A DNA stretch of 64,000 nucleotides, from NCBI RefSeq assembly GCF_025960875.1, contig NZ_JAODLR010000010.1, positions 62,001-126,000 on the forward strand. The letters run 5' to 3'. The DNA comes from Crystallibacter permensis (GTDB taxonomy: Bacteria > Actinomycetota > Actinomycetes > Actinomycetales > Micrococcaceae). Under the pieces are notes generated by a model. The model had not been told where the DNA came from, did no database searches, and saw nothing but the letters and a program-made list of their open reading frames with translations. Of this stretch, positions 1 through 64,000 are shown one piece after another. The translations under genes were made by a program, and so were the position numbers. Each line of letters begins with the position of its first letter. Position 1 is the stretch's first letter.

Positions 1-111
1 TGGTTTTATCCGGCCCGGGACTTTTTTTGTTGGCCCTGGCCGCTGCGGACATTCCCCCCAACGATGTTCCGCGCGGCCAGGGCCTTCACCTTTACCCTTC
101 CTCAAAGAAGT

Positions 112-655
112 TCAGTTAACGTTCCCGGTGAGCGTACCGGGCGGCAGCGCCAGTCCTTTGAAGACCGGCTCTTCCGCCGGCGCGGGCCGGCCATCCGGCG
201 GGGTCGGTTTGCCGCGGCCTTCGGGGTTGGCGATTTTGCCGAACCAGGCGTCGTCGTCGGCGTATGCGCGGGGGCTGATCGGCAGCAGGTCCACCGGGTG
301 CACACCCGCGGGCTCCCCCGCAGGCTCCTCCGCGCTTTGGTTGATCTCCAGATCTATCGCGGTGCGTTTTTCCCCGGCCCTGGTTTCGTAGCTGCGCGGC
401 TCGAGCCGGCCCTGGGCAATAACGCGGGTACCTCGGGTGAGGGTTTCGGCGGCGTATTCGGCCGCTTCCCGCCAGACGGAGGACCGCAGGAACAGGGTCT
501 CCCCGTCCTTGTACCCGCCGGCCTCGCGATCAAAGACGCGAGGGGTGGAGGCGATGGTGAAATTCGCGACCGCCGTACCGGAGGCCGTGTGTGAAGCGCA
601 GTTCGGGGTCGGCGGTGAGGTTGCCGGTGACGGTGACGCTGTTTTCGCCTGACAT
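112..655 (-). pseudogene. ssb: single-stranded DNA-binding protein (SSB-like), frameshifted
   Basis: Read from the ATG at 655, the product begins [21 protein letters not shown], the typical SSB OB-fold start. The reading then has to change frame near 583-592 to give [20 protein letters not shown] and the rest of the fold, followed by a Pro/Gly-rich tail ending [13 protein letters not shown] binds single-stranded DNA during replication and recombination, and plasmid or conjugative-element copies are common. The length (about 180 aa) is normal once the frame is repaired. One base has been lost or gained in the first beta strand, so it is a pseudogene or an assembly error. No acidic DDDIPF-type C-terminal tip is seen, which is usual for accessory SSBs. 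Confidence 0.7.
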
Positions 656-694
656 GGTTATGCGGTCCTGTTCTCTGGTTTCGTTCGCGGCGGA

Positions 695-954
695 TCAGCC
701 AGCGGTGGTGTGGGTGAGCGCGGTGACGGCCCGTTGAATACTGTCGGGAAACAGGTGCGACCAGTGGAAGTCGTCGTCGATGACCACGATGGGCGCCTGG
801 GAATACCCGAGTTCCTCACAAACGTAGTCCAGCGCTGCCGGGGTTTCGGTGAGGTCCACGACGTGCGGTTCAATACCTGCGTCCCGAAACTTCTCAATGG
901 TTTTGCGGCAAGGATTGCAGCCGGGTTTCGTGTAAACAAGGAGGAATTATTCAT
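695..954 (-). pseudogene. NrdH/glutaredoxin-like redox protein, frameshifted at the N-terminus
   Basis: The frame ending at 695 reads VYTKPGCNPCRKTIEKF, then DLTETPAALDYVCEELGYSQAPIVVIDDD. This is the CxxC active site and the cis-Pro region (QAPIVV) of a NrdH or glutaredoxin-like thiol protein, which reduces ribonucleotide reductase or other disulfides in the cytoplasm. The in-frame codon shortly before VYTKPG is a TAA. The only sensible start (ATG at 954, MNNSS) lies in another frame, so a one-base shift is needed near 935-945. With that repaired the protein is about 85 aa, normal for the family. It lies just upstream of the ssb-like gene on the same strand. Confidence 0.6.
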
Positions 955-1316
955 CTGATGCATCATCTCCTGTTCCAACGAGGCTGCCGGCCTGCAACCG
1001 CACGGATCTTCCCCCGTGCTTCGCGACCTGTTCCGAGGCAATAGCGACCGGTGCGAGAGTTAGCGGTCCTTCCGTGCACCTCCTTCGATTGCTGATTCCA
1101 CGTCTCGGAACCAGCCTGACAGCTTGTACCGACATTCTGCTGATCTGAAATAGTGGCCGGATCAGGAGTTTCCGTCCCTGGGGGACGGCGCGGTGCGCGG
1201 TTTTCAATCTGATTCCCCCTCCCGATTGATGCACTACATGCAACATACCGTACTATGACAGCAGAATGAAGCTTTTCCTTAAGTCTTTGTCCATGTCGAG
1301 AGAGGAGGTCCTGCGC
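955..1316. other. intergenic stretch, no gene recognised
   Basis: The 360 bases between the NrdH-like gene and the recombinase hold only short overlapping frames with no recognisable product. A strong ribosome-binding site (AGGAGG, 1303-1308) lies at its right edge and sets the recombinase start. Confidence 0.5.
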
Positions 1317-2426
1317 ATGTTTTCGCCTGTTTCGGTAATCGGAGGCCGCGAGGACGTTCGGCACCTGGACCCGGAGGCGGCCGTTTTCGATGGAATGCTT
1401 ACCGGATGGGAGCGGCAGCAGCTAAGCCGCGGGCTGGGCCGCCAGACCATAAAGAACAACCTGTCGTTTATGCGCCGGTTCATGTCCTTCACCGGAGACT
1501 ATCCTTGGCGCTGGCAGGCAGGGGACGTTGAAGACTTCACCGCTTCCCTGCTCTCGCGGCAGCCGCCGCTGGCCCATTCGACCCTGCGTGGCTATCACGC
1601 GAAGATCAGATCCTTCTGCAGTTTCATCACCGACCCCGGATACGGATGGGCAGAGGAATGCGAACAGCGTTTCGGCACCCACCCGATCCAGATCTGCCAT
1701 GACCGCAACACCCTCCACCACCTGGCTGAATTCGAGGCCAAACCGGCCAGGCGGCCCTTCACCTATGACGAACTCGAAGCCTTCTTCGCCCATGCCGACC
1801 GGCAGGTCGACCGGATCGTCGCGGCGGGCAAGAAGGGCGCCCTCGCGGCGCTGCGTGATGCACAGATGTTCAAGACCATCTACGCCTTCGGACTGCGGCG
1901 GACCGAAGCGGTGATGCTGGACCTACCCGATCTGCGGTCCAATCCCCATAGCCCCCAGTGGGGCAGTTTCGGCACCCTCCACGTACGCTTCGGGAAGGCC
2001 TTCAAAGGCGGGCCACCCCGACGGCGTACCGTCCTGGCGGTACCTGAGTTCGACTGGGCGCTGCACGGTCTGCGTCAATGGGTGGAAGAAGCCCGGCCCA
2101 GGTTCGGCTCCCGCAATTCCACGGCTTTATGGATCACCGAGCGCAGTTCCCGCGTCACTGCCCGCCATCTGGACACCAGGTTCGCCGAGCTGCGCCGCGA
2201 GCTGGACCTCGACCAGCACCTCACCCTGCACAGCCTGCGCCATGCCTATGTCACGCACCTGGTTGAATTCGGTTACCCCGAGCGTTTCGTCCAGGAACAG
2301 GTCGGCCACTCGTACGCCTCGACGACCGCGATCTACACCTCGGTCAGCAACGACTACAAAAACCGGATCCTTGCCAAGGCCTTGGCAAGGATCTACCACC
2401 CCGAGCAGCAAGGACAGCACCCATGA
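1317..2426 (+). CDS. tyrosine recombinase (phage-integrase family)
   Basis: A 369-residue site-specific recombinase. The catalytic set is complete: Arg194 in GLRRTE, Lys near 230, H305-x-x-R308 in HSLRHAYVTHL, His331 in GHSYAST and the nucleophile Tyr340 in AIYTSV. An N-terminal SAM-like core-binding domain (about 25-115) precedes it. An earlier in-frame ATG exists at 1266, but AGGAGG at 1303-1308 sits 8 bases before the ATG at 1317, so that start is preferred. The stop overlaps the next gene by 4 bases (ATGA), and the two following genes appear co-transcribed. It is probably the active recombinase of a three-gene mobile module. The att site cannot be identified from one copy. Confidence 0.85.
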   Translation: MFSPVSVIGGREDVRHLDPEAAVFDGMLTGWERQQLSRGLGRQTIKNNLSFMRRFMSFTGDYPWRWQAGDVEDFTASLLSRQPPLAHSTLRGYHAKIRSFCSFITDPGYGWAEECEQRFGTHPIQICHDRNTLHHLAEFEAKPARRPFTYDELEAFFAHADRQVDRIVAAGKKGALAALRDAQMFKTIYAFGLRRTEAVMLDLPDLRSNPHSPQWGSFGTLHVRFGKAFKGGPPRRRTVLAVPEFDWALHGLRQWVEEARPRFGSRNSTALWITERSSRVTARHLDTRFAELRRELDLDQHLTLHSLRHAYVTHLVEFGYPERFVQEQVGHSYASTTAIYTSVSNDYKNRILAKALARIYHPEQQGQHP

Positions 2427-2764
2427 GCGACGGCTACAGCATCACCTGGAACATCCGGCAGCTGATGGCCGCTAAAGGCCTCTTCCACACCACCGACATG
2501 GTCCCGCTGCTGGCCGAGCGCGGCATCACGCTCTCCCGGGAGCAGGTCTACCGGCTCGTGACCTCCACTCCCGCCCGGCTCAACCTCGAAGTACTGGCAG
2601 CGTTCTGCGACATCCTCGGCTGCACCCCCAATGACCTGATCAGCTTCACTGCCCGTACCGCCGAGAAACCTTTGGACCAGACCGCCTCCGGCGAAACACC
2701 CGGACCCCGGCGGATCGGCGACCTGCGGCCCCTTCCCGCCACCATCCGCCGACCCGAACAATAA
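2423..2764 (+). CDS. small XRE/Cro-type helix-turn-helix protein of the recombinase module
   Basis: The 113-residue product carries a Cro/XRE-type HTH, with the recognition region LAERGITLSREQVYRLVTS and LNLEVLAAFCDILGCTPNDLI, the latter typical of YozG-like small regulators. The C-terminal 35 residues are Pro/Arg-rich and probably disordered. It overlaps the tyrosine recombinase by 4 bases and is followed after 8 bases by the zinc-finger protein. It is therefore likely a regulator or directionality factor of that element, which is inference from position. Confidence 0.75.
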   Translation: MSDGYSITWNIRQLMAAKGLFHTTDMVPLLAERGITLSREQVYRLVTSTPARLNLEVLAAFCDILGCTPNDLISFTARTAEKPLDQTASGETPGPRRIGDLRPLPATIRRPEQ

Positions 2765-2772
2765 ACACTCAG

Positions 2773-4764
2773 GTGCCTCCGTCCTCTCCTGCCGCTCCCC
2801 CGCGCCTTACCGCCCGCGACCGGCTCATCACCGCACTGCAGGAACTCCCCGGGCCCACCGCACGGATCGGCAGGAAGGACCTGTCCACACTGGTCGACGC
2901 CGTGGCCCGCTCCCCGAAGAGCCAGGGCGTGCTGCGCCGCTATGTTCTCAGCCGGCCCGGCTTCACCACCGACGCCGACCCCTACATGCCCCGCCTGGCC
3001 CAACAACTGCTGCGCGCCACGCAGGACGCAGGCATCGCAGGGATCATCCTGCCCCGCTGCATGGCCTGCAACGAACCCCGCTTCCTCGTCCAAACCATGC
3101 GCAACGGCCAACGGGCCTGCTTCCCCTGCACCACAAAGCAATACATCCGCAACTGCGGAATCTGCGCCGAACCCCGGAGAATCAACACGGTCCGTAACGG
3201 CGTGGATTACTGCCAGCGGTGCTGGCGGAAAGACCCGGCCTCCTTTAAGGAATGCTCCGGATGCGGCAGGTACGGCACCATCGAAAAAAGATCCCCGCAA
3301 GGCCTGCTCTGCCCCCGCTGCGCGCCCGGGACGATCGCCGCCTGCCACAGCTGCGCCAAGACCGGCCGCATCAGGGGATACCTGCTGGGCGGCCCGCAGT
3401 GCGAACCTTGCCACCACCGGATCCGCCGCGTCCCGGCCGCATGCCCCCACTGCCACGGCAACAAAATCATCGCCTATCTGGACTCCACCGGCACCCCGTG
3501 CTGCGCCTCCTGCGCCGGAGTTCCGCCCCGCCGTAGCTGCACCGACTGCGGCGCCGAAGAGAATCTCTACGGCCGGCGATGCTGCTCCTGCGAGGTCCGG
3601 GAACGCAGCCTGGACCTGATCACCGACAACCAGGGCGTTCTCAATACTGTTTTCGTACCGGTCCGGCAGCAACTGCTCGCCAGTTCACGCAGCACGTCCA
3701 TCGCCCACTGGATCCGCCGCAGCGCCTCGGCCCGGCTGATCCGCCGCTTCGTGAACAATGAACTCACCCTCGACCACGCATCCCTTGATGGCTGTCCCCG
3801 GACCAGTGCAACGGACTACGTCCGCAGCCTGTTCATCGCCACCGGGCTGCTCCCCCAGCGCGATGAAAACCTGCACCGCTTCGAAACCTGGACCACGGCC
3901 TTCCTGGGCAGCCTGCCTCAGGAGACACGCACCTATCTCGAGCCCTACCTGCGCTGGATCATCGGCCGGCAGCTCCGCCTGCAAGCACGCACCGGACCGA
4001 CCAAGGACAGCACGCTCTCCCAGGCCCGGCAAAAAGGACAAACCGCCGCCGGTTTCATGCAGCACCTGGCCGGTCTGGGGCTCGAACCTGCGCAAGCCAG
4101 CCAATCCGCACTCGATGGCTATGTGCTGGAAAACCCGCGAAGCAAGCCGCTCCTGGCCGCTTTCCTGACCTGGGCCGCAGCTGATACCGATATGCCCAAG
4201 CTTCGGCTTCATGTCCCGCAGCCGGGGTATCCCTCTTCCACCATGTCGGAGCAGGACTACTGGGCCACCATCGACCGGCTGCAAACAGACGACGGTATTC
4301 CGCTGCACGTCAGGATCACCGGTTTGTTCGTCGGCCTCTATGCGCAAACCCTCACCAGCATCACCACACTTACGCTCAACGACATTGTCATTGATGATCG
4401 TCAGGTATCCGTGCGCTTTGGCCTCTCCCCAATTCAGACCCACGGTAATCTCGCAGCCCTGATCGCAGAGCATCAGCGGGCGGCCAAGCCCTGGGCGATG
4501 GACGAAACGGCGCCTTGGTTATTCCCTGCCCCGCAGCCCGGACGCCACCTCTCGCCGTCGGCCCTCTCGGCCGGACTCTCGAAATGCGGCATCAAAGCCA
4601 CTCCCCTGCGTAACGCCGGACTGATCAACCTTGCCGCCCACATCCCCATCGCCCCCTTGTGCGATCTGACCGGGCTCGGCACCCTGGCCGCTGCCCGCTG
4701 GGCCGACACAGCGGCACGATCCTGGAACAACTACCCACAACTCAGGACCGCTCCACGGAATTAG
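2773..4764 (+). CDS. zinc-finger protein with a degenerate tyrosine-recombinase domain
   Basis: A 663-residue protein starting at GTG. Residues 96-273 hold twelve CxxC pairs (C96/C99, C116/C119, C128/C131, C147/C150, C161/C164, C180/C183, C191/C194, C210/C213, C224/C227, C244/C247, C256/C259, C270/C273), i.e. about six zinc ribbons. The C-terminal 270 residues follow the layout of a tyrosine recombinase, but the key positions are lost: the box-I segment reads LYAQTLTSITTL with Thr528 where Arg is expected, and the HxxR box reads TPLRN (610-614). Only a terminal Tyr654 remains. It probably binds DNA and assists the neighbouring active recombinase rather than cutting DNA. Size and gene order recall the TnpB partner of Tn554-type elements (inference). 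Confidence 0.7.
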   Translation: MPPSSPAAPPRLTARDRLITALQELPGPTARIGRKDLSTLVDAVARSPKSQGVLRRYVLSRPGFTTDADPYMPRLAQQLLRATQDAGIAGIILPRCMACNEPRFLVQTMRNGQRACFPCTTKQYIRNCGICAEPRRINTVRNGVDYCQRCWRKDPASFKECSGCGRYGTIEKRSPQGLLCPRCAPGTIAACHSCAKTGRIRGYLLGGPQCEPCHHRIRRVPAACPHCHGNKIIAYLDSTGTPCCASCAGVPPRRSCTDCGAEENLYGRRCCSCEVRERSLDLITDNQGVLNTVFVPVRQQLLASSRSTSIAHWIRRSASARLIRRFVNNELTLDHASLDGCPRTSATDYVRSLFIATGLLPQRDENLHRFETWTTAFLGSLPQETRTYLEPYLRWIIGRQLRLQARTGPTKDSTLSQARQKGQTAAGFMQHLAGLGLEPAQASQSALDGYVLENPRSKPLLAAFLTWAAADTDMPKLRLHVPQPGYPSSTMSEQDYWATIDRLQTDDGIPLHVRITGLFVGLYAQTLTSITTLTLNDIVIDDRQVSVRFGLSPIQTHGNLAALIAEHQRAAKPWAMDETAPWLFPAPQPGRHLSPSALSAGLSKCGIKATPLRNAGLINLAAHIPIAPLCDLTGLGTLAAARWADTAARSWNNYPQLRTAPRN

Positions 4765-4795
4765 AGCGCACCGCGCCGCCCGATCCGATGCCGGA

Positions 4796-5188
4796 TTACT
4801 TGTTTTCGAGGCTGGCTATGAAGTCATCAGCCCGTTCGAGATTGAGTGCGAGCTTGTCCCTTTTTTCATTGGCCCGGCGGATGTAGCTCTCCAACAGTTC
4901 CCTCTCACGCGGGTGGGCGGCGCCGTCAGCGAGAGTATCAACAACCTCGAGCAGTTCAGCCATTTCCTCCAACGTGAAGCCCAGGGGCTTCATCGAGCGG
5001 ATCACGATCAAGCGCTGCAGATCCGAGTCCGTATAAACACGGAACCCTCCCTCCGTCCGCGTGGTTGCGGGCAGGAGCCCGATCTCGTCATAGTGGCGGA
5101 TGGTGCGCAGCGACAGCCCCGTAGCATCGGCCAATTCACCAATATGCATCGTCCGCGCCTGGGTGGCTGTTCCTTTGGATTTGTTCAC
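4796..5188 (-). CDS. MerR-family transcriptional regulator
   Basis: A 130-residue MerR protein starting at GTG 5188. The N-terminal winged HTH is clear (MHIGELADATGLSLRTIRHYDEIGLL, then TEGGFRVYTDSDLQRL), followed by a long dimerisation helix rich in Arg/Glu. No C-terminal Cys cluster of metal sensors is present, so the effector is unknown. The gene is divergent from the SulP transporter with a dyad operator between them, which suggests it controls that transporter and itself. Confidence 0.9.
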   Translation of the reverse strand: MNKSKGTATQARTMHIGELADATGLSLRTIRHYDEIGLLPATTRTEGGFRVYTDSDLQRLIVIRSMKPLGFTLEEMAELLEVVDTLADGAAHPRERELLESYIRRANEKRDKLALNLERADDFIASLENK

Positions 5189-5222
5189 AGTCCAAGTCTC
5201 CCTCTTCCCAAGGATTACAACC

Positions 5223-5247
5223 CTACCCTCACGTTAGGTTAGGGTAG
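5223..5247. promoter_or_regulatory. dyad operator between merR and sulP
   Basis: CTACCCT (5223-5229) and AGGGTAG (5241-5247) form a perfect inverted repeat separated by 11 bases. It lies 35 bases outside the merR start and upstream of the SulP gene, the usual position of a MerR operator set inside a promoter spacer. Confidence 0.65.
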
Positions 5248-5371
5248 TAACCGGCCTGCGGAACGAGCAGTTGCCGACAGACGCTTTCTTCTGCGCAGCG
5301 TGGCGCATCCCTCGGACTCTTTTGTAACCGAAGGCCTGCCGTGCCTTCTTGACAGTGAATGGAGCCTTGAA

Positions 5372-6895
5372 TTGGCCACCACAACAGCCGGCAGCAAGCC
5401 GGCCCTTTCTCCCGAGGAGCGCCAGTCCGTGCTGCGCACCCTCAAATCCCCGCGCCTGCTCAAGACCGAAGTCCTGGCCGGACTCGTCGTCGCCCTGGCG
5501 CTCATTCCCGAAGCGATTGCCTTCTCCATCATCGCAGGAGTGGACCCGCGGCTTGGACTGTTCGCGGCGTTCACCATGGCGGTCTCGATCGCTTTCCTGG
5601 GCGGGCGCCCCGCCATGATCTCCGCGGCAACCGGCGCCGTTGCACTGGTAATCGCCCCCTTGGTCGACAGCCACGGCATCGACTACTTCATCGCAGCGGT
5701 AATCCTCGCCGGTGTCCTGCAGGTGCTGCTGGCACTGGCGGGCGTAGCCAAACTGATGCGCTTCATCCCCCGCCAGGTAATGGTCGGCTTCGTCAACGCC
5801 CTCGCGATCCTGATCTTCATGTCCCAGGTCCCCGAACTCCTCGGCGTCCCGTGGCTGGTCTACCCGCTGACCGCCCTCGGGCTGGCCATCGTCTTCGGCC
5901 TGCCGAAGCTGACCAACGTAGTTCCCGCCCCGCTGGTGGCCATCATCGTCCTGACGCTCATCACAGTCCTGGCCGCCATCACCGTTCCCACCGTGGGCGA
6001 CAAGGGCGACCTGCCGGACAGCCTCCCGACACTGTTCTTCCCCAACGTGCCGCTGAACTTCGAGACACTGCAGATCCTGTTCCCCTATTCGCTGGCCATG
6101 GCCTTCGTCGGCCTGCTCGAATCCCTGATGACCGCGAAGCTCGTCGACGACATCACCGACACCCGCTCGGGCAAGACCCGGGAGTCCTGGGGCCAGGGTG
6201 CGGCGAACATCATCACCGGGTTCTTCGGCGGCATGGGCGGCTGCGCCATGATCGGCCAAACCATGATCAACGTGAAGGCCTCCGGCGCCCGCACCCGGAT
6301 CTCCACATTCCTGGCCGGCATGTTTCTGCTCCTCCTGGTGGTCAGCCTCGGCGACATTGTCGCACTGATCCCCATGGCCGCCCTGGTAGCCGTGATGATC
6401 TTCGTGTCCATCGCCACCTTCGACTGGCACAGCATCCAGCCCTCGACACTGAAAATGATGCCCAAGAGCGAAACCGCCGTCATGCTGGCCACCGTCATCG
6501 TGACCGTGTGGACGCATAACCTGGCGATCGGCGTCGGGGTGGGCGTCCTGACCGCCATGGTCCTTTTCGCGCGGCGCGTGGCACACTTCGTGAGCGTCGA
6601 CCGGACCGTAATGGAACTCAACGGGGAAAAGGTGGCCACCTATGTCGTGGACGGCGAACTGTTCTTCGCCTCCTCCAATGACCTCTACACTCAGTTCGAA
6701 TACGCGCACGACCCGGACAAAGTCATCATCGACATGCATGCCTCACACCTCTGGGATGCCTCCACGATTGCCGCCTTGGACGCGATAACCGAGAAGTACC
6801 ACCGGCACGGCAAAGACGTGGAAATCATCGGCCTTAACTCCGCCAGCGTGCTCATGCGCGAACGCATGGCCGGAAAACTCGGCGGCGGCCACTAA
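5372..6895 (+). CDS. SulP-family anion transporter with STAS domain
   Basis: A membrane permease of about 507 residues. The hydrophobic core has SulP signatures (AGLVVALALIPEAIAFSIIAGVDP near the N-terminus, then GLLESLMTAKLVDD and GFFGGMGGCAMIGQTMIN). A C-terminal cytoplasmic STAS domain follows (YVVDGELFFASSNDLYTQFEY to the end). The family moves sulfate, bicarbonate or other anions; the substrate cannot be read here. A GTG at 5300 would add 24 residues but has no ribosome site, while GGAG lies 7 bases before TTG 5372, so that start is chosen. It is probably controlled by the divergent MerR protein. Confidence 0.88.
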   Translation: MATTTAGSKPALSPEERQSVLRTLKSPRLLKTEVLAGLVVALALIPEAIAFSIIAGVDPRLGLFAAFTMAVSIAFLGGRPAMISAATGAVALVIAPLVDSHGIDYFIAAVILAGVLQVLLALAGVAKLMRFIPRQVMVGFVNALAILIFMSQVPELLGVPWLVYPLTALGLAIVFGLPKLTNVVPAPLVAIIVLTLITVLAAITVPTVGDKGDLPDSLPTLFFPNVPLNFETLQILFPYSLAMAFVGLLESLMTAKLVDDITDTRSGKTRESWGQGAANIITGFFGGMGGCAMIGQTMINVKASGARTRISTFLAGMFLLLLVVSLGDIVALIPMAALVAVMIFVSIATFDWHSIQPSTLKMMPKSETAVMLATVIVTVWTHNLAIGVGVGVLTAMVLFARRVAHFVSVDRTVMELNGEKVATYVVDGELFFASSNDLYTQFEYAHDPDKVIIDMHASHLWDASTIAALDAITEKYHRHGKDVEIIGLNSASVLMRERMAGKLGGGH

Positions 6896-6983
6896 GCACC
6901 AGCAGGAATAATCAGAACAGGCCGCATACGCGGCCGAACAACTCCAGAACGGGCTGCACTGTCGAGAGCCCGTGGATGGCAAG

Positions 6984-7024
6984 AATAGGAACTGCCCGCG
7001 ACCTCGCCGCGGGCAGTTCCTATT
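6984..7024 (+). terminator. strong hairpin terminator after sulP
   Basis: A near-perfect stem of about 17 bp, AATAGGAACTGCCCGCG paired with CGCGGGCAGTTCCTATT around a short loop, lies 90 bases after the SulP stop. It can act on either strand. Confidence 0.8.
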
Positions 7025-7163
7025 CGATTAACGCAACTTACGAATAATGCAGTTACACCAGTACGTGGGAGTAGTCATGTTCAGTCCTGCGTTTCGTATC
7101 AGCTTTGGTGAGGTTCGTCTGGATGACTTGATACCTCTATTCTAGCGTTCATTCATCTGAATG

Positions 7164-7178
7164 ACTAGGGGTTTTGCC
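7164..7178. repeat. 15-bp direct repeat, left copy
   Basis: ACTAGGGGTTTTGCC occurs here and again at 7734-7748, on either side of the 7251-7722 transposon remnant. Weaker similarity continues past each copy (both reach GTCCGGGAGCC after 40-60 bases). The remnant therefore sits between two related flanks. The rest of 7025-7250 holds no gene. Confidence 0.6.
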
Positions 7179-7250
7179 GCGTATTCTAGGGGTTTTTATC
7201 CCCCCTACCTTGTCGGTTGGTCCGGGAGCCTGCGGCGGGGCAGGCATTTT

Positions 7251-7298
7251 TGTCACTTTCAGAAGTCGTCTGCACGGAATGTCCGAAGTCGACCGCAC
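7251..7298 (+). repeat. left terminal repeat of the Tn402-type remnant
   Basis: TGTCACTTTCAGAAGTCG begins the repeat. Two motif copies follow: AGAAGTCGTCTGCAC (7261-7275) and CGAAGTCGACCGCAC (7284-7298). Such tandem 15-20 bp motifs are the TniA/TnsB-type transposase binding sites of this family. The same pair recurs at 25927-25975 in the same orientation. Confidence 0.7.
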
Positions 7299-7305
7299 AA
7301 GCGAA

Positions 7306-7530
7306 TTAGGGGCCGGAGAGTTTTGGCTCTGCGCGTCGGATGGCACGGTAGACGGTAGACCTGCCTACAGAGAACAGCTCGGCCAGCTCCCGCGTGCTGT
7401 ACTCGTCCGAGGCGTGGAGCTTGTTGACGTGAGCTTCTTGCTTTGACTGTGAGTTTCGGCTGTTTGCCACGGTGCCGCCCCTTGGACTTTTCGACCTCAT
7501 TCCTTCGCGTGTGCGGTTCCGGATCCCCAA
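7306..7530 (-). pseudogene. serine resolvase, C-terminal fragment
   Basis: The visible product ends EYSTRELAELFSVGRSTVYRAIRR, the Hin-type helix-turn-helix that closes small serine recombinases. The N-terminal catalytic domain with its active Ser is absent. It lies between the two ends of the Tn402-type remnant, so it is probably the tail of the element's former resolvase gene. Confidence 0.6.
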
Positions 7531-7566
7531 CTGACACCGCCTCCCGTGGACTGCTGTGTCGATTCA

Positions 7567-7722
7567 TGCAGCGGACTCCTGAGAACGTACAGCGTTGTGC
7601 ACACGACTTCTAAGCAAGAAGACCGATTGTGCACAGGACTCCTGACAATCCAATTTCAATAGTCCCCTGCACGAAGCCCGTCATTTCGCCTGACGGTGTG
7701 CAGTCGGCTTCTGAAAATGACA
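7567..7722 (-). repeat. right terminal repeat and transposase-site array
   Basis: Four related motifs in one orientation begin near 7567 (TGCAGCGGACTCCTGA), 7598 (TGCACACGACTTCTAA), 7630 (TGCACAGGACTCCTGA) and 7699 (TGCAGTCGGCTTCTGA). The first three are spaced 31-32 bases, three helical turns. The last runs into the outer end AAAATGACA at 7714-7722. This is the multi-site end expected for a TniA/TnsB-type transposase. Confidence 0.65.
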
Positions 7723-7733
7723 GCGGTTGTGAC

Positions 7734-7884
7734 ACTAGGGGTTTTGCCCAATTTTTGGTGCGTCCGGGAGCCCATGGTGAGTCAGGTATTTGCTGCGGTT
7801 GAGCCTGGTTGTGAACCCTTCCGGCGCCTGGTTTCGCGGTTGCTGTGCATGGTGGTCCCGCTCCCCCACCCCGTCGTCCCCAGC
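7734..7884. repeat. flank containing repeats shared with 7164 and 44777
   Basis: 7734-7748 repeats ACTAGGGGTTTTGCC of 7164-7178. 7807-7884 closely resembles 44777-44855: both start GGTTGTGAACCCTT and reach GTGGTCCC, a C-rich tract and GTCGTCCCCAGC. The 44777 copy begins exactly at a Tn402-type end, so this copy shows the sequence without the transposon. From here to 8074 no gene is recognised. Confidence 0.6.
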
Positions 7885-8074
7885 CGGATTTTTGCTTTGG
7901 GGTTTTCTGTTTGCCTGGTGCTTCCCGGGCGCGAACGTCCTACATTGGGGCTATGGACAGCGCGGAGCACACCCGGGATGCTGAACGTTACTGTCCCGGG
8001 GCTCCTGGTGGATGTCGTGTCCTTTCACCGCGAGGAGATCGAAGGCCACGAAGTGGCCCGGCTGCCCGCGCACC

Positions 8075-8704
8075 TCAACGAGCGGCGAGAAGCTGGTCCA
8101 TGTAAGTGATTTCGGACTGTTGCGCGGTGACTATCGATTGCGCAAGGGATTCTACGGCCGGAATATCGGTGCGGGGCAGGATGGCTTCTGCCATGGTAAC
8201 GCCTGCCTTGTGGTGCTCGATCATCAGTTCGAGATAGAGCCGTTCGGCGTCGGCCCCGTTGGCGGCTTTGAGTTTTGCCAGTTCTTCTGGTGTGGCCATG
8301 CCGGGCATCGCCGTATCAGTAGCTGCGCTCTCTTCCGCCGGTGTCCCGCTATGCGTGTTGTGGCCGGCACCCCCGATCCAGGCCATGGCCGGCTGCGCGC
8401 CTGCCTGCGGCAAGCCCCACAGCGAGAGCCAGCCGTACATCTGCCCCGCCTGCTGCTGCTGGGAACGGGCAATGTCGTAGGCCAGCTGATCGATGGCCGG
8501 ATCCTCAGTGCGATCCCTGACAATCATGCTCATGTCCACGGCCTGCAGATGGTGGACCTGCATGTCGCGCGCGAAACCGGCCTCCGCGCTTCCCTCACCG
8601 GGGACGGCGGGCCGGGAAGTCAAGCTGCCCAGCGCGCAGCCCGCCACAACGGCCAACGCCAGGGCTGCGATGGCGGCAACAATCCGCAAAGAATAGCTCT
8701 TCAC
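8075..8704 (-). CDS. DUF305 lipoprotein
   Basis: A 209-residue protein with a lipoprotein signal (hydrophobic run ALALAVVAGC; lipobox Cys near residue 22), so it is exported and membrane-anchored. The DUF305 fold is seen as two helical repeats with paired His motifs: ARDMQVHHLQAVDMS early and LMIEHHKAGVTMAE late. DUF305 proteins are ferritin-like four-helix proteins often found beside copper genes; the exact reaction is unknown. The gene lies directly downstream of the DUF3105 gene (2 bases apart), a common actinobacterial pair. Confidence 0.88.
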   Translation of the reverse strand: MKSYSLRIVAAIAALALAVVAGCALGSLTSRPAVPGEGSAEAGFARDMQVHHLQAVDMSMIVRDRTEDPAIDQLAYDIARSQQQQAGQMYGWLSLWGLPQAGAQPAMAWIGGAGHNTHSGTPAEESAATDTAMPGMATPEELAKLKAANGADAERLYLELMIEHHKAGVTMAEAILPRTDIPAVESLAQSIVTAQQSEITYMDQLLAAR

Positions 8705-8706
8705 CC

Positions 8707-9356
8707 TCAGGCTGTCCGGCCCGGCGCGTCAACCCCGCCGGTGCAGGCAGCGCCAGGTTCAGGCGCATCCGGGGACTGCCAGTACTTGGAAACAAAGAGG
8801 CCGATCCGTTCGTCGTCCGGGGAATCGAGCCCGACCTGGGCTCCCCACGCCGACATCATGATCGGGGACTCTGTTCCTTCCAACGGCGAGAGAACCGAGT
8901 ACGTGTCCGGGATCGCTTCATCCAGACTCTGGATATCCGCCTCCGAGACCTTGGTCGGGTCGTAAGGTCATCCAGACAGCGCCGTGTTCGAGCGCATGCA
9001 CCGCGTTCTCGCCGGGCACGGGTTCGCTGTAGGTGCCGCAGTTGAGCCAGGCGGATGCATGGTCGCCGCCGACAGGCGGCGACTGCTCGTAAGCAACCGC
9101 CGTATCGACATGGTCGGCGCTCAGATCCTCGAACGTCTGCAGTCCGGCCACTTCGATGTTCTCCGCTGAGGGCGGCGGCGGGTCGTTGCTGAGTGCGACG
9201 GTGACCAGCGTTCCGACGACCGCCACGGCGGCGAGGCTGCCCACACCTGCCAGGATCCTGCGTCTACGGGACTGCCGGGCCTGCGCCGTCCTGACCGCTT
9301 CCAGCCGGGCAGCCCCTGTCCTGCCGTGCCTGTTTGGATGCTTTCCCGCTCGTCAC
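8707..9356 (-). pseudogene. DUF3105 membrane-anchored protein, two frameshifts
   Basis: Three frames must be joined. GTG 9356 gives VTSGKASKQARQDR. A second frame gives LEAVRTAQARQSRRRRILAGVG, a membrane anchor and the conserved ...YEQSPPVGGDHASAWLNCGTY, ENAVHALEHGAVWMT. A third gives YDPTKVSEADIQSLDEA through SAWGAQVGLDSPDDERIGLFV to the stop at 8707. The breaks fall near 9315 and 8967 (an extra T in ACCTTACGACC). DUF3105 proteins are extracytoplasmic with conserved Cys and His; their function is not established. Apart from the two breaks the length is normal, so assembly indels are possible. Confidence 0.75.
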
Positions 9357-9551
9357 GCAGCTGCCCCTTGCTTGTCCTTTATACGGCGGCCGTAGGGCCG
9401 TGGCTAAACGTCCAGCCCTGTTGTTTCTAGTGCTTACCTGAGCGGATTCTACAGGCCGGCTGGAAGCAGCCTGAGAACCAGTGCCCATTTCCGGCGGCGG
9501 GGAGGCGAAGACGGGACGCGCCCAGAAATGTGTAGACACCCCTAGTAATGA

Positions 9552-9570
9552 GTTTTCGGTGCGCCTAAAC
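9552..9570 (+). promoter_or_regulatory. DtxR/MntR-like operator upstream of mntH
   Basis: TTTTCGGTGCGCCTAAAC contains half-sites TTTCGG and CCTAAA around a 4-base centre. This is an imperfect palindrome of the kind bound by DtxR/MntR metalloregulators. It lies 45 bases before the mntH start, so manganese-dependent repression is likely. Confidence 0.5.
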
Positions 9571-9614
9571 TTGTTCAAGACCATGCTTTCTCCCCTCCAG
9601 CAGTTGAGGTTCCG

Positions 9615-10865
9615 ATGCCCGTTTCCCCCGTCCTGACCGGACCGCGCAGCAGGCCGCGCGTCCTGGCCAGGCTGCTGCTGCTTGGCCCAGCCTTCGTTGC
9701 GGCAATCGCCTACGTGGATCCGGGAAACGTCGCGGCCAACCTCACCGCCGGTGCGCAGTATGGCTTCCTGCTGGTGTGGGTGCTGGTCATGGCGAACGCC
9801 ATGGCGGTTCTGGTCCAGTACCAGTCGGCGAAACTCGGTTTGGCTACCGGGATGAGCCTTCCCGAAATCCTGGGCAAACGGCTGCCGACCGCCCGCCGGC
9901 GGGCTTACTGGCTGCAGGCCGAAGCCGTGGCCGGGGCGACGGACATGGCCGAAGTCATCGGCGGCGCCGTGGCGCTGAACCTGTTGTTTGGCCTGCCGTT
10001 GCTGGCCGGCGGGGTGATTGTGGGGGCTGCTTCCATGGTCTTGCTCGCTGTCCAGTCGATGCGTGGGCAGCGTTCGTTTGAAAACATCATTATTGTCCTG
10101 CTGGCGGTCATCGCCGGCGGGTTCATGACCGGTCTGTTCGTCAACCCGCCTGATCCGGGCGAGGCGCTCAGCGGGCTGATACCCGGCTTCGATGGCACTG
10201 CCACCGTGTTGCTGGCGGCCAGTATGCTCGGCGCTACCGTGATGCCCCATGCGATTTACCTCCACTCGGCCCTGGCCCGGGACCGGCATGGCTACGCCGA
10301 AGACCCGAAACAGCGGCAGCGGCTGATCCGGGCGACACGGTGGGATGTCGTCGGCGCCCTGCTGGTTGCCGGCGCGGTGAATATTGCCATGCTTCTGCTG
10401 GCAGCTTCCAGCCTGCGCGGAACGGAAGGCACCGATACTATTGCCGGCGCGCATGCCGCGATTACCGACGCGCTGGGTCCGGTCGTCGGCGTCATCTTCG
10501 GGATCGGACTGCTGGCTTCGGGCCTGGCGTCAACGTCGGTTGGCTGTTACGCCGGCGCAACGATCATGGGCGGCCTGCTGCACGTACGCATTCCTTTGCT
10601 GCTGCGCAGATTCATTACCCTGATTCCCGCCCTGATCATCCTGGGGGCAGGGATCGAGCCGACGTGGGCACTGGTGCTGAGCCAGGTGCTGCTGAGTTTC
10701 GGCATACCGTTCGCGCTGATCCCGCTGATCCGTCTGACGGGGAACCGCGAGATCATGGGGATCCATGTCGATTCCATCCCGCTTCGGGTGGCCGGTATCG
10801 TCAGCGCCGTCCTGATCGTCGGGTTGAACTGCGTCCTGATCGTGCTCACGGTCTCCGGGCAGTAG
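9615..10865 (+). CDS. mntH: Nramp-family Mn2+/H+ symporter
   Basis: A 416-residue membrane protein with the two Nramp signatures: DPGN (in YVDPGNVAANL, TM1) and ATVMPHAIYLHSA (TM6), which supply the Asp, Asn and Met metal ligands. Length and hydrophobic pattern (about 11 membrane helices) fit MntH. It imports divalent metal, chiefly Mn2+, driven by protons. It stands alone and is probably regulated through the DtxR-like site upstream. Confidence 0.93.
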   Translation: MPVSPVLTGPRSRPRVLARLLLLGPAFVAAIAYVDPGNVAANLTAGAQYGFLLVWVLVMANAMAVLVQYQSAKLGLATGMSLPEILGKRLPTARRRAYWLQAEAVAGATDMAEVIGGAVALNLLFGLPLLAGGVIVGAASMVLLAVQSMRGQRSFENIIIVLLAVIAGGFMTGLFVNPPDPGEALSGLIPGFDGTATVLLAASMLGATVMPHAIYLHSALARDRHGYAEDPKQRQRLIRATRWDVVGALLVAGAVNIAMLLLAASSLRGTEGTDTIAGAHAAITDALGPVVGVIFGIGLLASGLASTSVGCYAGATIMGGLLHVRIPLLLRRFITLIPALIILGAGIEPTWALVLSQVLLSFGIPFALIPLIRLTGNREIMGIHVDSIPLRVAGIVSAVLIVGLNCVLIVLTVSGQ

Positions 10866-11012
10866 CCTCTGGGCAACCGTTCCTTGTTGCGTCCGGTGCC
10901 AGCGCAGCTCCTGCTCACACATGGGGCGGACCAAGGGCTTCCGGCACACTCATAGCAAGGAAGGACGGTATCCAAAAGTTGGGTCTGGCTTTCGGCTGTG
11001 GACGGTGCGTAC

Positions 11013-12467
11013 TCATGATTCGATGACGGTGAACTGGCCCATCATGCCGTGGTCAGCGTGCCGGATGAAGTGGCAGTGGTACATGTATGCCGTTGTCGGG
11101 TCGGTGTAGGGGCCGAACATGAGTGCGATGCGGGCGGAGGCCCGCACGGGCAGGAAGACCGTGTCCTTCCAGCCGGAGAACTCCGGTCCCGGTTCGGCGC
11201 CGTTGATGTCCAGAATCCGGAACTGCACGCCGTGAACATGGAAGTTGTGTGGCTGGCTGTCCGTGTTGCTGACATTCCAGATTTCCGTCGTCCCTGCGCC
11301 GACGGTCGCGTCGATCCGGGACATGTCCATCAGTTTTCCGTTGATGTACATGCCCTTGAGGATGAAGCTGCGTGTGGCGACCGAGGCTTCCAGGGCGGGC
11401 GGCTCAAGGGTGGCCAGGGTCAGGGGCAGCCCGGGTGCAGCAGCCAGTCTCGCGGCTGCCCTGAACTGCAGCAGGTCCAAGACGTCATTGCCGCCGGCTT
11501 CATTGTTGAATTTTTCGCTCATGCCCAGCTCCTGGGCGAACGATTGCAGGACGGGTTGTTCCCCGGGCTGGAACCGCACCACGATTTCGGCCCGTTCCCC
11601 GGGTGAGAGCAGCAGTCGTTCCACGGCAACGGGGGCCGGCAGCAGGCCGCCGTCGCTGCCGATGACGGTGAACTCCCGGTTATCGCTGAACCCGAAGTTG
11701 AACACGCGGGCCGTGGCCGCGTTCAGGAGCCGGAGGCGCACGGTCTCAGTGGTCACGGAAAAGTGCGGGTTGACGGTGCCGTTGATCAGCATGGTGTCGC
11801 CCAGCAGCCCCGTCTGCGCATCCGAGGTCGTCGTGAAGGTTCGGTCGTCCTCGAATGCGCGGTCCTGGACGATCAAGGGGATGTCGTCGACCCCGTATTC
11901 TCCGGGCAGGCCCTGGTCCGCTCCGTCGCTGTCGACGATGAACATGCCGGCCAATCCCCGGGTCATCTGTTCTTCGGTCTGCCCATGGACGTGGGGGTGG
12001 TACCAGAGGGTGGCCGCGGGTTGGTCCAGTGTCCATTCAGGGGCAAATTCATCCCCCGGCGCAATGACCTGGTGGGGACCGCCGTCGTAGATGGCCGGCA
12101 GGTGCATGCCGTGCCAGTGCACGGTCGTGGCCTCTTCGAGGGCGTTCTCAATGGCGACGCGTACTGTCTCACCGCGCCGTGCCCGCAGGGTGGGCCCCAG
12201 AAAGGCTCCGTTATATCCCCAGGTAGGGGTCCGCCCACCGGGGAGAAAACGGCTGCTTCCTGCTTCGGCTGTGAGCTTGAAAACCCTTGTCCCGTTGGTG
12301 GCAACGGTGGAGGGAGCCAGCGGCGGAATGTTGAGTGAATTCGCGAAGTCCAGTGTTCCGGCGGTGGAAATGGGGTCACTGGTGCTGCCGCATCCGGTCA
12401 GGAGCAGCGTTGCGGCTCCCCCCGTTCCGAGCAGGAACGTGCGGCGCGAAACATGGTGGTACACCAT
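11013..12467 (-). CDS. multicopper oxidase (CueO/laccase type)
   Basis: A 484-residue protein. The N-terminus combines a Tat motif (SRRTFLLG) with a lipobox (LLTGC), so it is probably folded first and then anchored outside the membrane. All four copper-binding motifs are present: HWHGMH, WYHPHVHGQ, HNFHVHGVQF and HCHFIRHADHGMMG near the C-terminus, where the last Met is the type-1 axial ligand. Three cupredoxin domains can be traced. It likely oxidises Cu(I) or another small reductant. The next gene downstream encodes a small membrane protein of the opposite spacing; no operon partner is obvious. Confidence 0.92.
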   Translation of the reverse strand: MVYHHVSRRTFLLGTGGAATLLLTGCGSTSDPISTAGTLDFANSLNIPPLAPSTVATNGTRVFKLTAEAGSSRFLPGGRTPTWGYNGAFLGPTLRARRGETVRVAIENALEEATTVHWHGMHLPAIYDGGPHQVIAPGDEFAPEWTLDQPAATLWYHPHVHGQTEEQMTRGLAGMFIVDSDGADQGLPGEYGVDDIPLIVQDRAFEDDRTFTTTSDAQTGLLGDTMLINGTVNPHFSVTTETVRLRLLNAATARVFNFGFSDNREFTVIGSDGGLLPAPVAVERLLLSPGERAEIVVRFQPGEQPVLQSFAQELGMSEKFNNEAGGNDVLDLLQFRAAARLAAAPGLPLTLATLEPPALEASVATRSFILKGMYINGKLMDMSRIDATVGAGTTEIWNVSNTDSQPHNFHVHGVQFRILDINGAEPGPEFSGWKDTVFLPVRASARIALMFGPYTDPTTAYMYHCHFIRHADHGMMGQFTVIES

Positions 12468-12473
12468 TGCAGC

Positions 12474-12770
12474 CTAGGCTCGGACCCGGTCCGGGAGTGA
12501 ATCGCCTGTGCCCGGGCGGGCGGGCGGGTCCGGTATCCCGGGGCTGCTCGCTGACGCTGTGCCCGTCGGTTCTGCGGCCATTTCCCGGTAGCGGACGCGG
12601 CGGATGCGTTTGGCCATGGAGCGCATCAGCAGCACGATGGCGAGCACCATGAAGAAGGTCGCGAAGAATCCGAGTGCTCCGGGGGTGACCTGGTCGGGAT
12701 CGAGGCCGGGACGCAGTTTGGTTTCCTGGTCGGGGAAAGGATTGGTGACGCCCAGGATGAGATGTTTCAA
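12474..12770 (-). CDS. small membrane protein of unknown function
   Basis: A 98-residue protein with one membrane helix (ALGFFATFFMVLAIVLLMRSM, residues about 31-51) followed by an Arg-rich cytoplasmic segment and a Pro/Ser-rich tail. It lies 6 bases upstream of the multicopper oxidase on the same strand, so the two are probably co-transcribed. No function is recognised. Confidence 0.65.
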   Translation of the reverse strand: MKHLILGVTNPFPDQETKLRPGLDPDQVTPGALGFFATFFMVLAIVLLMRSMAKRIRRVRYREMAAEPTGTASASSPGIPDPPARPGTGDSLPDRVRA

Positions 12771-12855
12771 AGGGTTTTCTCCTCTACAAAAAGTGGTACG
12801 CCGGATAAGCCGGATGCCGCCACCTGCCCGACGCTGCGGCGGCCGTTGGCTTTCC

Positions 12856-13365
12856 TCAGGTATCGGTCCCGGTCCGGGGCTGCAGGAAGGCGCCCAGGAC
12901 GAACAGCGCCACTCCTGCCGTGACGAAGATATCGGCGAGGTTGAAGGTGGGAAACCAGCCCGTATGCAGGTAGTCCACGACGCCGCGTCCGTCGAGCCGG
13001 TCGATGAAGTTACCGGCCGCTCCGCCGAGCAGCAGTCCCGCGCCGGCCCTGGACACCCGGGTCATGGTGGGGGCCGACGAGAGGGCATACCAGACCAGGC
13101 CCGCAATGATCAGGCCGGTGGCTGCGATGATCACCCAGTCCGGCAGATCCGCGCCGAAGCTGAACGCGACCCCGGGGTTGTACAGCAGCCGGAAATTGAG
13201 CACCCCCAGATCGGCCGTCGCTCCGCCGGAGAGCAGGGCCTCGGCCGTTGACTTGACGGCCAGGTCGGCGGCGGCCAGCACCGCCGCCCAGACCAGCAGC
13301 ACCGCCCGGACCCGGCGGCCGGCCCGGATCGGTGTTGCGGTCCGGGCCGTGGATTCGGCGCTCAT
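12856..13365 (-). CDS. lspA: signal peptidase II (prolipoprotein signal peptidase)
   Basis: A 169-residue membrane aspartic protease that cleaves lipoprotein signal peptides. The two catalytic Asp motifs are seen: GNFIDRLDGRGVVDYL and FNLADIFVTAG. Four hydrophobic helices are visible. The start ATG at 13365 overlaps the stop of the P-type ATPase by 4 bases, so it is the third gene of an arsR-ATPase-lspA operon. A signal peptidase II gene linked to a heavy-metal ATPase is known from lead-resistance (pbr) loci, where PbrC is of this family. Confidence 0.92.
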   Translation of the reverse strand: MSAESTARTATPIRAGRRVRAVLLVWAAVLAAADLAVKSTAEALLSGGATADLGVLNFRLLYNPGVAFSFGADLPDWVIIAATGLIIAGLVWYALSSAPTMTRVSRAGAGLLLGGAAGNFIDRLDGRGVVDYLHTGWFPTFNLADIFVTAGVALFVLGAFLQPRTGTDT

Positions 13366-15314
13366 GCCGCCGGCTCCAGCACGGGAGCCTTCGCCGGAGC
13401 GAAGGCGGATTTGCGGCTGATCCGGCCTGCCCGCACGCCGTTGGCGATGACGACGATTTCCGCCAGTTCGTGCACCAGCACGACGGCGGCAAGGCCGAGC
13501 ACCCCGAACAGGGCCAACGGAATCAGCACGGCAATCAGCAGCAGGGACAGGCACACGTTCTGCAGCATGATGCCCCGGGTCCGGCGCGCGTGGTCGAGCA
13601 CCTGGGGCAGGTGGTTCAGGTCCTCTCCCATCAGCGCGATGTCCGCGGTCTCGATCGCGACGTCGGTACCCATGGCACCCATGGCGATGCCGGTATCGGC
13701 AGTCGCCAGGGCGGGGGCGTCGTTGACGCCGTCGCCGACCATGGCGGTCGGCTGCCGGGCCTTGAGCGTGCGGATAATCTCGGCCTTGTCCTCGGGGCGG
13801 AGGTCGGCGTGGACTTCGCTGATGCCGGCAGCCTTGGCCAGGGCGTTGGCCGTGATCGTGTTGTCGCCAGTGAGCATGGCCGTGGTGTACCCGGATTTGG
13901 CGAGCCGGGCGATGACGCCGCGGACTTCGGGACGCAGTTCATCGCGCACCGCCACGGCGCCGATCACCCGCGCGTCCTCTTCGATCAGCACCGCGGTGGC
14001 ACCGGCCTGCTGCATCCTCTCGACCTCGGCGGCCAGCGGCCCGGGAGCGATCCAGCCCGGGCGGCCAAGGCGGAGGCGTTTACCGTCGAGGCTGCCTTCC
14101 AGGCCGGCACCGGGGACCGTGTCCACATCGGTGACCACAGCCCTGTCGTCGGTTGCGGCGAGGATCGCGCGGGCCAGGGGATGTTCGCTGCGCGCTTCGA
14201 GCCCGGCGGCCAAGGCGAGTACACGCTCCCGGCTGACACCGTCGACGGAAGCAACATCGACGACTGCGGGCTGGTTGCGGGTGAGGGTGCCGGTCTTGTC
14301 CAGGGCGATGGTGCGGATTTTCCCGAGGGTTTCCAGGGCTCCCCCGCCCTTGATCAGGACACCGATGCGGCTGGCGGCGCCCACGGATGCGACGACCGTG
14401 ACGGGCACGGAGATGGCCAGGGCACACGGGGAGGCGGCGACGAGGACGACGAGGGCGCGTTCGAACCACAGCAGCGGTTCCCCGGCCAGGAAGCCGAAGG
14501 CGGTGATCAGGGCGGCAACGATCAGGATGCCCGGCACGAGCCGGCTGGCGATGGCGTCGGCGAGCCGCTGGCCCGGGCCCTTGCGGGACTGTTCGGCCTC
14601 GACGATGTGCACGATCCGGGCCAGCGAATTCTCTTCGCTGGTGCTGGTGACCTCGACTTCGAGCGGTCCGGTGCCGTTGATCGACCCCGCGTAGACATCG
14701 CTGCCCGGTCCGGCTTCTACCGGGACGGATTCCCCGGTCAGAGCGGAGGTATCCAGGGAGGTGCGGCCGGTAATGATCCGGCCGTCGGTGGCCAGGCGTT
14801 CGCCGGGTCGCACGACCATCCGGTCCCCGGGCACAAGCTGGGCCGGGGCGACCGTGGTCTCTGTGCCGTTGCGCAGCACGGTCGCTTCGGCCGGGACCAG
14901 ATCCAGCAGGGCGCGCAGGCCGCGGCGGGTTTTCGTCAGGGAGTATTCCTCGAGCCCTTCGGAGATCGAATAAAGGAAGGCCAGCATGGCCGCTTCCTCG
15001 AACTGTCCGAGAGCGACGGCGCCGGCGGCGGCGAGGGTCATCAGGGTGCCGACACCGATCTTGCCTTTCGCCAGGCGCTTCAGCGTGGAGGGAACGAACG
15101 TCCAGGCGGCAACGAGCAGCGCCGCGATTTCCAGCGGCAGCACCAGCCACGAGGGGGCACCGGCCAGGCCGGCGACCCAGCCGGCCAGCAACAGCACGCC
15201 AGCCGTCAGCGCGAAGCGGACTTCGGTCACCTGCCAGAACTTCACGGGCTCATGCTCCGCTGCCTCTGCCCCGGACCGCGGTTCCTCGTCATGGCTGCAG
15301 CAGGCGTCGCTCAT
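13362..15314 (-). CDS. P1B-type heavy-metal ATPase (Zn/Cd/Pb/Co exporter)
   Basis: A 650-residue P1B ATPase without a full heavy-metal-associated domain, starting MSDACCSHDEEP (a short Cys/His metal-binding tail). It has TGES in the actuator, the metal motif SPC in helix 4 (VAASPCALAIS), the phosphorylation site DKTGTLT, TGDN and GDGVNDAPALA. The penultimate membrane segment reads HELAEIVVIANGVR. The SPC motif with a conserved His-Glu fits the P1B-4/CtpG side of the family rather than classical CPC ZntA. It probably exports Cd, Pb, Zn or Co. It overlaps the arsR gene and lspA by 4 bases each. Confidence 0.92.
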   Translation of the reverse strand: MSDACCSHDEEPRSGAEAAEHEPVKFWQVTEVRFALTAGVLLLAGWVAGLAGAPSWLVLPLEIAALLVAAWTFVPSTLKRLAKGKIGVGTLMTLAAAGAVALGQFEEAAMLAFLYSISEGLEEYSLTKTRRGLRALLDLVPAEATVLRNGTETTVAPAQLVPGDRMVVRPGERLATDGRIITGRTSLDTSALTGESVPVEAGPGSDVYAGSINGTGPLEVEVTSTSEENSLARIVHIVEAEQSRKGPGQRLADAIASRLVPGILIVAALITAFGFLAGEPLLWFERALVVLVAASPCALAISVPVTVVASVGAASRIGVLIKGGGALETLGKIRTIALDKTGTLTRNQPAVVDVASVDGVSRERVLALAAGLEARSEHPLARAILAATDDRAVVTDVDTVPGAGLEGSLDGKRLRLGRPGWIAPGPLAAEVERMQQAGATAVLIEEDARVIGAVAVRDELRPEVRGVIARLAKSGYTTAMLTGDNTITANALAKAAGISEVHADLRPEDKAEIIRTLKARQPTAMVGDGVNDAPALATADTGIAMGAMGTDVAIETADIALMGEDLNHLPQVLDHARRTRGIMLQNVCLSLLLIAVLIPLALFGVLGLAAVVLVHELAEIVVIANGVRAGRISRKSAFAPAKAPVLEPAA

Positions 15315-15703
15315 CGTGCGTTCTCCTTCGCGGCGCGTGCACCGGCGGCACGGGTTGCGGCGGTGCCGTAGTTCGGGCAGAGGCTGACCGCGTTGCCGGT
15401 GGCTGCCAGGAGGACCTCGGCGTGGGCGAGCATGTCCATCAGCTCCGGGCGGGTCAGCGAGTAGTACACGCTGCGCCCCTGGGCGCGTCCGTCCACCAGC
15501 CCGCAGTCGCGCAGGCAGGCTACGTGCGCCGACACGGTGGACTGGGCCAGGCCGAGTTCACCGGTGAGATCGCCCACACGCGCTTCGCCCCGGGCCATCC
15601 GCTTCACAATCGCGAGCCGGGTCGGATCGCTGAGAGAATGGAACAGGGCAGCCGCCGGATCCAGGCCGGAAGCGGCATCACCGCAGGATTCATTGATCGT
15701 CAT
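15311..15703 (-). CDS. ArsR-family metal-sensing repressor (CmtR-like)
   Basis: A 130-residue winged-HTH repressor (LFHSLSDPTRLAIVKRMARGEARVGDL, LAQSTVSAHVACLRDCGLV). The helix reads CLRDC, a Cys-x3-Cys pair, and another Cys lies in the tail (AVSLCPNYG). This three-Cys arrangement is that of CmtR, the Cd/Pb sensor next to CtpG in mycobacteria. It is the first gene of the arsR-ATPase-lspA operon and is divergent from a second ArsR. A -10-like TATTAT sits about a dozen bases before the ATG, so the message may be nearly leaderless. Confidence 0.9.
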   Translation of the reverse strand: MTINESCGDAASGLDPAAALFHSLSDPTRLAIVKRMARGEARVGDLTGELGLAQSTVSAHVACLRDCGLVDGRAQGRSVYYSLTRPELMDMLAHAEVLLAATGNAVSLCPNYGTAATRAAGARAAKENAR

Positions 15704-15756
15704 ATGCCGATAATACCAAGAACTACCGATCGCCCTTGCCGGTTTGCCAGAAGTGA

Positions 15757-15775
15757 CTGAATTCAGAAAATTCTG
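15757..15775. promoter_or_regulatory. overlapping dyads in the divergent arsR-arsR promoter
   Basis: CTGAATTCAG (15757-15766) and CAGAAAATTCTG (15764-15775) are two overlapping palindromes in the 85-base gap between the divergent ArsR genes. AT-rich dyads in this place are typical ArsR operators. Which of the two repressors uses them cannot be told. Confidence 0.55.
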
Positions 15776-15788
15776 TATGGTTTGGGCC

Positions 15789-16175
15789 ATGAGGATTCTC
15801 TCCACCACTGATGTGCTGGCGCGTTTCGGGAAAGCTCTGGCCGATCCGACGCGTGCGGCCGTGCTGCTGGAACTGCGCAACGGCCCGGCGTTTCCCTCGG
15901 ATCTGGCCGAACAGATCGGTGTCAGCCGGCAGACCCTCTCCAACCACCTGGCCTGCCTGCGCGACTGCGGTCTGGTGGTTGCCGAACCGGCCGGCCGCCG
16001 GATGAGTTACGAACTCTCCGATCCGAAGCTGGCCCACGCACTGGGGGACCTGTTGAGCACCATCCTCACGGTCGAGCCCGTCTGCAGCTGCGATGACCCC
16101 GGCTGCGAGGCTGCCGACCCGGCCCGGAACGGCTCACCCGCGGCACTGCTGGGCCCTGCAGGAGCCGGGACGTGA
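15789..16175 (+). CDS. second ArsR-family repressor with CmtR-like cysteines
   Basis: A 128-residue winged-HTH repressor (VLARFGKALADPTRAAVLLELRNGPAFPSDLAEQ, VSRQTLSNHLACLRDCGLV). It again has Cys-x3-Cys in the recognition region, and its tail is Cys-rich (VEPVCSCDDPGCEA), giving a likely soft-metal site. The start is ATG 15789; an upstream frame exists but has no ribosome site. It overlaps the CDF exporter by 4 bases, so it probably controls that exporter. Confidence 0.88.
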   Translation: MRILSTTDVLARFGKALADPTRAAVLLELRNGPAFPSDLAEQIGVSRQTLSNHLACLRDCGLVVAEPAGRRMSYELSDPKLAHALGDLLSTILTVEPVCSCDDPGCEAADPARNGSPAALLGPAGAGT

Positions 16176-17089
16176 GCGGGCACGACCACGACCACGGCGC
16201 TCTGGCCCGGGGCCGGCGCGGCAAACTTGCGGTGGTCTTCGCCCTCACCGCGACGGTCATGGTCGCCGAGATCATCGGCGCCCTGGTTTCCGGAAGCCTG
16301 GCCCTGCTGGCCGACGCCGGGCACATGTTCACCGATTCCGCGGGACTGCTGATCGCCCTGCTGGCCGCGTCGCTGGCTCTGAAACCCCCGACGGACAAGC
16401 GGACCTGGGGATACAAGCGGGTCGAAATCATCGCTGCCGCCGGCCAGGCCGCCCTGCTGCTGGCCGTGGGCGGGTTCATCCTCTACGAGGGTATCCGGCG
16501 GCTGATTGACCCTCCCGAAGTCGAATCGGAGGCCATGCTCTGGTTCGGCATTATCGGCCTGGCCGGCAACCTCATCGGCCTGATCATCCTGGCCGCGGAC
16601 CGGCGCAGCAACCTGAACATGAAGGCCGCGTTCCTGGAAGTCCTCAACGATGCCCTCGGCTCCGTCGCCGTCATCGTCTCCGCGGTCATCATCGCCGCCA
16701 CGGGCTGGACCCGCGCCGACGCCATCGTCTCCCTGCTGATCGGTGCCCTGATCATCCCCCGGACCCTGGTCCTGCTCCGGGACACCATCGACGTGCTGAT
16801 GGAAACCGCACCCAGGGGCCTTGACCTTGACCAGGTCCGCCGGCGCCTTCTCGCGCTGCCCCACGTCATCGACGTCCATGACCTGCACGCCTCCCGCGTC
16901 GATTCCGACACCCCCGTGCTCAGCGCACACGTCACGGTCCGGGACTCCTGCCTGACGGCCGACCACGTCTCCGTCGTGCTCGCCGATCTGCAGACCTGCG
17001 TCGCCGATGATTTCGCGGTGTCCATCGAACACTCCACCTTCCAGATCGAACCGGTCTCCCACCGCGGAACCGAAACCATCCGCCATTAA
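16172..17089 (+). CDS. cation diffusion facilitator (CDF) Zn/Cd exporter
   Basis: A 305-residue CDF transporter starting at GTG. A His/Asp-rich N-terminus (SGHDHDHG) is followed by six membrane helices. Metal site A is supplied by ADAGHMFTDS in TM2 and FLEVLNDALGS in TM5; the latter keeps the Asp but has Glu where many members carry His. A C-terminal cytoplasmic dimer domain follows (VRRRLLALPHVIDVHDLHASRV...IEHSTFQIE). It expels zinc, cadmium or cobalt using the proton gradient. It is translationally coupled to the upstream ArsR repressor. Confidence 0.92.
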   Translation: MSGHDHDHGALARGRRGKLAVVFALTATVMVAEIIGALVSGSLALLADAGHMFTDSAGLLIALLAASLALKPPTDKRTWGYKRVEIIAAAGQAALLLAVGGFILYEGIRRLIDPPEVESEAMLWFGIIGLAGNLIGLIILAADRRSNLNMKAAFLEVLNDALGSVAVIVSAVIIAATGWTRADAIVSLLIGALIIPRTLVLLRDTIDVLMETAPRGLDLDQVRRRLLALPHVIDVHDLHASRVDSDTPVLSAHVTVRDSCLTADHVSVVLADLQTCVADDFAVSIEHSTFQIEPVSHRGTETIRH

Positions 17090-17116
17090 CGGCCAGCACG
17101 ATAGAACAGGAAACAC

Positions 17117-17794
17117 GTGAGCACGAGCACTACCGGCATGGACAAAACGAAGAAAGCGAAAATCTTTCTCTGGATCCTTCTGGGCCTGATCGTCATCGGC
17201 GGAATCATCGGATTCACCCTCACGAAGAACTCCCTCACCGCTGCCGAACCCACGGACGGCGGCCAGGTCGTACGCGAAAACAGCCGGGTACTCTCCCAGG
17301 CGCCGGATGAGAAGGCGCAGTTCGTCGAATTCCTGGACTTCGAATGCGAATCCTGCCTCGCCGCGTACCCCTTCATCGAAGAGCTGCGGGCCGAGTACGG
17401 TGACACGGTCACCTTCATCAACAGGTATTTCCCCTTGCCGGGACACAAGAACTCCATGAACGCTGCCCTGTCCGTGGAAGCGGCAGCCCAGCAGGGTCAG
17501 TACGAGGCGATGTACCGCAAGATGTTCGACACCCAGAAACAGTGGGGCGAATCCTCCAACGATCAGAGCGCACTGTTCCGCACCTACGCCGAGGACCTGG
17601 GCCTGGACATGGGCGCCTATGACGCCGCGGTCGCCGACCCGGCCACCACGGAACGGATCGAAGCGGACAAGGCCGACGGGCAGGCCCTGGGCGTGTCCGG
17701 CACACCGACCTTCTACCTGGACGGAAAACTCCTCGAGCCCAAGTCCCTCGAAGAATTCCGGTCCGTGGTCGAGGCCGCAGCGAACGGCTCCTGA
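17117..17794 (+). CDS. membrane-anchored DsbA-like thiol oxidoreductase
   Basis: A 225-residue protein with an N-terminal membrane anchor (residues about 16-35) and an extracytoplasmic DsbA/thioredoxin fold. The active site is FLDFECESCLAAYPF (CxxC), the cis-Pro loop is VSGTPTFYLDGK, and an inserted helical domain lies between. It probably introduces or shuffles disulfides in exported proteins. The VKOR-type oxidant at 23.6 kb in the same operon would re-oxidise it. Start GTG 17117 follows AGGAAA. Confidence 0.9.
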   Translation: MSTSTTGMDKTKKAKIFLWILLGLIVIGGIIGFTLTKNSLTAAEPTDGGQVVRENSRVLSQAPDEKAQFVEFLDFECESCLAAYPFIEELRAEYGDTVTFINRYFPLPGHKNSMNAALSVEAAAQQGQYEAMYRKMFDTQKQWGESSNDQSALFRTYAEDLGLDMGAYDAAVADPATTERIEADKADGQALGVSGTPTFYLDGKLLEPKSLEEFRSVVEAAANGS

Positions 17795-17795
17795 C

Positions 17796-18821
17796 GTGCC
17801 CGTGATGTTCCGGCAAACCCCGTTCCCCGGGCTGGATGATCCGGGTGTTACCGGCCCCGTGTGGGTGCCGGCCCTGCCGCCGAGCCTGGAAACCCTGCTG
17901 GCGCCTACCCTGCAGCCGGTCCCGCTCATCCCGGTCCTGGCGGCGCTCATGGCGCTGGCCTACCTGGCCGGGGCGGCCCGGCTCTGGGCGGCCAACCGGC
18001 GCTGGCCGCTGTGGCGGACCCTGGTGTTCCTGGCCGGCTGCGCACTGATCGCGGTGACCATGGGCGCTGGCATCGAAGGCTACGGGCTGCGGATGTTCTC
18101 GGTCTTTATGTTCCAGCAGCTGACCCTGATGATGGCGGCCCCGCCGCTGCTGATCCTGGGCCGCCCGGGCACCCTGCTGCTGCGCGCGACCCCGCACAAG
18201 GGTCCGGGAAAACTGGTGCTCCGGCTGGCCCACGCAGGGCTGCGCTCCCGGTTGTCCCGGATCGCGATCCATCCCGGGTTCATGATCCCGCTGTTCCTGG
18301 TCGCCTTTTACGGCGTCTATCTGAGCGAACTGGCCGACACTCTGCTGCCGACCTGGTACGGACATATCGGCCTGGAACTGCTGTTCCTGGCCTCGGGCAT
18401 CCTCTTCACCGTTCCGTTGATTTCCACGGATCCGTTGCCGATCCGGCAGACCCATTTCGGCCGGCTCATCGACATTTTCTCGGAAATGCCGCTGCACGCC
18501 TTTTTCGGCGTGATCATTATGATGGCCACCACCCCCATCGTCGGCTTCTTCGCCAACCCGCCGGACGCCTGGGGCGTGGACCCTGTGTCCGACCAGGGCG
18601 TCGCGGGGGGACTGGCCTGGTCCTACGGCGAGCTGCCGTCCCTGCTGATCCTGCTCTTCATCATGGTCCGCTGGCAGCGCGACGAATCCCGGCAGTCCAA
18701 ACGCGCCGACGCCGACGCCGAGATCTACGGCACCCCCGAACTTGACGCCTACAACGACTACCTCGCCCGGCTGCAGCGCGGCCAAACATCCCCGGGGCAA
18801 TCCAATGGCAGGTTCCCGTGA
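17796..18821 (+). CDS. CtaG-family membrane protein (copper/cytochrome oxidase assembly)
   Basis: About 340 residues with seven or so hydrophobic helices and the caa3-type CtaG pattern (FSVFMFQQLTLMMAAPPLLILGRP, WYGHIGLELLFLASGILFTVPLIS, DIFSEMPLHAFFGVIIMM). The family is linked to copper delivery to cytochrome oxidase or to copper handling. GTG 17796 starts 2 bases after the DsbA stop; an in-frame ATG lies at 17805. It overlaps the CopD-CtaG gene by 4 bases. Confidence 0.85.
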   Translation: MPVMFRQTPFPGLDDPGVTGPVWVPALPPSLETLLAPTLQPVPLIPVLAALMALAYLAGAARLWAANRRWPLWRTLVFLAGCALIAVTMGAGIEGYGLRMFSVFMFQQLTLMMAAPPLLILGRPGTLLLRATPHKGPGKLVLRLAHAGLRSRLSRIAIHPGFMIPLFLVAFYGVYLSELADTLLPTWYGHIGLELLFLASGILFTVPLISTDPLPIRQTHFGRLIDIFSEMPLHAFFGVIIMMATTPIVGFFANPPDAWGVDPVSDQGVAGGLAWSYGELPSLLILLFIMVRWQRDESRQSKRADADAEIYGTPELDAYNDYLARLQRGQTSPGQSNGRFP

Positions 18822-20722
18822 AAACACTTTCCACCCGGCACACCGGTACGCCGGCCCCACGCCGGCTGACCACCGGGATCATCGCGGCCGCCGCGGCAGC
18901 CCTGATAATTGCAGCGGCCGTGACCGGAATCGCCGGGCCCCGGCTCCTGGCCGATCCCGGCGCGATCGTGCGCTGGGGCCTGCCCGCGGCCACGACACTG
19001 CACCACCTGGCCATGGCCGTCACCCTCGGCGCCCTCGCCATCGCCGCCACCGTCCTGCCTCCGGCAACCGGGAACGGCCGGCCGCATCCGGCGCGGGAAC
19101 ACGCCATGGCCGTGGCCTCGGCCGCCGCGACCGTATGGGCCCTGGCCGCCGCGTCCATCCTCATCCTCGCCTACGCCGACACCGTCGGCCTGCCGGTCTC
19201 CGGTTCCCCGGAGTTCACCGAACAGCTTGCCTTCTACATGACCAACCACACCCTGGGCAGGACCTGGCTGGCCATCACGGTCATTTCAGCCATCGTGGCG
19301 ACGCTGGCCTTCGCCGTGCGCTCCCCCGGCGCCGTCACCGCCACCGCCCTGCTGGCCGCGACAGCGGTCGTGCCGCTGTCGCTGATCGGCCATGTGGCCG
19401 GCAGCGACGACCATAACGGGGCGGTCAACGCTCTGGCCCTGCATCTGCTCGGTGCCAGCCTCTGGACCGGAGGAGTCATCACCCTCGGGCTGATAGCAGG
19501 CAAGCTAACGGCCGGGACCGACCTGATGCGCACAGCTCTCGCAAGATTCTCCATTATGGCCGGTACCGCGTTCGCCCTTGTCGTTGCCTCCGGCATCATC
19601 AACACCGCCTACCGGATCGGCGGCTGGGACGGACTGGCATCCACATACGGGTCCCTGGTCATCTTCAAAACCAGCGCAACCTTGGCCCTGGGCTACATCG
19701 GCTTCGAACACCGCCGCTGGATCGCCGGGAACACCGGCTCCCTGACCGGCCGCCGTCTCATCTGGCAGCTGATCACCGTGGAAACCCTCGTCCTGGGCGC
19801 GGTCATGGCCGTCGCCGCGGTCCTGGGCAAGACACCGCCGCCGGTGCCCCGTGTGCCGGAACCGCCGGCTACCCCGGCCAATATCCTCACCGGCTACGAC
19901 CTCCCTCCCGAAGTGAGCGTCGGCGCCTGGCTGACACAGTGGCGCTGGGACTGGCTCTGGATCGCCGTCGCCGTGATCCTGACTTTGGCCTACCTCACCG
20001 CCGTCCGGCGGCTCCGCGCCGCCGGAAAGTCCTGGCCGTGGCGGCGCACCGCCGCATGGCTGGCAGGACTGGCGCTGCTGGTCTATGTGACCTCCGGCGC
20101 GCCCACGGTGTACCTGCCGGTCCTGTTCGGCATGCACACCGCCGCGCACCTGCTGCTCATCTTCGCCGTCCCGCTGCTGCTGACCGGTGCACGCCCCTAT
20201 CTGCTGGCCTCGGCCACCCTCCCCCGGCGCACCGACGCCACCCTCGGATGGCGGGAAGCGATGAGCGCCTGGCCGGACTCCGGACCGGGTCGGCTGCTGG
20301 CCCGGCCGGCCGCAGCGGGCGTGCTCACCGCTGCAGCCCTGGCCGTCTTCTACTATTCCCCGCTGTTCCGCTGGTCGCTGGCTGACCATGTCGGGCACGA
20401 ACTGATGATCTCGGCCTCCCTGGCCATCGGCCTGGTGCTGGCCGCCGCCGTGCTCGGCACCCGCCCGGGCAGTGGGAACCGGGCCGGTGTCTTCACACTG
20501 CTGGGCTTGTCCGCGTTGCTGGTGCTCTGGGCGGTCCACACCGCGGCCCTCGGCCAGCCGGTGCAGGGCGAATGGTTCGCGTCCCTCGGCCGTACGGACG
20601 CCGCCGGGGTGCTCGCAGACTTCCGTTCCGGGGCCGTGGCCATGCTGCTGGCCGGGGCCGTGCCGCTGCTGTGCGCCGCCGCTGCCACCGCTTTGCGTTC
20701 CACCCGAACGCGGAGGCTTTGA
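18818..20722 (+). CDS. CopD-CtaG fusion membrane protein
   Basis: A 634-residue membrane protein made of two parts. Residues about 15-330 follow the CopD pattern (VTLGALAIAATVLPP..., NALALHLLGASLWTGGVITLGLIAGKL, SGIINTAYRIGGWDGLASTYGSLVIFKTSATLALGYIGFEHRRWI). Residues about 370-630 form a second CtaG domain (LPVLFGMHTAAHLLLIFAVPLLLTGARPYLLA, WSLADHVGHELMISASLAIGL). CopD proteins take copper across the membrane in partnership with CopC, which lies two genes downstream. It starts with GTG overlapping the preceding stop. Confidence 0.88.
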   Translation: MKTLSTRHTGTPAPRRLTTGIIAAAAAALIIAAAVTGIAGPRLLADPGAIVRWGLPAATTLHHLAMAVTLGALAIAATVLPPATGNGRPHPAREHAMAVASAAATVWALAAASILILAYADTVGLPVSGSPEFTEQLAFYMTNHTLGRTWLAITVISAIVATLAFAVRSPGAVTATALLAATAVVPLSLIGHVAGSDDHNGAVNALALHLLGASLWTGGVITLGLIAGKLTAGTDLMRTALARFSIMAGTAFALVVASGIINTAYRIGGWDGLASTYGSLVIFKTSATLALGYIGFEHRRWIAGNTGSLTGRRLIWQLITVETLVLGAVMAVAAVLGKTPPPVPRVPEPPATPANILTGYDLPPEVSVGAWLTQWRWDWLWIAVAVILTLAYLTAVRRLRAAGKSWPWRRTAAWLAGLALLVYVTSGAPTVYLPVLFGMHTAAHLLLIFAVPLLLTGARPYLLASATLPRRTDATLGWREAMSAWPDSGPGRLLARPAAAGVLTAAALAVFYYSPLFRWSLADHVGHELMISASLAIGLVLAAAVLGTRPGSGNRAGVFTLLGLSALLVLWAVHTAALGQPVQGEWFASLGRTDAAGVLADFRSGAVAMLLAGAVPLLCAAAATALRSTRTRRL

Positions 20723-20727
20723 CCGCC

Positions 20728-21468
20728 ATGCCCGCTTCCACGGCCAACCGGCACCTGCGGAGCGCGGGTGCCCTGCCTCGCACCATCGTGGTGACGGTCG
20801 TGGTCATCGCCCTCGCCGCCGGGGCGCACACTGCCGGCGGCGGAACCCTGCCCGCGGCCGGCATCACTGCCACCTTGGGCGCATTGCTGTTACTTCCCGT
20901 GCGACTGCTGGTTTCCCGCCAGCTGCCTGCACGTGCCCTGCTGCCCGTGCTGGCCGCGGGCCAGCTGCTCCTGCATGAACTATTCGGTCTGCTCTCCCCG
21001 CACCAGGGATGCGCGCCCGCCGGCGGTCCACCGGCGCACCACGGGCCCGGACCGGGTACGTGGTGCGCCGCCGCCGCGGATGCCGTTCCGGCGGCCCATC
21101 TGCATCTGGGTGAAGGGCTCCCGGCCCTGCCCATGGCATTGGCGCATCTGCTTGCCGCGGCGGTCGCTGCCCTGATGATCGCCCGCGGTGAAACCGCCCT
21201 GCGCTTCGCCGCGGACTGCCTCCTTGCCTTGTTCCGCCTGCCCGCGCCCGCGCAGTGGATACCGGCGGTCCGTGTCCTTCCCGGAACATGTGGTTCCGTC
21301 CCGGTAGCCCGCACGGGGTACCGGAGGGACTCGCCGCGCGGGCCACCGGCCGGCATTGGTCCGGCTCCCACGCTGCGCCTGTGGCCCGAACGGGCTGCCG
21401 GCTCATGCTCTGATCCCGCTGCTCAACGAGCACGGCACTTCACCTATATTCCTGCCCGCCCTGCCTGA
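20728..21468 (+). CDS. membrane protein of unknown function in the copper operon
   Basis: A 246-residue protein with hydrophobic segments at about 20-40, 45-65, 70-90 and 130-155 and a His/Pro-rich loop (HQGCAPAGGPPAHHGPGPGTWC, here shortened to its ends HQGCA and PGTWC). The C-terminal third is Arg/Pro-rich and not recognisably conserved. It lies between copD-ctaG and copC on the same strand. The His and Cys loop suits metal contact, which is inference. Confidence 0.6.
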   Translation: MPASTANRHLRSAGALPRTIVVTVVVIALAAGAHTAGGGTLPAAGITATLGALLLLPVRLLVSRQLPARALLPVLAAGQLLLHELFGLLSPHQGCAPAGGPPAHHGPGPGTWCAAAADAVPAAHLHLGEGLPALPMALAHLLAAAVAALMIARGETALRFAADCLLALFRLPAPAQWIPAVRVLPGTCGSVPVARTGYRRDSPRGPPAGIGPAPTLRLWPERAAGSCSDPAAQRARHFTYIPARPA

Positions 21469-21511
21469 GACGACGCGGGGCCGGGCGACCCGTTTCTTTA
21501 AAGGAAAAACC

Positions 21512-22144
21512 ATGAACAACCCGATGCCCTTCCGCCTGCCGCGCGCCGCGGCGGCGGCCCTTGCCTTCCTCCTGGCGGCAGCGCTTGTCCTGCTGCAGCC
21601 GGTATCCGGGGCTTTCGCGCACGATGAACTGCTGGGCAGCGACCCTGCCGACGGCGACACCGTCGAACAGATGCCCGGAGACATCGTCCTGCGCTATTCC
21701 GCGGACGTGGTCGGCCTCGGCAGCACCGTCCTGATCCAGGACGCCGAGGGCAACGACTGGACCGACGGCGAAACCCGCATCGTGGACGACGCCATGATCC
21801 AGGAAGTCCGCTCCGGGGCGCCGGCCGGTGACTACACGGTGCTGTGGCGCGCCGTGTCCTCGGACTCGCACCCCATCGAAGGAACACTGACCTTCACCGT
21901 TGCCGGATCGGCGGAGAGCCAGGCAACACCGGAAAGTACACCGGCTGCCTCCCCGTCTGCTGCTCCGGCACCGGCCACTCCCGCGGACTCCGCAGCACTG
22001 TCGACGGAAGCCGCAGGGGACAGCGAACAGGCAGCCACCGGTTCGGATGCCACCGGCGTCCTTATCGGGGCCGCGGTGGTCCTGGTCCTCATCGTCGCCC
22101 TGACCGCGTTCGTCGTGAGGAGGAAGGCCAAGGCCGGCAACTAG
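21512..22144 (+). CDS. copC: CopC-domain copper-binding protein with C-terminal anchor
   Basis: A 210-residue exported protein. The signal peptide ends AFA before HDELLGSDPA, which leaves His as the first mature residue, the Cu(II) ligand of CopC. The fold continues through IVLRYSADVVGLGSTVLIQDAEG and ends with SSDSHPIEGTLTFTV, supplying Asp and His ligands. A Ser/Ala/Pro-rich spacer and one C-terminal helix (GVLIGAAVVLVLIVALTAFVV) anchor it to the membrane. It hands copper to CopD. AAAGGA precedes the ATG. Confidence 0.93.
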   Translation: MNNPMPFRLPRAAAAALAFLLAAALVLLQPVSGAFAHDELLGSDPADGDTVEQMPGDIVLRYSADVVGLGSTVLIQDAEGNDWTDGETRIVDDAMIQEVRSGAPAGDYTVLWRAVSSDSHPIEGTLTFTVAGSAESQATPESTPAASPSAAPAPATPADSAALSTEAAGDSEQAATGSDATGVLIGAAVVLVLIVALTAFVVRRKAKAGN

Positions 22145-22160
22145 CCGCCCCTGGCCCTTT

Positions 22161-22197
22161 CCCGTTGCCGGTACACCCACGGTGTGCCGGCAACGGG
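22161..22197 (+). terminator. hairpin between copC and ccdA
   Basis: CCCGTTGCCGG pairs perfectly with CCGGCAACGGG 17 bases after the copC stop. No long T tract follows, so it may only partly end transcription. Confidence 0.55.
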
Positions 22198-22224
22198 CCC
22201 TCCGCCGTGCTGTAAAGGAACGAC

Positions 22225-22974
22225 ATGAGTATTGGCGGATACTTCGCCGAAATGGTCCAGTCCGGTGCGCTGCTGGTGGCCATGCCGCTGGCCATGACCG
22301 CCGGTCTGGTCTCATTCATCTCGCCCTGCATCCTGCCGCTCGTCCCCGGGTATCTGGGCTACGTGTCCGGGCTGGCCGACCCGTCCCGGCCGGACAGCCG
22401 GCGCCGGGTCCTGGCCGGCGTGGGCCTGTTCATCCTCGGCTTCGCCGCCGTGTTCACCCTCTACGGGGCAGCGTTCGGCGTGATCGGCGGGTGGCTGCTG
22501 CAATGGCAGGACACCCTGATCCGCGTCCTTGGCGTGTTCGTCGTGCTCATGGGCCTGGTCCTGGTCGGCAGGTTCTCCTTCTTCCAGACCACCAAAAAAC
22601 TCTCCTTCAAGCCCAGGACCGGCGTCGCCGGCGCCCCGCTGCTCGGCGTGGTCTTCGGACTCGGCTGGACCCCCTGCATGGGCCCGACCCTCAGCGCCGT
22701 CCTGGCCCTGAGCACCACCACCGGGGACGCCTGGCGCGGCGCGCTGCTGGGCTTCCTCTACTGCCTGGGCCTGGGCATACCCTTCGTCCTCGTGGCCCTG
22801 GGCCTGGACTGGGTCACGAAAAGCCTGGGCTTCATCCGCCGCCACATCCGCCCGTTCAACATCATCGGCGGCTCCCTGCTCATCCTCGTGGGCGTGCTGA
22901 TGGTCTCCGGAATCTGGATGCTCTGGATCTACCAGCTGCAAAACCTCGCCGGCACCTTCACCACCCCCGTCTAA
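22225..22974 (+). CDS. ccdA: CcdA-type cytochrome c biogenesis / thiol transport protein
   Basis: A 249-residue membrane protein with six helices and the two DsbD-like redox Cys motifs [20 protein letters not shown] and [16 protein letters not shown]. CcdA carries reducing power from cytoplasmic thioredoxin to extracytoplasmic thioredoxin-like proteins. The next gene is such a partner (TlpA/ResA type). GGAACG precedes the ATG. Confidence 0.92.
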
Positions 22975-22989
22975 CCGGAAGGCACCACC

Positions 22990-23619
22990 ATGAACCCCCG
23001 CATCCCCGTTCCTCCCGGCACACCGCGGCCTGGCCGCCGCGGCGTCCTGCTCGGCACGGCATTCGCTGCCCTGCTCCTCGCCGGCTGCGCCGCACCGGAT
23101 TCGCTGGCCGCCCAGGCCAAGGCAGGAGACAACAAGAACTACATCGCCGGCGACGGCTCGGTCTCCGAATACGCCCCCGCAGGCCGGGGCAAACCCGTCC
23201 AGCTCACCGGCCGGCTCTACGACGGCACAGCCGTGGGCTCCACTGAGTGGGCGGACCAGGTCGTGGTGCTGAACTTCTGGTACGCCGCCTGCGCCCCCTG
23301 CCGCGTCGAAGCAGCCGACCTCGAAGCCCTGCACCAGGAATTCCAGGACGACGGCGTGCTGTTCTACGGCGTCAACCTCCGCGACTCCGCCGCCACCGCG
23401 GCGGCCTTTGAACGCAACTTCGGGACCACCTACCCCAGCTTCGACGACACCGACGGCGGAATCCTGCTCGTCCTCACCGAGTACGTACCGCCGCAGGCCG
23501 TTCCCACCACCCTCGTCCTGGACCGCCAGACCCGCGTGGCAGCCCGGATCCTGGGCGTGGCGCAGAAAAGCACCCTGAAGGCACTCATCTCCGACACGGC
23601 CAAGGGGCGCACCCCGTGA
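22990..23619 (+). CDS. TlpA/ResA-like thioredoxin lipoprotein
   Basis: A 209-residue protein with a twin-Arg-like start (GRRGVLLG) and a lipobox (LLLAGC). The thioredoxin fold follows, with active site NFWYAACAPCRVEA (CAPC), a GVNLRD strand and cis-Pro in PQAVPTTLVLD. It reduces disulfides outside the membrane, probably with electrons from CcdA. It overlaps the VKOR gene by 4 bases. Confidence 0.9.
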   Translation: MNPRIPVPPGTPRPGRRGVLLGTAFAALLLAGCAAPDSLAAQAKAGDNKNYIAGDGSVSEYAPAGRGKPVQLTGRLYDGTAVGSTEWADQVVVLNFWYAACAPCRVEAADLEALHQEFQDDGVLFYGVNLRDSAATAAAFERNFGTTYPSFDDTDGGILLVLTEYVPPQAVPTTLVLDRQTRVAARILGVAQKSTLKALISDTAKGRTP

Positions 23620-24275
23620 ACACGTCAAATCGTACCGCCACGCCACGTCCCGTGACAGCGGCCCCGGAAGGCAATGCCGCAGGCGGTGCCCTGCCGGTTT
23701 TCGCCCGACAGCGGCCGTTCGGGTTCCTCCTGCTGGTCACCGGGGCGATAGGTTTCATTGCCTCAGGGATCCTGGTCCTGGAACGGCTGGAACTGTACAA
23801 GGACTCCGGGCACGCGACCAGCTGCGATATCAATCCCTGGGTCTCCTGCGGCCGGGTCATGAAAACCTGGCAATCGGAACTGTTCGGCTTCCCCAACCCC
23901 CTGATCGGCATCGCCGCGTTCGCCATCATCATCACCGTCGCGATGGCCATACTCGCGGGCGCCCGGTTCAGCCGCTGGTACTGGCTCGGGCTGCAAGCCG
24001 GCGTGACACTGGGCATGGTTTTCGTTGCCTGGCTATGGGGCCAGGCCCTCTTCGAAATCTACATCCTGTGCCTGTACTGCATGGTTGTCTGGGCCGCGAT
24101 GATACCCATGTTCATCCTGCTGACCGTCAGAAACATGGCCCGTGGAGTCATCAAAGTACCAGCTGGCCTGGCCAGGGCCGCCTCCGAGTGGGCGTGGACT
24201 CTCGTGGCGGTGGTCTACGTCGGTGTGGCAGCCTCGGTTGTCGTTCGCTTTTTTAACGCTTTCGTGGGCGCTTAA
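23616..24275 (+). CDS. vitamin K epoxide reductase (VKOR)-family protein
   Basis: A 219-residue membrane protein with the VKOR signature: loop cysteines in ATSCDINPWVSCGRVM and the quinone-site pair CLYC in FEIYILCLYCMVVW. Actinobacterial VKOR re-oxidises DsbA-like proteins using quinone, which fits the DsbA-like gene at 17.1 kb in the same run of genes. Start GTG overlaps the upstream stop. Confidence 0.92.
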   Translation: MNTSNRTATPRPVTAAPEGNAAGGALPVFARQRPFGFLLLVTGAIGFIASGILVLERLELYKDSGHATSCDINPWVSCGRVMKTWQSELFGFPNPLIGIAAFAIIITVAMAILAGARFSRWYWLGLQAGVTLGMVFVAWLWGQALFEIYILCLYCMVVWAAMIPMFILLTVRNMARGVIKVPAGLARAASEWAWTLVAVVYVGVAASVVVRFFNAFVGA

Positions 24276-24281
24276 GCCAAT

Positions 24282-24302
24282 CCTGCGCTTACCTCGCGCA
24301 GG
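24282..24302 (+). terminator. possible hairpin after the VKOR gene
   Basis: CCTGCGC and GCGCAGG form a 7-bp stem just after the VKOR stop, at the end of the copper/thiol operon. There is no T tract. Confidence 0.35.
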
Positions 24303-24418
24303 GCAAAGTGTCCGATCGCCGCGCATAAAAGAGTCGCAACATCCAACGGGTTCTCGTTTCCTCACGCAGGCTTTGTGCGCTGTCATGCGTCGGGTACGCA
24401 TCTGTCTAGGCTTGGTAC

Positions 24419-25405
24419 GTGGGAATAACGCCTTTGATCAAAACCATGGAACGGCATCAGATCGCCCTGTATCTGCTGGCCATCATCGTCGGCGCGGTGT
24501 TCGGCTGGCTGGTCCCTGCCGCCTCTGGGCCCCTCGAGCAGGCGATCAACCCCGTCCTGGGGTTGCTGCTGTTCGCGACGTTCCTGGGCATCCCGTTCGC
24601 CTCGACCAGCCAGGCGGTACGCGATGTCCGGTTCATGGCCACCGTTCTCGTCCTGAATTTCGTGGTCGTCCCGGCCGTGGTCTTCGGCCTGTCGCGGTTC
24701 ATCGCCCATGATCAGGCCCTGCTGATCGGGGTGATGATGGTGCTCCTCACTCCCTGCATCGATTATGTAATCGTGTTTTCCGGACTGGCCGGCGGCGCCA
24801 ATGAACGGCTCCTGGCTGCCGCGCCGCTGCTGATGCTGACACAGATGCTGCTGTTGCCCCTGTACCTGCTGCTGTTCATCGGCCCCGGCCTTGTTTCAGC
24901 CATCGAACCCGGACCTTTCATCGAGGCTCTGGTCCTGCTGATCATCATCCCGCTCGTGCTGGCGGCCCTCACGCAATGGTGGTCCCGGCGGGCAGCCGCC
25001 GGCCGGGACGTGATGGCGGTGATGGAAGGGCTGATGGTTCCGTTGATGATGCTGACGCTGGCCGTCGTCATCGGATCGCAGATCGTTGGCGTCGGGCACG
25101 AACTCGCATCACTGCTCTCAGTCATCCCCGTTTATGCCGCCTTCCTGGTGCTGATGGTCCCCGTCGGCAAGGCGGCGGCACGGGTAGCCGGGCTGGATGC
25201 GGGCAGTACGAAAGCCGTGATTTTCAGCGGCGCGACACGCAACTCGCTGGTCATCCTCCCGCTGGCCCTGGCCCTGCCCGAACCACTCGCCCTCGTGTCC
25301 CTTGTCGTCGTCACGCAGACCTTAGTCGAACTCCTCGGAATGGTCGCCTACGTCAAACTTCTTCCTCGAATCGTCAAACCGGACCACAAACTCCAGCCCA
25401 GCTAG
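24419..25405 (+). CDS. ACR3/BASS-superfamily permease (probable arsenite exporter)
   Basis: A 328-residue membrane protein of the bile-acid/ACR3 superfamily. The motif VLLTPCIDYVIVFSGLAGGANERLL contains the helix-4 Cys used by Acr3 for arsenite, and FSGATRNSLVILPLALAL matches the second crossover helix. About ten helices are visible. The assignment to arsenite is family knowledge, and another anion is possible. A second start (ATG 24446) is plausible because no ribosome site precedes GTG 24419. No arsR or arsC lies beside it. Confidence 0.75.
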   Translation: MGITPLIKTMERHQIALYLLAIIVGAVFGWLVPAASGPLEQAINPVLGLLLFATFLGIPFASTSQAVRDVRFMATVLVLNFVVVPAVVFGLSRFIAHDQALLIGVMMVLLTPCIDYVIVFSGLAGGANERLLAAAPLLMLTQMLLLPLYLLLFIGPGLVSAIEPGPFIEALVLLIIIPLVLAALTQWWSRRAAAGRDVMAVMEGLMVPLMMLTLAVVIGSQIVGVGHELASLLSVIPVYAAFLVLMVPVGKAAARVAGLDAGSTKAVIFSGATRNSLVILPLALALPEPLALVSLVVVTQTLVELLGMVAYVKLLPRIVKPDHKLQPS

Positions 25406-25521
25406 GAGGGAACCGGGCATTCGGGACCGTAAGGCATCCCCGGCGTACCCGTGTTTGTGATGTCTTAAGATGCCACCCGGGCTGATATCGTCACCGCCGC
25501 CAAGCTGCGCGCCCACTGTCC

Positions 25522-25794
25522 GCCCCCGGGAGCCAGGCAGCGGGTTCGAGCGACGAGCTCCGTGCCGCCCTGGAGGCATACGCCCTCATGCTCCACCACC
25601 GCGGTGCCGGCGAGGCAGCGGCTTTCCTGCATCAAAACGCCCACGCAACCGATGCACAGCTGCACCTGCAGGACTTCATCGCCGAGCTCATCAGCCAGGC
25701 GGCAAAAGCCGGCGCTGTTCGGACAGACCTGGCACCACAGGACTTGGCGGTTTACGCATTGAGCGGGCTCAATGCCGCGGGCTCCGGGGTCTGA
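25522..25794 (+). pseudogene. TetR-type regulator, C-terminal fragment
   Basis: The frame reads ELRAALEAYALMLHHRGAGEAAAF, then LHLQDFIAELISQAAKAGAVRTDLAPQDLAVYALSGLNAAG. This resembles the ligand domain of SbtR-like TetR regulators. The N-terminal HTH is missing, so it is a fragment. The surrounding 25406-25926 holds nothing else that can be recognised. Confidence 0.45.
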
Positions 25795-25926
25795 GGAGGA
25801 TCGGTACGAAATTTCACGTTAGGCGTCAGGCGGCCCTTTTGCGCGTCCTGTTTGGGGATCCTTGACCGGGCGCTTTCTCAGGCGGGGCGAACGCGACATC
25901 GACCGAGGAATTGGAGGTGAACAGGC

Positions 25927-25975
25927 TGTTAGTTTCAGAAGTCGTCTGCACTTGCATGTCCGAAGTCGTCCGCAC
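25927..25975 (+). repeat. Tn402/Tn5053-type terminal repeat, left candidate end
   Basis: TGTTAGTTTCAGAAGTCG, then two CTGCAC-type motifs (AGAAGTCGTCTGCAC and CGAAGTCGTCCGCAC), in the same order as at 7251-7298. It faces right, toward the cst cargo and the tni genes. The 5 bases before it (CAGGC) do not match those after the right end at 44776 (GGTTG). Confidence 0.65.
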
Positions 25976-26052
25976 GGGTTGTACGGGGCTACGCAGAGAT
26001 CGTGTTTTGTGCCTTGTCCGGCGCGGAGCGCGCGTCCGGAGAGCCACCTAAT

Positions 26053-26439
26053 TTAGAGCCTGGCGTAGGCCCAGCCGTCCCATTGGCGCTGGGCCAGGTG
26101 TGAGATGGCCGCGGGAACCATGTCAATGCCGGGAGCGAGGTCTTTTTCTTCCAAGCCTGTTGAGCGCATGCTGTTGCCGCAGGCAAGGATGCTCACGTCC
26201 AGGTGCCGTGCGCTATTGACGGCCTCCGTGGCGTGTGAGTTTGTGGCGAGGAGTTTGACGCCGGGGCCCTGGACCACCACTTCGATGCCAGTTCCCGCGA
26301 TGAGTGCGGCACGGGCGTTGGAGGCGCTGCGGAGGATGCTGGCAAGGGTGTCCTGCTCAAGCGGCCCAGCGGAGTGAATGAGAAAGCCCCTGCCGTGTCC
26401 ATCTTTCACGGTTTCTGCCGGCGTCCTGTTTATGGACAT
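26053..26439 (-). CDS. DsrE-family protein
   Basis: A 128-residue protein of the DsrE/DsrF fold (GRGFLIHSAGPLEQDTLASIL, IEVVVQGPGVKLLATNS, ILACGNSMRSTGL). The Cys in LACGNSM is the position used by DsrE-like sulfur carriers. It probably carries or senses sulfane sulfur in the cytoplasm. A relative lies at 48265. It follows the DUF302 gene with no gap and precedes nothing on this strand. Confidence 0.85.
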   Translation of the reverse strand: MSINRTPAETVKDGHGRGFLIHSAGPLEQDTLASILRSASNARAALIAGTGIEVVVQGPGVKLLATNSHATEAVNSARHLDVSILACGNSMRSTGLEEKDLAPGIDMVPAAISHLAQRQWDGWAYARL

Positions 26440-26856
26440 TTACTTTGTTGCTTCACTCAGCCCGGCGAAGGCTGTACGGAGTCGGGTGCCGGCGTCGTCT
26501 GCCACTTCTTTCACGGCCGGCGTGTCGCTGAGTTGGACCATGGTCTGCGGGTCAATGGCCTCGATGATGGTCACGGCTGCGTCCTTGCTCCGCCGCACCA
26601 CTACGTTGCACGGCAGCAGTGCACCGATTTCGGGCTCTGCGGCGAGGGCGCGGCTGGCCAGGGCCGGGTTGCAGGCGCCGAGGATGACGTAATCCCCGAC
26701 GGCGTCCGCAGCTTCGGCGCCAAGCTTGGCTTCGAAGGTGGACCGGACGTTGATTTCGGTCAGGATTCCGAACCCCTGCGCGGCCAGGGCCCCGCGGGTG
26801 CGTTCCAGCGCTTCCGCCCAGGGAAGGGAGACGGTGGTGGCAAGGGTGTACGTCAT
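26440..26856 (-). CDS. DUF302 protein
   Basis: A 138-residue protein with the DUF302 pattern: TTVSLPWAEALERTRGALAAQGFGILTEINV, then YVILGACNPALASRALAAEPEIGALLPCNVVV. The two conserved Cys (GACNP and LLPCNV) suit thiol or sulfur chemistry, though the function is not known. It sits between cstR and the DsrE gene in one leftward operon. Confidence 0.88.
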   Translation of the reverse strand: MTYTLATTVSLPWAEALERTRGALAAQGFGILTEINVRSTFEAKLGAEAADAVGDYVILGACNPALASRALAAEPEIGALLPCNVVVRRSKDAAVTIIEAIDPQTMVQLSDTPAVKEVADDAGTRLRTAFAGLSEATK

Positions 26857-26889
26857 GATGCTCCTCGAAGTTGCTCGACGGTCCGCTGT

Positions 26890-27180
<291 letters not shown>

Positions 27181-27184
27181 CTAT

Positions 27185-27242
27185 ATACCCCCGTGGGTGT
27201 TTTGACTACCCCCGGGGGTATCTGCAATACTCTGTGGGTATT
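27185..27242. promoter_or_regulatory. CstR operator cluster between cstR and the rhodanese operon
   Basis: Three sites lie in the 122-base divergent gap: ATACCCCCGTGGGTGT (27185-27200), the perfect palindrome TACCCCCGGGGGTA (27207-27220) and AATACTCTGTGGGTATT (27226-27242). G/C tracts flanked by TA are the known operator form of CsoR/CstR repressors. Confidence 0.8.
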
Positions 27243-27269
27243 CACCCGTCCCCTTCCGAGAGGCCACCC

Positions 27270-27893
27270 ATGACGTCCCCTTCCAAGGCAACAGCCGTTA
27301 CCGCACTCGCCCCCGGAACCCTCCAGTCCTGGTTCAAAGAGCACCAGGACCTCGTGGTGATCGACGTGCGTTCCGCCGCCGAATTCGAGTCCATGCACAT
27401 CCGCGGCTCCTACAATGTGCCGCTGCCGCTGCTCTCCGAGCACACGGATGAGCTGGCGGCCCGGCTGGGCAGCCGCGTTGTGCTGGTCTGCCAGTCCGGT
27501 GCCCGCGCCGAGCAGGCACGGCAGCGCCTGGGCGGTGCCGGCATCGGCACCGCTTACGTCCTGACCGGCGGTGTCCCGGGGTTCGCGGCCGCCGGCGGCG
27601 ACGTGGTCCGCGGCAAGAACCGCTGGGACCTGGAGCGCCAGGTACGCCTGGCCGCCGGCTCCCTTGTTGTCCTTGGCCTGGCGGGCGGCAAGTTCGTTTC
27701 CCCGAAGATCCGGATGCTTGCCGCCGCCATTGGCACGGGTCTGACCTTCTCCGCCGCGACGAACACCTGCGCGATGGGCCAGGCGATCTCGGCCATGCCG
27801 TGGAACAAGGCCGCCAAGGAGCCTACCCGCGAAAGCGCCATCCTGCAGTTCCCGGTCGGCCCGGCCGCAGAAGCCGAGGCCAAAGCGTCGTGA
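27270..27893 (+). CDS. rhodanese with C-terminal DUF2892-like membrane domain
   Basis: A 207-residue protein. Residues about 15-115 are a rhodanese domain (LVVIDVRSAAEFESMHIRGSYNVPL; active loop VCQSGARAEQ with the catalytic Cys). The C-terminal 85 residues contain two membrane helices (LAAGSLVVLGLAGGKFVS and MLAAAIGTGLTFSAATNTCAMG). It transfers sulfane sulfur at the membrane face. First gene of the cst-like operon; GAGAGG precedes the ATG, and the operators lie just upstream. Confidence 0.9.
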   Translation: MTSPSKATAVTALAPGTLQSWFKEHQDLVVIDVRSAAEFESMHIRGSYNVPLPLLSEHTDELAARLGSRVVLVCQSGARAEQARQRLGGAGIGTAYVLTGGVPGFAAAGGDVVRGKNRWDLERQVRLAAGSLVVLGLAGGKFVSPKIRMLAAAIGTGLTFSAATNTCAMGQAISAMPWNKAAKEPTRESAILQFPVGPAAEAEAKAS

Positions 27894-27895
27894 CC

Positions 27896-28801
27896 ATGAC
27901 CCTGTTCCTTGTCCTTGCCCTGTCCGTGGTCATCGGGCTCTCGCTCGGCGTCCTGGGCGGCGGTGGCTCCATCCTTACTGTCCCGATCCTGGTCTATGTG
28001 GCCGGATTCGAGGCCAAGGAAGCGATCGCGGCGTCCCTGTTCGTGGTCGGCGTCACCTCCGCGGTGAGCGTGATCAGCCATGCCCGCGGCGGAAGGGTAA
28101 TGTGGCGGACCGGTTTGATCTTCGGCGCCGCCGGCATGGCGGGCGCCTTCGTCGGCGGGCTGCTCGGCGGCCGGATCCCGGGTCAGATCCTGCTGATCGC
28201 CTTCGCCCTGATGATGGTGGCCACCTCTGTCGCGATGCTCCGCGGCAGGAAAAAGGCAGGCGGGGGTGACGGCGCCGAACCCGTGAAGCACGAACTTCCC
28301 CTGGGCCGGGTGCTGCTGGACGGCGCCGTCGTGGGTCTGGTCACCGGCCTGGTAGGCGCCGGCGGCGGATTCCTCGTCGTTCCCGCCCTGGCACTGCTGG
28401 GCGGCCTGCCGATGTCCGTGGCCGTCGGAACCTCGCTGGTGGTCATCGCCATGAAGTCCTTCGCCGGGCTCGCCGGCTACCTCACCACGGTGCACCTGGA
28501 CTGGGGCCTGACCCTGGCCGTCACGGCAGCCGCGATAGTGGGTACCCTGGTGGGCTCCAAATTGGCGGGCCGTATCCCGGAAGCTGCCCTGCGGAAAGCA
28601 TTCGGCTGGTTCGTCCTGGCGATGGGCACCTTTGTCCTGACCCAACAGGCGCCGGAGGAACTGCGCTGGATCATCGTCGCCGGTGTTGCTGCCCTGGCCG
28701 TGACTGCTGCCGGAATCTGCTGGTTTTTCGTCAACTCCTGCCCGTTGCGCAAGAACGACAGGAACAGCGCCCACAGAAGCGGCCAGCCCTCTCCGGCCTG
28801 A
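27896..28801 (+). CDS. TauE/SafE-family sulfur-compound permease
   Basis: A 301-residue membrane protein with two homologous halves: GLSLGVLGGGGSILTVPILVYVAGF and GLVTGLVGAGGGFLVVPALALLGGLP. These are the TauE/SafE signatures. Members export sulfite, sulfonates or similar anions. In cst operons TauE is thought to move sulfite or thiosulfate made by CstB. The ATG is 2 bases after the rhodanese stop, so the two are coupled. Confidence 0.9.
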   Translation: MTLFLVLALSVVIGLSLGVLGGGGSILTVPILVYVAGFEAKEAIAASLFVVGVTSAVSVISHARGGRVMWRTGLIFGAAGMAGAFVGGLLGGRIPGQILLIAFALMMVATSVAMLRGRKKAGGGDGAEPVKHELPLGRVLLDGAVVGLVTGLVGAGGGFLVVPALALLGGLPMSVAVGTSLVVIAMKSFAGLAGYLTTVHLDWGLTLAVTAAAIVGTLVGSKLAGRIPEAALRKAFGWFVLAMGTFVLTQQAPEELRWIIVAGVAALAVTAAGICWFFVNSCPLRKNDRNSAHRSGQPSPA

Positions 28802-28872
28802 CCGGCAGCCGAACCAGTACCGCTGCCGTCCCGCCGGGGCGCCACTCGATCAATACGAAAGGAATGAACGTC

Positions 28873-29214
28873 ATGGGACTCATCAGCTCCCTGAAGAAGG
28901 CATTCAGCAAACCCTACAAAACCGTCTCCGTAGCCGAGGCCAAGGACCTTCTTTCCTCCGGCGCTACCTTGATCGATGTCCGATCTGCCCAGGAATGGCG
29001 CACCGGCCGGGCGCCCCAGGCCAAACACGTCCCCCTGGACCGGCTGCAGACCAGCACCGCCGGCATCCAGAAAACCCGGCCGGTCATCGCGATGTGCGCC
29101 TCCGGGGTCCGCTCGGCCTCCGCAGCCCGGCTCCTCGCCGCCCAGGGCTACGAAGTCTACTCCCTCCGCGGCGGCATAGGCGCTTGGCGCCAGGCCGGCG
29201 AAACCGTCCGCTAA
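28873..29214 (+). CDS. single-domain rhodanese
   Basis: A 113-residue protein (TVSVAEAKDLLSSGATLIDVRSAQEWRTG; active loop MCASGVRSAS; C-terminal YSLRGGIGAWRQAG). AAAGGA at 28858-28863 touches the ATG at 28864 but lies 9 bases before ATG 28873, which is therefore the better start. Cytoplasmic sulfurtransferase of the cst-like operon. Confidence 0.9.
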   Translation: MGLISSLKKAFSKPYKTVSVAEAKDLLSSGATLIDVRSAQEWRTGRAPQAKHVPLDRLQTSTAGIQKTRPVIAMCASGVRSASAARLLAAQGYEVYSLRGGIGAWRQAGETVR

Positions 29215-29258
29215 CCACACCACCCCGCTTTTGACCCGAACTTTCGAAGGAGAACCCC

Positions 29259-29555
29259 ATGGCTGAAATCACCGTCACCGAAACCGACCAGCGCCGCGAC
29301 CAGGCCCGGATCCTTGATGTCCGCGAAGATTTCGAAGTCGCCGACGGCATGATCCCCGGCGCCCTGCACATCCCCATGGGACAGCTGCAGACCCGCCTGT
29401 CCGAACTGGACCCCAGCGTCCCGGTCATCGCCGTCTGCCGCAGCGGGAACCGGTCCGCCCAGGTCGCTGACGCGCTCAACGGTGCCGGCTACACCGCGGA
29501 CACCATGGCCGGCGGCATGACAGCCTGGACCCGCGCAGGCCTCCCCACCACCTGA
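29259..29555 (+). CDS. single-domain rhodanese
   Basis: A 98-residue rhodanese (ARILDVREDFEVADGMIPGALHIPM; active loop VCRSGNRSAQ; TMAGGMTAWTRAG). It is a minimal GlpE-like form. The operon thus holds several rhodaneses with different active-loop residues (CQSGAR, CASGVR, CRSGNR, CGSGKR), which suggests different sulfur partners. AAGGAGA precedes the ATG. Confidence 0.9.
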   Translation: MAEITVTETDQRRDQARILDVREDFEVADGMIPGALHIPMGQLQTRLSELDPSVPVIAVCRSGNRSAQVADALNGAGYTADTMAGGMTAWTRAGLPTT

Positions 29556-29632
29556 CCCCGTCATCTGGGCTCCCTTCAGGGCTCCACATCCTCCAAGCGC
29601 TTCGGACGACACCGGAAGGACACGAACGGATC

Positions 29633-29995
29633 ATGGCAACCATCAACGTCACCCAAGAGAACCTCGCTGAAACCCTGGAGAACAACGGGATCGTCCTCGT
29701 GGATTTCTGGGCAGCCTGGTGCGGCCCGTGCCGCATGTTCGCCCCCACCTACGAGACAGCCTCCGTAAAGCACCCGGACATTGTCTTCGCCAAGGTGGAC
29801 ACCGAAGCTGAGCCGGCCCTCGCCGCAGCGGCCGGCATCATCTCCATCCCCACCCTGATGGCCTTCCGCGACAAAACCCTGGTCTTCTCCCAGCCCGGCG
29901 CCCTGAACGCCCGAGGACTGGAGCAGGTCATCCAGGCCGTGAAGAACCTGGACATGGACGAAGTCCACGCCGAAACCGCCCGGCAACAGGCCTGA
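29633..29995 (+). CDS. thioredoxin
   Basis: A 120-residue thioredoxin with the classical active site DFWAAWCGPCRMFAPTY and cis-Pro in ISIPTLMAF. It reduces disulfides or persulfides in the cytoplasm. Placed between rhodanese genes of the cst-like operon, it can release sulfide from rhodanese persulfides. No extra domain is present. Confidence 0.93.
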   Translation: MATINVTQENLAETLENNGIVLVDFWAAWCGPCRMFAPTYETASVKHPDIVFAKVDTEAEPALAAAAGIISIPTLMAFRDKTLVFSQPGALNARGLEQVIQAVKNLDMDEVHAETARQQA

Positions 29996-30009
29996 AAAGG
30001 AACTACCAC

Positions 30010-30408
30010 ATGGCAGCCACGCGGACCATCACGGCCGATGAACTCGCCGTCACCTGGCCCGCAGCCGTGGTGGTCGACGTCCGCAGCCGTGAGGAATACG
30101 CCATCGCCCACATACCGGGCAGCCTCAACATCCCGCTGGATGACATATCCTCCCGGCTGAAGGACCTGCCGAACACAACGTTGCACCTGCTGTGCGGCTC
30201 AGGCAAGCGCAGCAGCCAGGCCGCACAAATCCTCGCGGACCGGGGTTACCAGACCGTGAACGTCGCCGGCGGGATCACCGAGTGGTACCGCAACGGCCGC
30301 CCCGTTATCTACGCCGCGGCCCCGGCGGACAACCCTCCTCCTGACCGGCGGCGCTCCCTAGGTTCCCTCCGGCACCGCCTCTTGAGTCGGGCGGCGCGGA
30401 CATCCTGA
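30010..30408 (+). CDS. single-domain rhodanese with Arg-rich tail
   Basis: A 132-residue protein with a rhodanese domain in the first 100 residues (AAVVVDVRSREEYAIAHIPGSLNIPLDDI; active loop LCGSGKRSSQ; VNVAGGITEWYRNG). The last 30 residues are Pro/Arg-rich and have no known match. It follows the thioredoxin gene by 14 bases. Confidence 0.88.
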   Translation: MAATRTITADELAVTWPAAVVVDVRSREEYAIAHIPGSLNIPLDDISSRLKDLPNTTLHLLCGSGKRSSQAAQILADRGYQTVNVAGGITEWYRNGRPVIYAAAPADNPPPDRRRSLGSLRHRLLSRAARTS

Positions 30409-30418
30409 CCCTCAGGAC

Positions 30419-30438
30419 CAAGGCCAGCTCCGGCCTTG
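30419..30438 (+). terminator. possible hairpin before the cstB promoter
   Basis: CAAGGCC and GGCCTTG form a short stem just after the rhodanese stop and before the operator at 30441. It may insulate the next promoter. It has no T tract. Confidence 0.35.
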
Positions 30439-30440
30439 CG

Positions 30441-30460
30441 TAATACCCCAGGGGGTATTA
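30441..30460. promoter_or_regulatory. CstR operator upstream of cstB-like gene
   Basis: TAATACCCCAGGGGGTATTA is a near-perfect palindrome of the same type as those beside cstR. It lies 60 bases before the ATG of the metallo-beta-lactamase/rhodanese gene, giving that gene its own regulated promoter. Confidence 0.8.
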
Positions 30461-30519
30461 GTCTTGTTATCAGAACAACGGGGAAAACTCCCCCATCCCT
30501 TCCCGAAGGAGAGCATCAC

Positions 30520-31926
30520 ATGCTTATCGAGCGTATTTACGATGAAGACCTCGCCCAGGCCAGCTACCTGATCGGCTGCCAGGCCAACGGCACGGCTGTC
30601 GTGGTGGATGGCCGCCGCGACATCGCGGTCTATCAGGATCTGGCCGCGAAGAACGGCATGGAGATCGTGGCCGTCACCGAAACCCACATCCACGCCGACT
30701 ACCTCTCCGGTACCCGCGAACTTGCCGCCGCCACGGGCGCGAAGATCTACGTCTCGGGTGAGGGCGGGCCCGACTGGCAGTACGAATTCGACGGTGAACG
30801 GCTCTACGACGGCGACGCGATCACCGTAGGCAACATCAGCATCCAGGCCGTCCACACCCCGGGCCACACCCCCGAGCACCTGTCCTTCCTCGTGACCGAC
30901 GGGGCGTTCAGCGACCAGCCCGGCTACCTGCTCTCCGGCGACTTCGTCTTCTCCGGCGACCTGGGCCGGCCGGACCTGCTGGACGAAGCAGCCGGCGGGA
31001 TCGACACCCGGTTCGAGGGCGCCAAGCAGCTCTTCGCGAGCCTGCGGGATAAGTTCCTGACGCTGCCGGACTACGTCCAGGTCCATCCTGCCCACGGCGC
31101 GGGCAGCGCCTGCGGCAAGGCTCTGGGTGCCGTCCCCTCCTCCACCGTCGGTTATGAGCGGCTCTACTCCTGGTGGGGACCTTACCTGGCCGCGAACGAC
31201 GAACAGGGCTTCATCGACGAGCTCCTGGACGGACAGCCCGACGCCCATGCCTACTTCGGCCGGATGAAGCGTGAAAACCGTGAAGGACCGGCCGTCATGG
31301 GCGAACGCGCCCCGCTGCCCGAACTTGCCACCGGGATCGTTGCCGCGGGCCTGGCAGAAGATACGCTGACCTTCATCGACACCCGCCCCAACAGCGAAGT
31401 CCATAAGGGCACCGTGGTCCGGTCCCTGAACATCCCTGCCGGCAAGTCAGTAGCGAGTTACGGCGCCTGGGTGGTGAACCCGGAAACCGACAAGAACCCG
31501 CTGGTGCTCCTGGCCAAGGACCAGGAGCAGGCGCAGGACATGTGGGACCACCTGGTACGGGTCGGCATCGACAACGTCGCCGGCTACCTCACCGGCATCG
31601 ACGGGCTGCCCACCTTCACCCCCAAGCTGATCCAGCCCGAAAAACTCGACGGGTTCGACGCCGCCATGGTGCTCGATGTCCGCAACAAGACCGAGCACAC
31701 CGCCGGGCACGTCCCCGGCTCGCACCAGCTCAGCGGCGGCCGCGCCATGTGGCACCTGGATGAACTCCCGACCGAAGGAACCATTGTGAGCTACTGCCAG
31801 TCCGGTGTGCGGAACTCCGTCGCGGCCAGCGCCCTGCGCCGGGCCGGGTACGACGTCGTCGAGCTCGAGGGCAGCTACGCCGCCTGGGACGCCTGGCACA
31901 ACTCCCATCAGTCAGCCAAGGCCTAG
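30520..31926 (+). CDS. cstB: CstB-like persulfide dioxygenase-rhodanese fusion
   Basis: A 468-residue fusion. Residues 1-250 are an ETHE1-type metallo-beta-lactamase domain (TETHIHADYLSG with His56, His58, Asp60; HTPGHTPEHLSF; SGDFVFSGDLGRPDLL). Residues about 265-355 are a rhodanese-like domain without an active Cys. Residues about 365-468 are an active rhodanese with Cys426 in SYCQSGVRNS. This three-part order is that of CstB, which turns persulfide into thiosulfate. Position 61, often His in HxHxDH, is Tyr here and in the copy at 48969. AAGGAGAG precedes the ATG. Confidence 0.92.
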   Translation: MLIERIYDEDLAQASYLIGCQANGTAVVVDGRRDIAVYQDLAAKNGMEIVAVTETHIHADYLSGTRELAAATGAKIYVSGEGGPDWQYEFDGERLYDGDAITVGNISIQAVHTPGHTPEHLSFLVTDGAFSDQPGYLLSGDFVFSGDLGRPDLLDEAAGGIDTRFEGAKQLFASLRDKFLTLPDYVQVHPAHGAGSACGKALGAVPSSTVGYERLYSWWGPYLAANDEQGFIDELLDGQPDAHAYFGRMKRENREGPAVMGERAPLPELATGIVAAGLAEDTLTFIDTRPNSEVHKGTVVRSLNIPAGKSVASYGAWVVNPETDKNPLVLLAKDQEQAQDMWDHLVRVGIDNVAGYLTGIDGLPTFTPKLIQPEKLDGFDAAMVLDVRNKTEHTAGHVPGSHQLSGGRAMWHLDELPTEGTIVSYCQSGVRNSVAASALRRAGYDVVELEGSYAAWDAWHNSHQSAKA

Positions 31927-32009
31927 AACCACGACCCACCGGCACGTCCTGGAAAACCTGCGGTCAGGAACGGCCTGGCCGTGCACGAAAAGAGATAAGG
32001 AATCCCTTG

Positions 32010-32282
32010 ATGATGAACGGCTTTGGTATGGGCGGAATGGGATTTGCCTGGATCTTCTGGCTTCTGCTGATCGCGGGCGTAGTCGTGCTCGCCGTGGTGC
32101 TGGTCAAAGCCTTCACCAGCAACGCCGGCGGCAACACACCCGCCGATATGCAAGGACCACCGCGCACAGGTGTCGGCCCCGCCCGTGCCCGGGAGATCCT
32201 TCAGGAGCGTTACGCCCGCGGGGAGATCAGCGCCGAGGAATACCAGGAACGGCGGCGGATACTGGAGGAGGACGGCCGGTGA
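32010..32282 (+). CDS. SHOCT-domain small membrane protein
   Basis: About 90 residues. A Met/Gly-rich N-terminus and one membrane helix (FAWIFWLLLIAGVVVLAVVLV) are followed by a C-terminal SHOCT motif (AREILQERYARGEISAEEYQERRRIL). SHOCT proteins are short oligomerising partners often found beside copper genes. It overlaps the multicopper oxidase by 4 bases. TTG 32007 is a possible earlier start. Confidence 0.85.
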   Translation: MMNGFGMGGMGFAWIFWLLLIAGVVVLAVVLVKAFTSNAGGNTPADMQGPPRTGVGPARAREILQERYARGEISAEEYQERRRILEEDGR

Positions 32283-33775
32283 GGCCGTTGACACGCCGCC
32301 AGCTGCTGGCACTGGGCGCGGTCGGTGCCGGCGCTGCCGCTGCCGGCGGCGCCGGGCTGTGGCTGACCACCGGCAACGGCCCGGGCTTCGGATACACCGG
32401 GGGTGAGGACCTGGCCGAACCCCAGGTGCTGGCCAGCCGCGGCGGTGTACTGGAGCTGGACCTGACCGCCGCGCCGGCACGGATCCAGGTCGGCGGGCGG
32501 GAGGCCTCCGTCCAGGCGTTCAACGGCTCCCTGCCCGGCCCGACCCTGCGGGTCCGCGCGGGCGACACGATCCGGATCACCATGCGCAACGGGCTGCAGG
32601 CTCCCACGAACCTGCACGTGCACGGACTGCACGTCTCCCCCCAGGGCAACAGCGACAACCCCTTCGTCAGCATCGACCCGGGCGGGTCCTTCGACTACGA
32701 ATTCACCCTGCCAGAGGACCACCCGCCGGGCACCTACTGGTACCACCCGCACCGCCACGGGCACGTCGCCGGCCAGGTCGCCGCCGGCCTCTACGGCGCC
32801 ATCGTGGTGGAGGACCCCGACCCGGTCCCGGTCACCCGGGACCGGGTCATGGTGGTCTCCGACCTGTCCCTGGATGCTTCCGGGAATCTCGCCGAGGTGG
32901 ACCAGATGCAGCAGATGATGGGACGCGAGGGACAGATCGTCCTGGTCAACGGACAACTCCGCCCGCAACTGCGCGCCGCGCCCCGGGAGCGGGAGCGCTG
33001 GCGGATCATCAACGCCTGCCCCTCCCGGTACCTGCGCCTGGCACTGGAGGGCCAGGGGGTCCGGCTGCTCAGCCGGGACCTCGGGCGCCTGCCGGTCCCC
33101 GAGGACGTCACCGAAGTGGTTCTCGCCCCCGGCAACCGCGTTGAGCTGCTCGTGGACACCCGTGGCGGGTCCTCCACCCTCACCGCGGCCCCCGTGGACC
33201 GCGGCAGCATGAACGCCATGATGAGCGGGGCCATGAGGGGTGACAACGTACCCGGTGGCGACCCGGTCGAACTGCTCACCCTGGCCGTCTCGGGAAGCGC
33301 CGGCACTGACCCAGGGCCCGTGCCTGAGGGACAGCCGCTGCGCGATCTGCGGAACGAACCGGTCACCGCCGCCCGTACACTGGACTTCGCCATGGGCATG
33401 AACGGAAACATGAGCGGGGGAATGGGCATGGGCAGCGGACAGGGCACCATGATGGCCTTCACCATCAACGGACGGGAGTTCGACCCCGAACGGCTCGACG
33501 AGACGGCAGCAGCCGGGACCGTGGAAGAGTGGACCCTGGCCAACTCCAGCCCCATGGACCATCCCATCCACCTGCACGTGTGGCCCATGCAGATTATCCA
33601 GGACGGCGGCCGCGACGTGACCAGGCCCACTTGGCAGGACGTGGTCAACGTCCCCGCCCGCAGCCAGGTGAAAGTGCGGGTGGCCTTTGACGACTTTTCC
33701 GGCCGCACCGTGTTCCACTGCCACATCCTGGACCACGAAGACCAAGGCATGATGGCCACCGTCCAAGCCCGCTGA
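32279..33775 (+). CDS. multicopper oxidase
   Basis: A 498-residue oxidase with a Tat signal (TRRQLLALG). Copper motifs are complete: NLHVHGLHV, YWYHPHRHGHVAGQ, HPIHLHVWPMQ and HCHILDHEDQGMM near the end. A Met-rich stretch (NGNMSGGMGMGSGQGTMM, residues about 379-398) resembles the copper-binding Met region of CueO. It is only distantly like the oxidase at 11013. It likely detoxifies Cu(I). Start GTG is coupled to the SHOCT gene. Confidence 0.92.
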   Translation: MRPLTRRQLLALGAVGAGAAAAGGAGLWLTTGNGPGFGYTGGEDLAEPQVLASRGGVLELDLTAAPARIQVGGREASVQAFNGSLPGPTLRVRAGDTIRITMRNGLQAPTNLHVHGLHVSPQGNSDNPFVSIDPGGSFDYEFTLPEDHPPGTYWYHPHRHGHVAGQVAAGLYGAIVVEDPDPVPVTRDRVMVVSDLSLDASGNLAEVDQMQQMMGREGQIVLVNGQLRPQLRAAPRERERWRIINACPSRYLRLALEGQGVRLLSRDLGRLPVPEDVTEVVLAPGNRVELLVDTRGGSSTLTAAPVDRGSMNAMMSGAMRGDNVPGGDPVELLTLAVSGSAGTDPGPVPEGQPLRDLRNEPVTAARTLDFAMGMNGNMSGGMGMGSGQGTMMAFTINGREFDPERLDETAAAGTVEEWTLANSSPMDHPIHLHVWPMQIIQDGGRDVTRPTWQDVVNVPARSQVKVRVAFDDFSGRTVFHCHILDHEDQGMMATVQAR

Positions 33776-33957
33776 CCAGCCAGCGACCGCGGGAAAACTC
33801 ACTGCAACCCATGCATGGCTCTGCAACCTGTGCTCTACGACCCCCGGTGCGGATACGTCCAGAATCAAAACAGACACGGGCGGTAAACGGCCGGCTCCAC
33901 AGGGACACCGCCGTCGGCTCAGCCGGATACCGCACCGAACACCGACAGGATCCGTCA

Positions 33958-35253
33958 ATGGCCTCAGGCAACACCCCCGCCCGCCGGCAGCCCCGAACCC
34001 CAGAGGGCATCACGCTGGGCCTGCGGCAGAACCTGGCCCAGTTCATGCTCCTCGTCGCCGTCAACGCCCTGGTCGGCGGCACCCTTGGCCAGGAGCGGAC
34101 GGTGCTGCCGCTGCTCGCCGGACAGGTCTTCCACCTCGACCAGTACACCTCCGCCCTGACCTACATCCTGGCGTTCGGGCTGGCCAAAGCCGCCACCAAC
34201 TACTTCGCCGGAACCCTCTCGGACCGCCACGGCCGCAAACCCGTCCTGGTCGCCGGCTGGCTCATCGCCCTCCCGGTCCCGGTCCTGCTGATCTACGGAC
34301 CCTCCTGGGGCTGGATCGTCGCGGCCAACGTGGTGCTCGGCATCAGCCAGGGCCTGACCTGGTCAACCACGGTGATGATGAAAATGGACCTCGTCGGCCC
34401 CGAACGCCGCGGCCTGGCCATGGGGTTGAACGAAGCAGCCGGTTACCTCGGCGTCGCAGGCACCGCACTGGCCACCGGTTACATCGCCTCCACCTACGGG
34501 CTGCGTCCAGGGCCGTTCCTGCTCGGTGCCGCCTTCATCGCGGTCGGACTCGGCCTGTCCGTCCTGGCCGTGCGGGAAACCCACCACCACGCCAAGGCCG
34601 AAGCCGCCGCCCATGTCCCGGTCCACGCCGGAAGCCAGGCCGGGCTGAGCAACCGTGCCGTCTTCACCCTGACCAGCTTCCGCGACAAATCCCTCTCCTC
34701 CGTCAGCCAGGCCGGGATGGTAAACAACCTCAACGACGGCCTCGCCTGGGGACTTTTCCCCGTCCTGTTCGCCGCCGCAGGGCTCAGCATCGAACGCATC
34801 GGCATCCTCGCCGCTCTCTACCCGGCCGTCTGGGGCGCCGGGCAGCTGGTCACCGGCGCGCTCTCGGACCGGATCGGGCGCAAACCCCTGATCGCCGGCG
34901 GCATGTTCGTCCAGGCCGCGGCGCTGGGCATGGTCGCCTTCGGGAATGACTTTGGAATTTGGCTTGCCGCCGTCATCCTGCTCGGTGCCGGCACCGCCAT
35001 GGTCTACCCGACGCTGCTCGCAGCGATCGGCGACGTCGCCCACCCCGGGTGGCGGGCACGTTCAGTCGGCATCTACCGGCTATGGCGCGATGGCGGATTC
35101 GCCGTCGGCGCCCTGCTCTCGGGACTCATCGCCGACGCCTACGGCATCCCGGCAGCCGTATTGACCGTCACCGGCCTGACTGCGCTCTCCGGCTTCATCG
35201 TGGCCATCCGCATGCGCCCCATTGACCACATAAACCGCCGCCCCACAGGCTGA
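33958..35253 (+). CDS. MFS transporter
   Basis: A 431-residue transporter of the major facilitator superfamily with twelve predicted helices. The loop 2-3 motif GTLSDRHGRKPVL and its repeat GALSDRIGRKPLI in the second half are visible. Substrate unknown. The frame is open upstream to 33811, but AGGA precedes ATG 33958. Broken relatives of this gene lie at 50468 and 59391, also downstream of a CstB-like gene, so this MFS type travels with the cst genes. Confidence 0.88.
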   Translation: MASGNTPARRQPRTPEGITLGLRQNLAQFMLLVAVNALVGGTLGQERTVLPLLAGQVFHLDQYTSALTYILAFGLAKAATNYFAGTLSDRHGRKPVLVAGWLIALPVPVLLIYGPSWGWIVAANVVLGISQGLTWSTTVMMKMDLVGPERRGLAMGLNEAAGYLGVAGTALATGYIASTYGLRPGPFLLGAAFIAVGLGLSVLAVRETHHHAKAEAAAHVPVHAGSQAGLSNRAVFTLTSFRDKSLSSVSQAGMVNNLNDGLAWGLFPVLFAAAGLSIERIGILAALYPAVWGAGQLVTGALSDRIGRKPLIAGGMFVQAAALGMVAFGNDFGIWLAAVILLGAGTAMVYPTLLAAIGDVAHPGWRARSVGIYRLWRDGGFAVGALLSGLIADAYGIPAAVLTVTGLTALSGFIVAIRMRPIDHINRRPTG

Positions 35254-35353
35254 TACATAGGGGATTAGGGCGGCGGCGGGGACAATTAGCCGCCCCGCGG
35301 CGCTGAACCGTAGGTTTAGGCCACTTTCCGTTCCCTGTTCACTGCCCGGCAGA

Positions 35354-35965
35354 CTATCTGGAAAAAAGTTTCTCACCGTCCGGACGCAGTTCCCCTGTGG
35401 GTGATACGTGCCGGTACAGGGTCTGCCGGGTGATTCCCAGCTCGTCGCAGAGGTCTCCGACCTTGGTGTCGGGCTGGCCCATGGATGCCATGGCGAGCCG
35501 GACTTTGGCCGGTGTCATTTTGTAGGGCCGTCCGCCTTTTCGTCCGCGGGCCCGTGCCGAGGCGAGGCCGGCGAGGGTGCGTTCGGAGATGAGCTCGCGT
35601 TCGAATTCGGCCAGGGCCGCGAAGATCCCAAAGACCAGTTTCCCGGAGGCTGTGGTGGTGTCGATGGCTGCGCCCTGTCCGGTGAGGACTTTGAGGCCGA
35701 TGCCCCGTTCGGTGAGGTTATGGACGACGTTGACCAGGTGGCGCAGGTCGCGGCCGAGGCGGTCAAGTTTCCAGACCACCAGGGTGTCGCCGTCCCGGAG
35801 GGCTTTGAGGCAGGCGGTCAGGTGCGGCCTGTCGTCGCGTTTGCCGGATGCCTTGTCTTCATACAACTGGCCGGAGTCGACGCCGGCGGCAAGCAGGGCA
35901 TCGCGCTGCAGGTCGGTGGTCTGTGATCCGTCGGTTTTGGAAACCCGCATATAGCCGACCAGCAT
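35354..35965 (-). CDS. tniR: serine resolvase of the transposon (TniR-like)
   Basis: A 203-residue small serine recombinase (MLVGYMRVSKTDGSQTTDLQ with active Ser9; VVWKLDRLGRDLRHLV; GRKGGRPYKM hinge; C-terminal HTH GDLCDELGITRQTLYRHV). It resolves cointegrates at the res site. It lies next to tniQ across a 90-base gap holding dyads, as in Tn402/Tn5053. Confidence 0.9.
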   Translation of the reverse strand: MLVGYMRVSKTDGSQTTDLQRDALLAAGVDSGQLYEDKASGKRDDRPHLTACLKALRDGDTLVVWKLDRLGRDLRHLVNVVHNLTERGIGLKVLTGQGAAIDTTTASGKLVFGIFAALAEFERELISERTLAGLASARARGRKGGRPYKMTPAKVRLAMASMGQPDTKVGDLCDELGITRQTLYRHVSPTGELRPDGEKLFSR

Positions 35966-36054
35966 CGGTTGCCCTCCATCATTTATACGTTCGTTTAAGT
36001 GACAGTGCGATTCCGGATCCGGCTGGAATCAGACGATGTCACTTAACCCGTTAT
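35966..36054. other. putative res site between tniR and tniQ
   Basis: TTAAGTGACA (35995-36004) and TGTCACTTAA (36037-36046) are exact inverted copies in the gap upstream of the resolvase gene. Repeats of this kind are the subsites at which TniR-type resolvases act. Confidence 0.6.
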
Positions 36055-37260
36055 TTATTCTAAGTCAGGCAAAGGGTCATTGATTCTCTGTTTGTGACAA
36101 AAGTCGAGGGGTATGTGAAGCTCGGCGAAGGTTTCCCGGAGACTGCCCACGGATTCTTCACTCCGGCACCCGTATCGTGCGAAGTCGTAGAGCTGCTGCG
36201 CGACGAGCGGGTCTACTTTGGCTGCTGCGATGCAGACTTCCGGTGCGTCCGTTGCCTGTTTCCAGAGCTCATCGAGAGTCGGCTTCTCTTGAGCGGTTGC
36301 TGTCCGTGTGCCAGGCCGTGTTCCGTCGCTGATCCGGGGGTTCGGTTCGGGACGCAGGAGGTGCGCGGAGGTACCCAGAGCGGTCAGTGAGCCGGCTTCG
36401 ATCAGTTCCATCGCGGCGGCGGCTGCTTCGAGCAGCTGCTGCTGGACGGCCCAATGAAGGGTCTCGAACGGCTGCCACGAATACAGGCCGGCCCGAAAAG
36501 GGTGGCCGCAGTGTTCCCAGACACGACGCACGTCCTCCAGTTGCCGGCCATATCGTCCCTGCGCGGTGGTGAGTTCGTCCAGGAGGGTCCGCAGCAGCCG
36601 GAACCAGATGCCGGCGTGAACCGGATACCGGGGAAGATCGACGGAACCGGTGGTTATCGCCTGCCAGGTCCGCCGGTCCATGAGGGACAGCGACTCCGGC
36701 AGCGGCCGCTGGTCATGGGCGGGAGTTGCCCACAGAATGTAGTCAGGAGGATGTCCTTCGTAGGTTTCGAGCCGGCGCCCGTGGACCAGGCAGCTGGCCA
36801 TGAGCGGCAATTGCCGGAAGAGCAGTAGCGCCGGGCTGGATTCCAGGCAGTCCGGGCATCCCCGCCGCGCCCCGGTTTCCGGCAGCCATGGCCGCCACTT
36901 CCGCGGGGCGTAGATATTGCGCCGCTTCGGCGGCAGGAGCACCGAGAGCTGGTGCACATAGGTTTCGTAAGCGCCGGGGGCAGGGATGAGGCTGTCGAAG
37001 AGCCATGGCACCCAGCCGGCCATGGTCATTGCGTTTACGCGGTGTTGGTCAAGACCGGTGCGCTTGGCGAGCTCTTCGAGCAGGTCCGTCGGCGGGTTCA
37101 GATCCAGCTCGGGGTCGCTGAGTTCCCTTTGGCCGAGTCCGTATTCGAGCAGCGCGTCGGAGTACATGCCGTAGCTGGCAGCGATCCGCCGCAGCCAGGA
37201 AGACAACGATTCCATTTCTACAGGTGCCGGGTGCAGGGGCCAGCGTTCCGGCGGTCTCAC
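36055..37260 (-). CDS. tniQ: TniQ-family transposition protein
   Basis: A 401-residue protein starting at GTG. The TniQ signature is at the N-terminus (PLHPAPVEMESLSSWLRRIAASYGM), and a zinc-finger-like set follows in the middle (GCPDCLES ... MASCLVHGRRL). TniQ links target choice to the transposase and ATPase. It overlaps the tniB stop, matching the order tniA-tniB-tniQ-tniR. Confidence 0.88.
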   Translation of the reverse strand: MRPPERWPLHPAPVEMESLSSWLRRIAASYGMYSDALLEYGLGQRELSDPELDLNPPTDLLEELAKRTGLDQHRVNAMTMAGWVPWLFDSLIPAPGAYETYVHQLSVLLPPKRRNIYAPRKWRPWLPETGARRGCPDCLESSPALLLFRQLPLMASCLVHGRRLETYEGHPPDYILWATPAHDQRPLPESLSLMDRRTWQAITTGSVDLPRYPVHAGIWFRLLRTLLDELTTAQGRYGRQLEDVRRVWEHCGHPFRAGLYSWQPFETLHWAVQQQLLEAAAAAMELIEAGSLTALGTSAHLLRPEPNPRISDGTRPGTRTATAQEKPTLDELWKQATDAPEVCIAAAKVDPLVAQQLYDFARYGCRSEESVGSLRETFAELHIPLDFCHKQRINDPLPDLE

Positions 37261-37714
37261 ATCAGTTCGCGTTCGAACAAGCGCCGCCGTTCGGTGGGTC
37301 CTGCGTAGTCGGCCATGACCAGGGTGCGGCGATTGATGCGTTCTTCACCGCTTTCCACGGCGGCGATCGCCGCGGTGGTCAAGAGCCGGGTGAGTTCGCC
37401 AATGGTTCCCTCGCTTCGGGTTAGCAAATACTGCGCCATATCGGGGGTAGCGATGTCCGAGGGGCGCTGCAGCGGCAGGGCGGCGGCGAAGCTGGCCAAC
37501 AACGACAGTGTGTCCTCACCCGTATTCCACAGGGGAAGGACGATGGGTTCGAACCGGTTCTCCAACTGATCATCGGATCTGACCGCAAGATACGCCTCCC
37601 GTGTTCCGACGCCGATGATCGGGATGCGCAGCTCGTTGCCCAGGAATCGCAGGAGATTGAGGAACTCCCGGCGGCTGTTGCCCTGCCCGGCGAGGACATT
37701 GTGCAGCTCATCGA
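37257..37714 (-). pseudogene. tniB: tniB, 3' part (interrupted)
   Basis: From the element junction the frame reads DELHNVLAGQGNSRREFLNLLRFLGNELRIPIIGVGTREAY, then NRFEPIVLPLW and the C-terminal helical part of the TniB AAA+ ATPase. Its N-terminal half lies at 42487-42941. Joined at the junction they give ...VRMLVID-ELHNVLAG, so only the 4.8 kb insertion breaks the gene. Confidence 0.9.
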
Positions 37715-37726
37715 CTTTACCGACCG
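37710..37726 (+). repeat. left inverted repeat of the Tn554-like element
   Basis: ATCGACTTTACCGACCG is the exact inverse of CGGTCGGTAAAGTCGAT at 42475-42491. The outer ATCGA lies in tniB codons; CTTTACCGACCG belongs to the element end. Confidence 0.85.
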
Positions 37727-37922
37727 CAGGAGCTCGTGAAGCGGCTCTGAACTGCGACGATACATAGACTACATGTCCGCGACGGCGAGTTGGGTCGATT
37801 TGCTGCAGCGTGTCGGGTGTTCTCGGTGTTGCTCGTCGCGGCGGGTTGCCTGCCCTTTTCCGCATCTGCTTGTTGAACTGCATCGAGGTCGCCGACGCGC
37901 GGCGGGCGTGGGCGCGATCCGG

Positions 37923-37954
37923 CCCGGTGACCAGGGATTTCCTTGGTCACCGGG
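37923..37954 (-). terminator. hairpin after the DUF6262 gene
   Basis: CCCGGTGACCA (37923-37933) pairs with TGGTCACCGGG (37944-37954) about 30 bases beyond the last gene of the element. It would end its leftward transcript. Confidence 0.7.
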
Positions 37955-37981
37955 CAGGACGGAGCGGCACGGTCTGGATTT

Positions 37982-38557
37982 TCAGGGGCCCGCGATCTGG
38001 GCTTCGAGGTCGGCGACGCGTCGGTCCTGGAAGCGCAGGTTTGAGCGGGCGGCCTTGAGCCGCTCGTCGAGCGTGCGGTTCTCGGCCGTCATCTGGCGGA
38101 CGCGCTGTTTGAGGGTGGTGTTCTCGGTGGTGATCCGCTGGACGGCTTCCTCTGTCCATTCGGCCTGCAAGTCACGGATCTGGCCGAGGAGTTCACCGAT
38201 GCGGGTGCGTTGGGTGAGGATCTCGGCTTGGGCGGCCTTGAGGCCTTCCTCGGCGTTCAGGGCGCGTTCGCGCCACGTCGCCTCGCGTCCGCTGTCCTGG
38301 TCTACGAGCATCTGGGACCGGCGTTTACCGGCCTCGGCCATCGCCGTGGCGATGGCGGTCCTGGCCTGGACGTTGTCGTAGAGGAAGGTGCGCGAGACAT
38401 CCGCTCGGCGGGCGACGGCGGCGACGCTGACCTGGGCTTTCTCGCGCCGGAGCCGAGCGATGGCCTGATGGACCCGCTCGAGGGCGGTTTCGGTCTTACG
38501 GCGGCGGGCGGCCTGGGCCGCTGCGGTGCGGGGCTCGGGGACGGTAGCGGTGTTCAT
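37982..38557 (-). CDS. DUF6262 (TnpC-like) coiled-coil protein
   Basis: A 191-residue protein. Residues about 15-75 form a helical HTH-like region (AIARLRREKAQVSVAAVARRADVSRTFLYDN), as in DUF6262. The rest is a long coiled coil (RTRIGELLGQIRDLQAEW, ENTTLKQRVRQMTAENRTLDERLKAA). Such proteins are the third gene of Tn554-like elements and help orient or assemble the recombinases. The ATG overlaps the tnpB stop by 4 bases. Confidence 0.85.
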   Translation of the reverse strand: MNTATVPEPRTAAAQAARRRKTETALERVHQAIARLRREKAQVSVAAVARRADVSRTFLYDNVQARTAIATAMAEAGKRRSQMLVDQDSGREATWRERALNAEEGLKAAQAEILTQRTRIGELLGQIRDLQAEWTEEAVQRITTENTTLKQRVRQMTAENRTLDERLKAARSNLRFQDRRVADLEAQIAGP

Positions 38558-41189
38558 GCGGCGTCCTGTTCGGGGTCGGTGTCCTCGATCGTGGGCGTAT
38601 CGATGTACTCGCTCTCCTCGTCGTTGCCCGCGTCGGCGAGGTCGGTGGCGCGGAAGGCGGTGGACCACACGCGGTGAAAGTAGTCCTGGGGTTTGCGCAG
38701 GTCCAGGGCGAGGGCGTCGTCGAGGAGGCCGAGGCCGGCCAGGGCCTTCTCCAGGCCATCGATGGCGCGGGCGGTGGGCTTGAAGTACTTGTGGAGGTAG
38801 TCGGCGGTGGCGTCGTCCGGGGCGCCTTCGGCCAGCAGCCGCCACTGCTCGCGCTTACGGCGCCAATAGAGGAGGTCGGCGCCTGAGAGGACGAACTTGT
38901 CGCAGTTGTGGCAGTCCAGGTTCCAGGGGCAGGCGCCGCCGCTGACGACGGGCTGGAAGGTGCAGAACCCGCCCTCGGCCGGCGTGCTGCGGCGCGACAG
39001 GTCGATCGCCAGTGCCTGGGCCTGCTGGCGGGTGAGCGGGGCGGCGTCCCCGGCGAGGAGCTCGCCGGGCTGGGCCGTGCCGGGGCCGGCAACCCAGACG
39101 TGCTGAAGCACGTTCTCCAGGTCGGAACTGGTCAGGTGAACATAGTGCTCCGCCATGCGATCACTGACCTGTCCGAGGTATCGGCGGATGTGGGTCAGTG
39201 TGGCGCCGTGGCGCAGCAGGTTGGTGGCCAGGGTGTGGCGAGCCTGGTGGGGGACATAGTGGCCGAGGTCCATGGCATCCACCCAGGGCCGGAACCTGCT
39301 GTAGAACCATTGGTGGGTCAGCGAAGCCGTCCCGTCGTGGTTGCGGTAGGTCGTGGGGAACAGGGCCAGCCCGGCGCGTTGGGCTCCGGTCGGCCGGTAG
39401 CCGTAGCGGGCGGTGAAGCGGTCCAGGGTCTTGCGCTGGCGTTCGGCGAGGATGCCGTAGAGGCGTTCGGGTATGCGGATCGCGGCGTCGTAGTTGCCGA
39501 CCTTGGTCGGTCATGCCAGAACATCGCCAGGCCGCCGTAGCGGCCGATGCAGTCCCACCGCGCGTTGACCACCTCGCCGAGGCGGCGGCCGGTGATGACG
39601 GTAGTCTCCCAGATGTCGCGCACGCCGTTGTCGTTGATGTCGTAGGTGGCGGCGAGTTCGGCCAGATTCGCCTCGTCGGCCAGAGCCCGGGCGACTTCGT
39701 CGGGGAAGGGCCGACGCGCGGTGCGGCCGGTGGCGGCGCCGGCGGCCGGGAACACGATGATGAACTCCCGTTCCAGGCCCAGCTGTTCGGCGGCACCGCT
39801 GTCGAGGGCCCCGCGCATCAGCTTGCGGACGGCGTTGAACACGAGCGACCGGGTGACGGTGGTGACGATGCTCCCGGTCCCGTCCGTCCGTTTGACGGCC
39901 AGTGAAGGAAGCCCTTCGCGTTCGCGGTGGCGCTGGTCGGCGACGAACCGCTGGGCATGGGCTTCCCGCAGGACCGCCGGGTCGTGGCCACCGCCCGGAA
40001 CGTCGACTTCCAGGAAGGCTCCCAGCTCGGCGGCGGCCCGGCGCAGGCCGTCGACCGGGCCGGCCGAGCGCGGGCAGCGCGGCGACCGCAGCAGGTCCGC
40101 CAAGTAGTCCCACGTCAGGTCCCGCAGCCAGCGCTGCGGGATGCCGGTCAGGTCGATGTGGCTCATCCGGTGCGGGAACAGCACCCCGAAGTGCTCGGTC
40201 TCCAGGAATCCGGCGTCCTTGGCCTGTTCAGGGGTGAAGTAGACCAGCCGCAGCTCGTGCAGGATCTCCTTGGCGATCGCCCCGGTGAACGCGGCGGACC
40301 CACCGGCGCCGAACTCGAAGTCGACCAGCGAGTCCACCTCCAGCGTGCGGCAGGTGGTCACCAGCGACCGGATCCAGCCCAGGTCCCAGCGGCTGGGCCG
40401 GGCCCTGCGGGTGTGGACGAACAACCCCCACTGGATCTCGGCCCGCACCAGGGGCCGCAGCCCGCGCAGATTGATCTGCCCCGGCCACGGCTGCGCGGGA
40501 ACGGCAGCGCACCAGCGCCGGAACGTGGCCTGGTCGCCGTACTCGATCGGCACCGCCTTCCCGAACTTCTCGTATCGCTGCCACCAGCTGTCCGGCATCG
40601 CGGCGTCCCCGGGCCGGCTGTCATGGCGGTAGCGGCTGCCGTGCCACGCGCACAGCCCCAGCGGGGAGTCGGCCAGATTCGGGCAGACGACCGCGCCGCA
40701 GGGTCCGTAGCCGGGGCACGCCTGTTCGTCGCTTACCCAGGCGGCGAAGGAGTCGTTGTCGTCTCCTTCGCCACTGCGTGCGGCCCAACGGCTCAGATGG
40801 CGCTGGCACAACCTCAGGTCGCTGCGGGCCGCCGGGCGTTCAGGGCAAATCCGGCAGATGGTCTCTTCCGTTCCGAGGCGCCGGTCCAGCCCTTGGGCGG
40901 CGGCCACGAAGGCGGCCTTGCCCACGCCTTGCTCGCTGTCGTGGGCCCATTGCCGCTGGTGTTCCGAGCACAGGTCCGACCCGCCGCTGCGGGTGCGTTC
41001 GCACCCTTCGACCAAGCACTCCCAGCGGTAGACCGCGTGGCCACCAGGAATCGCGATGACGTCCGGTCGGAAGATCGGGTCGAACGACGGCCCGCCGATC
41101 AGCGTGGTCAGGATCTCCAGCCGGTCGCGGCCGACCCGGTCCGGACGCTCGGCGAACAGCGGCCGAAGGTACTCCTGCCGCCGCATCAC
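38554..41189 (-). pseudogene. large tyrosine recombinase (TnpB-like), one frameshift
   Basis: About 878 residues if repaired. The first part (39520-41189) carries Cys/His pairs (ECLVEGCERTRSG, CRICPERPAARSDLRLCQRHL, CPNLADSPLGLCAWHG) and the box-I Arg in TGRRLGEVVNARWD. Near 39512 the frame breaks: MFWHD should be followed by QTKVGNYDAAIRIPERLY, which is in another frame. The second part has HQARHTLATNLLRHG (HxxR) and the nucleophile Tyr in AEHYVHLT, then a Cys/His tail (CPWNLDCHNCDKFV). The lost base may be real or an assembly indel. It overlaps both neighbours by 4 bases. Confidence 0.8.
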
Positions 41190-42361
41190 GCCTCACCCCA
41201 GACCGCGCGTAGTGCAGCGTCAAACGCCGGATCGTGGACGTCGACGTGCCCGTAGACCTCGTCGACCATCGCCGCCGACGCCCAGCCGCCGGCATCACGG
41301 GCGATCAGCAGGTTGCCGTCGGCGGCGTCGAGAACCGCGGACGTGAACGAGTGCCGGAACGCGTGGGGCTTCACGTGCCCCAGGCCAGCGCGTTTCCCGG
41401 CCCGGCCGAGCATCCGCCGGGCACCGACCGGGGACCACGGCTGACCGGCATCGGTGCCGTGCAACTGGACCAGGAGCATGCCGTGGTTGGCGCCGGCCGG
41501 GTATTCGGTGGTGACGTACTCGAAGTAGGCGTGCACCATCGCCGGACTGACCCGCTTGATCAGCCCGCCGGTCACGATGCCGCGCTCGACCCGCCAGGGA
41601 TGCTTGGTCTTCGCCTCGGCCCGGTTCGGGTTTCCCGGACGGTGGCAGACATGCAGGTGCGGGGTGCGGCACTGGCCGCAGGCCGCGTTCTCGCGTAGGT
41701 GCAGGTCGACCATGTGCAGCCCGCACAGTTCGCCGATCCGCAGGCCACCGTCCGCGAGCCAGGTCACCACCAGCCGGTCCCGGGCCGCGTTGACGGTGGC
41801 CAGCAGCTTCTCCCGCGCGCCGTCCGGGAGCATCTTCGGATGCCGACGGTGCGGCCCCGAGGGAGCAAGCGGGTTGGCCGGCAGCGAGGACTTCACGTGC
41901 CCGAGGAAGGAGCGGCGCCGGTCCGCTCGCGACGGCAGCCGAGACGTGTCGAGCTTCTTGCCGAGCTCCCCGTTGATGCCGTGGGAGGACTGATGCATGT
42001 AGAAGCCCTTCAGGCAGGCCGCCGCGGTAGACAGAGCCGAGCGTCCATAGGGGCGCTTGCCGACCCTCCACGGTTCCCCGAGCGGCATGCGGACCTCGGC
42101 GCCGACGATGCCCATGTAACGCTCAAGATCGCGCAGCCGCACCTTGTCGAAGGTCAGGCATTCACGCTCCAACCAGCGCAGGTGGTCCACCAGGTAGTAC
42201 GCGTAGGTCTTCTGCGTCCCCGAACCCTCATGCTGCCGCAGGAACCGGTCCGCCTCCTCATGGACTGTCCCCTCGGGCCACACGATCGTCCACGACCGCT
42301 GCCCATCCTTCCGATTGATCTGCTGGACCCTCAGGTCCCCAACCACAACGCGTCGTACCAC
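41186..42361 (-). CDS. tyrosine recombinase (TnpA-like)
   Basis: A 391-residue recombinase. Residues about 35-130 are the SAM-like core-binding domain. The catalytic domain has Arg208 (GGLRIGEL), H333-x-x-R336 (HAFRHSFTSAV), Trp360 in the His position (GGWASAA) and Tyr370 (DEVYGHVD). A Cys/His insertion (CGQCRTPHLHVCH) sits after box I. First gene of the element, 100 bases from its right end. Confidence 0.9.
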   Translation of the reverse strand: MVRRVVVGDLRVQQINRKDGQRSWTIVWPEGTVHEEADRFLRQHEGSGTQKTYAYYLVDHLRWLERECLTFDKVRLRDLERYMGIVGAEVRMPLGEPWRVGKRPYGRSALSTAAACLKGFYMHQSSHGINGELGKKLDTSRLPSRADRRRSFLGHVKSSLPANPLAPSGPHRRHPKMLPDGAREKLLATVNAARDRLVVTWLADGGLRIGELCGLHMVDLHLRENAACGQCRTPHLHVCHRPGNPNRAEAKTKHPWRVERGIVTGGLIKRVSPAMVHAYFEYVTTEYPAGANHGMLLVQLHGTDAGQPWSPVGARRMLGRAGKRAGLGHVKPHAFRHSFTSAVLDAADGNLLIARDAGGWASAAMVDEVYGHVDVHDPAFDAALRAVWGEA

Positions 42362-42406
42362 TTAATCCTCCATACCGACACCAGAACATGACGAACGTCC
42401 CGGTCC

Positions 42407-42491
42407 CGGTCGGTAAACGGGCCCGTGACAATCGGATCACAGGCTCGAACAGACATCACGAACAACACAAATCACGGTCGGTAAAGTCGAT
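42407..42491 (-). repeat. right inverted repeat of the Tn554-like element with an inner copy
   Basis: CGGTCGGTAAAGTCGAT (42475-42491) mirrors the left end. A further copy of its core, CGGTCGGTAAAC, lies inside at 42407-42418. A second recombinase arm site at one end only is common for tyrosine-recombinase elements. Confidence 0.75.
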
Positions 42492-42941
42492 GACAAGCAT
42501 GCGCACTCCCGTTGAACGCAGCAACTTCAGCGAGATCTGCTCCACGTCGGCCAGACGCCGGCGTGGTTGAAGAGGTGCACCGAGCGCCGCCAGGAGCGCG
42601 ATGTAGAAGCGCAACACGGAAGGCTCGGACGGCATCTGCACGCACAACACCGGAATGTTTTCCCGGTCTGCCTCGGTCACAGGTAGGTGCCCCCGGCGAA
42701 ACTTTTCCACGATCATCGACTTGCCGTTGTTCGTCGGCCCAATCAGCAACAGGTTCGGCATTCGCTGTTTGTCCGGCCAGCACAGCAGGGTCTCCAGGCG
42801 GGCCACCACCTCCACCGCGCGCGGGTAGCCGATCCACCGGTCGGCCCGGATCAGTTCAACCCGTTCGTTCGCAGGCAATCGGGCCGTGTCCCGCACACTC
42901 GGGTGCAGGTGCGACAACTCTGGTGCCTCGTAGTCGGCCAT
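42487..42941 (-). pseudogene. tniB: tniB, 5' part (interrupted)
   Basis: It starts MADYEAPELSHLHPSVRDTARL with the Walker A loop LLLIGPTNNGKSMIV (Gly68-Ser75). It reads into the element right after VRMLVID, where Walker B would continue. TniB is the AAA+ ATPase that activates the TniA transposase. ATG 42941 overlaps the tniA stop region by a few bases. Confidence 0.9.
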
Positions 42942-42943
42942 GG

Positions 42944-44632
42944 TCACCACTGCTCGATCTGATCGAATCGCAGCACCCGGGCCGCATCCGACACCGTCTC
43001 CGGCGCCTGATCAGCAAGGGCTTGCGGCGGGAGCAAAGGGGCTGGTATCCCGCCGCGCCGCGTCGTCGCTGCATTGCGGCGGTCGGCGTCGCGTCGCATG
43101 CGCTTGGTTGTTTTCGACGCAGTAGCCGCGATCTCTCTCATCTGCTCGATCATGCGGAACAATGCCGCCTCATCCACTTGCGCTAGGCCGCGCTCGTGCA
43201 GCCGCGCCAATGCGTGTCTGTGCTCCCACAGGCTCACAGACGGGTTCGCCATCGTCCGGTAAGGAACCTCCACATAATGAACCCCCTCCGGTTCCAACAC
43301 CCAGATCCGGCTGATGTCCCGGGGGTCCCGACGGATCAGAAACGGCCCAAGCGTGTCGCGCCGGCTGATCCACGGTTTCAGCACGTTCGAGAAATAGTGG
43401 ACATGGTCGATGACGAATCCCGTTCGCGTCAAGGTACGCCGCACGACGGGAAGGAAGTCGACCAGGAACGCTGTCGGGTTCAAGGCAACCGCCGGCAGCC
43501 CTGTGGCCGCCACTCCTTCTGCCCACCGACCGGTGGGCGTCTGCCCCAAGGTGCTGTGGAGGGTGCCGTGGTAGCTGGTCACGGCCAGGGTCATCCATTT
43601 CTCCAGCTCGCGCAGGGTCAGCGCCGCTTTCCGGTCCGAGTCATACCGGCCCCGTTCGACGGGATTGGAAAAGGTGGTTCCGGGAAGTTCGTGGATTTGC
43701 TGCATCGCGGTGCCGATCACCCTTTCCACGATCCCGCCATAGTGAGGCCGGCCCGGCGGGCGGTAGGCCAGCTGGATACCGTGTTGCTCGCATCCTCGCC
43801 GGAGCGCCTCGCTCTTGAATTCGCTGGCGTTATCCAGGTGCAGCTGTCTCGGCTTCCCGCTCATGGACCACTGCGCCTCAATACCCAAACTTTCAAGCGA
43901 TGGCCTTTTGTCTGTGCCGGCATGCGCCAGGCACAGCCCGACCGACACTGCCGAGGGCGCCTCCAGGGTGACGACCATGCCAACAATGCATCGGCTGTAG
44001 ACATCGATCGCGACAGTCAGATACGGGCGGCCGATCGGTTGGCGCTCCCGTTCGTCGACGACGATGACGTCGATGACCGTGTGATCGATCTGCACCTGTT
44101 CCAAGATTGTGCCGATCACCGGCACCTCGTCCCCGGCAGACTGCAACTGCCGCACCGCATTGGGGCCACCCCTGCGCCGGCCTACCTCAACTGGATTCAG
44201 CGCCCGGATTCGCCGCTCGACCGTGTTTCGAGCCGGGACAGGGAGCTGCCGTGCGCGGCACGCTGCAGCGATGTCGCGATACACAGCCGCCAAGGTACGT
44301 TTCTGCCGGGTCAGGAACTGCTTCCGCACGATCTCGCGGACGAGGTCTTCGACTTCGTCCAACAGACGCGCGGTTCCTTTCCCTCCGGAGGAGCGGCCCG
44401 GGGCCAAATCCGTCAGCAACCCAGACCCGGCGCGATGGCGTTTGATCAGCACATACACCTGGCGTCGCGATATGCCCAACGCCAGGGCAGCCGCATCAAC
44501 TGTCGCCCTGCCGACGACCGCGTGCGCTGCCAAGGGCGTGATCACCGCCGAAACTGACTTCGTCCGGTCCCACAAAGCATCGGGCATGGTCAACGTGCCC
44601 GGCTCACGAATGTGTGTAGATTCTGCATCCAC
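42944..44632 (-). CDS. tniA: DDE transposase of the Tn402/Tn5053 family
   Basis: A 562-residue transposase. N-terminal HTH domains (AALALGISRRQVYVLIKRH) are followed by an RNase-H-like catalytic core with Asp183 (QVQIDHTVIDVIVVD), Asp267 (QLHLDNASEFKS) and Glu303 (GGIVERVIGT), then the Mu-type C-terminal beta-barrel. The frame is open to 44680, but that part overlaps the end repeats; GGGAGG lies 6 bases before GTG 44632, which is taken as the start. Length matches TniA (about 559 aa). Confidence 0.9.
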   Translation of the reverse strand: MDAESTHIREPGTLTMPDALWDRTKSVSAVITPLAAHAVVGRATVDAAALALGISRRQVYVLIKRHRAGSGLLTDLAPGRSSGGKGTARLLDEVEDLVREIVRKQFLTRQKRTLAAVYRDIAAACRARQLPVPARNTVERRIRALNPVEVGRRRGGPNAVRQLQSAGDEVPVIGTILEQVQIDHTVIDVIVVDERERQPIGRPYLTVAIDVYSRCIVGMVVTLEAPSAVSVGLCLAHAGTDKRPSLESLGIEAQWSMSGKPRQLHLDNASEFKSEALRRGCEQHGIQLAYRPPGRPHYGGIVERVIGTAMQQIHELPGTTFSNPVERGRYDSDRKAALTLRELEKWMTLAVTSYHGTLHSTLGQTPTGRWAEGVAATGLPAVALNPTAFLVDFLPVVRRTLTRTGFVIDHVHYFSNVLKPWISRRDTLGPFLIRRDPRDISRIWVLEPEGVHYVEVPYRTMANPSVSLWEHRHALARLHERGLAQVDEAALFRMIEQMREIAATASKTTKRMRRDADRRNAATTRRGGIPAPLLPPQALADQAPETVSDAARVLRFDQIEQW

Positions 44633-44642
44633 TCCGCTACCT

Positions 44643-44776
44643 CCCTTGGTGTGCAGAGGAGTAGTAAGCAACATCGACATTAGTGCAGAGGAGTATTGAA
44701 AAACCAGCGCTCAACACTCGCCTGCACAACCGCGAAAACAGGCGGCCCGCCGTGCAGGCGAGTATGGAAAATGACA
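44643..44776 (-). repeat. right terminal repeat with multiple transposase sites
   Basis: Reading inward from 44776: TGTCATTTTCCATACTCG, then CTGCAC-type motifs ATACTCGCCTGCAC, an inverted copy GTGCAGGCGAGTGTTGA, AATACTCCTCTGCAC and CTACTCCTCTGCAC. The outer TGTCATTTTC is the Tn402/Tn5053 signature. The inner motif (ACTCGCC/ACTCCTC) differs from AAGTCG at the 25927 and 7251 ends. Confidence 0.75.
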
Positions 44777-44855
44777 GGTTGTGAACCCTTCCCGCGCCAA
44801 CGGGTTTGCGTTGCTGCGTTAGGTGGTCCCGATCCCCCACCCCTGTCGTCCCCAG
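44777..44855. repeat. flanking sequence shared with 7807-7884
   Basis: Starting exactly at the base after the transposon end, this stretch resembles 7807-7884 (GGTTGTGAACCCTT ... GTCGTCCCCAGC). It fixes the right boundary of the transposon. Confidence 0.7.
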
Positions 44856-44909
44856 CTGCTGTTCCTGGTGGTGGTCCACCCCGCCGGCGCGGGGTGGACC
44901 CGGTGCCGT

Positions 44910-45385
44910 TTAGGCGGCCGGCGCGGTCTGACCCGTGGCCCCGTATGTATCCGGTTGTGCGGTGTTCCAGCAGAGTCCCTGGGTGCTGAAGTCGTAGCAC
45001 TTGATGCCCCTGATGGTGATGGCCGGGGCGGTTTCGGGGTTGCCGTTGCCGCTGATGTAGTGGATCCCGTCGGCTTTGACCTCGAAGTCATAGAACCCGG
45101 TCTTCGTCAGGTATGCCGGGGCGAGGCTGGCCGGCAGGCACGGCATGGCCCAGCCGTTCCACGTCCGCGGCCGCACAAAAACGTTCACCGGCTCGCAGTC
45201 ATCGAAGAAGACGAGCCCGGGGCGGTAGTACCGTCCAGGGCTGCCTGCCACACCGGCGAGGCTTTGCACCTGCGGCAGTCCGTGAGCGTCGGATCGATAT
45301 CGCGGCGCGAGTCGCGGCGCCCGAGCGCGTCGGCGCGGCAAACGAACGAGGAATCGGTGGGCCAGGCGATGAGGTGCTGGGTCAT
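44910..45385 (-). pseudogene. conserved hypothetical protein, frameshifted
   Basis: ATG 45385 gives MTQHLIAWPTDSSFVCRADALGRRDSR and DCRRCKASPVWQAALDG. The frame then has to change near 45235 (GGACGGTACTACC) to give YYRPGLVFFDDCEPVNVFVRPRTWNGW and on to IKCYDFSTQGLCWNTAQPD. About 158 residues when joined. No function is recognised. The smooth join suggests a single-base indel in an otherwise intact gene. Confidence 0.55.
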
Positions 45386-45937
45386 GGTTGTTTTCCTTTG
45401 GCGAGGTGTGGGGTGGGGGCAGCGGTTCTGCACCGGCCAGCTCTGCTCTTCCCCCCGTTGTTTTTTGCCTGCTGGCGAAGCTTGCGGAGCTGTGCCCGTC
45501 GGAGTACTGCTCAACCCCGCCAGGGGCAAGGGCACGGGAATTTCGGGAGGAAATAAGCGACGCAGGAGCGCCGGACGAAAATCCCGGGTCCGCGGCCGGC
45601 CGCAGGCCGGTTGACGGTACGGAGCGGGCACGTATGATCCGTCAGGACAGCAGCAAAAAAGAAAAAAACGCTTCTACAGCCGAGCGCAGCGAGGACCGCT
45701 TCCCGATGCGAGCGAGCGAGTATCGGACTCCTGCACACCGGAGAAAAACACCAGCGCAGTCAACAGGTGGTGGCGTTCCTGCCGCCAAGAAGAAGTCCTA
45801 CTAAATGTATCCATTAGGACGAATGGATATTATGGACAGTCTGGGACGCGGTTCAGGGCACCGTTGATCCGACATTGAAAGTATGGAGACGTCGTCCGGC
45901 TCCAGCTCTGGCCGCGCACTGGCAAAGTCGCACTTGT
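45386..45937. other. gene-poor stretch containing a 77-bp repeat
   Basis: No gene is supported in these 550 bases. 45571-45647 holds a repeat also found at 59733-59809. The stretch 45650-45800 is unusually A-rich for this window (runs such as CAGCAAAAAAGAAAAAAACG). Confidence 0.5.
45571..45647. repeat. 77-bp repeat, copy 1
   Basis: It begins CCGGACGAAAATCCCGGGTC and ends ATGATCCGTCAGGA. The copy at 59733-59809 is nearly identical and has the same length; there it abuts a truncated MFS gene. Confidence 0.7.
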
Positions 45938-46939
45938 TCAGGGCTTATCGAAGGGTGTCGAAAGCTCCTCCGGATGCAACTCGGGACGGGCACGCAGGAA
46001 CCTGACGGCGTGGCGGAATGATGTGCCGGTCATCGCGGTGTCGGCTGAGACCTCGACGACGATCGGTTCGACGAGGGTCAGTTCGGTTTCGTCTTTGTCG
46101 GCGTTGAACCGGTCGAGGGCCGTGGATTTCACTCGGTGGGGCCAGGGGTGGCCGGGTCCGGCCGGTTGCAGCTGGGCTCCGAGGAGTTTCGCGGCCGCGG
46201 CCTTGAGCGGGGCGGAACGGCCGACGATGCGCAGTTCGCCGTCGATGGGCAAGCCAATGACGATGGCTTCGGGCCGGTTGATGGGACCGACAACTGCTCC
46301 GCAGACCACGTCGGCGGATTCTCTGTGCTTCAGCTTTTGCCAGATTCTCTGGCCTCCCGCGTAGGATTCTGTGGTCTTTTTAATTATCAAGCCCTCTACT
46401 CCTGTGGCCGGCAGTTCCTTGAACCAGGTTTGGGCTTGTGCGGGGTCGGTGGTGGCGGGTGAGAGGTCGAGCGGGGCTTCCCAGTCTTTGGCGAGTTCTT
46501 CGAGCAGTGCGCGGCGGCTGCTGAGGGGTTCCTGTCGGGTGTCGTGTCCGGCCACGGCGAGGAGGTCGAACGCGACGAAGTGTGCCGGCTTTTCGCGGAC
46601 CAGTTTGACCAGGGACTTGGCTGAGGTCGTCAGCCGCTGCTGCAGCGCGGAGAAATCCAACCGGTCATTGGACCAGATGACGGCTTCGCCGTCGATGAGA
46701 CAGCCGGGCGGCAGCTGCAGGGTGGCTGCCGCTAAGAGGTCTGGGAAGTAGCGGCCGAGGTTTTTGCCTTGGCGGGACCATAAGGAGGTGTCTTCCCCGT
46801 CTCTGGCGATTATCGCGCGGTAGCCGTCCCATTTCGGCTCTGCTTGCCAGGATCCCGCTGTCTTGGGGATGTTCTCCGCGACGCGGGCGAGTGCAACTGC
46901 CACGGGTGGGCGCAGTCCGGGCGGGAGCCTGGTTTCCAT
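45938..46939 (-). CDS. ATP-dependent DNA ligase (LigD/LigC ligase-domain type)
   Basis: A 333-residue ligase. The adenylation motif AEPKWDGYRAIIA supplies the catalytic Lys. LIDGEAVIW, FVAFDLLAV, VEGLIIKKTTESY and WQKLKHRESADVVCG are the other nucleotidyl-transferase motifs, and an OB-fold follows. It stands alone without Ku or a polymerase domain, like the mycobacterial LigC group. It seals DNA nicks in repair. Confidence 0.9.
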   Translation of the reverse strand: METRLPPGLRPPVAVALARVAENIPKTAGSWQAEPKWDGYRAIIARDGEDTSLWSRQGKNLGRYFPDLLAAATLQLPPGCLIDGEAVIWSNDRLDFSALQQRLTTSAKSLVKLVREKPAHFVAFDLLAVAGHDTRQEPLSSRRALLEELAKDWEAPLDLSPATTDPAQAQTWFKELPATGVEGLIIKKTTESYAGGQRIWQKLKHRESADVVCGAVVGPINRPEAIVIGLPIDGELRIVGRSAPLKAAAAKLLGAQLQPAGPGHPWPHRVKSTALDRFNADKDETELTLVEPIVVEVSADTAMTGTSFRHAVRFLRARPELHPEELSTPFDKP

Positions 46940-47227
46940 AAACTAACACTACAAACCTTGCAGCCCTGCCACTGCCGTGGGGCCCGTTTCTGGGCCTTCG
47001 CAAAGGGAATCGCTCGTGAGCGATTAAATGAGTGGGCACCGGCTGGTCTGGGAGGTTGGGGGATTACTCCTGACCATGGCCGGTGCCGTGTTCACTCGCA
47101 CCTTTGAGGTGTCTACGACGTTAGCGCTGGTTTATGTGTGCAGCTGCAAAGTTTCCTGACGGTTGGCTGAGCGCCAGAGAATCAATCCCCAACCTCGGCA
47201 ACGACGCCTAAGATCTTCTCGCGCTCG

Positions 47228-47368
47228 TTAGCGTGTCGTCATGACGGAAAGTACTTGCCAGCCTTCGGGGACCTGGGCCAGCAGTGCTTCGCGCGCCGCC
47301 GCGTAGTCTTCGCCTTCGGCTTCGAGTTCTCTTGTTTCCATGGGGCGGATAACGCCCTTTACCTTCAC
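47228..47368 (-). CDS. very small hypothetical protein
   Basis: GTG 47368 opens a 46-residue frame: VKGVIRPMETRELEAEGEDY, then AAAREALLAQVPEGWQVLSV. The amphipathic first half and the ...VPEGWQVLSV ending look like the short conserved actinobacterial proteins that end this way. No function is known. The flanks 46940-47227 and 47369-47422 hold nothing recognisable. Confidence 0.45.
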   Translation of the reverse strand: MKVKGVIRPMETRELEAEGEDYAAAREALLAQVPEGWQVLSVMTTR

Positions 47369-47422
47369 CACAGCATGATCCTAGATCAGCGCCGGCCCTC
47401 GCGCCGTTACGGCGCGTGTTGG

Positions 47423-48073
47423 CTAGGACACCTGCGGCGTGGTGACCGAATCAGCGGCCAGCCATCCTGCTTGTTGCCTCCCCGGGCAGCGCTTTAGCGG
47501 TGGTGGCGTTGGTTCTGGGCTGTGCCCGCCCCAGCGTGTCAGGCGGCGGCCGGAGGAGATGTTCCTATAGACAAATCGGCGATATGGATCGGTGCCTGTA
47601 ATTCTCGTTTGTACGGGCCGATCTTCGCGCGGAAGACCTATGGACTTCCGGCGACATGCGCAACCGCGTATGTTCCGTTTTGGTTTGTGGGGAAGAGAGC
47701 TGTCCCGTCGGGAAGCACGGCTATGGGCGGAACTCCACGGTCTGGAGTGGTTCATACCGGATTCCTGGATGGAAGCCAGGATGCTGTAGATCGGGCCGTA
47801 GGCGGTGCTGCTGCCCGCAACCACAGCAGGCCTACGCCCAGGCTGGGCAGTGATATGTCCAGCCTCACGCAACGGGCGCAACGCAGCCCTGATCGTCCCC
47901 CTGCTCACGCCGTAGCGTTTGGCCAGCTCCACTTCCCCCGGGAAGCCCGAAGCGAAAACGCCGTTATGAATCTCTTCCATCAGGTCGGCGCTGACCTTCT
48001 TCCACAACGGCGCGCCGGTCCCGCCGGAGGCAGACAGCCTGGTGGGGGAAGACGACGGCTGGTGAGTGTCCAT
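47423..48073 (-). pseudogene. GntR-family regulator with decayed C-terminal half
   Basis: Residues about 20-95 are a GntR winged HTH (WKKVSADLMEEIHNGVFASGF, LAKRYGVSRGTIRAALRPLREAGHI). After YGPIYSILASIQESGM, where a UTRA ligand domain should begin, the frame stays open but reads Arg/Ser-rich sequence with no UTRA pattern. The gene appears truncated or fused to unrelated DNA near 47740. The target is unknown. Confidence 0.6.
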
Positions 48074-48264
48074 GAATGCCTCGACTGCTATTTGCGAACA
48101 TTGCCGTGGTATGACACTAACGTCATTGCCCGGAGTCCGCTTGTGAGACTGAGTCACTGCGCCAGACGCGTGAACACGGACCGCGAATACGCCCTGTACG
48201 AAACGAAACCTGCGCCATGAGGGAAAGTAAACGCTGCCCTAGCCATCGGCAGCCCGACCCATGC

Positions 48265-48615
48265 TTACACCCGAAGGTAAGCTGCGCCGTCGAACTGACG
48301 GTGGGCGATGTGCGCGACGGCCGCGGGGATCACTTTCACCCCTGAAGGCAGGGCGGAAGGGTCGATCCCGGCGGACCGGAGGCTGTTCCCGCAGGCATAG
48401 ACCGATACTGAGGGTTCCGGAACCTCTGCGATCGCCTTGTCTCCGATGAGCTGACCGACGCTCGGTCCCTGGACGAGAATTTCGATTTCCACGTCGGGCA
48501 GCTCCGCTGCGGCGTTGCCGGCGACCCGCATTGCCATGGCAAGGTCCGGGAAGGGCTCGTGCCCCGGTCCGGCCAGATGCAGGACCAGCACCCTGGGTTC
48601 AGATGTCGCGCTCAT
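48265..48615 (-). CDS. DsrE-family protein
   Basis: A 116-residue DsrE-fold protein (RVLVLHLAGPGHEPFPDLAMAMRVAGNAAAELPDVEIEILVQG; VSVYACGNSLRSAG with the conserved Cys). It is a relative of the protein at 26053. It overlaps the Cys-rich gene by 4 bases and is divergent from the second cstB-like gene, so it belongs to the same sulfur regulon. Confidence 0.85.
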   Translation of the reverse strand: MSATSEPRVLVLHLAGPGHEPFPDLAMAMRVAGNAAAELPDVEIEILVQGPSVGQLIGDKAIAEVPEPSVSVYACGNSLRSAGIDPSALPSGVKVIPAAVAHIAHRQFDGAAYLRV

Positions 48616-48809
48616 GCTGAGCGTCCGAACAGTCGACTCAGCCAGTTGCCGGCTCCGGAACCTTTTTCCTTTGTGGTGGTGCGCCCGTTGACCGTGGAGC
48701 AGGTGCAGCGCTCACTGTTGGGTACGCCTCGCATGACCTGGTCGACGTGGTTACCGCAGCCACTCCAGGTGGTCTTGCGGCAATACATGCAGGTGGTTGT
48801 CCGACACAT
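48612..48809 (-). CDS. small Cys-rich zinc-ribbon-like protein
   Basis: A 65-residue protein with a Cys-rich first half (MCRTTTCMYCRKTTWSGCG, then NSERCTCSTVNGR) and a short basic, Gly-rich tail. Four or more Cys in CxxC-like spacing plus His suggest a metal-binding or persulfide-carrying site. GGAAAGGA precedes the ATG. It is the first gene of the leftward pair opposite cstB and probably under the same operators. Confidence 0.7.
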   Translation of the reverse strand: MCRTTTCMYCRKTTWSGCGNHVDQVMRGVPNSERCTCSTVNGRTTTKEKGSGAGNWLSRLFGRSA

Positions 48810-48845
48810 CTGTGATTCCTTTCCGTTGAATCAAACTGTCACCAT

Positions 48846-48943
48846 AATACCCGCCGGGGTATTTCAGGGCGAGTCCGGAGGCACTTGCGCGGATACCCCC
48901 CTAGGTATTATTGTTGTTCCCAGAGCGATACCCCCCTAGGTAT
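48846..48943. promoter_or_regulatory. three CstR-type operators
   Basis: AATACCCGCCGGGGTATT (48846-48863) and two identical copies of ATACCCCCCTAGGTAT (48893-48908 and 48928-48943) fill the divergent gap between the Cys-rich gene and the cstB-like gene. They resemble the sites at 27.2 and 30.4 kb, although no CstR gene lies in this second cluster. Confidence 0.8.
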
Positions 48944-48968
48944 CTGAAAGACTATCGGAAGGAAGATC

Positions 48969-50378
48969 ATGCTTCTTGAGCGTATTTATGACGAGGATCT
49001 GGCCCAGGCGAGCTACTTCATCGGCTGCCAGGCTAAAGGCGAAGCCGTAGTGGTCGATGCCCGCCGCGACATTACCCCGTATCAGGAGCTGGCAGCCGCC
49101 AATGGGATGAAGATCGTTGCGGTGACCGAAACCCACATCCACGCCGATTACCTCTCAGGGACGCGGGAACTGGCCGAAGCCACCGGGGCGGACATGTATG
49201 TCTCCGGTGAGGGCGGAGATGACTGGCAGTACGGCTTCGGCGCCGAGCGGCTCTACGACGGCAGCACCATCACCTCGGGCAACATCACGATCAAGGCCGT
49301 GCACACGCCCGGTCACACTCCGGAGCACCTTGCCTTCCTGATCACCGACGGCGCGTTCAGCGACCAACCCGGGTACCTCCTCTCCGGCGACTTCGTCTTC
49401 TCAGGCGATCTCGGCCGGCCTGACCTGCTGGATGAAGCCGCCGGCGGGCTGGATACCCGTTTTGTCGGCGCGAAGCAGCTCTTCGCGAGCCTGCGGGAGA
49501 AGTTCCTGACCCTGCCCGATCACGTGCAGGTCTACCCCGGCCATGGTTCGGGCAGCGCCTGCGGCAAGGCCTTGGGCGCGATCCCTTCCACGACCGTGGG
49601 CTATGAGCGCCTGTACGCATGGTGGGGTCCGTACCTTGCTGCCAATGACGAGGAAGGCTTCGTCCGCGAACTTCTCGACGGGCAGCCGGATGCTCACGCC
49701 TACTTCGGGCGGATGAAGCGGCAGAACCGTCTCGGCCCGGATGTGATGGGGCCCCGCAGTGAGCTGCCGCAACTGGACAACCAAGCGCTGGCCGGTGACC
49801 TGACGGAAGACCGCGTGACCTTTGTTGACACCCGCTCGAACGGTCAGGTGCACCAGGGAACAGTGACGGGGGCCTTGAACATCCCCGCCGGGACGAAGAT
49901 GGCCAGCTTCGGTGCCTGGGCGTATGACCCGGAAACCGATGACCGGCCGCTGGTCCTGCTGGCACCGGACCAGGAAGCAGCGCAGGAAATGTGGGATCAC
50001 CTGGTACGGGTAGGCATCGACAACGTCACCGGCTTCACCCCCACCCTGGACGGGCTGCCGATGACCACACCGAAGGTACTCGCACCCGGTGACCTCGAGG
50101 ACTTCGGCGCAGCGCTGCTGCTCGACGTGCGGAACAAGACCGAACACGCCGCCGGCAGCATCCCGGGCTCCAAGCAACTCAGCGCCGGCCGGGTGCTCTG
50201 GCACCAGGACCAGCTCCCCTCCGAGGGCACAATCGTTACCTTCTGCCAGAGCGGGGTCCGGAACTCCGTCGCGGCCAGCGCCCTGCGCCGCGCCGGGTAC
50301 GACGTCATCGAACTCGACGGCAGCTACGCAGGCTGGGCAGCATGGAACGCCTCCCAGCAATCAACCTCGGTCAGCTAA
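48969..50378 (+). CDS. cstB: second CstB-like persulfide dioxygenase-rhodanese fusion
   Basis: A 469-residue paralogue of the protein at 30520, with the same order: metallo-beta-lactamase domain (TETHIHADYLSG, HTPGHTPEHLAF, SGDFVFSGDLGRPDLL), a Cys-less rhodanese-like domain and an active rhodanese with Cys426 (TFCQSGVRNS). It differs at many positions, so it is an old duplicate or independent acquisition. AAGGAAG precedes the ATG. Three operators lie upstream. Confidence 0.92.
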   Translation: MLLERIYDEDLAQASYFIGCQAKGEAVVVDARRDITPYQELAAANGMKIVAVTETHIHADYLSGTRELAEATGADMYVSGEGGDDWQYGFGAERLYDGSTITSGNITIKAVHTPGHTPEHLAFLITDGAFSDQPGYLLSGDFVFSGDLGRPDLLDEAAGGLDTRFVGAKQLFASLREKFLTLPDHVQVYPGHGSGSACGKALGAIPSTTVGYERLYAWWGPYLAANDEEGFVRELLDGQPDAHAYFGRMKRQNRLGPDVMGPRSELPQLDNQALAGDLTEDRVTFVDTRSNGQVHQGTVTGALNIPAGTKMASFGAWAYDPETDDRPLVLLAPDQEAAQEMWDHLVRVGIDNVTGFTPTLDGLPMTTPKVLAPGDLEDFGAALLLDVRNKTEHAAGSIPGSKQLSAGRVLWHQDQLPSEGTIVTFCQSGVRNSVAASALRRAGYDVIELDGSYAGWAAWNASQQSTSVS

Positions 50379-50397
50379 CAGCCCGACTCCACCGACA

Positions 50398-50434
50398 GGC
50401 AATGGGCCCGCTGCTTATGCGCGGGCCCATTGCC
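50398..50434 (+). terminator. terminator after the second cstB-like gene
   Basis: GGCAATGGGCCCGC pairs perfectly with GCGGGCCCATTGCC around a 9-base loop, 20 bases after the stop. Confidence 0.8.
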
Positions 50435-50467
50435 GTGCCCACACCCTGACAACTCCCGGAGCACCTG

Positions 50468-50542
50468 ATGGCACGCAATTATCTGGCCGGTACGGCCAAA
50501 CTCGGCTTGAGGGCCAACGCCGCGCAGTTCAGTTTGCTGCGC
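50468..50542 (+). pseudogene. MFS transporter, N-terminal fragment
   Basis: ATG 50468 gives MARNYLAGTAKLGLRANAAQ FSLL, which lines up with the start of the intact MFS at 33958 (EGITLGLRQNLAQFMLL). After FSLL the likeness stops. The following part of such a gene is at 59391-59732. The rest of 50543-50809 holds no gene. Confidence 0.6.
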
Positions 50543-50809
50543 ACTCGTTGGAGGTGTGGTCGGTGCCCGCAACAACTCCACCCCCTGATGCCGAAAATCA
50601 TGGTGGGTAGCAACCGGTCAACCCACTGTGGAGTCCAACAAGACCGGGGGCAGTCCCGGTTGCCGTTGTCGTCTACTGGGGATAGCTGACTGAACGTTGC
50701 AGGGGTATCAGATCGTTGCCCCGCAAGCCGATTCTTGACCCTGATACGTGAAGCGTTTTTCCTCTGCGAAGAGCCCGTGATCTGATCCCGCCTGCGGCGG
50801 AACCGGAGG

Positions 50810-51178
50810 TCAAGCCGCTGCTGATTTCCGGCGGCGGGCGGCGATGAATGAGCGGATGCCGAGCACCACATAGATGATGAGCAGGACGAAAGTGATCGTG
50901 CTGGTGATCACCGCGGCAGGACGGTCAGCCTCCCCGGCGAAGAGAGCGCCGAGCTGCAGGACGTTCATCGTGGTGCCGAGGACGCCGAGCACTGCCACAA
51001 CTAGGGCGATGTGGATGCCGATCTTCTGATTCTTCAGGCCGATGAGGCCGGAGATCAGTATGACACCTCCCAGGACGGCCGGGATCAGCGCCGTCCAGCT
51101 GGCGAAGGCGGCGATGATGTAAGCGGTGACGCCGAGGGCGATGAGAACGACGCCGAGTCCGATGGTGATGCGAGCCAT
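50810..51178 (-). CDS. small four-helix membrane protein
   Basis: A 122-residue protein with four membrane helices (ITIGLGVVLIALGVTAYIIA, ALIPAVLGGVILISGLIGL, IHIALVVAVLGVLGT, ITSTITFVLLIIYVVLGI) and a short Arg/Lys tail. ATG 51178 follows AAGGAG. It resembles actinobacterial proteins of unknown function. The stretch 51179-51553 has no recognisable gene. Confidence 0.7.
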   Translation of the reverse strand: MARITIGLGVVLIALGVTAYIIAAFASWTALIPAVLGGVILISGLIGLKNQKIGIHIALVVAVLGVLGTTMNVLQLGALFAGEADRPAAVITSTITFVLLIIYVVLGIRSFIAARRRKSAAA

Positions 51179-51553
51179 GCCGCTCCTTACGCTGTTGGTG
51201 ATTTCTTCTACACAGCGTAGTAGAAATTCGATCACGACTGGGACCGCTGAACTAAGTCATGAAAAGCCGCCATTCGAAGTTAATAGTCACAGGCACTTAT
51301 CCGCAGCCAACAGGCGCACGCCAGAACGCATCATGTTATTCCTGTGCCGAGTGAAGCTGTCACGCGGACAGTACTTGGAACAGGGGTGGTTAGCCGACCC
51401 AGTGCACCAGACATGCGTCAAGGGGGGGGCGGGGCGCCACTCCAGCAGCCCACTGTCAGACGGCGGAGTCCCTTCGGTATCACCGAATGTTTGGCAGCCA
51501 GCGAGCAGCAGGATCCTCCAACTGAAGTTTTCTTTCGCCGTGCAGCTTCTGGC

Positions 51554-51840
51554 CTAATTTTGCGCGTAAGTGAGGCAGTCGGCGTTGTCCGGACCAGGTC
51601 CGACGTGGACTTCGGCCGCCGTGCACATCAAATGACCGTTGTGGACGCGCATTCGGCTCGCTGGCATGCCCCGACACCGGCCAGGACCTTGGGCAGGCCA
51701 CCGTGTGTGCCGGTGCCGATAAAGGTGGAGCAGGAGGCATGGTCTTGTGTGCCACCGACGGTAATTGCGGCGGCATTGCAGGCAGAGTGGTCGTTGAACG
51801 AACAGTTGGTTACGCTGCACTCTGCTACATGCGTTGTCAT
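51554..51840 (-). pseudogene. DUF1540 Cys-rich protein, frameshifted
   Basis: ATG 51840 gives MTTHVAECSVTNCSFNDHSA, then CNAAAITVGGTQDHASCSTF and VGACQRAEC. The second DUF1540 repeat, VHNGHLMCTAAEVHVGPG and DNADCLTYAQN, is in another frame. Two bases (GC in TGCGCGTCC near 51660) break it. When joined, two CxVxxCxFN-type repeats with eight Cys are present, typical of these metal-binding or spore/stress-linked small proteins of unknown role. Confidence 0.7.
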
Positions 51841-52061
51841 CAGGGATCCTCCGTGCTTCGGTCGCCCGGGCCGGGTGGCTCCAATACCTACGGTAGGCCA
51901 GTCCAACCTCATCAAAAAGACCCAAATATCTGATCTAATCTCCGCCGTCCGTGGGGTTCGACGGTAGTAATAACATCGCACGGTCATACGATGCGGCATG
52001 CTCCCTGGCATGATCGTGTCGGTTAGGATGACGGTTTTGCATAGGTTAGAATTTACTCATC

Positions 52062-52165
52062 AAGGGGAGTACTCCCGTCTGTGATCGGCCCGTCATTACG
52101 GATGCACTGAAGCATCTCGGGTCGTCGGTTCCGGTGTCGTCCGGGCGGAGGAGACCTTGGCGTAT
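52062..52165 (+). ncRNA. yybP-ykoY manganese riboswitch upstream of terC
   Basis: The leader contains the family's conserved parts in order: AAGGGGAGTACTCCC, CCCGTCATTACGG, a paired arm, GGGTCGTCGG, then GGAGGAGACCTTGG just before the gene. The yybP-ykoY class binds Mn2+ and is regularly found before TerC-family genes. It ends about 40 bases from the ATG. Confidence 0.8.
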
Positions 52166-52200
52166 CCGTTCAACGCCTACCCCCTTGGGAGCCACCCTTA

Positions 52201-53282
52201 TGCAGGTCACACCTATGATCTGGCTCATCACCATTGCTGTGACGATCCTGTTCTTCGTCTACGAGTTCTTCGCCCACGTGCGTAAACCCCACGAGCCCTC
52301 CATCGCGGAATCGGCGCGCTGGTCGGCGTTCTATATCGGGCTGGCACTGCTGTTCGGTGTGGGAATCGGCACGGTGTCGGGATGGACGTTCGGCGGGGAG
52401 TACTTCGCCGGGTACCTCACCGAGAAGGCGCTGTCGATCGATAATCTGTTCGTCTTCCTCATCGTGATAGCCGGATTCGCGGTTCCTAAGAAGTACCAGC
52501 AGAAGGTGCTGATGATCGGCATCATCATCGCCCTGGTCTTGCGCGGCGGGTTTATCGCGATCGGGGCGGCCCTGATCGAGAACTTCTCCTGGGTTTTCTA
52601 CCTCTTCGGCGCCCTGCTTCTCATCCTCGCCTACAAGCAGGCCTTCGGCAGCCACGAGTCCAACCCGGCCGAGGGCAAGTTCATGACACTCGTGCGCCGG
52701 GTCCTGCCCGTCACCAACGAGTATCACCAGGACAAGCTCACCGTGGTGAAGGGCGGGAAGCGCTTCGTCACGCCGATGCTGCTCACAATCATCGCGATCG
52801 GTTTCGTGGACCTCATCTTCGCCGTCGATTCGATCCCGGCAATTTATGGCCTGACCAACGAGGCCTACATCGTTTTCACCGCCAACGCGTTCGCGCTGAT
52901 GGGTCTGCGCCAGTTGTTCTTCCTCATCGGAGGACTGCTCGAGCGTCTGGTCTACCTCGCCCAGGGATTGGCCGTCATCCTCGGCTTCATCGGCGTCAAA
53001 CTCGTCTTCCACGCCCTGCACGTCAACGAGCTCCCCTTCATCAACGGCGGGGAACCGCTGCTCTGGGTGCCCGAGATCCCCATCTGGTTCTCGTTGCTCT
53101 TTATCGCCGCCACCATCGTCGTAGCGACCGCCGCGAGTCTGCTCAAAACCCGCGGCGACGAGAACAAGGACGACCGCTCACTGGTCCAGGGCGAACCGGT
53201 GATCACCGCGGACCCAGAGGGCCGGGACGAGGAATCCGAAATCGGCGAGAAGACAATGTCCACGGCAGACATGTCCAAATAG
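52201..53282 (+). CDS. TerC-family integral membrane protein (Mn2+ exporter type)
   Basis: A 360-residue membrane protein. The Asp-containing helices are typical: LTEKALSIDNLFVFLIVIAGF and GFVDLIFAVDSIPAIYGLT. About seven to nine helices and an acidic tail follow. TerC/Alx members export manganese and load exported metalloenzymes. ATG 52201 is preferred over an upstream frame because the riboswitch occupies that part. Confidence 0.92.
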
Positions 53283-53341
53283 CACCCCGTCGGCAGCTGT
53301 GAAAGGGGTGGCCCACCGTGGGTTAGGATCGCTACCCGCGT

Positions 53342-53386
53342 CCCCCGGTCACGAGACAACGCCTGAATAGAGCTCGTGACCGGGGG
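53342..53386 (+). terminator. terminator after terC
   Basis: CCCCCGGTCACGAG pairs perfectly with CTCGTGACCGGGGG 60 bases after the terC stop. Confidence 0.8.
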
Positions 53387-53428
53387 CCTAACGTATGCCT
53401 GTGAGTATGTGCGGCACGTACGTCGCTG

Positions 53429-53457
53429 TCATCCTGCCGTTCCCCTTGGCAGGATGA
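53429..53457 (+). terminator. second hairpin after terC
   Basis: TCATCCTGCC pairs with GGCAGGATGA around a 9-base loop. From here to 53923 (about 470 bases) no gene is supported; a long leader of the next gene may lie there. Confidence 0.6.
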
Positions 53458-53923
53458 CGTATTGGGCCGTTATCGGCATTCTCCAGTCCTTCCCACGCGT
53501 TGTGCAGTGAAGATAGCCGTCCTATTTCGGCTCAGGGGCAGTAGCCCTTCCACGCACGCCGTACGGGGCACCTTGTCGGGCTTCCCTTCGTAACATAGAA
53601 CAGCGTCTGCACACCGGTGGTCGTTGCGCCGTCGAGGAACGACCCACGGGTTGGTGCATGGCGCATCAGGATTCGGTTGCGGCCGCTCCCGCAGCTGTCT
53701 CGCCGGGACCGCGCTCTCGTTCCTGCCGGGATCACCTCGGTAGGAATGGTTTAGCATGGAGCGTACCCGTCAATTTTTGGAGAGTGTAGAGCAGTAGCAT
53801 GGGTCGATCAGCCGCCAGAGACGGGTCGTCCGACGACCCCGGCGATAGTTGTTCCACTTCCGCGATATCTGAGAACGGCCGCAGGCGCCGGTCAGGCCTC
53901 CCTGGGGTAGGGGAAAATACCCG

Positions 53924-55342
53924 ATGATCGAAGCGGTATTGACGCTCCTTCTCGGGATTATCGTGATTCTTGCAATCATCGCGGCCAACGGTTATTTCGT
54001 GGCGCAGGAGTTCGCCTACATGTCGGTGGACCGCGCCAGCCTCGGAGCGCGCGCCGCGGCCGGCGACAAGGCTGCGCAACGCGCGCTGAAAGTCACGCGC
54101 CGCACCTCGTTCATGCTCTCCGGCGCACAGTTGGGCATCACTGTCACCGGACTGCTCATCGGCTATGTCGCCGAGCCGCTGGTGGGCGAGTCCCTGGGTG
54201 TACTGCTGGGTGGTGCCGGGGTGCCGGCGGCGCTGAGCATATCGGTGGGCACGGTGAGCGCGCTCGTCGTGGCCGCTGTTGTGCAGATGATTTTCGGTGA
54301 GCTGTACCCGAAGAACCTGGCGATCGCCAACGCCGAACCTCTCGCCCGCGCTCTTGCCCGGTCGACGACGATTTATCTCGCGCTGTTCGGGTGGCTGATC
54401 ACGGTGTTCGACCACGCGGCTAACGCTCTCTTGCGTGCCGTGCGTGTCGAACCGGTGCACGACGTTGACACGAGCGTGACAGCCGAAGATCTTGAACGCA
54501 TTGTCGCTGACTCCCGGGAGAGCGGTGACCTGCCCGAGGAGCTGTCGGTGCTCATTGACCGCATCCTCGACTTCCCCGACCGGACCGTCGAACACGCCAT
54601 GATCCCGCGCTCACAGGTCGGCACCGTTACACCGGACACGACCATGGGCCAGCTGCGCGCTCTCATGGCGCAGGAGCACACCCGCTACCCGGTGATCTCC
54701 GAGACGGAGGAGCCGCTCGGAGTCGTCCAGCTCACGGACCTACTCCGCAGCCGCGCGCCCGAGGAGGCCCCGGTGTCTTCCATCATGGTGCCCCCGCTCG
54801 TACTGCCAACGCTCATGTCGCTGCCTGACGCGCTGGCCAAGCTCACGCGGTCGCGCAACGAGCTTGCCTGCATCATCGACGAATACGGTGGCTTCGCGGG
54901 TGTCCTGACGGTCGAGGACCTGTCCGAGGAACTGGTCGGGGAACTCACTGACGAGCATGACGACGACCCGCCCGCTGTCATCACGCCCGAGCAGGAGAAC
55001 ACCTGGCGGATGAGCGGTGATATCCACGTCGACGAAGTCGAACGCGCCGTCGGCTACGAGTTGCCGGCCGGTGACTACGAGACCATCTCGGGTCTGCTCA
55101 TTGCCCACCGCGGTGAACTGCCGGTCACCGGCGAGGTGCTGCGGGTCGAGCTGCCCGACGACCCTCGTGATCTGGTGTTGGATCGACCTGTCCACCGTGT
55201 GCTCGAGGTTGAAGTGCTGGAACTTTCCCGGCACGTCCCCAGCGAACTGCTCGTGCGGCTTGTCCGGACCGCCGCTGACGGCGCAGGCTGCACGGATGAG
55301 ACCGCGATCGGCACCGAGGCCGAGACCGAGGAGGATCGATGA
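53924..55342 (+). CDS. CNNM/CorC-family protein with CBS pair
   Basis: A 472-residue protein. A CNNM membrane domain (residues about 1-190: NGYFVAQEFAYMSVDRASL, SGAQLGITVTGLLIGYVAEPLVGE, QMIFGELYPKNLAIANAEP) is followed by a CBS pair (AMIPRSQVGTVTPDTTMGQL, RNELACIIDEYGGFAGVLTVEDL) and a CorC-type C-terminal domain. The family exports Mg2+ or related ions. It overlaps a second CNNM gene by 4 bases. Confidence 0.92.
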   Translation: MIEAVLTLLLGIIVILAIIAANGYFVAQEFAYMSVDRASLGARAAAGDKAAQRALKVTRRTSFMLSGAQLGITVTGLLIGYVAEPLVGESLGVLLGGAGVPAALSISVGTVSALVVAAVVQMIFGELYPKNLAIANAEPLARALARSTTIYLALFGWLITVFDHAANALLRAVRVEPVHDVDTSVTAEDLERIVADSRESGDLPEELSVLIDRILDFPDRTVEHAMIPRSQVGTVTPDTTMGQLRALMAQEHTRYPVISETEEPLGVVQLTDLLRSRAPEEAPVSSIMVPPLVLPTLMSLPDALAKLTRSRNELACIIDEYGGFAGVLTVEDLSEELVGELTDEHDDDPPAVITPEQENTWRMSGDIHVDEVERAVGYELPAGDYETISGLLIAHRGELPVTGEVLRVELPDDPRDLVLDRPVHRVLEVEVLELSRHVPSELLVRLVRTAADGAGCTDETAIGTEAETEEDR

Positions 55343-56373
55343 GTGATCCGCTGATCGTGACCGCCGTGACCGTGCTGCTCATCGTACTGAGCGCGTTCTT
55401 TGTCATTATCGAGTTCTCACTGCTCGGTGCCCGCCGCCACCGGCTCGAGGCCGAAGCTGCGACGAACCGGTCCGCCCGTGCGGCGCTGCGCGGCATCAAC
55501 GAGCTGACGATCATGCTCGCCGGTGCGCAACTGGGTATCACCGCAGCCACTTTCGCCCTCGGCGCGGTTACCAAACCGGCCATCGACGCATGGCTGGGCC
55601 CCGTGCTCGCGTCCTGGGGGACTCCGGAGCAGTTTGCCGGCGGCGCCGCTTTCGCCCTCTCGCTGCTGTTCGTGACATTCCTGCATCTAGTCGTGGGCGA
55701 GATGGCGCCCAAGTCCTGGGCGATCGCGCACCCGGAAACCTCGGCCAAGCTCATCGGTGTGCCCGCGCGCGGCTTCATCTGGTTGGTGCGACCGTTGCTG
55801 AGCTGGGTCAACGAGATCGCCAACCGGCTGGTCGCAGCCAGCGGAGTAACTCCGTTGGACCGTGCGGTCGTCGGCGGCCAGGACGTCGACACGATCCGAC
55901 ACCTCGTTGAGCACTCCGCGTCCGTCGGTGCCCTCGACGCCTCCTTCCGCACCCAGCTCTCCGGTGTCCTTGAGCTCGAGAAGCTCACTATCCAAGCGCT
56001 GATCGCACCGGGCGGCGCGCCGACCATGGTGCCGGCCACAGCCACGGCCTCCCATGTGCAGGAAGCCGCCGCCCGCTCGGGCCACCTACGCATCCTCGTG
56101 GAGGACCTGGACGGGGGCATCCCCGGAGTCGTTCACGTCCGCGACACACTGCTCGAATCGCTGGAAAGGCCGGTTAGTGAGCTGACCCGCCCCGCGTTCA
56201 CGCTCGACGCCGGAACACCGGTCTACGAGGCCCTTGCCCAGATCCGGGCAGCCGGGGAGCAACTCGCCGCCGTCATGCACCACGGGCGTTTCGTCGGGGT
56301 GGTTACCCTCTCCGACGTCCTGTGCCGGGTCCTTCCCCGAGAACTCACCCAGGAGAAGCACACCGGTCAATGA
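55339..56373 (+). CDS. second CNNM-family protein
   Basis: A 344-residue partner of the preceding protein. CNNM domain (FFVIIEFSLLGARRHRLEAEA, AGAQLGITAATFALGAVTKP, LHLVVGEMAPKSWAIAHPE) plus a divergent CBS pair (LRILVEDLDGGIPGVVHVRDTL, AVMHHGRFVGVVTLSDVLCRVL), without the CorC tail. The tandem pair probably forms a heteromeric complex. Confidence 0.9.
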   Translation: MSDPLIVTAVTVLLIVLSAFFVIIEFSLLGARRHRLEAEAATNRSARAALRGINELTIMLAGAQLGITAATFALGAVTKPAIDAWLGPVLASWGTPEQFAGGAAFALSLLFVTFLHLVVGEMAPKSWAIAHPETSAKLIGVPARGFIWLVRPLLSWVNEIANRLVAASGVTPLDRAVVGGQDVDTIRHLVEHSASVGALDASFRTQLSGVLELEKLTIQALIAPGGAPTMVPATATASHVQEAAARSGHLRILVEDLDGGIPGVVHVRDTLLESLERPVSELTRPAFTLDAGTPVYEALAQIRAAGEQLAAVMHHGRFVGVVTLSDVLCRVLPRELTQEKHTGQ

Positions 56374-56590
56374 CGGGCGGAGCGCCGGAGGAGCAACAAC
56401 TCCGGGAACGGTCGAAAACTGCGAGAAGGGCGGGCTTGAGCCCCCTGAGGCCAGCGATCAGCCACACTTAATCGCGGCACTCTACGGCCTGAGACCTATC
56501 GAATCCGGGAATCGCGAAAACCCTGGGGGCGGTCCGGAACCGAGAGTGCAGGGATCGTTCCGGTCGAGGATCAGGTGTTGAGTGCCGCTC

Positions 56591-57961
56591 CTACGGGCGC
56601 CCGTCCCTGGCTTCATCGTTCTGGTAGATGTCGGGGACGCCGTCGTGGTCGGTGTCGATGGACTCGAGATTCTCGATAGCCCGGTAGTGGCGGTTGCGGG
56701 CCTGCAGCAACGCTCCGGCCAGCAGAGCCGCTGCCACAGAGCCGGTGAGGACCGCGACCTTGGCGTAGTCGGTGTCGACACTGCCTGCAGCGAAACTCAG
56801 CTCGGCGATGAGCAGGGAGACGGTGAAGCCAATCCCTGCCAGCAAGGACACGCCCACCAGGTCGATCCATTGGAAGGACGGGTCCAGGCGCCGGCGGGTG
56901 ATCTTGGTGGTGAGCCAGGTGGCACCGACGATCCCGATCGGTTTGCCCATGATGAGCCCGGCGATGATACCCACAGCGACGGGGGCGGTCAGGGCTGTGG
57001 TGAGTCCTTCCCAGCCACCCACTGCCACACCGGCAGAAAAGAAGGCGAACACTGGCACTGCGAACCCGGCAGAGATGGGGCGGAAGCGGTGTTCGAATTC
57101 CTCAGCCAAACCCGGGCCGGCCTCAGGTCCGCCGCTGGCCTTGCTGCGCATCACCGGGACTGCGAAACCGAGCAAAACGCCGGCAACGGTGGCATGGACG
57201 CCGGCCTCGTGAACCAGCACCCAGACCACCAGTCCCAGGGGCAGCAGGATGATCCAGAATGCCCAGGCGTGCCGGCTGAAGAACCGGGAGAAGCGATGCG
57301 TGAAGAAGGCGAAGACTGCCAGCGGGACCAATGCGAGCAGCAAGGGCGTGAGCGCTACGTCATCGGTATAGAAGACGGCGATGATTGTTATAGCCAACAG
57401 GTCATCCACCACCGCAAGAGTCAGCAGGAACAACCGCAACGCGGGAGGTAGGTGGGAGCCGATGATGGCCAGCACCGCCACGGCGAAAGCGATATCGGTG
57501 GCTGTGGGAATAGCCCACCCGCTGACCGTCTCCGGGTTCACAGCGTTGAATGCAACGTAGACGAGCGCCGGAACAGCAACCCCACCGACGGCTGCGGCGA
57601 CCGGGACCACGGCCTTGCTGAACTGGCGCAGGTCACCGGCCACGAACTCCCGCTTCAGCTCCAGACCCACGAGGAAGAAGAAGATGGCCAGCAACCCGTC
57701 GGCCGCCCATTTGCTGAGGCTGAGCCGCAGGTTCCAGGGCTCGTAACCGATCTCGTAGTCACGCAAGGCGAAGTAACTATCCGCGGCAGGAGAGTTCGCC
57801 CACACGATGGCGGCCAGTGCTGCAACGACCAGCAGTATGCCCCCGACGGTCTCTTTACGCAGGATCTCCCCGACACGGAGCACCTCGCGGTAGCTGCCAC
57901 GGTGGAGGCTATCGTGGCTGTGATCCTCCGGGCCAGTGGTGGGGTCGTCGTGGCTGGACAT
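56591..57961 (-). CDS. nhaA: NhaA Na+/H+ antiporter with C-terminal DxDxDG loop
   Basis: A 456-residue antiporter. The transport Asp pair is in [16 protein letters not shown], and [21 protein letters not shown] and [10 protein letters not shown] are also family signatures. About twelve helices. After the last helix ([19 protein letters not shown]) comes a short tail with [13 protein letters not shown], an EF-hand or thrombospondin-type calcium loop that ordinary NhaA lacks. It exchanges Na+ for protons. AAGGAG precedes the ATG. Confidence 0.92.
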
Positions 57962-58202
57962 GGGCGGCTCCTTGGTCTCCGGGTTCGTCGAATGTGCTCA
58001 TGCCGACTAGATTTCCTTAGCTCACCAGATCGACAGTCTACGCACGGACCGCCTCGACAGCCACCCCTTGTCCGGTTCACCTCCGGCTGGCAATGGCCAG
58101 CAACCGGAGCGGGCCCGGGAGCGAGCGCCCCCACACGGTCGCTGCCGCTGTGCCGGTAATGTGTCCGCCTCGTCGATTCCGGCCCGAACCGAAGACCCCG
58201 GA

Positions 58203-59357
58203 CTAGGGCGAGGTTCGGGTCTGGTCCGGGTTCCGGCGGCCCTTGTGGAGCCCGATTTCGTAGGCTGTGAAGGAGATGAGGGTGGCTGCGATCAATGGTA
58301 GTACGAACCAGGCCATGGCTGCGGTGAACCCTTCCAGGGCATCGTGTGCGGTAGCGGTCAGAACGACATATCCGGTGTAGGCCAGGTACAGCCCCACGAA
58401 CAGGATGCCCTCCCAACGCGCGATCGCGAAGCCGGTGAACGCGACGGGCAGCAGTGCCACCGCGGCTGCCAGCATCACCGGTATATCGAAGGCCACCGCA
58501 GCAGCGGATACGGGAATGCCCTCAAGAGAGATCAGGGCGGGCAGTCCGAGCACCACCCCAATGTTGAATATGTTGCTGCCGACCACGTTACCCACGGCCA
58601 GGTCTCGTTCACCGCGGCGCACCGCAATGATGGATGTCGCCAGTTCGGGCAGCGACGTCCCGACTGCCACTACAGTCAGACCGACCACGAGACTGCTCAC
58701 GCCCAGTGTGGCGGCAATGCTCACCGCGCCTTCCACGAGCAGTGTGGCACCGGCCACCAGTAAGGCGATCCCCAGCAGCACGAGCAGGAGCGATTTGGCG
58801 AAAGAGTCCGCAGGCGCCGCCTCTTTCTCTCCGGCCGAATCGGCGGTAGCTGAATCGGCGGTAGGCGAACCCCCGGCCGGGTCCGGCGTCGTGGGGATCT
58901 TCGCGTCGCGGCGGCCGATAACGACGGTCATCACAGTGTGCACCACCACGACGCAGAAGAGAACCAACCCATCCACGGCACTGATCCTCCCGTCCAGGGA
59001 CACGAGGAGCACCCCGACTGACAGGGCGACCATCAGGGGCAGGTCAAAGCGCACCAACCGCTGCTTCACAGCAAGCGGAACAACCAGTGCGGAAAGTCCG
59101 AGGATGAGCAGGACGTTGACGATGTTGCTGCCGACAACGTTGCCCACAGCGAGCCCGGGTTCGTCGCGCAGGACAGCGCCGATGGTCACGGCGAGCTCCG
59201 GTGCTGATGTGGCTGCCGAGACCACGGTGAGCCCGACCACCAGCGAGGAAATCCCCACGCGACGGGCCAGCGCTGAAGCCCCCCGCACCAGGAATTCCCC
59301 ACCCAGCACCAGCAACACCAGCCCAGCCACGATCCGTCCCACGTCAAGTGCATCCAT
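58203..59357 (-). CDS. CaCA-family Ca2+/cation antiporter (CaxA/YrbG type)
   Basis: A 384-residue antiporter with two inverted repeats, each holding the alpha motif: VGLTVVSAATSAPELAVT with GNVVGSNIVN, and VGLTVVAVGTSLPELATS with GNVVGSNIFN. An acidic loop of low complexity joins the halves. ATG 59357 is chosen; GTG 59378 would add seven residues. It moves Ca2+ or Na+ out. Confidence 0.9.
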   Translation of the reverse strand: MDALDVGRIVAGLVLLVLGGEFLVRGASALARRVGISSLVVGLTVVSAATSAPELAVTIGAVLRDEPGLAVGNVVGSNIVNVLLILGLSALVVPLAVKQRLVRFDLPLMVALSVGVLLVSLDGRISAVDGLVLFCVVVVHTVMTVVIGRRDAKIPTTPDPAGGSPTADSATADSAGEKEAAPADSFAKSLLLVLLGIALLVAGATLLVEGAVSIAATLGVSSLVVGLTVVAVGTSLPELATSIIAVRRGERDLAVGNVVGSNIFNIGVVLGLPALISLEGIPVSAAAVAFDIPVMLAAAVALLPVAFTGFAIARWEGILFVGLYLAYTGYVVLTATAHDALEGFTAAMAWFVLPLIAATLISFTAYEIGLHKGRRNPDQTRTSP

Positions 59358-59390
59358 GGGTAAGAGTGTACGGAGCACAGCCCAAGTCCT

Positions 59391-59732
59391 GCGACCGGCC
59401 AGCAGCAGACCGTCCTGCCCCTGCTGGCCGCCGAGGACTTCGGCCTGACCGGTTACACGGTCATCTTCACCTATATCGCCGCGTTCGGAATCACCAAGGC
59501 AACCAGCAACTACGCCGCCGGGATCCTCGTCGACCGCCTCGGACGCAAACCCGTCCTCCTGACCGGCTGGCTCTTCGCCGTACCGGTCCCCGCGATGCTC
59601 ATCCTGGCCCCGGACTGGGGATGGGTAGTCGCGGCAAACGTCCTGCTCGGCATCAACCAGGGCCTCACCTGGTCAACCACGGTCGTCATGAAAATCGACC
59701 TGATCGGCCCCGAAAAACGCGGACTCGCCATG
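59391..59732 (+). pseudogene. MFS transporter, internal fragment
   Basis: The frame starts at TGQQQTVLPLLAAEDFGLTGY and runs through AAGILVDRLGRKPVLLTGW to DLIGPEKRGLAM, matching the intact MFS at 33958 up to its GLAMGLNEAAG. It then runs straight into the 77-bp repeat. The start of the gene is missing and is best matched by the fragment at 50468. Confidence 0.75.
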
Positions 59733-59809
59733 CCGGACGAAAATCCCGGGTCCGCAGCCGGACGGAGTCCGGTTGACGGTACGGAGCGGACACGTATGAT
59801 CCGTCAGGA
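59733..59809. repeat. 77-bp repeat, copy 2
   Basis: Nearly identical to 45571-45647. It directly truncates the MFS fragment after GLAM, so it marks a recombination junction. Confidence 0.7.
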
Positions 59810-59986
59810 ATCTCAATGATGTTGTCAACGGATTCCTGCGGGTCGGTTAGGGCCCCGGTCACAATGAGGTGATCCACCAATGGGGCTTTGGAATCACGGG
59901 TGGGGATCCCCCCTCTGGATCAAGCGATCTCCTGTAGGGTTTCCGACCTGACACGTAGGGCGGCGGCGCAGAAGGAGGGGCAAACG

Positions 59987-60862
59987 TCAGGGGTTGCAGT
60001 AGTCACAAATACTTGGGGGTGCGGACGTTGTATCGGCTATGTCGCGGGTGTCGTGGTAAGGGCATTTGAGGCATCCAAACGTCTCAGCACGCGTCTCGCT
60101 GGTCGGCGTACCGCATGCACTGCACTGGAGCCCCGGTACCCGGCCGACTCGCCAGAACCCTGGAGTGCCGCAGGCTGGGCACAAGGAGCGAAGCTTATGG
60201 GCAAGGTCTTCGGCCGCGAGGCCGATTACTTCCATGCGTGTTGGGTTTGCGCTGGCACGCATGTCGGTCTCGATTAAGACCAAGCCGTTTGAAGATCGAG
60301 TCAACGCTCTCGAAAAGGCGCGCTCCAGGTCCTGCCAGCTCGCGATTCCCTTGCAGATGTACGTTCCGTCCTTGCCGTCAGGGCGAACGACCAGATGGTG
60401 TCCAGGAAACTGCACTTCACGGGCGAACGCCTGGGCTGCCGCCCACTCGCCGGTGAGCAGGTGATTGAAGTTTGTTTTCCCTTCGCCTATTCCCACCACC
60501 TCGAGATTGCGCTCGTTGTCCATCCAAACGATTAGTTCGATGTTCCACGGGAACATGCCGATGTAGGGATCCGGCCCAAAGGAACCCTCGCTGGCGATAC
60601 CCAGCAACAGGCCCGATAATTCCATGCCCACCGATGCCTTCTTACGGGCAGTTTCCGATTGTGTTCCTGCGCGGGAAATGTCACGTGTGAAAGTACCGAG
60701 CAAGTCCGTGTCGTAACCCGTGACATGTTCAACCCGGCACCCAAGTGCATGCTCCAGCGCGGGTCCTAGCACCCGCTCCTTCCCATGTTGGGTCAGCAGA
60801 GCGACGCGTTCACCGGCATAGATTGCATGCGGGATTGGATCATCAGATTCGGCCTTGGTCAC
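59987..60862 (-). CDS. DUF6671-family protein with C-terminal zinc ribbons
   Basis: A 291-residue protein. The N-terminal 210 residues match the DUF6671 pattern (AGERVALLTQHGKERVLGPALEHALGC, DTDLLGTFTRDISR, VEVVGIGEGKTNF-like strand, GLVLIETDMRASANPTRM). The tail has three Cys pairs (CPACGTPGFW, LQCSACGTP, FGCLKCPYHDT, ICDYC), i.e. zinc ribbons. The function of the family is not established. It is isolated from its neighbours. Confidence 0.7.
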   Translation of the reverse strand: MTKAESDDPIPHAIYAGERVALLTQHGKERVLGPALEHALGCRVEHVTGYDTDLLGTFTRDISRAGTQSETARKKASVGMELSGLLLGIASEGSFGPDPYIGMFPWNIELIVWMDNERNLEVVGIGEGKTNFNHLLTGEWAAAQAFAREVQFPGHHLVVRPDGKDGTYICKGIASWQDLERAFSRALTRSSNGLVLIETDMRASANPTRMEVIGLAAEDLAHKLRSLCPACGTPGFWRVGRVPGLQCSACGTPTSETRAETFGCLKCPYHDTRDIADTTSAPPSICDYCNP

Positions 60863-61121
60863 AACTCACCTTTCATGGAGCAGCAGAGGCTGAAGTGGCC
60901 GGCACCTCATCCCAGGTGCCGAGGCCGGGACAGTCCCCCAAACCTTCGAAGACATCCTAATAGACGAATTACGTTTCATGAATAGCAATGCGTATGTATG
61001 CGGCGATTTGTGAAATGCTGGCAGCACGAGCTTGCATCTGCGGCCAGTGAGTCCAGGGGACCCGGCAGGGTTCATTACTGCTCTTGTTCACTCCGTCGGG
61101 AAATAATCAGAGAGTCCTAAT

Positions 61122-62066
61122 GTGGTAGACCCCATCATCCTTTTCTTCATTCTTGGGGCGCTGGCCGGGCTGCTCCGGTCGGAGCTGCGCCTTCCGGCGG
61201 CAATCTATGAGTTCGTCACCATCGTGCTGCTGCTGGCCATTGGCCTTAAGGGCGGTGTGGAACTCGCCAAGCAGCCCTTTGGCGAACTGCTACCCCAGAT
61301 CCTGGCCGTAGTGGCGATGGGATTCTTCCTTTCCCTTCTGGCCTTCCCGGTGCTGCGCTACCTCGGACGCTTCAAACGTGCCGACGCAGCCTCCATTGCC
61401 GCCCACTATGGCTCCGTCAGTGTAGGTACCTTCGCCGTAGCCATCGCCTACCTGGGCACTCGACAGGTCGTCTTCGAAGAGCACATGCCGCTGCTTCTGG
61501 TGATGCTGGAAGTACCAGCCATCATCGTGGGCATAGTTTTGGCGCGGGGAGTCTCCAAGGAGACCAGGTGGAAAACGGTCGCTCACGAGGTCTTCCTCGG
61601 AAAAGGCATTGTCCTGCTCCTGGGTGGCCTGTTCATCGGCTGGATCGCCGGACCCGACGGCCTGTCCTCCATCGAACCCCTGTTTGTGGACATGTTCAAA
61701 GGGATCCTTGCCTTATTCCTGCTGGAAATGGGGCTGCTGACAGCAACGCAGCTCGGAGGCCTGCGCAAATACGGCGTGTTCCTAGCGGCTTTTGCCATCA
61801 TCATGCCGCTGTTCTCAGCCGTCATAGGTGCAGGGCTGGGCTGGGCATTAGGACTGTCGGTGGGCGGAACAGCTATTCTGGCAACACTGGCGGCAAGTGC
61901 CTCCTACATCGCGGCGCCGGCGGCCATGCGCATTTCCGTACCGGAAGCCAACCCCACGTTGTCGCTGGCGGCATCCCTAGGGATCACCTTCCCGTTCAAC
62001 GTGGTGGTGGGGATCCCGCTCTACCACGCCCTGTCCATCTGGATCCATACCTTCGCGAGGGGATAA
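61122..62066 (+). CDS. sbtA: SbtA-type sodium-dependent bicarbonate permease
   Basis: A 314-residue membrane protein of the SbtA family. The segments IYEFVTIVLLLAIGLKGGVEL and IAAHYGSVSVGTFAVAIAYL and the mirrored ASASYIAAPAAMRISVPEANP form its two inverted halves and ion/anion sites. About ten helices. It imports bicarbonate with Na+. It starts with GTG and is followed after 4 bases by the PII-like partner gene. Confidence 0.9.
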   Translation: MVDPIILFFILGALAGLLRSELRLPAAIYEFVTIVLLLAIGLKGGVELAKQPFGELLPQILAVVAMGFFLSLLAFPVLRYLGRFKRADAASIAAHYGSVSVGTFAVAIAYLGTRQVVFEEHMPLLLVMLEVPAIIVGIVLARGVSKETRWKTVAHEVFLGKGIVLLLGGLFIGWIAGPDGLSSIEPLFVDMFKGILALFLLEMGLLTATQLGGLRKYGVFLAAFAIIMPLFSAVIGAGLGWALGLSVGGTAILATLAASASYIAAPAAMRISVPEANPTLSLAASLGITFPFNVVVGIPLYHALSIWIHTFARG

Positions 62067-62070
62067 AGCC

Positions 62071-62373
62071 ATGGAAAGCCACCGACGCAAGCTCCTGACC
62101 ATCGTCACCGAGGCCGTCCTCGAATCAACCCTCGTCCGCGACATCGAGCAACACCACGCCCACGGATACACCATCACCGACGCGCGCGGGAAAGGCAGCC
62201 GGGGCGTCCGCGGAGCAGGCTGGGAAGCGAACAGCAATATCCGTATCGAGGTGGTCTGCGACGCCGTGATAGCGGAAGGCCTTGCTGCACACCTTCGCGA
62301 GCACTACTACGAGGACTACGCCATGATCCTGTTTCTGAGCGACGTCGAGGTCCTGCGGCCGGCCAAGTTCTAG
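62071..62373 (+). CDS. sbtB: SbtB-like PII protein
   Basis: A 100-residue PII-fold protein (KLLTIVTEAVLESTLVRDIEQHHAHGYTITDARGKGSRG; GWEANSNIRIEVVCD; YYEDYAMILFLSDVEVLRP). The T-loop ARGKGSRGVR and GWExNxNIRIE are the SbtB features that bind cAMP or adenine nucleotides and the SbtA channel. SbtB gates SbtA. It converges on the HTH gene, overlapping by a few bases. Confidence 0.9.
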   Translation: MESHRRKLLTIVTEAVLESTLVRDIEQHHAHGYTITDARGKGSRGVRGAGWEANSNIRIEVVCDAVIAEGLAAHLREHYYEDYAMILFLSDVEVLRPAKF

Positions 62374-62723
62374 GCCTTCGTGCCCTCCGCGGGCTGCCCC
62401 TTTTCAGGCACGAGCACAGCAAGGAGTTCGTCAAGCTGATGGCCGGCATCAACAGGGTGCCGGAACGGGCGGCCGAACACCACAGAATAGATGTTCCGCC
62501 TGCCTGCCCGTGTCCTGGTGATGTAGCCGGCCTCGACAAGGTCAGCAGCAATCTTCTGGGCGGCACGCTCCGTGACCCCCACCGTGGCAGCCAGGTCACG
62601 TAGCCGTATCTGCGGATCACGGGCAATGGTCAACAGTACGTGGGCGTGGTTAGTCAGGAACGTCCACCCGATGCCGCTGCCTGACACTTCGCTTTCCTTT
62701 GCTTCAAAATCTTCAGTCGCCAC
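62370..62723 (-). CDS. winged-HTH transcriptional regulator
   Basis: A 117-residue protein starting at GTG 62723. The DNA-binding part reads WTFLTNHAHVLLTIARDPQIRLRDLAATVGVTERAAQKIAADLVEAGYITRTRAGRRN (MarR/ArsR-like). A short tail follows (VDAGHQLDELLAVL). The frame is open upstream into the IS110 gene, but the start here fits the family. It may regulate sbtAB, which lies tail-to-tail. Confidence 0.75.
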   Translation of the reverse strand: MATEDFEAKESEVSGSGIGWTFLTNHAHVLLTIARDPQIRLRDLAATVGVTERAAQKIAADLVEAGYITRTRAGRRNIYSVVFGRPFRHPVDAGHQLDELLAVLVPEKGQPAEGTKA

Positions 62724-62856
62724 CCCTTGGACAATAGCGGATCTGGGCACGACGAAAGCGCCGCCGGTCCCAATCCACAGCAAGCACCCACAACGCTTAT
62801 GATCGCCAGGCGCAGGAATCGTCTCGTTACCAAGCCGCCGGTCGTAGACGGCTAGA

Positions 62857-64000
62857 TCAGGCTGTAAGTGGTGGTGCCAGCGATACCAAGGTGTAAGTAG
62901 TGCCGTCGCGGAGCATGGCCCAGAGGACATTGAGCCGCCGTCGGGCGAGCGAGAGCATGGCCTGGATGTGAGATTTCCCTTCACCCGTTTTCGGTCGTAA
63001 TAGGCACGTGAGGCCGGGCAGGATTTAAGCGCCGAGAGCCCGGAGAGGAAGAAGACGCGGAGCAGCCGGCGATCGTATCGTCTTGGCCGATGGTGGTTGC
63101 CGCTGATCCTTCCGGAGTCCCTCGGCGCCGGCGCCAATCCAACAACACCGGCGAACCGGTCCGCAGACTGAAAAACCGTCATATCTCCGCCGGTGGCACC
63201 AAGGAATTCGGCGGCAAGGACAGGGCCAAAGCCGGGCATGCTCAACAGCACCTCGGTATGCCGGTGTTCAGTAACCTTCTCGCTGATCAGCGCATCCAGT
63301 TCTTCCAGTTCCTCGTTCAAACTTGCCACTTCGCGGGCGAGGGCTGCGACAATCACCTCCCCGATGCGTTGGGCAGGAACGACGGTCTGCTGGGACTTCG
63401 CGGCTTCTACCGCAGCCGCAGCAACCGCTGCCGAGGAACGAGCACCGTGTTTCTTCAACCACGCCTGGGTTCGCGCCTGGCCGGCACGGCGGATCCCATC
63501 CGGAGTCCGGTACTTGGTCAGCAACATCAGCGCGGCTTTGGATCGGCTGTAATCGAAGGTCCGCTCCAGCGCGGGGAAATACTCCAGGAGCTGAGCTTTG
63601 AGTCGATTAATCGACCTCACCCGATCCGCCGACTTGTCAGCCCGCCGGGCCGTTAGGAGTCGCAACCCGACGCTGATCTCGTCACCGGCGCGCAAAGGCT
63701 GCAGGTCAGTCCGCATCCGGGCCTGGTCGGCGATCACAGCGGCATCCTTGGCATCTGTCTTGCCGTCACCCCTATAAATCTTCGAGGCGTGGTGCACCGT
63801 CCGCCCAGGAATATAGAGAAGGTTCTGACCATGACCGACAAGCAACGCGATGAGCAGCGCCGGTCCGCCATGATTCAAGTCCATCGCCCACACCAAAGGA
63901 CCACCGTCCGACAAGTCCAGGACCGTGCCCAAAAGTTGGATGAGCGCCGCTTCGTCGTTGGGAACCTTCTGCGAGAGCAGCCTGTTTCCCTCGCCATCGA
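62857..64000 (-). pseudogene. IS110-family transposase, frameshifted and cut by the window edge
   Basis: The frame runs off the right edge (...GNRLLSQKVPNDEAALIQLL inward) and shows IS110 parts: GKTDAKDAAVIADQARM of the DEDD domain and LLSMPGFGPVLAAEFLGATG plus DRFAGVVGLAPAPRDSG of the transposase_20 domain with its Ser. At about 62977 the frame breaks: KG should be followed by KSHIQAMLSLARRRLNVLWAML, found one frame over, ending at 62857. The N-terminal Asp lies outside the window. Confidence 0.8.

Follow-up and report, generated by a model that had tools for sequence, protein, structure and literature searches.

A Tn554-type element of 4,770 bp, carrying tnpA, tnpB and tnpC, interrupts the tniB gene of Crystallibacter permensis at Walker B, with the Asp codon on one side and the Glu codon on the other. 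In the window, i.e., the whole stretch of 64,000 nucleotides that was analyzed, the TniB ATPase of one transposon is split by another transposon. Throughout, we use "Walker B" for the profile columns at the insertion points, which we assume to represent this motif. The element is probably a Tn554-type transposon whose recombinase complex reads a dyad in the target DNA, whose sites are codon-phased hydrophobic-to-acid stretches, and whose far core derives from its donor site. The insertion point, the structure of the ends, the rule for the cores (where cases were informative), the recurrence of the insertions and their common pattern were each established at the level of sequence comparison.

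The interrupted tniB gene and its element

The whole insertion with both of its 6-bp cores occupies positions 37710..42491 (minus strand), and the element proper positions 37716-42485. The first-pass annotation of this DNA had proposed that tniB is split at the Walker B codons, and this was borne out. The 5′ half of tniB (42486..42950, minus strand) ends with ...VRMLVID and covers columns 1-126 of the Pfam TniB profile. The 3′ half (37257..37715, minus strand) reads DELHNVLAG..., has the foreign core as its first codon pair and covers columns 126-188. The Asp is counted in both halves, with each 6-bp core encoding one, and no residue was lost. All eight intact relatives read through this point. 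Judged by its genes, the interrupted transposon has a Tn5053/Tn402-like set, which comprises tniA (rve, Mu-transpos_C; 42944..44680), tniB, tniQ (36055..37260; PF06527, 6.6e-19) and the serine resolvase gene adjoining tniQ (35354..35965; PF00239, 5.4e-44), all on the minus strand. An MFS transporter gene (33811-35253) adjoins the tni genes; its product was below every NCBIfam cut-off among the matches listed.

The gene content named at first, two tyrosine recombinases and a DUF6262 protein, agreed with the profile matches, with the addition that the long recombinase is split over two frames. All three genes run in one direction (minus strand), and PF00589 was matched in both recombinases. The tnpA-like gene (41186..42361) encodes a tyrosine recombinase of 391 aa (PF00589, 1.6e-14). 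Its residues R208, H333, R336, W360 and Y370, which we take to have the catalytic roles typical of tyrosine recombinases, were invariant in an alignment of five sequences. The tnpB-like gene for the long recombinase (38554..41189) overlaps tnpA at 41186-41189, with no gene between them, and its PF00589 match lies in the C-terminal part. Its frame is broken near 39,501-39,507, where tblastn matches with intact relatives split; by our count, tnpB was matched as one long piece in 33 of the 42 relatives searched. With tnpB broken, the window element may have lost autonomous movement. The tnpC-like gene (37982..38560) encodes the DUF6262 protein of 192 aa (PF19776, 4.8e-10).

The ends of the window element match exactly over 17 bp, as had been noted, and the reading of these 17 bp was corrected: each end consists of 11 bp of element sequence and a 6-bp core. 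The element-owned left terminal repeat is TTTACCGACCG (42475..42485, minus strand), and the right one is its inverted copy, TTTACCGACCG on the plus strand (37716..37726). A subterminal copy, TTTACCGACC, lies within the left end at 42408..42417 (minus strand; offset 68 in the element).

Rearrangement or an assembly error, rather than insertion, might also have left a gap in tniB, and the genome is indeed a draft of 66 contigs; nothing that would support such an origin was found, and we regard it as extremely improbable. Against it stand the exact ends, the continuity of the intact relatives, and the 44 insertions besides that in the window that have both ends placed and carry similar ends. Searching the genome with the element gave one full copy and a match of 42 bp that falls within the element. 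A search with the N-terminal half of tniB gave a single match in this genome, the interrupted gene; a second, intact tniB, which had been named as a sign of rearrangement, was not found. With exact ends, a single tniB and continuous intact relatives, a rearrangement origin was rejected, and the gap in tniB is a real insertion.

Empty sites and the 6-bp cores

The intact tniB relatives (L109-L116) are uninterrupted at the insertion point in 8/8 cases and read I-D-E-L-H-N there. The closest of them, on an Arthrobacter plasmid (L113; 88.8% and 91.7% ungapped DNA identity to the two tniB halves), has the site GTC ATCGAC GAG. From this comparison, the window target was almost certainly GTC-ATCGAC-GAG. 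Because L113 carries ATCGAC, the tnpA-end core (attL, ATCGAC; 42486..42491, minus strand) is the native Walker B codon pair I-D, and the far core (attR, GTCGAT, encoding V-D; 37710..37715, minus strand) is a foreign 6-bp fingerprint. It is this distinction that divides the 17-bp repeat into 11 bp of element and a 6-bp core on each side. All eight intact relatives encode I-D at this point, and GTCGAT is native in none of them. The restored target had been described as a palindromic ATCGAT. This had to be abandoned, as ATCGAT occurs in just one of the eight intact relatives, L113 carries ATCGAC, and the GTCGAT at the far end is foreign.

The rule for the far core was taken from elements in yifB. 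Intact Streptomyces yifB sites read CTGGAC or CTCGAC, which is L-D, in 17/17 cases. These 17 came from 20 loci, of which L149 is itself the gene that the L013 element occupies, and L156 and L159 were missed by the motif. The yifB elements with unequal cores have the L-D core at the tnpA end in 4/4 cases, and their far-end cores encode D-D (L079), V-E (L083), R-K (L069) and K-K (L070). The same arrangement is described in the accessible text of PMC10214605 for SEs and Tn554, where attL keeps the attB core and attR carries a 6-bp fingerprint; in Tn554, the 6-bp core on the donor's left side moves to the right-hand side of the new site. Our comparisons appear to extend this rule to actinobacterial elements. 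The Tn554-type core exchange would thus be legible in the sequence itself, the tnpA end keeping the native core and the far end showing that of the donor, and the far-end core would offer a means of tracing the earlier location of an element.

Among the 45 elements for which both ends were placed, the cores were identical on both sides in 22 and unequal in 23. Equal cores carry no information on the core rule, and they fit a foreign fingerprint only if the donor core was the same or if the mismatch was repaired. The far-side cores fitted NTNGAN in 13 of the 23 unequal-core elements, or in 13/18 without the rve targets, compared to a window background of 1.1%. These far-side cores suggest that the donor sites resembled the same kind of site. 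By the same logic, the source of the window far core GTCGAT would be a V-D site, or an I-D site in the opposite orientation. One relative (L054) lies antisense at a V-D/I-D-type AAA_22 site and has GTCGAT as its left core; we infer that a hop may have led from an L054-like AAA_22 site to the window tniB.

Relatives and their target genes

Of 394 genomes from the class, 8 had TnpA relatives, counting the genome of the window itself; 36 plasmid records had them as well, of which 14 were taken in. From the genome collection, the best 80 of 107 TnpA relatives were kept, which correspond to 79 loci. The tnpA-side junction was placed by an inner end resembling TTTACCGACC, ~110-150 bp upstream of tnpA, and the far junction was placed where possible. 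Left out before counting were L019, which shares the flanks of L018 for about 16 kb; L011 and L012, which are the same elements as L043 and L067; the fragments L009, L010, L016 and L017; the distant L105-L107; and the cyanobacterial L117 and L118. The final tally comprises 94 insertion loci, with targets by our own assignment. In viral contigs, 12 pattern matches were obtained, none of them confirmed as a relative. A search for the helicase clade in 351 genomes gave matches in four, three of them distant (41-44% identity).

The set with both ends placed (n = 45; 38 sense, 7 antisense) was picked by a protein reading that continues across the gap, and this choice therefore favors in-phase sites. 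Going by the record titles and the window, all 45 sites are in actinobacterial DNA. As had been expected, relatives share the ends of the window element: TTTACCGACC is exact in 32/45 elements on the tnpA side and in 25/45 on the other side. Kept outside this set despite a plausible second end were L075, L101, L102, L119, L100 (which has a stop a short way upstream in its presumed frame), and L092 and L121, where the insertion is out of codon phase. Only the tnpA-side end was used for, e.g., L013, L023, L027, L028, L041, L042, L051, L054, L060, L064, L076, L078, L080, L084, L085 and L096, and also for five loci of the helicase/RarA clade.

The 94 loci comprise 28 at Walker B, 30 at other codons for hydrophobic residues plus Asp/Glu, 15 elsewhere, and 21 unassigned. 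The Walker B loci belong to five ATPase groups, namely YifB (12), TniB (6), AAA_22 (5), SF2/ResIII (4) and a RarA-like AAA protein (1). The profile match ends at a constant column in each family: 126 for TniB (window, L018, L053), 91 for AAA_22 (window, L018, L035, L042, L046, L052), 132 for ResIII (L014, L098, L099) and 111-113 for Mg_chelatase (L069, L074). The ResIII match of L097 stops before the junction, and that of L122, whose left end is DYLFID, is sub-threshold, so L122 was counted among the unassigned targets. The 30 other hydrophobic-plus-Asp/Glu loci lie in genes for a DUF5655 protein (9), a HAD-like protein (6) and an ATP-grasp maturase (4), with single loci in HD, DNA polymerase III PHP, AAA_33-like, 3HCDH, GP88, ATP-dependent DNA ligase and ADP-ribosylglycohydrolase genes and four in unnamed ones. 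The names HAD-like, AAA_33-like and RarA-like are our presumptive labels; the HAD-like gene had no family match in NCBIfam or Pfam. The DUF5655 profile match lies beyond the insertion site, not at it, and the match to ADP-ribosylglycohydrolase does not reach the Pfam cut-off, with the product annotated downstream in the record. For the 3HCDH gene, the empty-site motif was matched in 3/20 Streptomyces loci. Eight of the 15 loci elsewhere are in one rve-type transposase gene, four per orientation. This transposase gene type was struck at the same point both ways (L037, L039, L044 and L048 vs. L040, L041, L045 and L050), and these sites are mostly a poor fit to the general pattern described below.

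The suggestion that the element uses a conserved ATPase motif as its attachment site stands for the 28/94 loci at Walker B of TniB and other ATPases. It does not stand as a general rule: strand-acid codons other than Walker B account for 30/94 loci and further places for 15, so the site is not specific for ATPases. Similarly, the extension to any TniB- or IstB-type gene holds for TniB (6 loci), whereas no IstB insertion was seen among the 94 loci. An element specific for Walker B, with the ATPase motif as its site and the other targets as occasional mistakes, would account for the twelve loci at YifB Walker B and for a clade with TTTTCC(T/T)CTC-type ends, of which 5/5 members are at Walker B (L014, L095, L097-L099). 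We consider it quite improbable given the non-Walker-B share of the tally and given that near relatives of the window element (88-90% TnpA identity) lie in HAD-like, DUF5655-protein, HD and 3HCDH genes. As the sole target, Walker B was rejected on account of these other targets among the relatives.

In a FastTree phylogeny of TnpA, Walker B targets fall into several separate groups that switch to other genes, with low support for the deep branches. The tree also bears on whether the recurrence is inflated by inheritance, i.e., whether this is a strictly site-specific transposon with one attB gene per lineage whose insertions in related species were mostly inherited. The targets do cluster on the tree (ATP-grasp, HAD-like and DUF5655-protein groups), and related Streptomyces carry insertions in the same gene. 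However, insertions in one gene type differ in length and cores, two copies within one Streptomyces acidiscabies genome (L021, L022) occupy separate places, in two similar genes, and have different far cores, and Walker B is used by several separate TnpA clades, with the low deep support already mentioned. Inheritance as the main source of the recurrence is therefore unlikely.

The DNA pattern at the sites and its relation to known elements

The profile of the 45 sites, with 18 target groups weighted equally, has T at -8, -5, -2 and core position 2, and A at core position 5, +2, +5 and +8. The sites thus form a degenerate dyad around an nTnGAn core, with T at every third base on the left, mirrored by A on the right. 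In the target genes, these T and A positions are second codon positions. When each target family was left out of training, along with near kin, 34/45 true sites ranked within the top 1% when nearby positions of either strand were scored (mostly 5,942 positions, fewer on short contigs). The 11 sites outside the top 1% were those in rve antisense (4/4) and rve sense (2/3), IS5, DnaE-LLFER, L063, L066 and L079. The four antisense rve sites ranked at 14-68% of positions, and the IS5 and DnaE-LLFER sites at 11-12%.

Relatives at unrelated sequences had been named as an outcome that would speak against a shared site; a cross-training test instead showed the targets to be related at the DNA level. 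After training on the ten non-Walker-B groups with ten second-position columns, 15/15 Walker B sites ranked in the top 1% and 11/15 in the top 0.1%, compared to 2/15 and 0/15 with the twenty other (first- and third-position) columns. The reverse test placed 14/21 sites in the top 1% with the second-position columns vs. 2/21 with the others. Nine poorly fitting sites (rve 3, rve antisense 4, IS5, DnaE-LLFER) were left out in both directions. Flanks of 869,569 bases were also scanned with a profile whose training set had left out Walker B. Of the matches in likely genes, 1,503/1,981 were in codon phase, compared to 1,467/4,361 random positions; 86 were at a hydrophobic strand plus D/E vs. 6 random, and 22 were Walker-B-like vs. 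1. The DNA pattern by itself is therefore enough to predict codon phase and to enrich for Walker B. This enrichment is far below that of the real insertions, and subfamily preference must add to it.

A possible though doubtful account of the phasing is that the recombinases want only a T-rich left and an A-rich right side, while GC-rich codon usage imposes the 3-bp periodicity: where genes are high in GC, A and T are free to occur mainly at second positions, so that sites would look codon-phased. That all 45 sites are actinobacterial fits this account, as does the enrichment of true sites by a phase-free score (any T to the left, any A to the right), with a median rank of 3.0% and 14/45 sites in the top 1%. 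However, an untrained dyad score in the second-position phase was clearly better (median 0.4%, 28/45 in the top 1%), and dyads in the first- and third-position phases performed at chance (0/45 in the top 1%). GC bias could be the source of this advantage of the phased score, and it may make part of the periodicity.

In the dyad-reading transposon that we favor, two recombinases and a TnpC-like protein would exchange strands over a 6-bp overlap, and the recombinase complex would recognize a dyad in the DNA with informative bases at three-base intervals. Within coding sequence, T at the second position would mean a hydrophobic residue and A a polar one. Good sites would therefore be codon-phased strand-to-acid motifs, i.e., stretches that pass from hydrophobic to polar residues and include an acidic one, with Walker B (hhhhDE) as the foremost case. 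Insertion would be possible in either orientation. The 6-bp core of the target would remain at the tnpA end, with a different core at the far end, as seen in the informative cases; the far core would be a copy of the one at the preceding donor site, as reported for SE elements and Tn554. Subfamilies would then settle on favored genes. More tentatively, and with slightly less than even confidence, we propose that by reading bases three apart the recombinases track protein hydropathy, tolerate wobble and hop between the catalytic motifs of unrelated families, so that the 6-bp memory consists of the codons of the active-site residue that the element interrupted last. If so, the spacing of a target rule would match the genetic code, the recombinases would have a wobble-tolerant site, and one family would use conserved active-site codons of unrelated genes.

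Tn7 uses a conserved coding sequence, glmS, as its target. Conserved codons are likewise targeted here, but one degenerate site serves in many unrelated proteins and the gene is cut inside the motif. The window element resembles Tn554 of Staphylococcus aureus in its gene layout (three genes) and in the movement of a 6-bp core. However, Tn554 has a unique integration site according to the part of PMC3414803 that covers it, whereas the family of the window element uses many genes; the relatives lack this one-site trait, which need not define the wider family. Actinobacterial Tn554-related elements were defined by Van Houdt et al. 2012 (PMC3414803), who, in the portion available, report their homology to Tn554 proteins. 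Like the window element, these have adjacent short and abnormally long tyrosine recombinases and a TnpC-like third gene, all in one direction, and like the present family they occur in actinobacterial plasmids and chromosomes. Section 10 of that paper contains no target-site analysis and supposes several similar attB sites in multi-copy genomes; what is added here to that section is the target pattern, the core exchange and the ends. SEs (PMC10214605) and GInts (PMC5385486), in the accessible parts of these papers, also pair an ordinary recombinase with a large one and have a TnpC/Srap-type gene, and SEs share with the window element the attB core at attL and the 6-bp fingerprint at attR (PMC10214605). 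They differ by a fourth gene (tfp/ginC; PMC10214605, PMC5385486), which the window element lacks, judged from its ORF layout. The SE hosts given there are Gammaproteobacteria (PMC10214605), and the reported locations of GInts include the end of ssb genes (PMC5385486). Our literature search, which covered mainly papers outside subscription journals, yielded no recognized report of Walker B codon insertion or of codon-phased sites. While actinobacterial Tn554-like elements are known, the proposed target rule, a codon-phased degenerate site, would be new to the literature searched and is worth testing.

Several relatives had additional features. The plasmids of Anabaena (L117) and Brasilonema (L118) carry distant relatives with an extra recombinase gene, the set being two short recombinases, one long recombinase and a DUF6262-type gene; no T/A-pattern site was seen in these two, where the element ends themselves were not located. 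About 8.8 kb past the left end of L086, a second far-end-like repeat is followed by an antisense HAD-like coding sequence (PLLFLDID), which suggests another copy or remnant of the element family. In L098 and L099, restriction-modification genes follow tnpC (11377-15131) as apparent cargo. In one Mycolicibacterium vanbaalenii strain, two plasmids carry these element genes with their cargo, each time in a different SF2-type gene.
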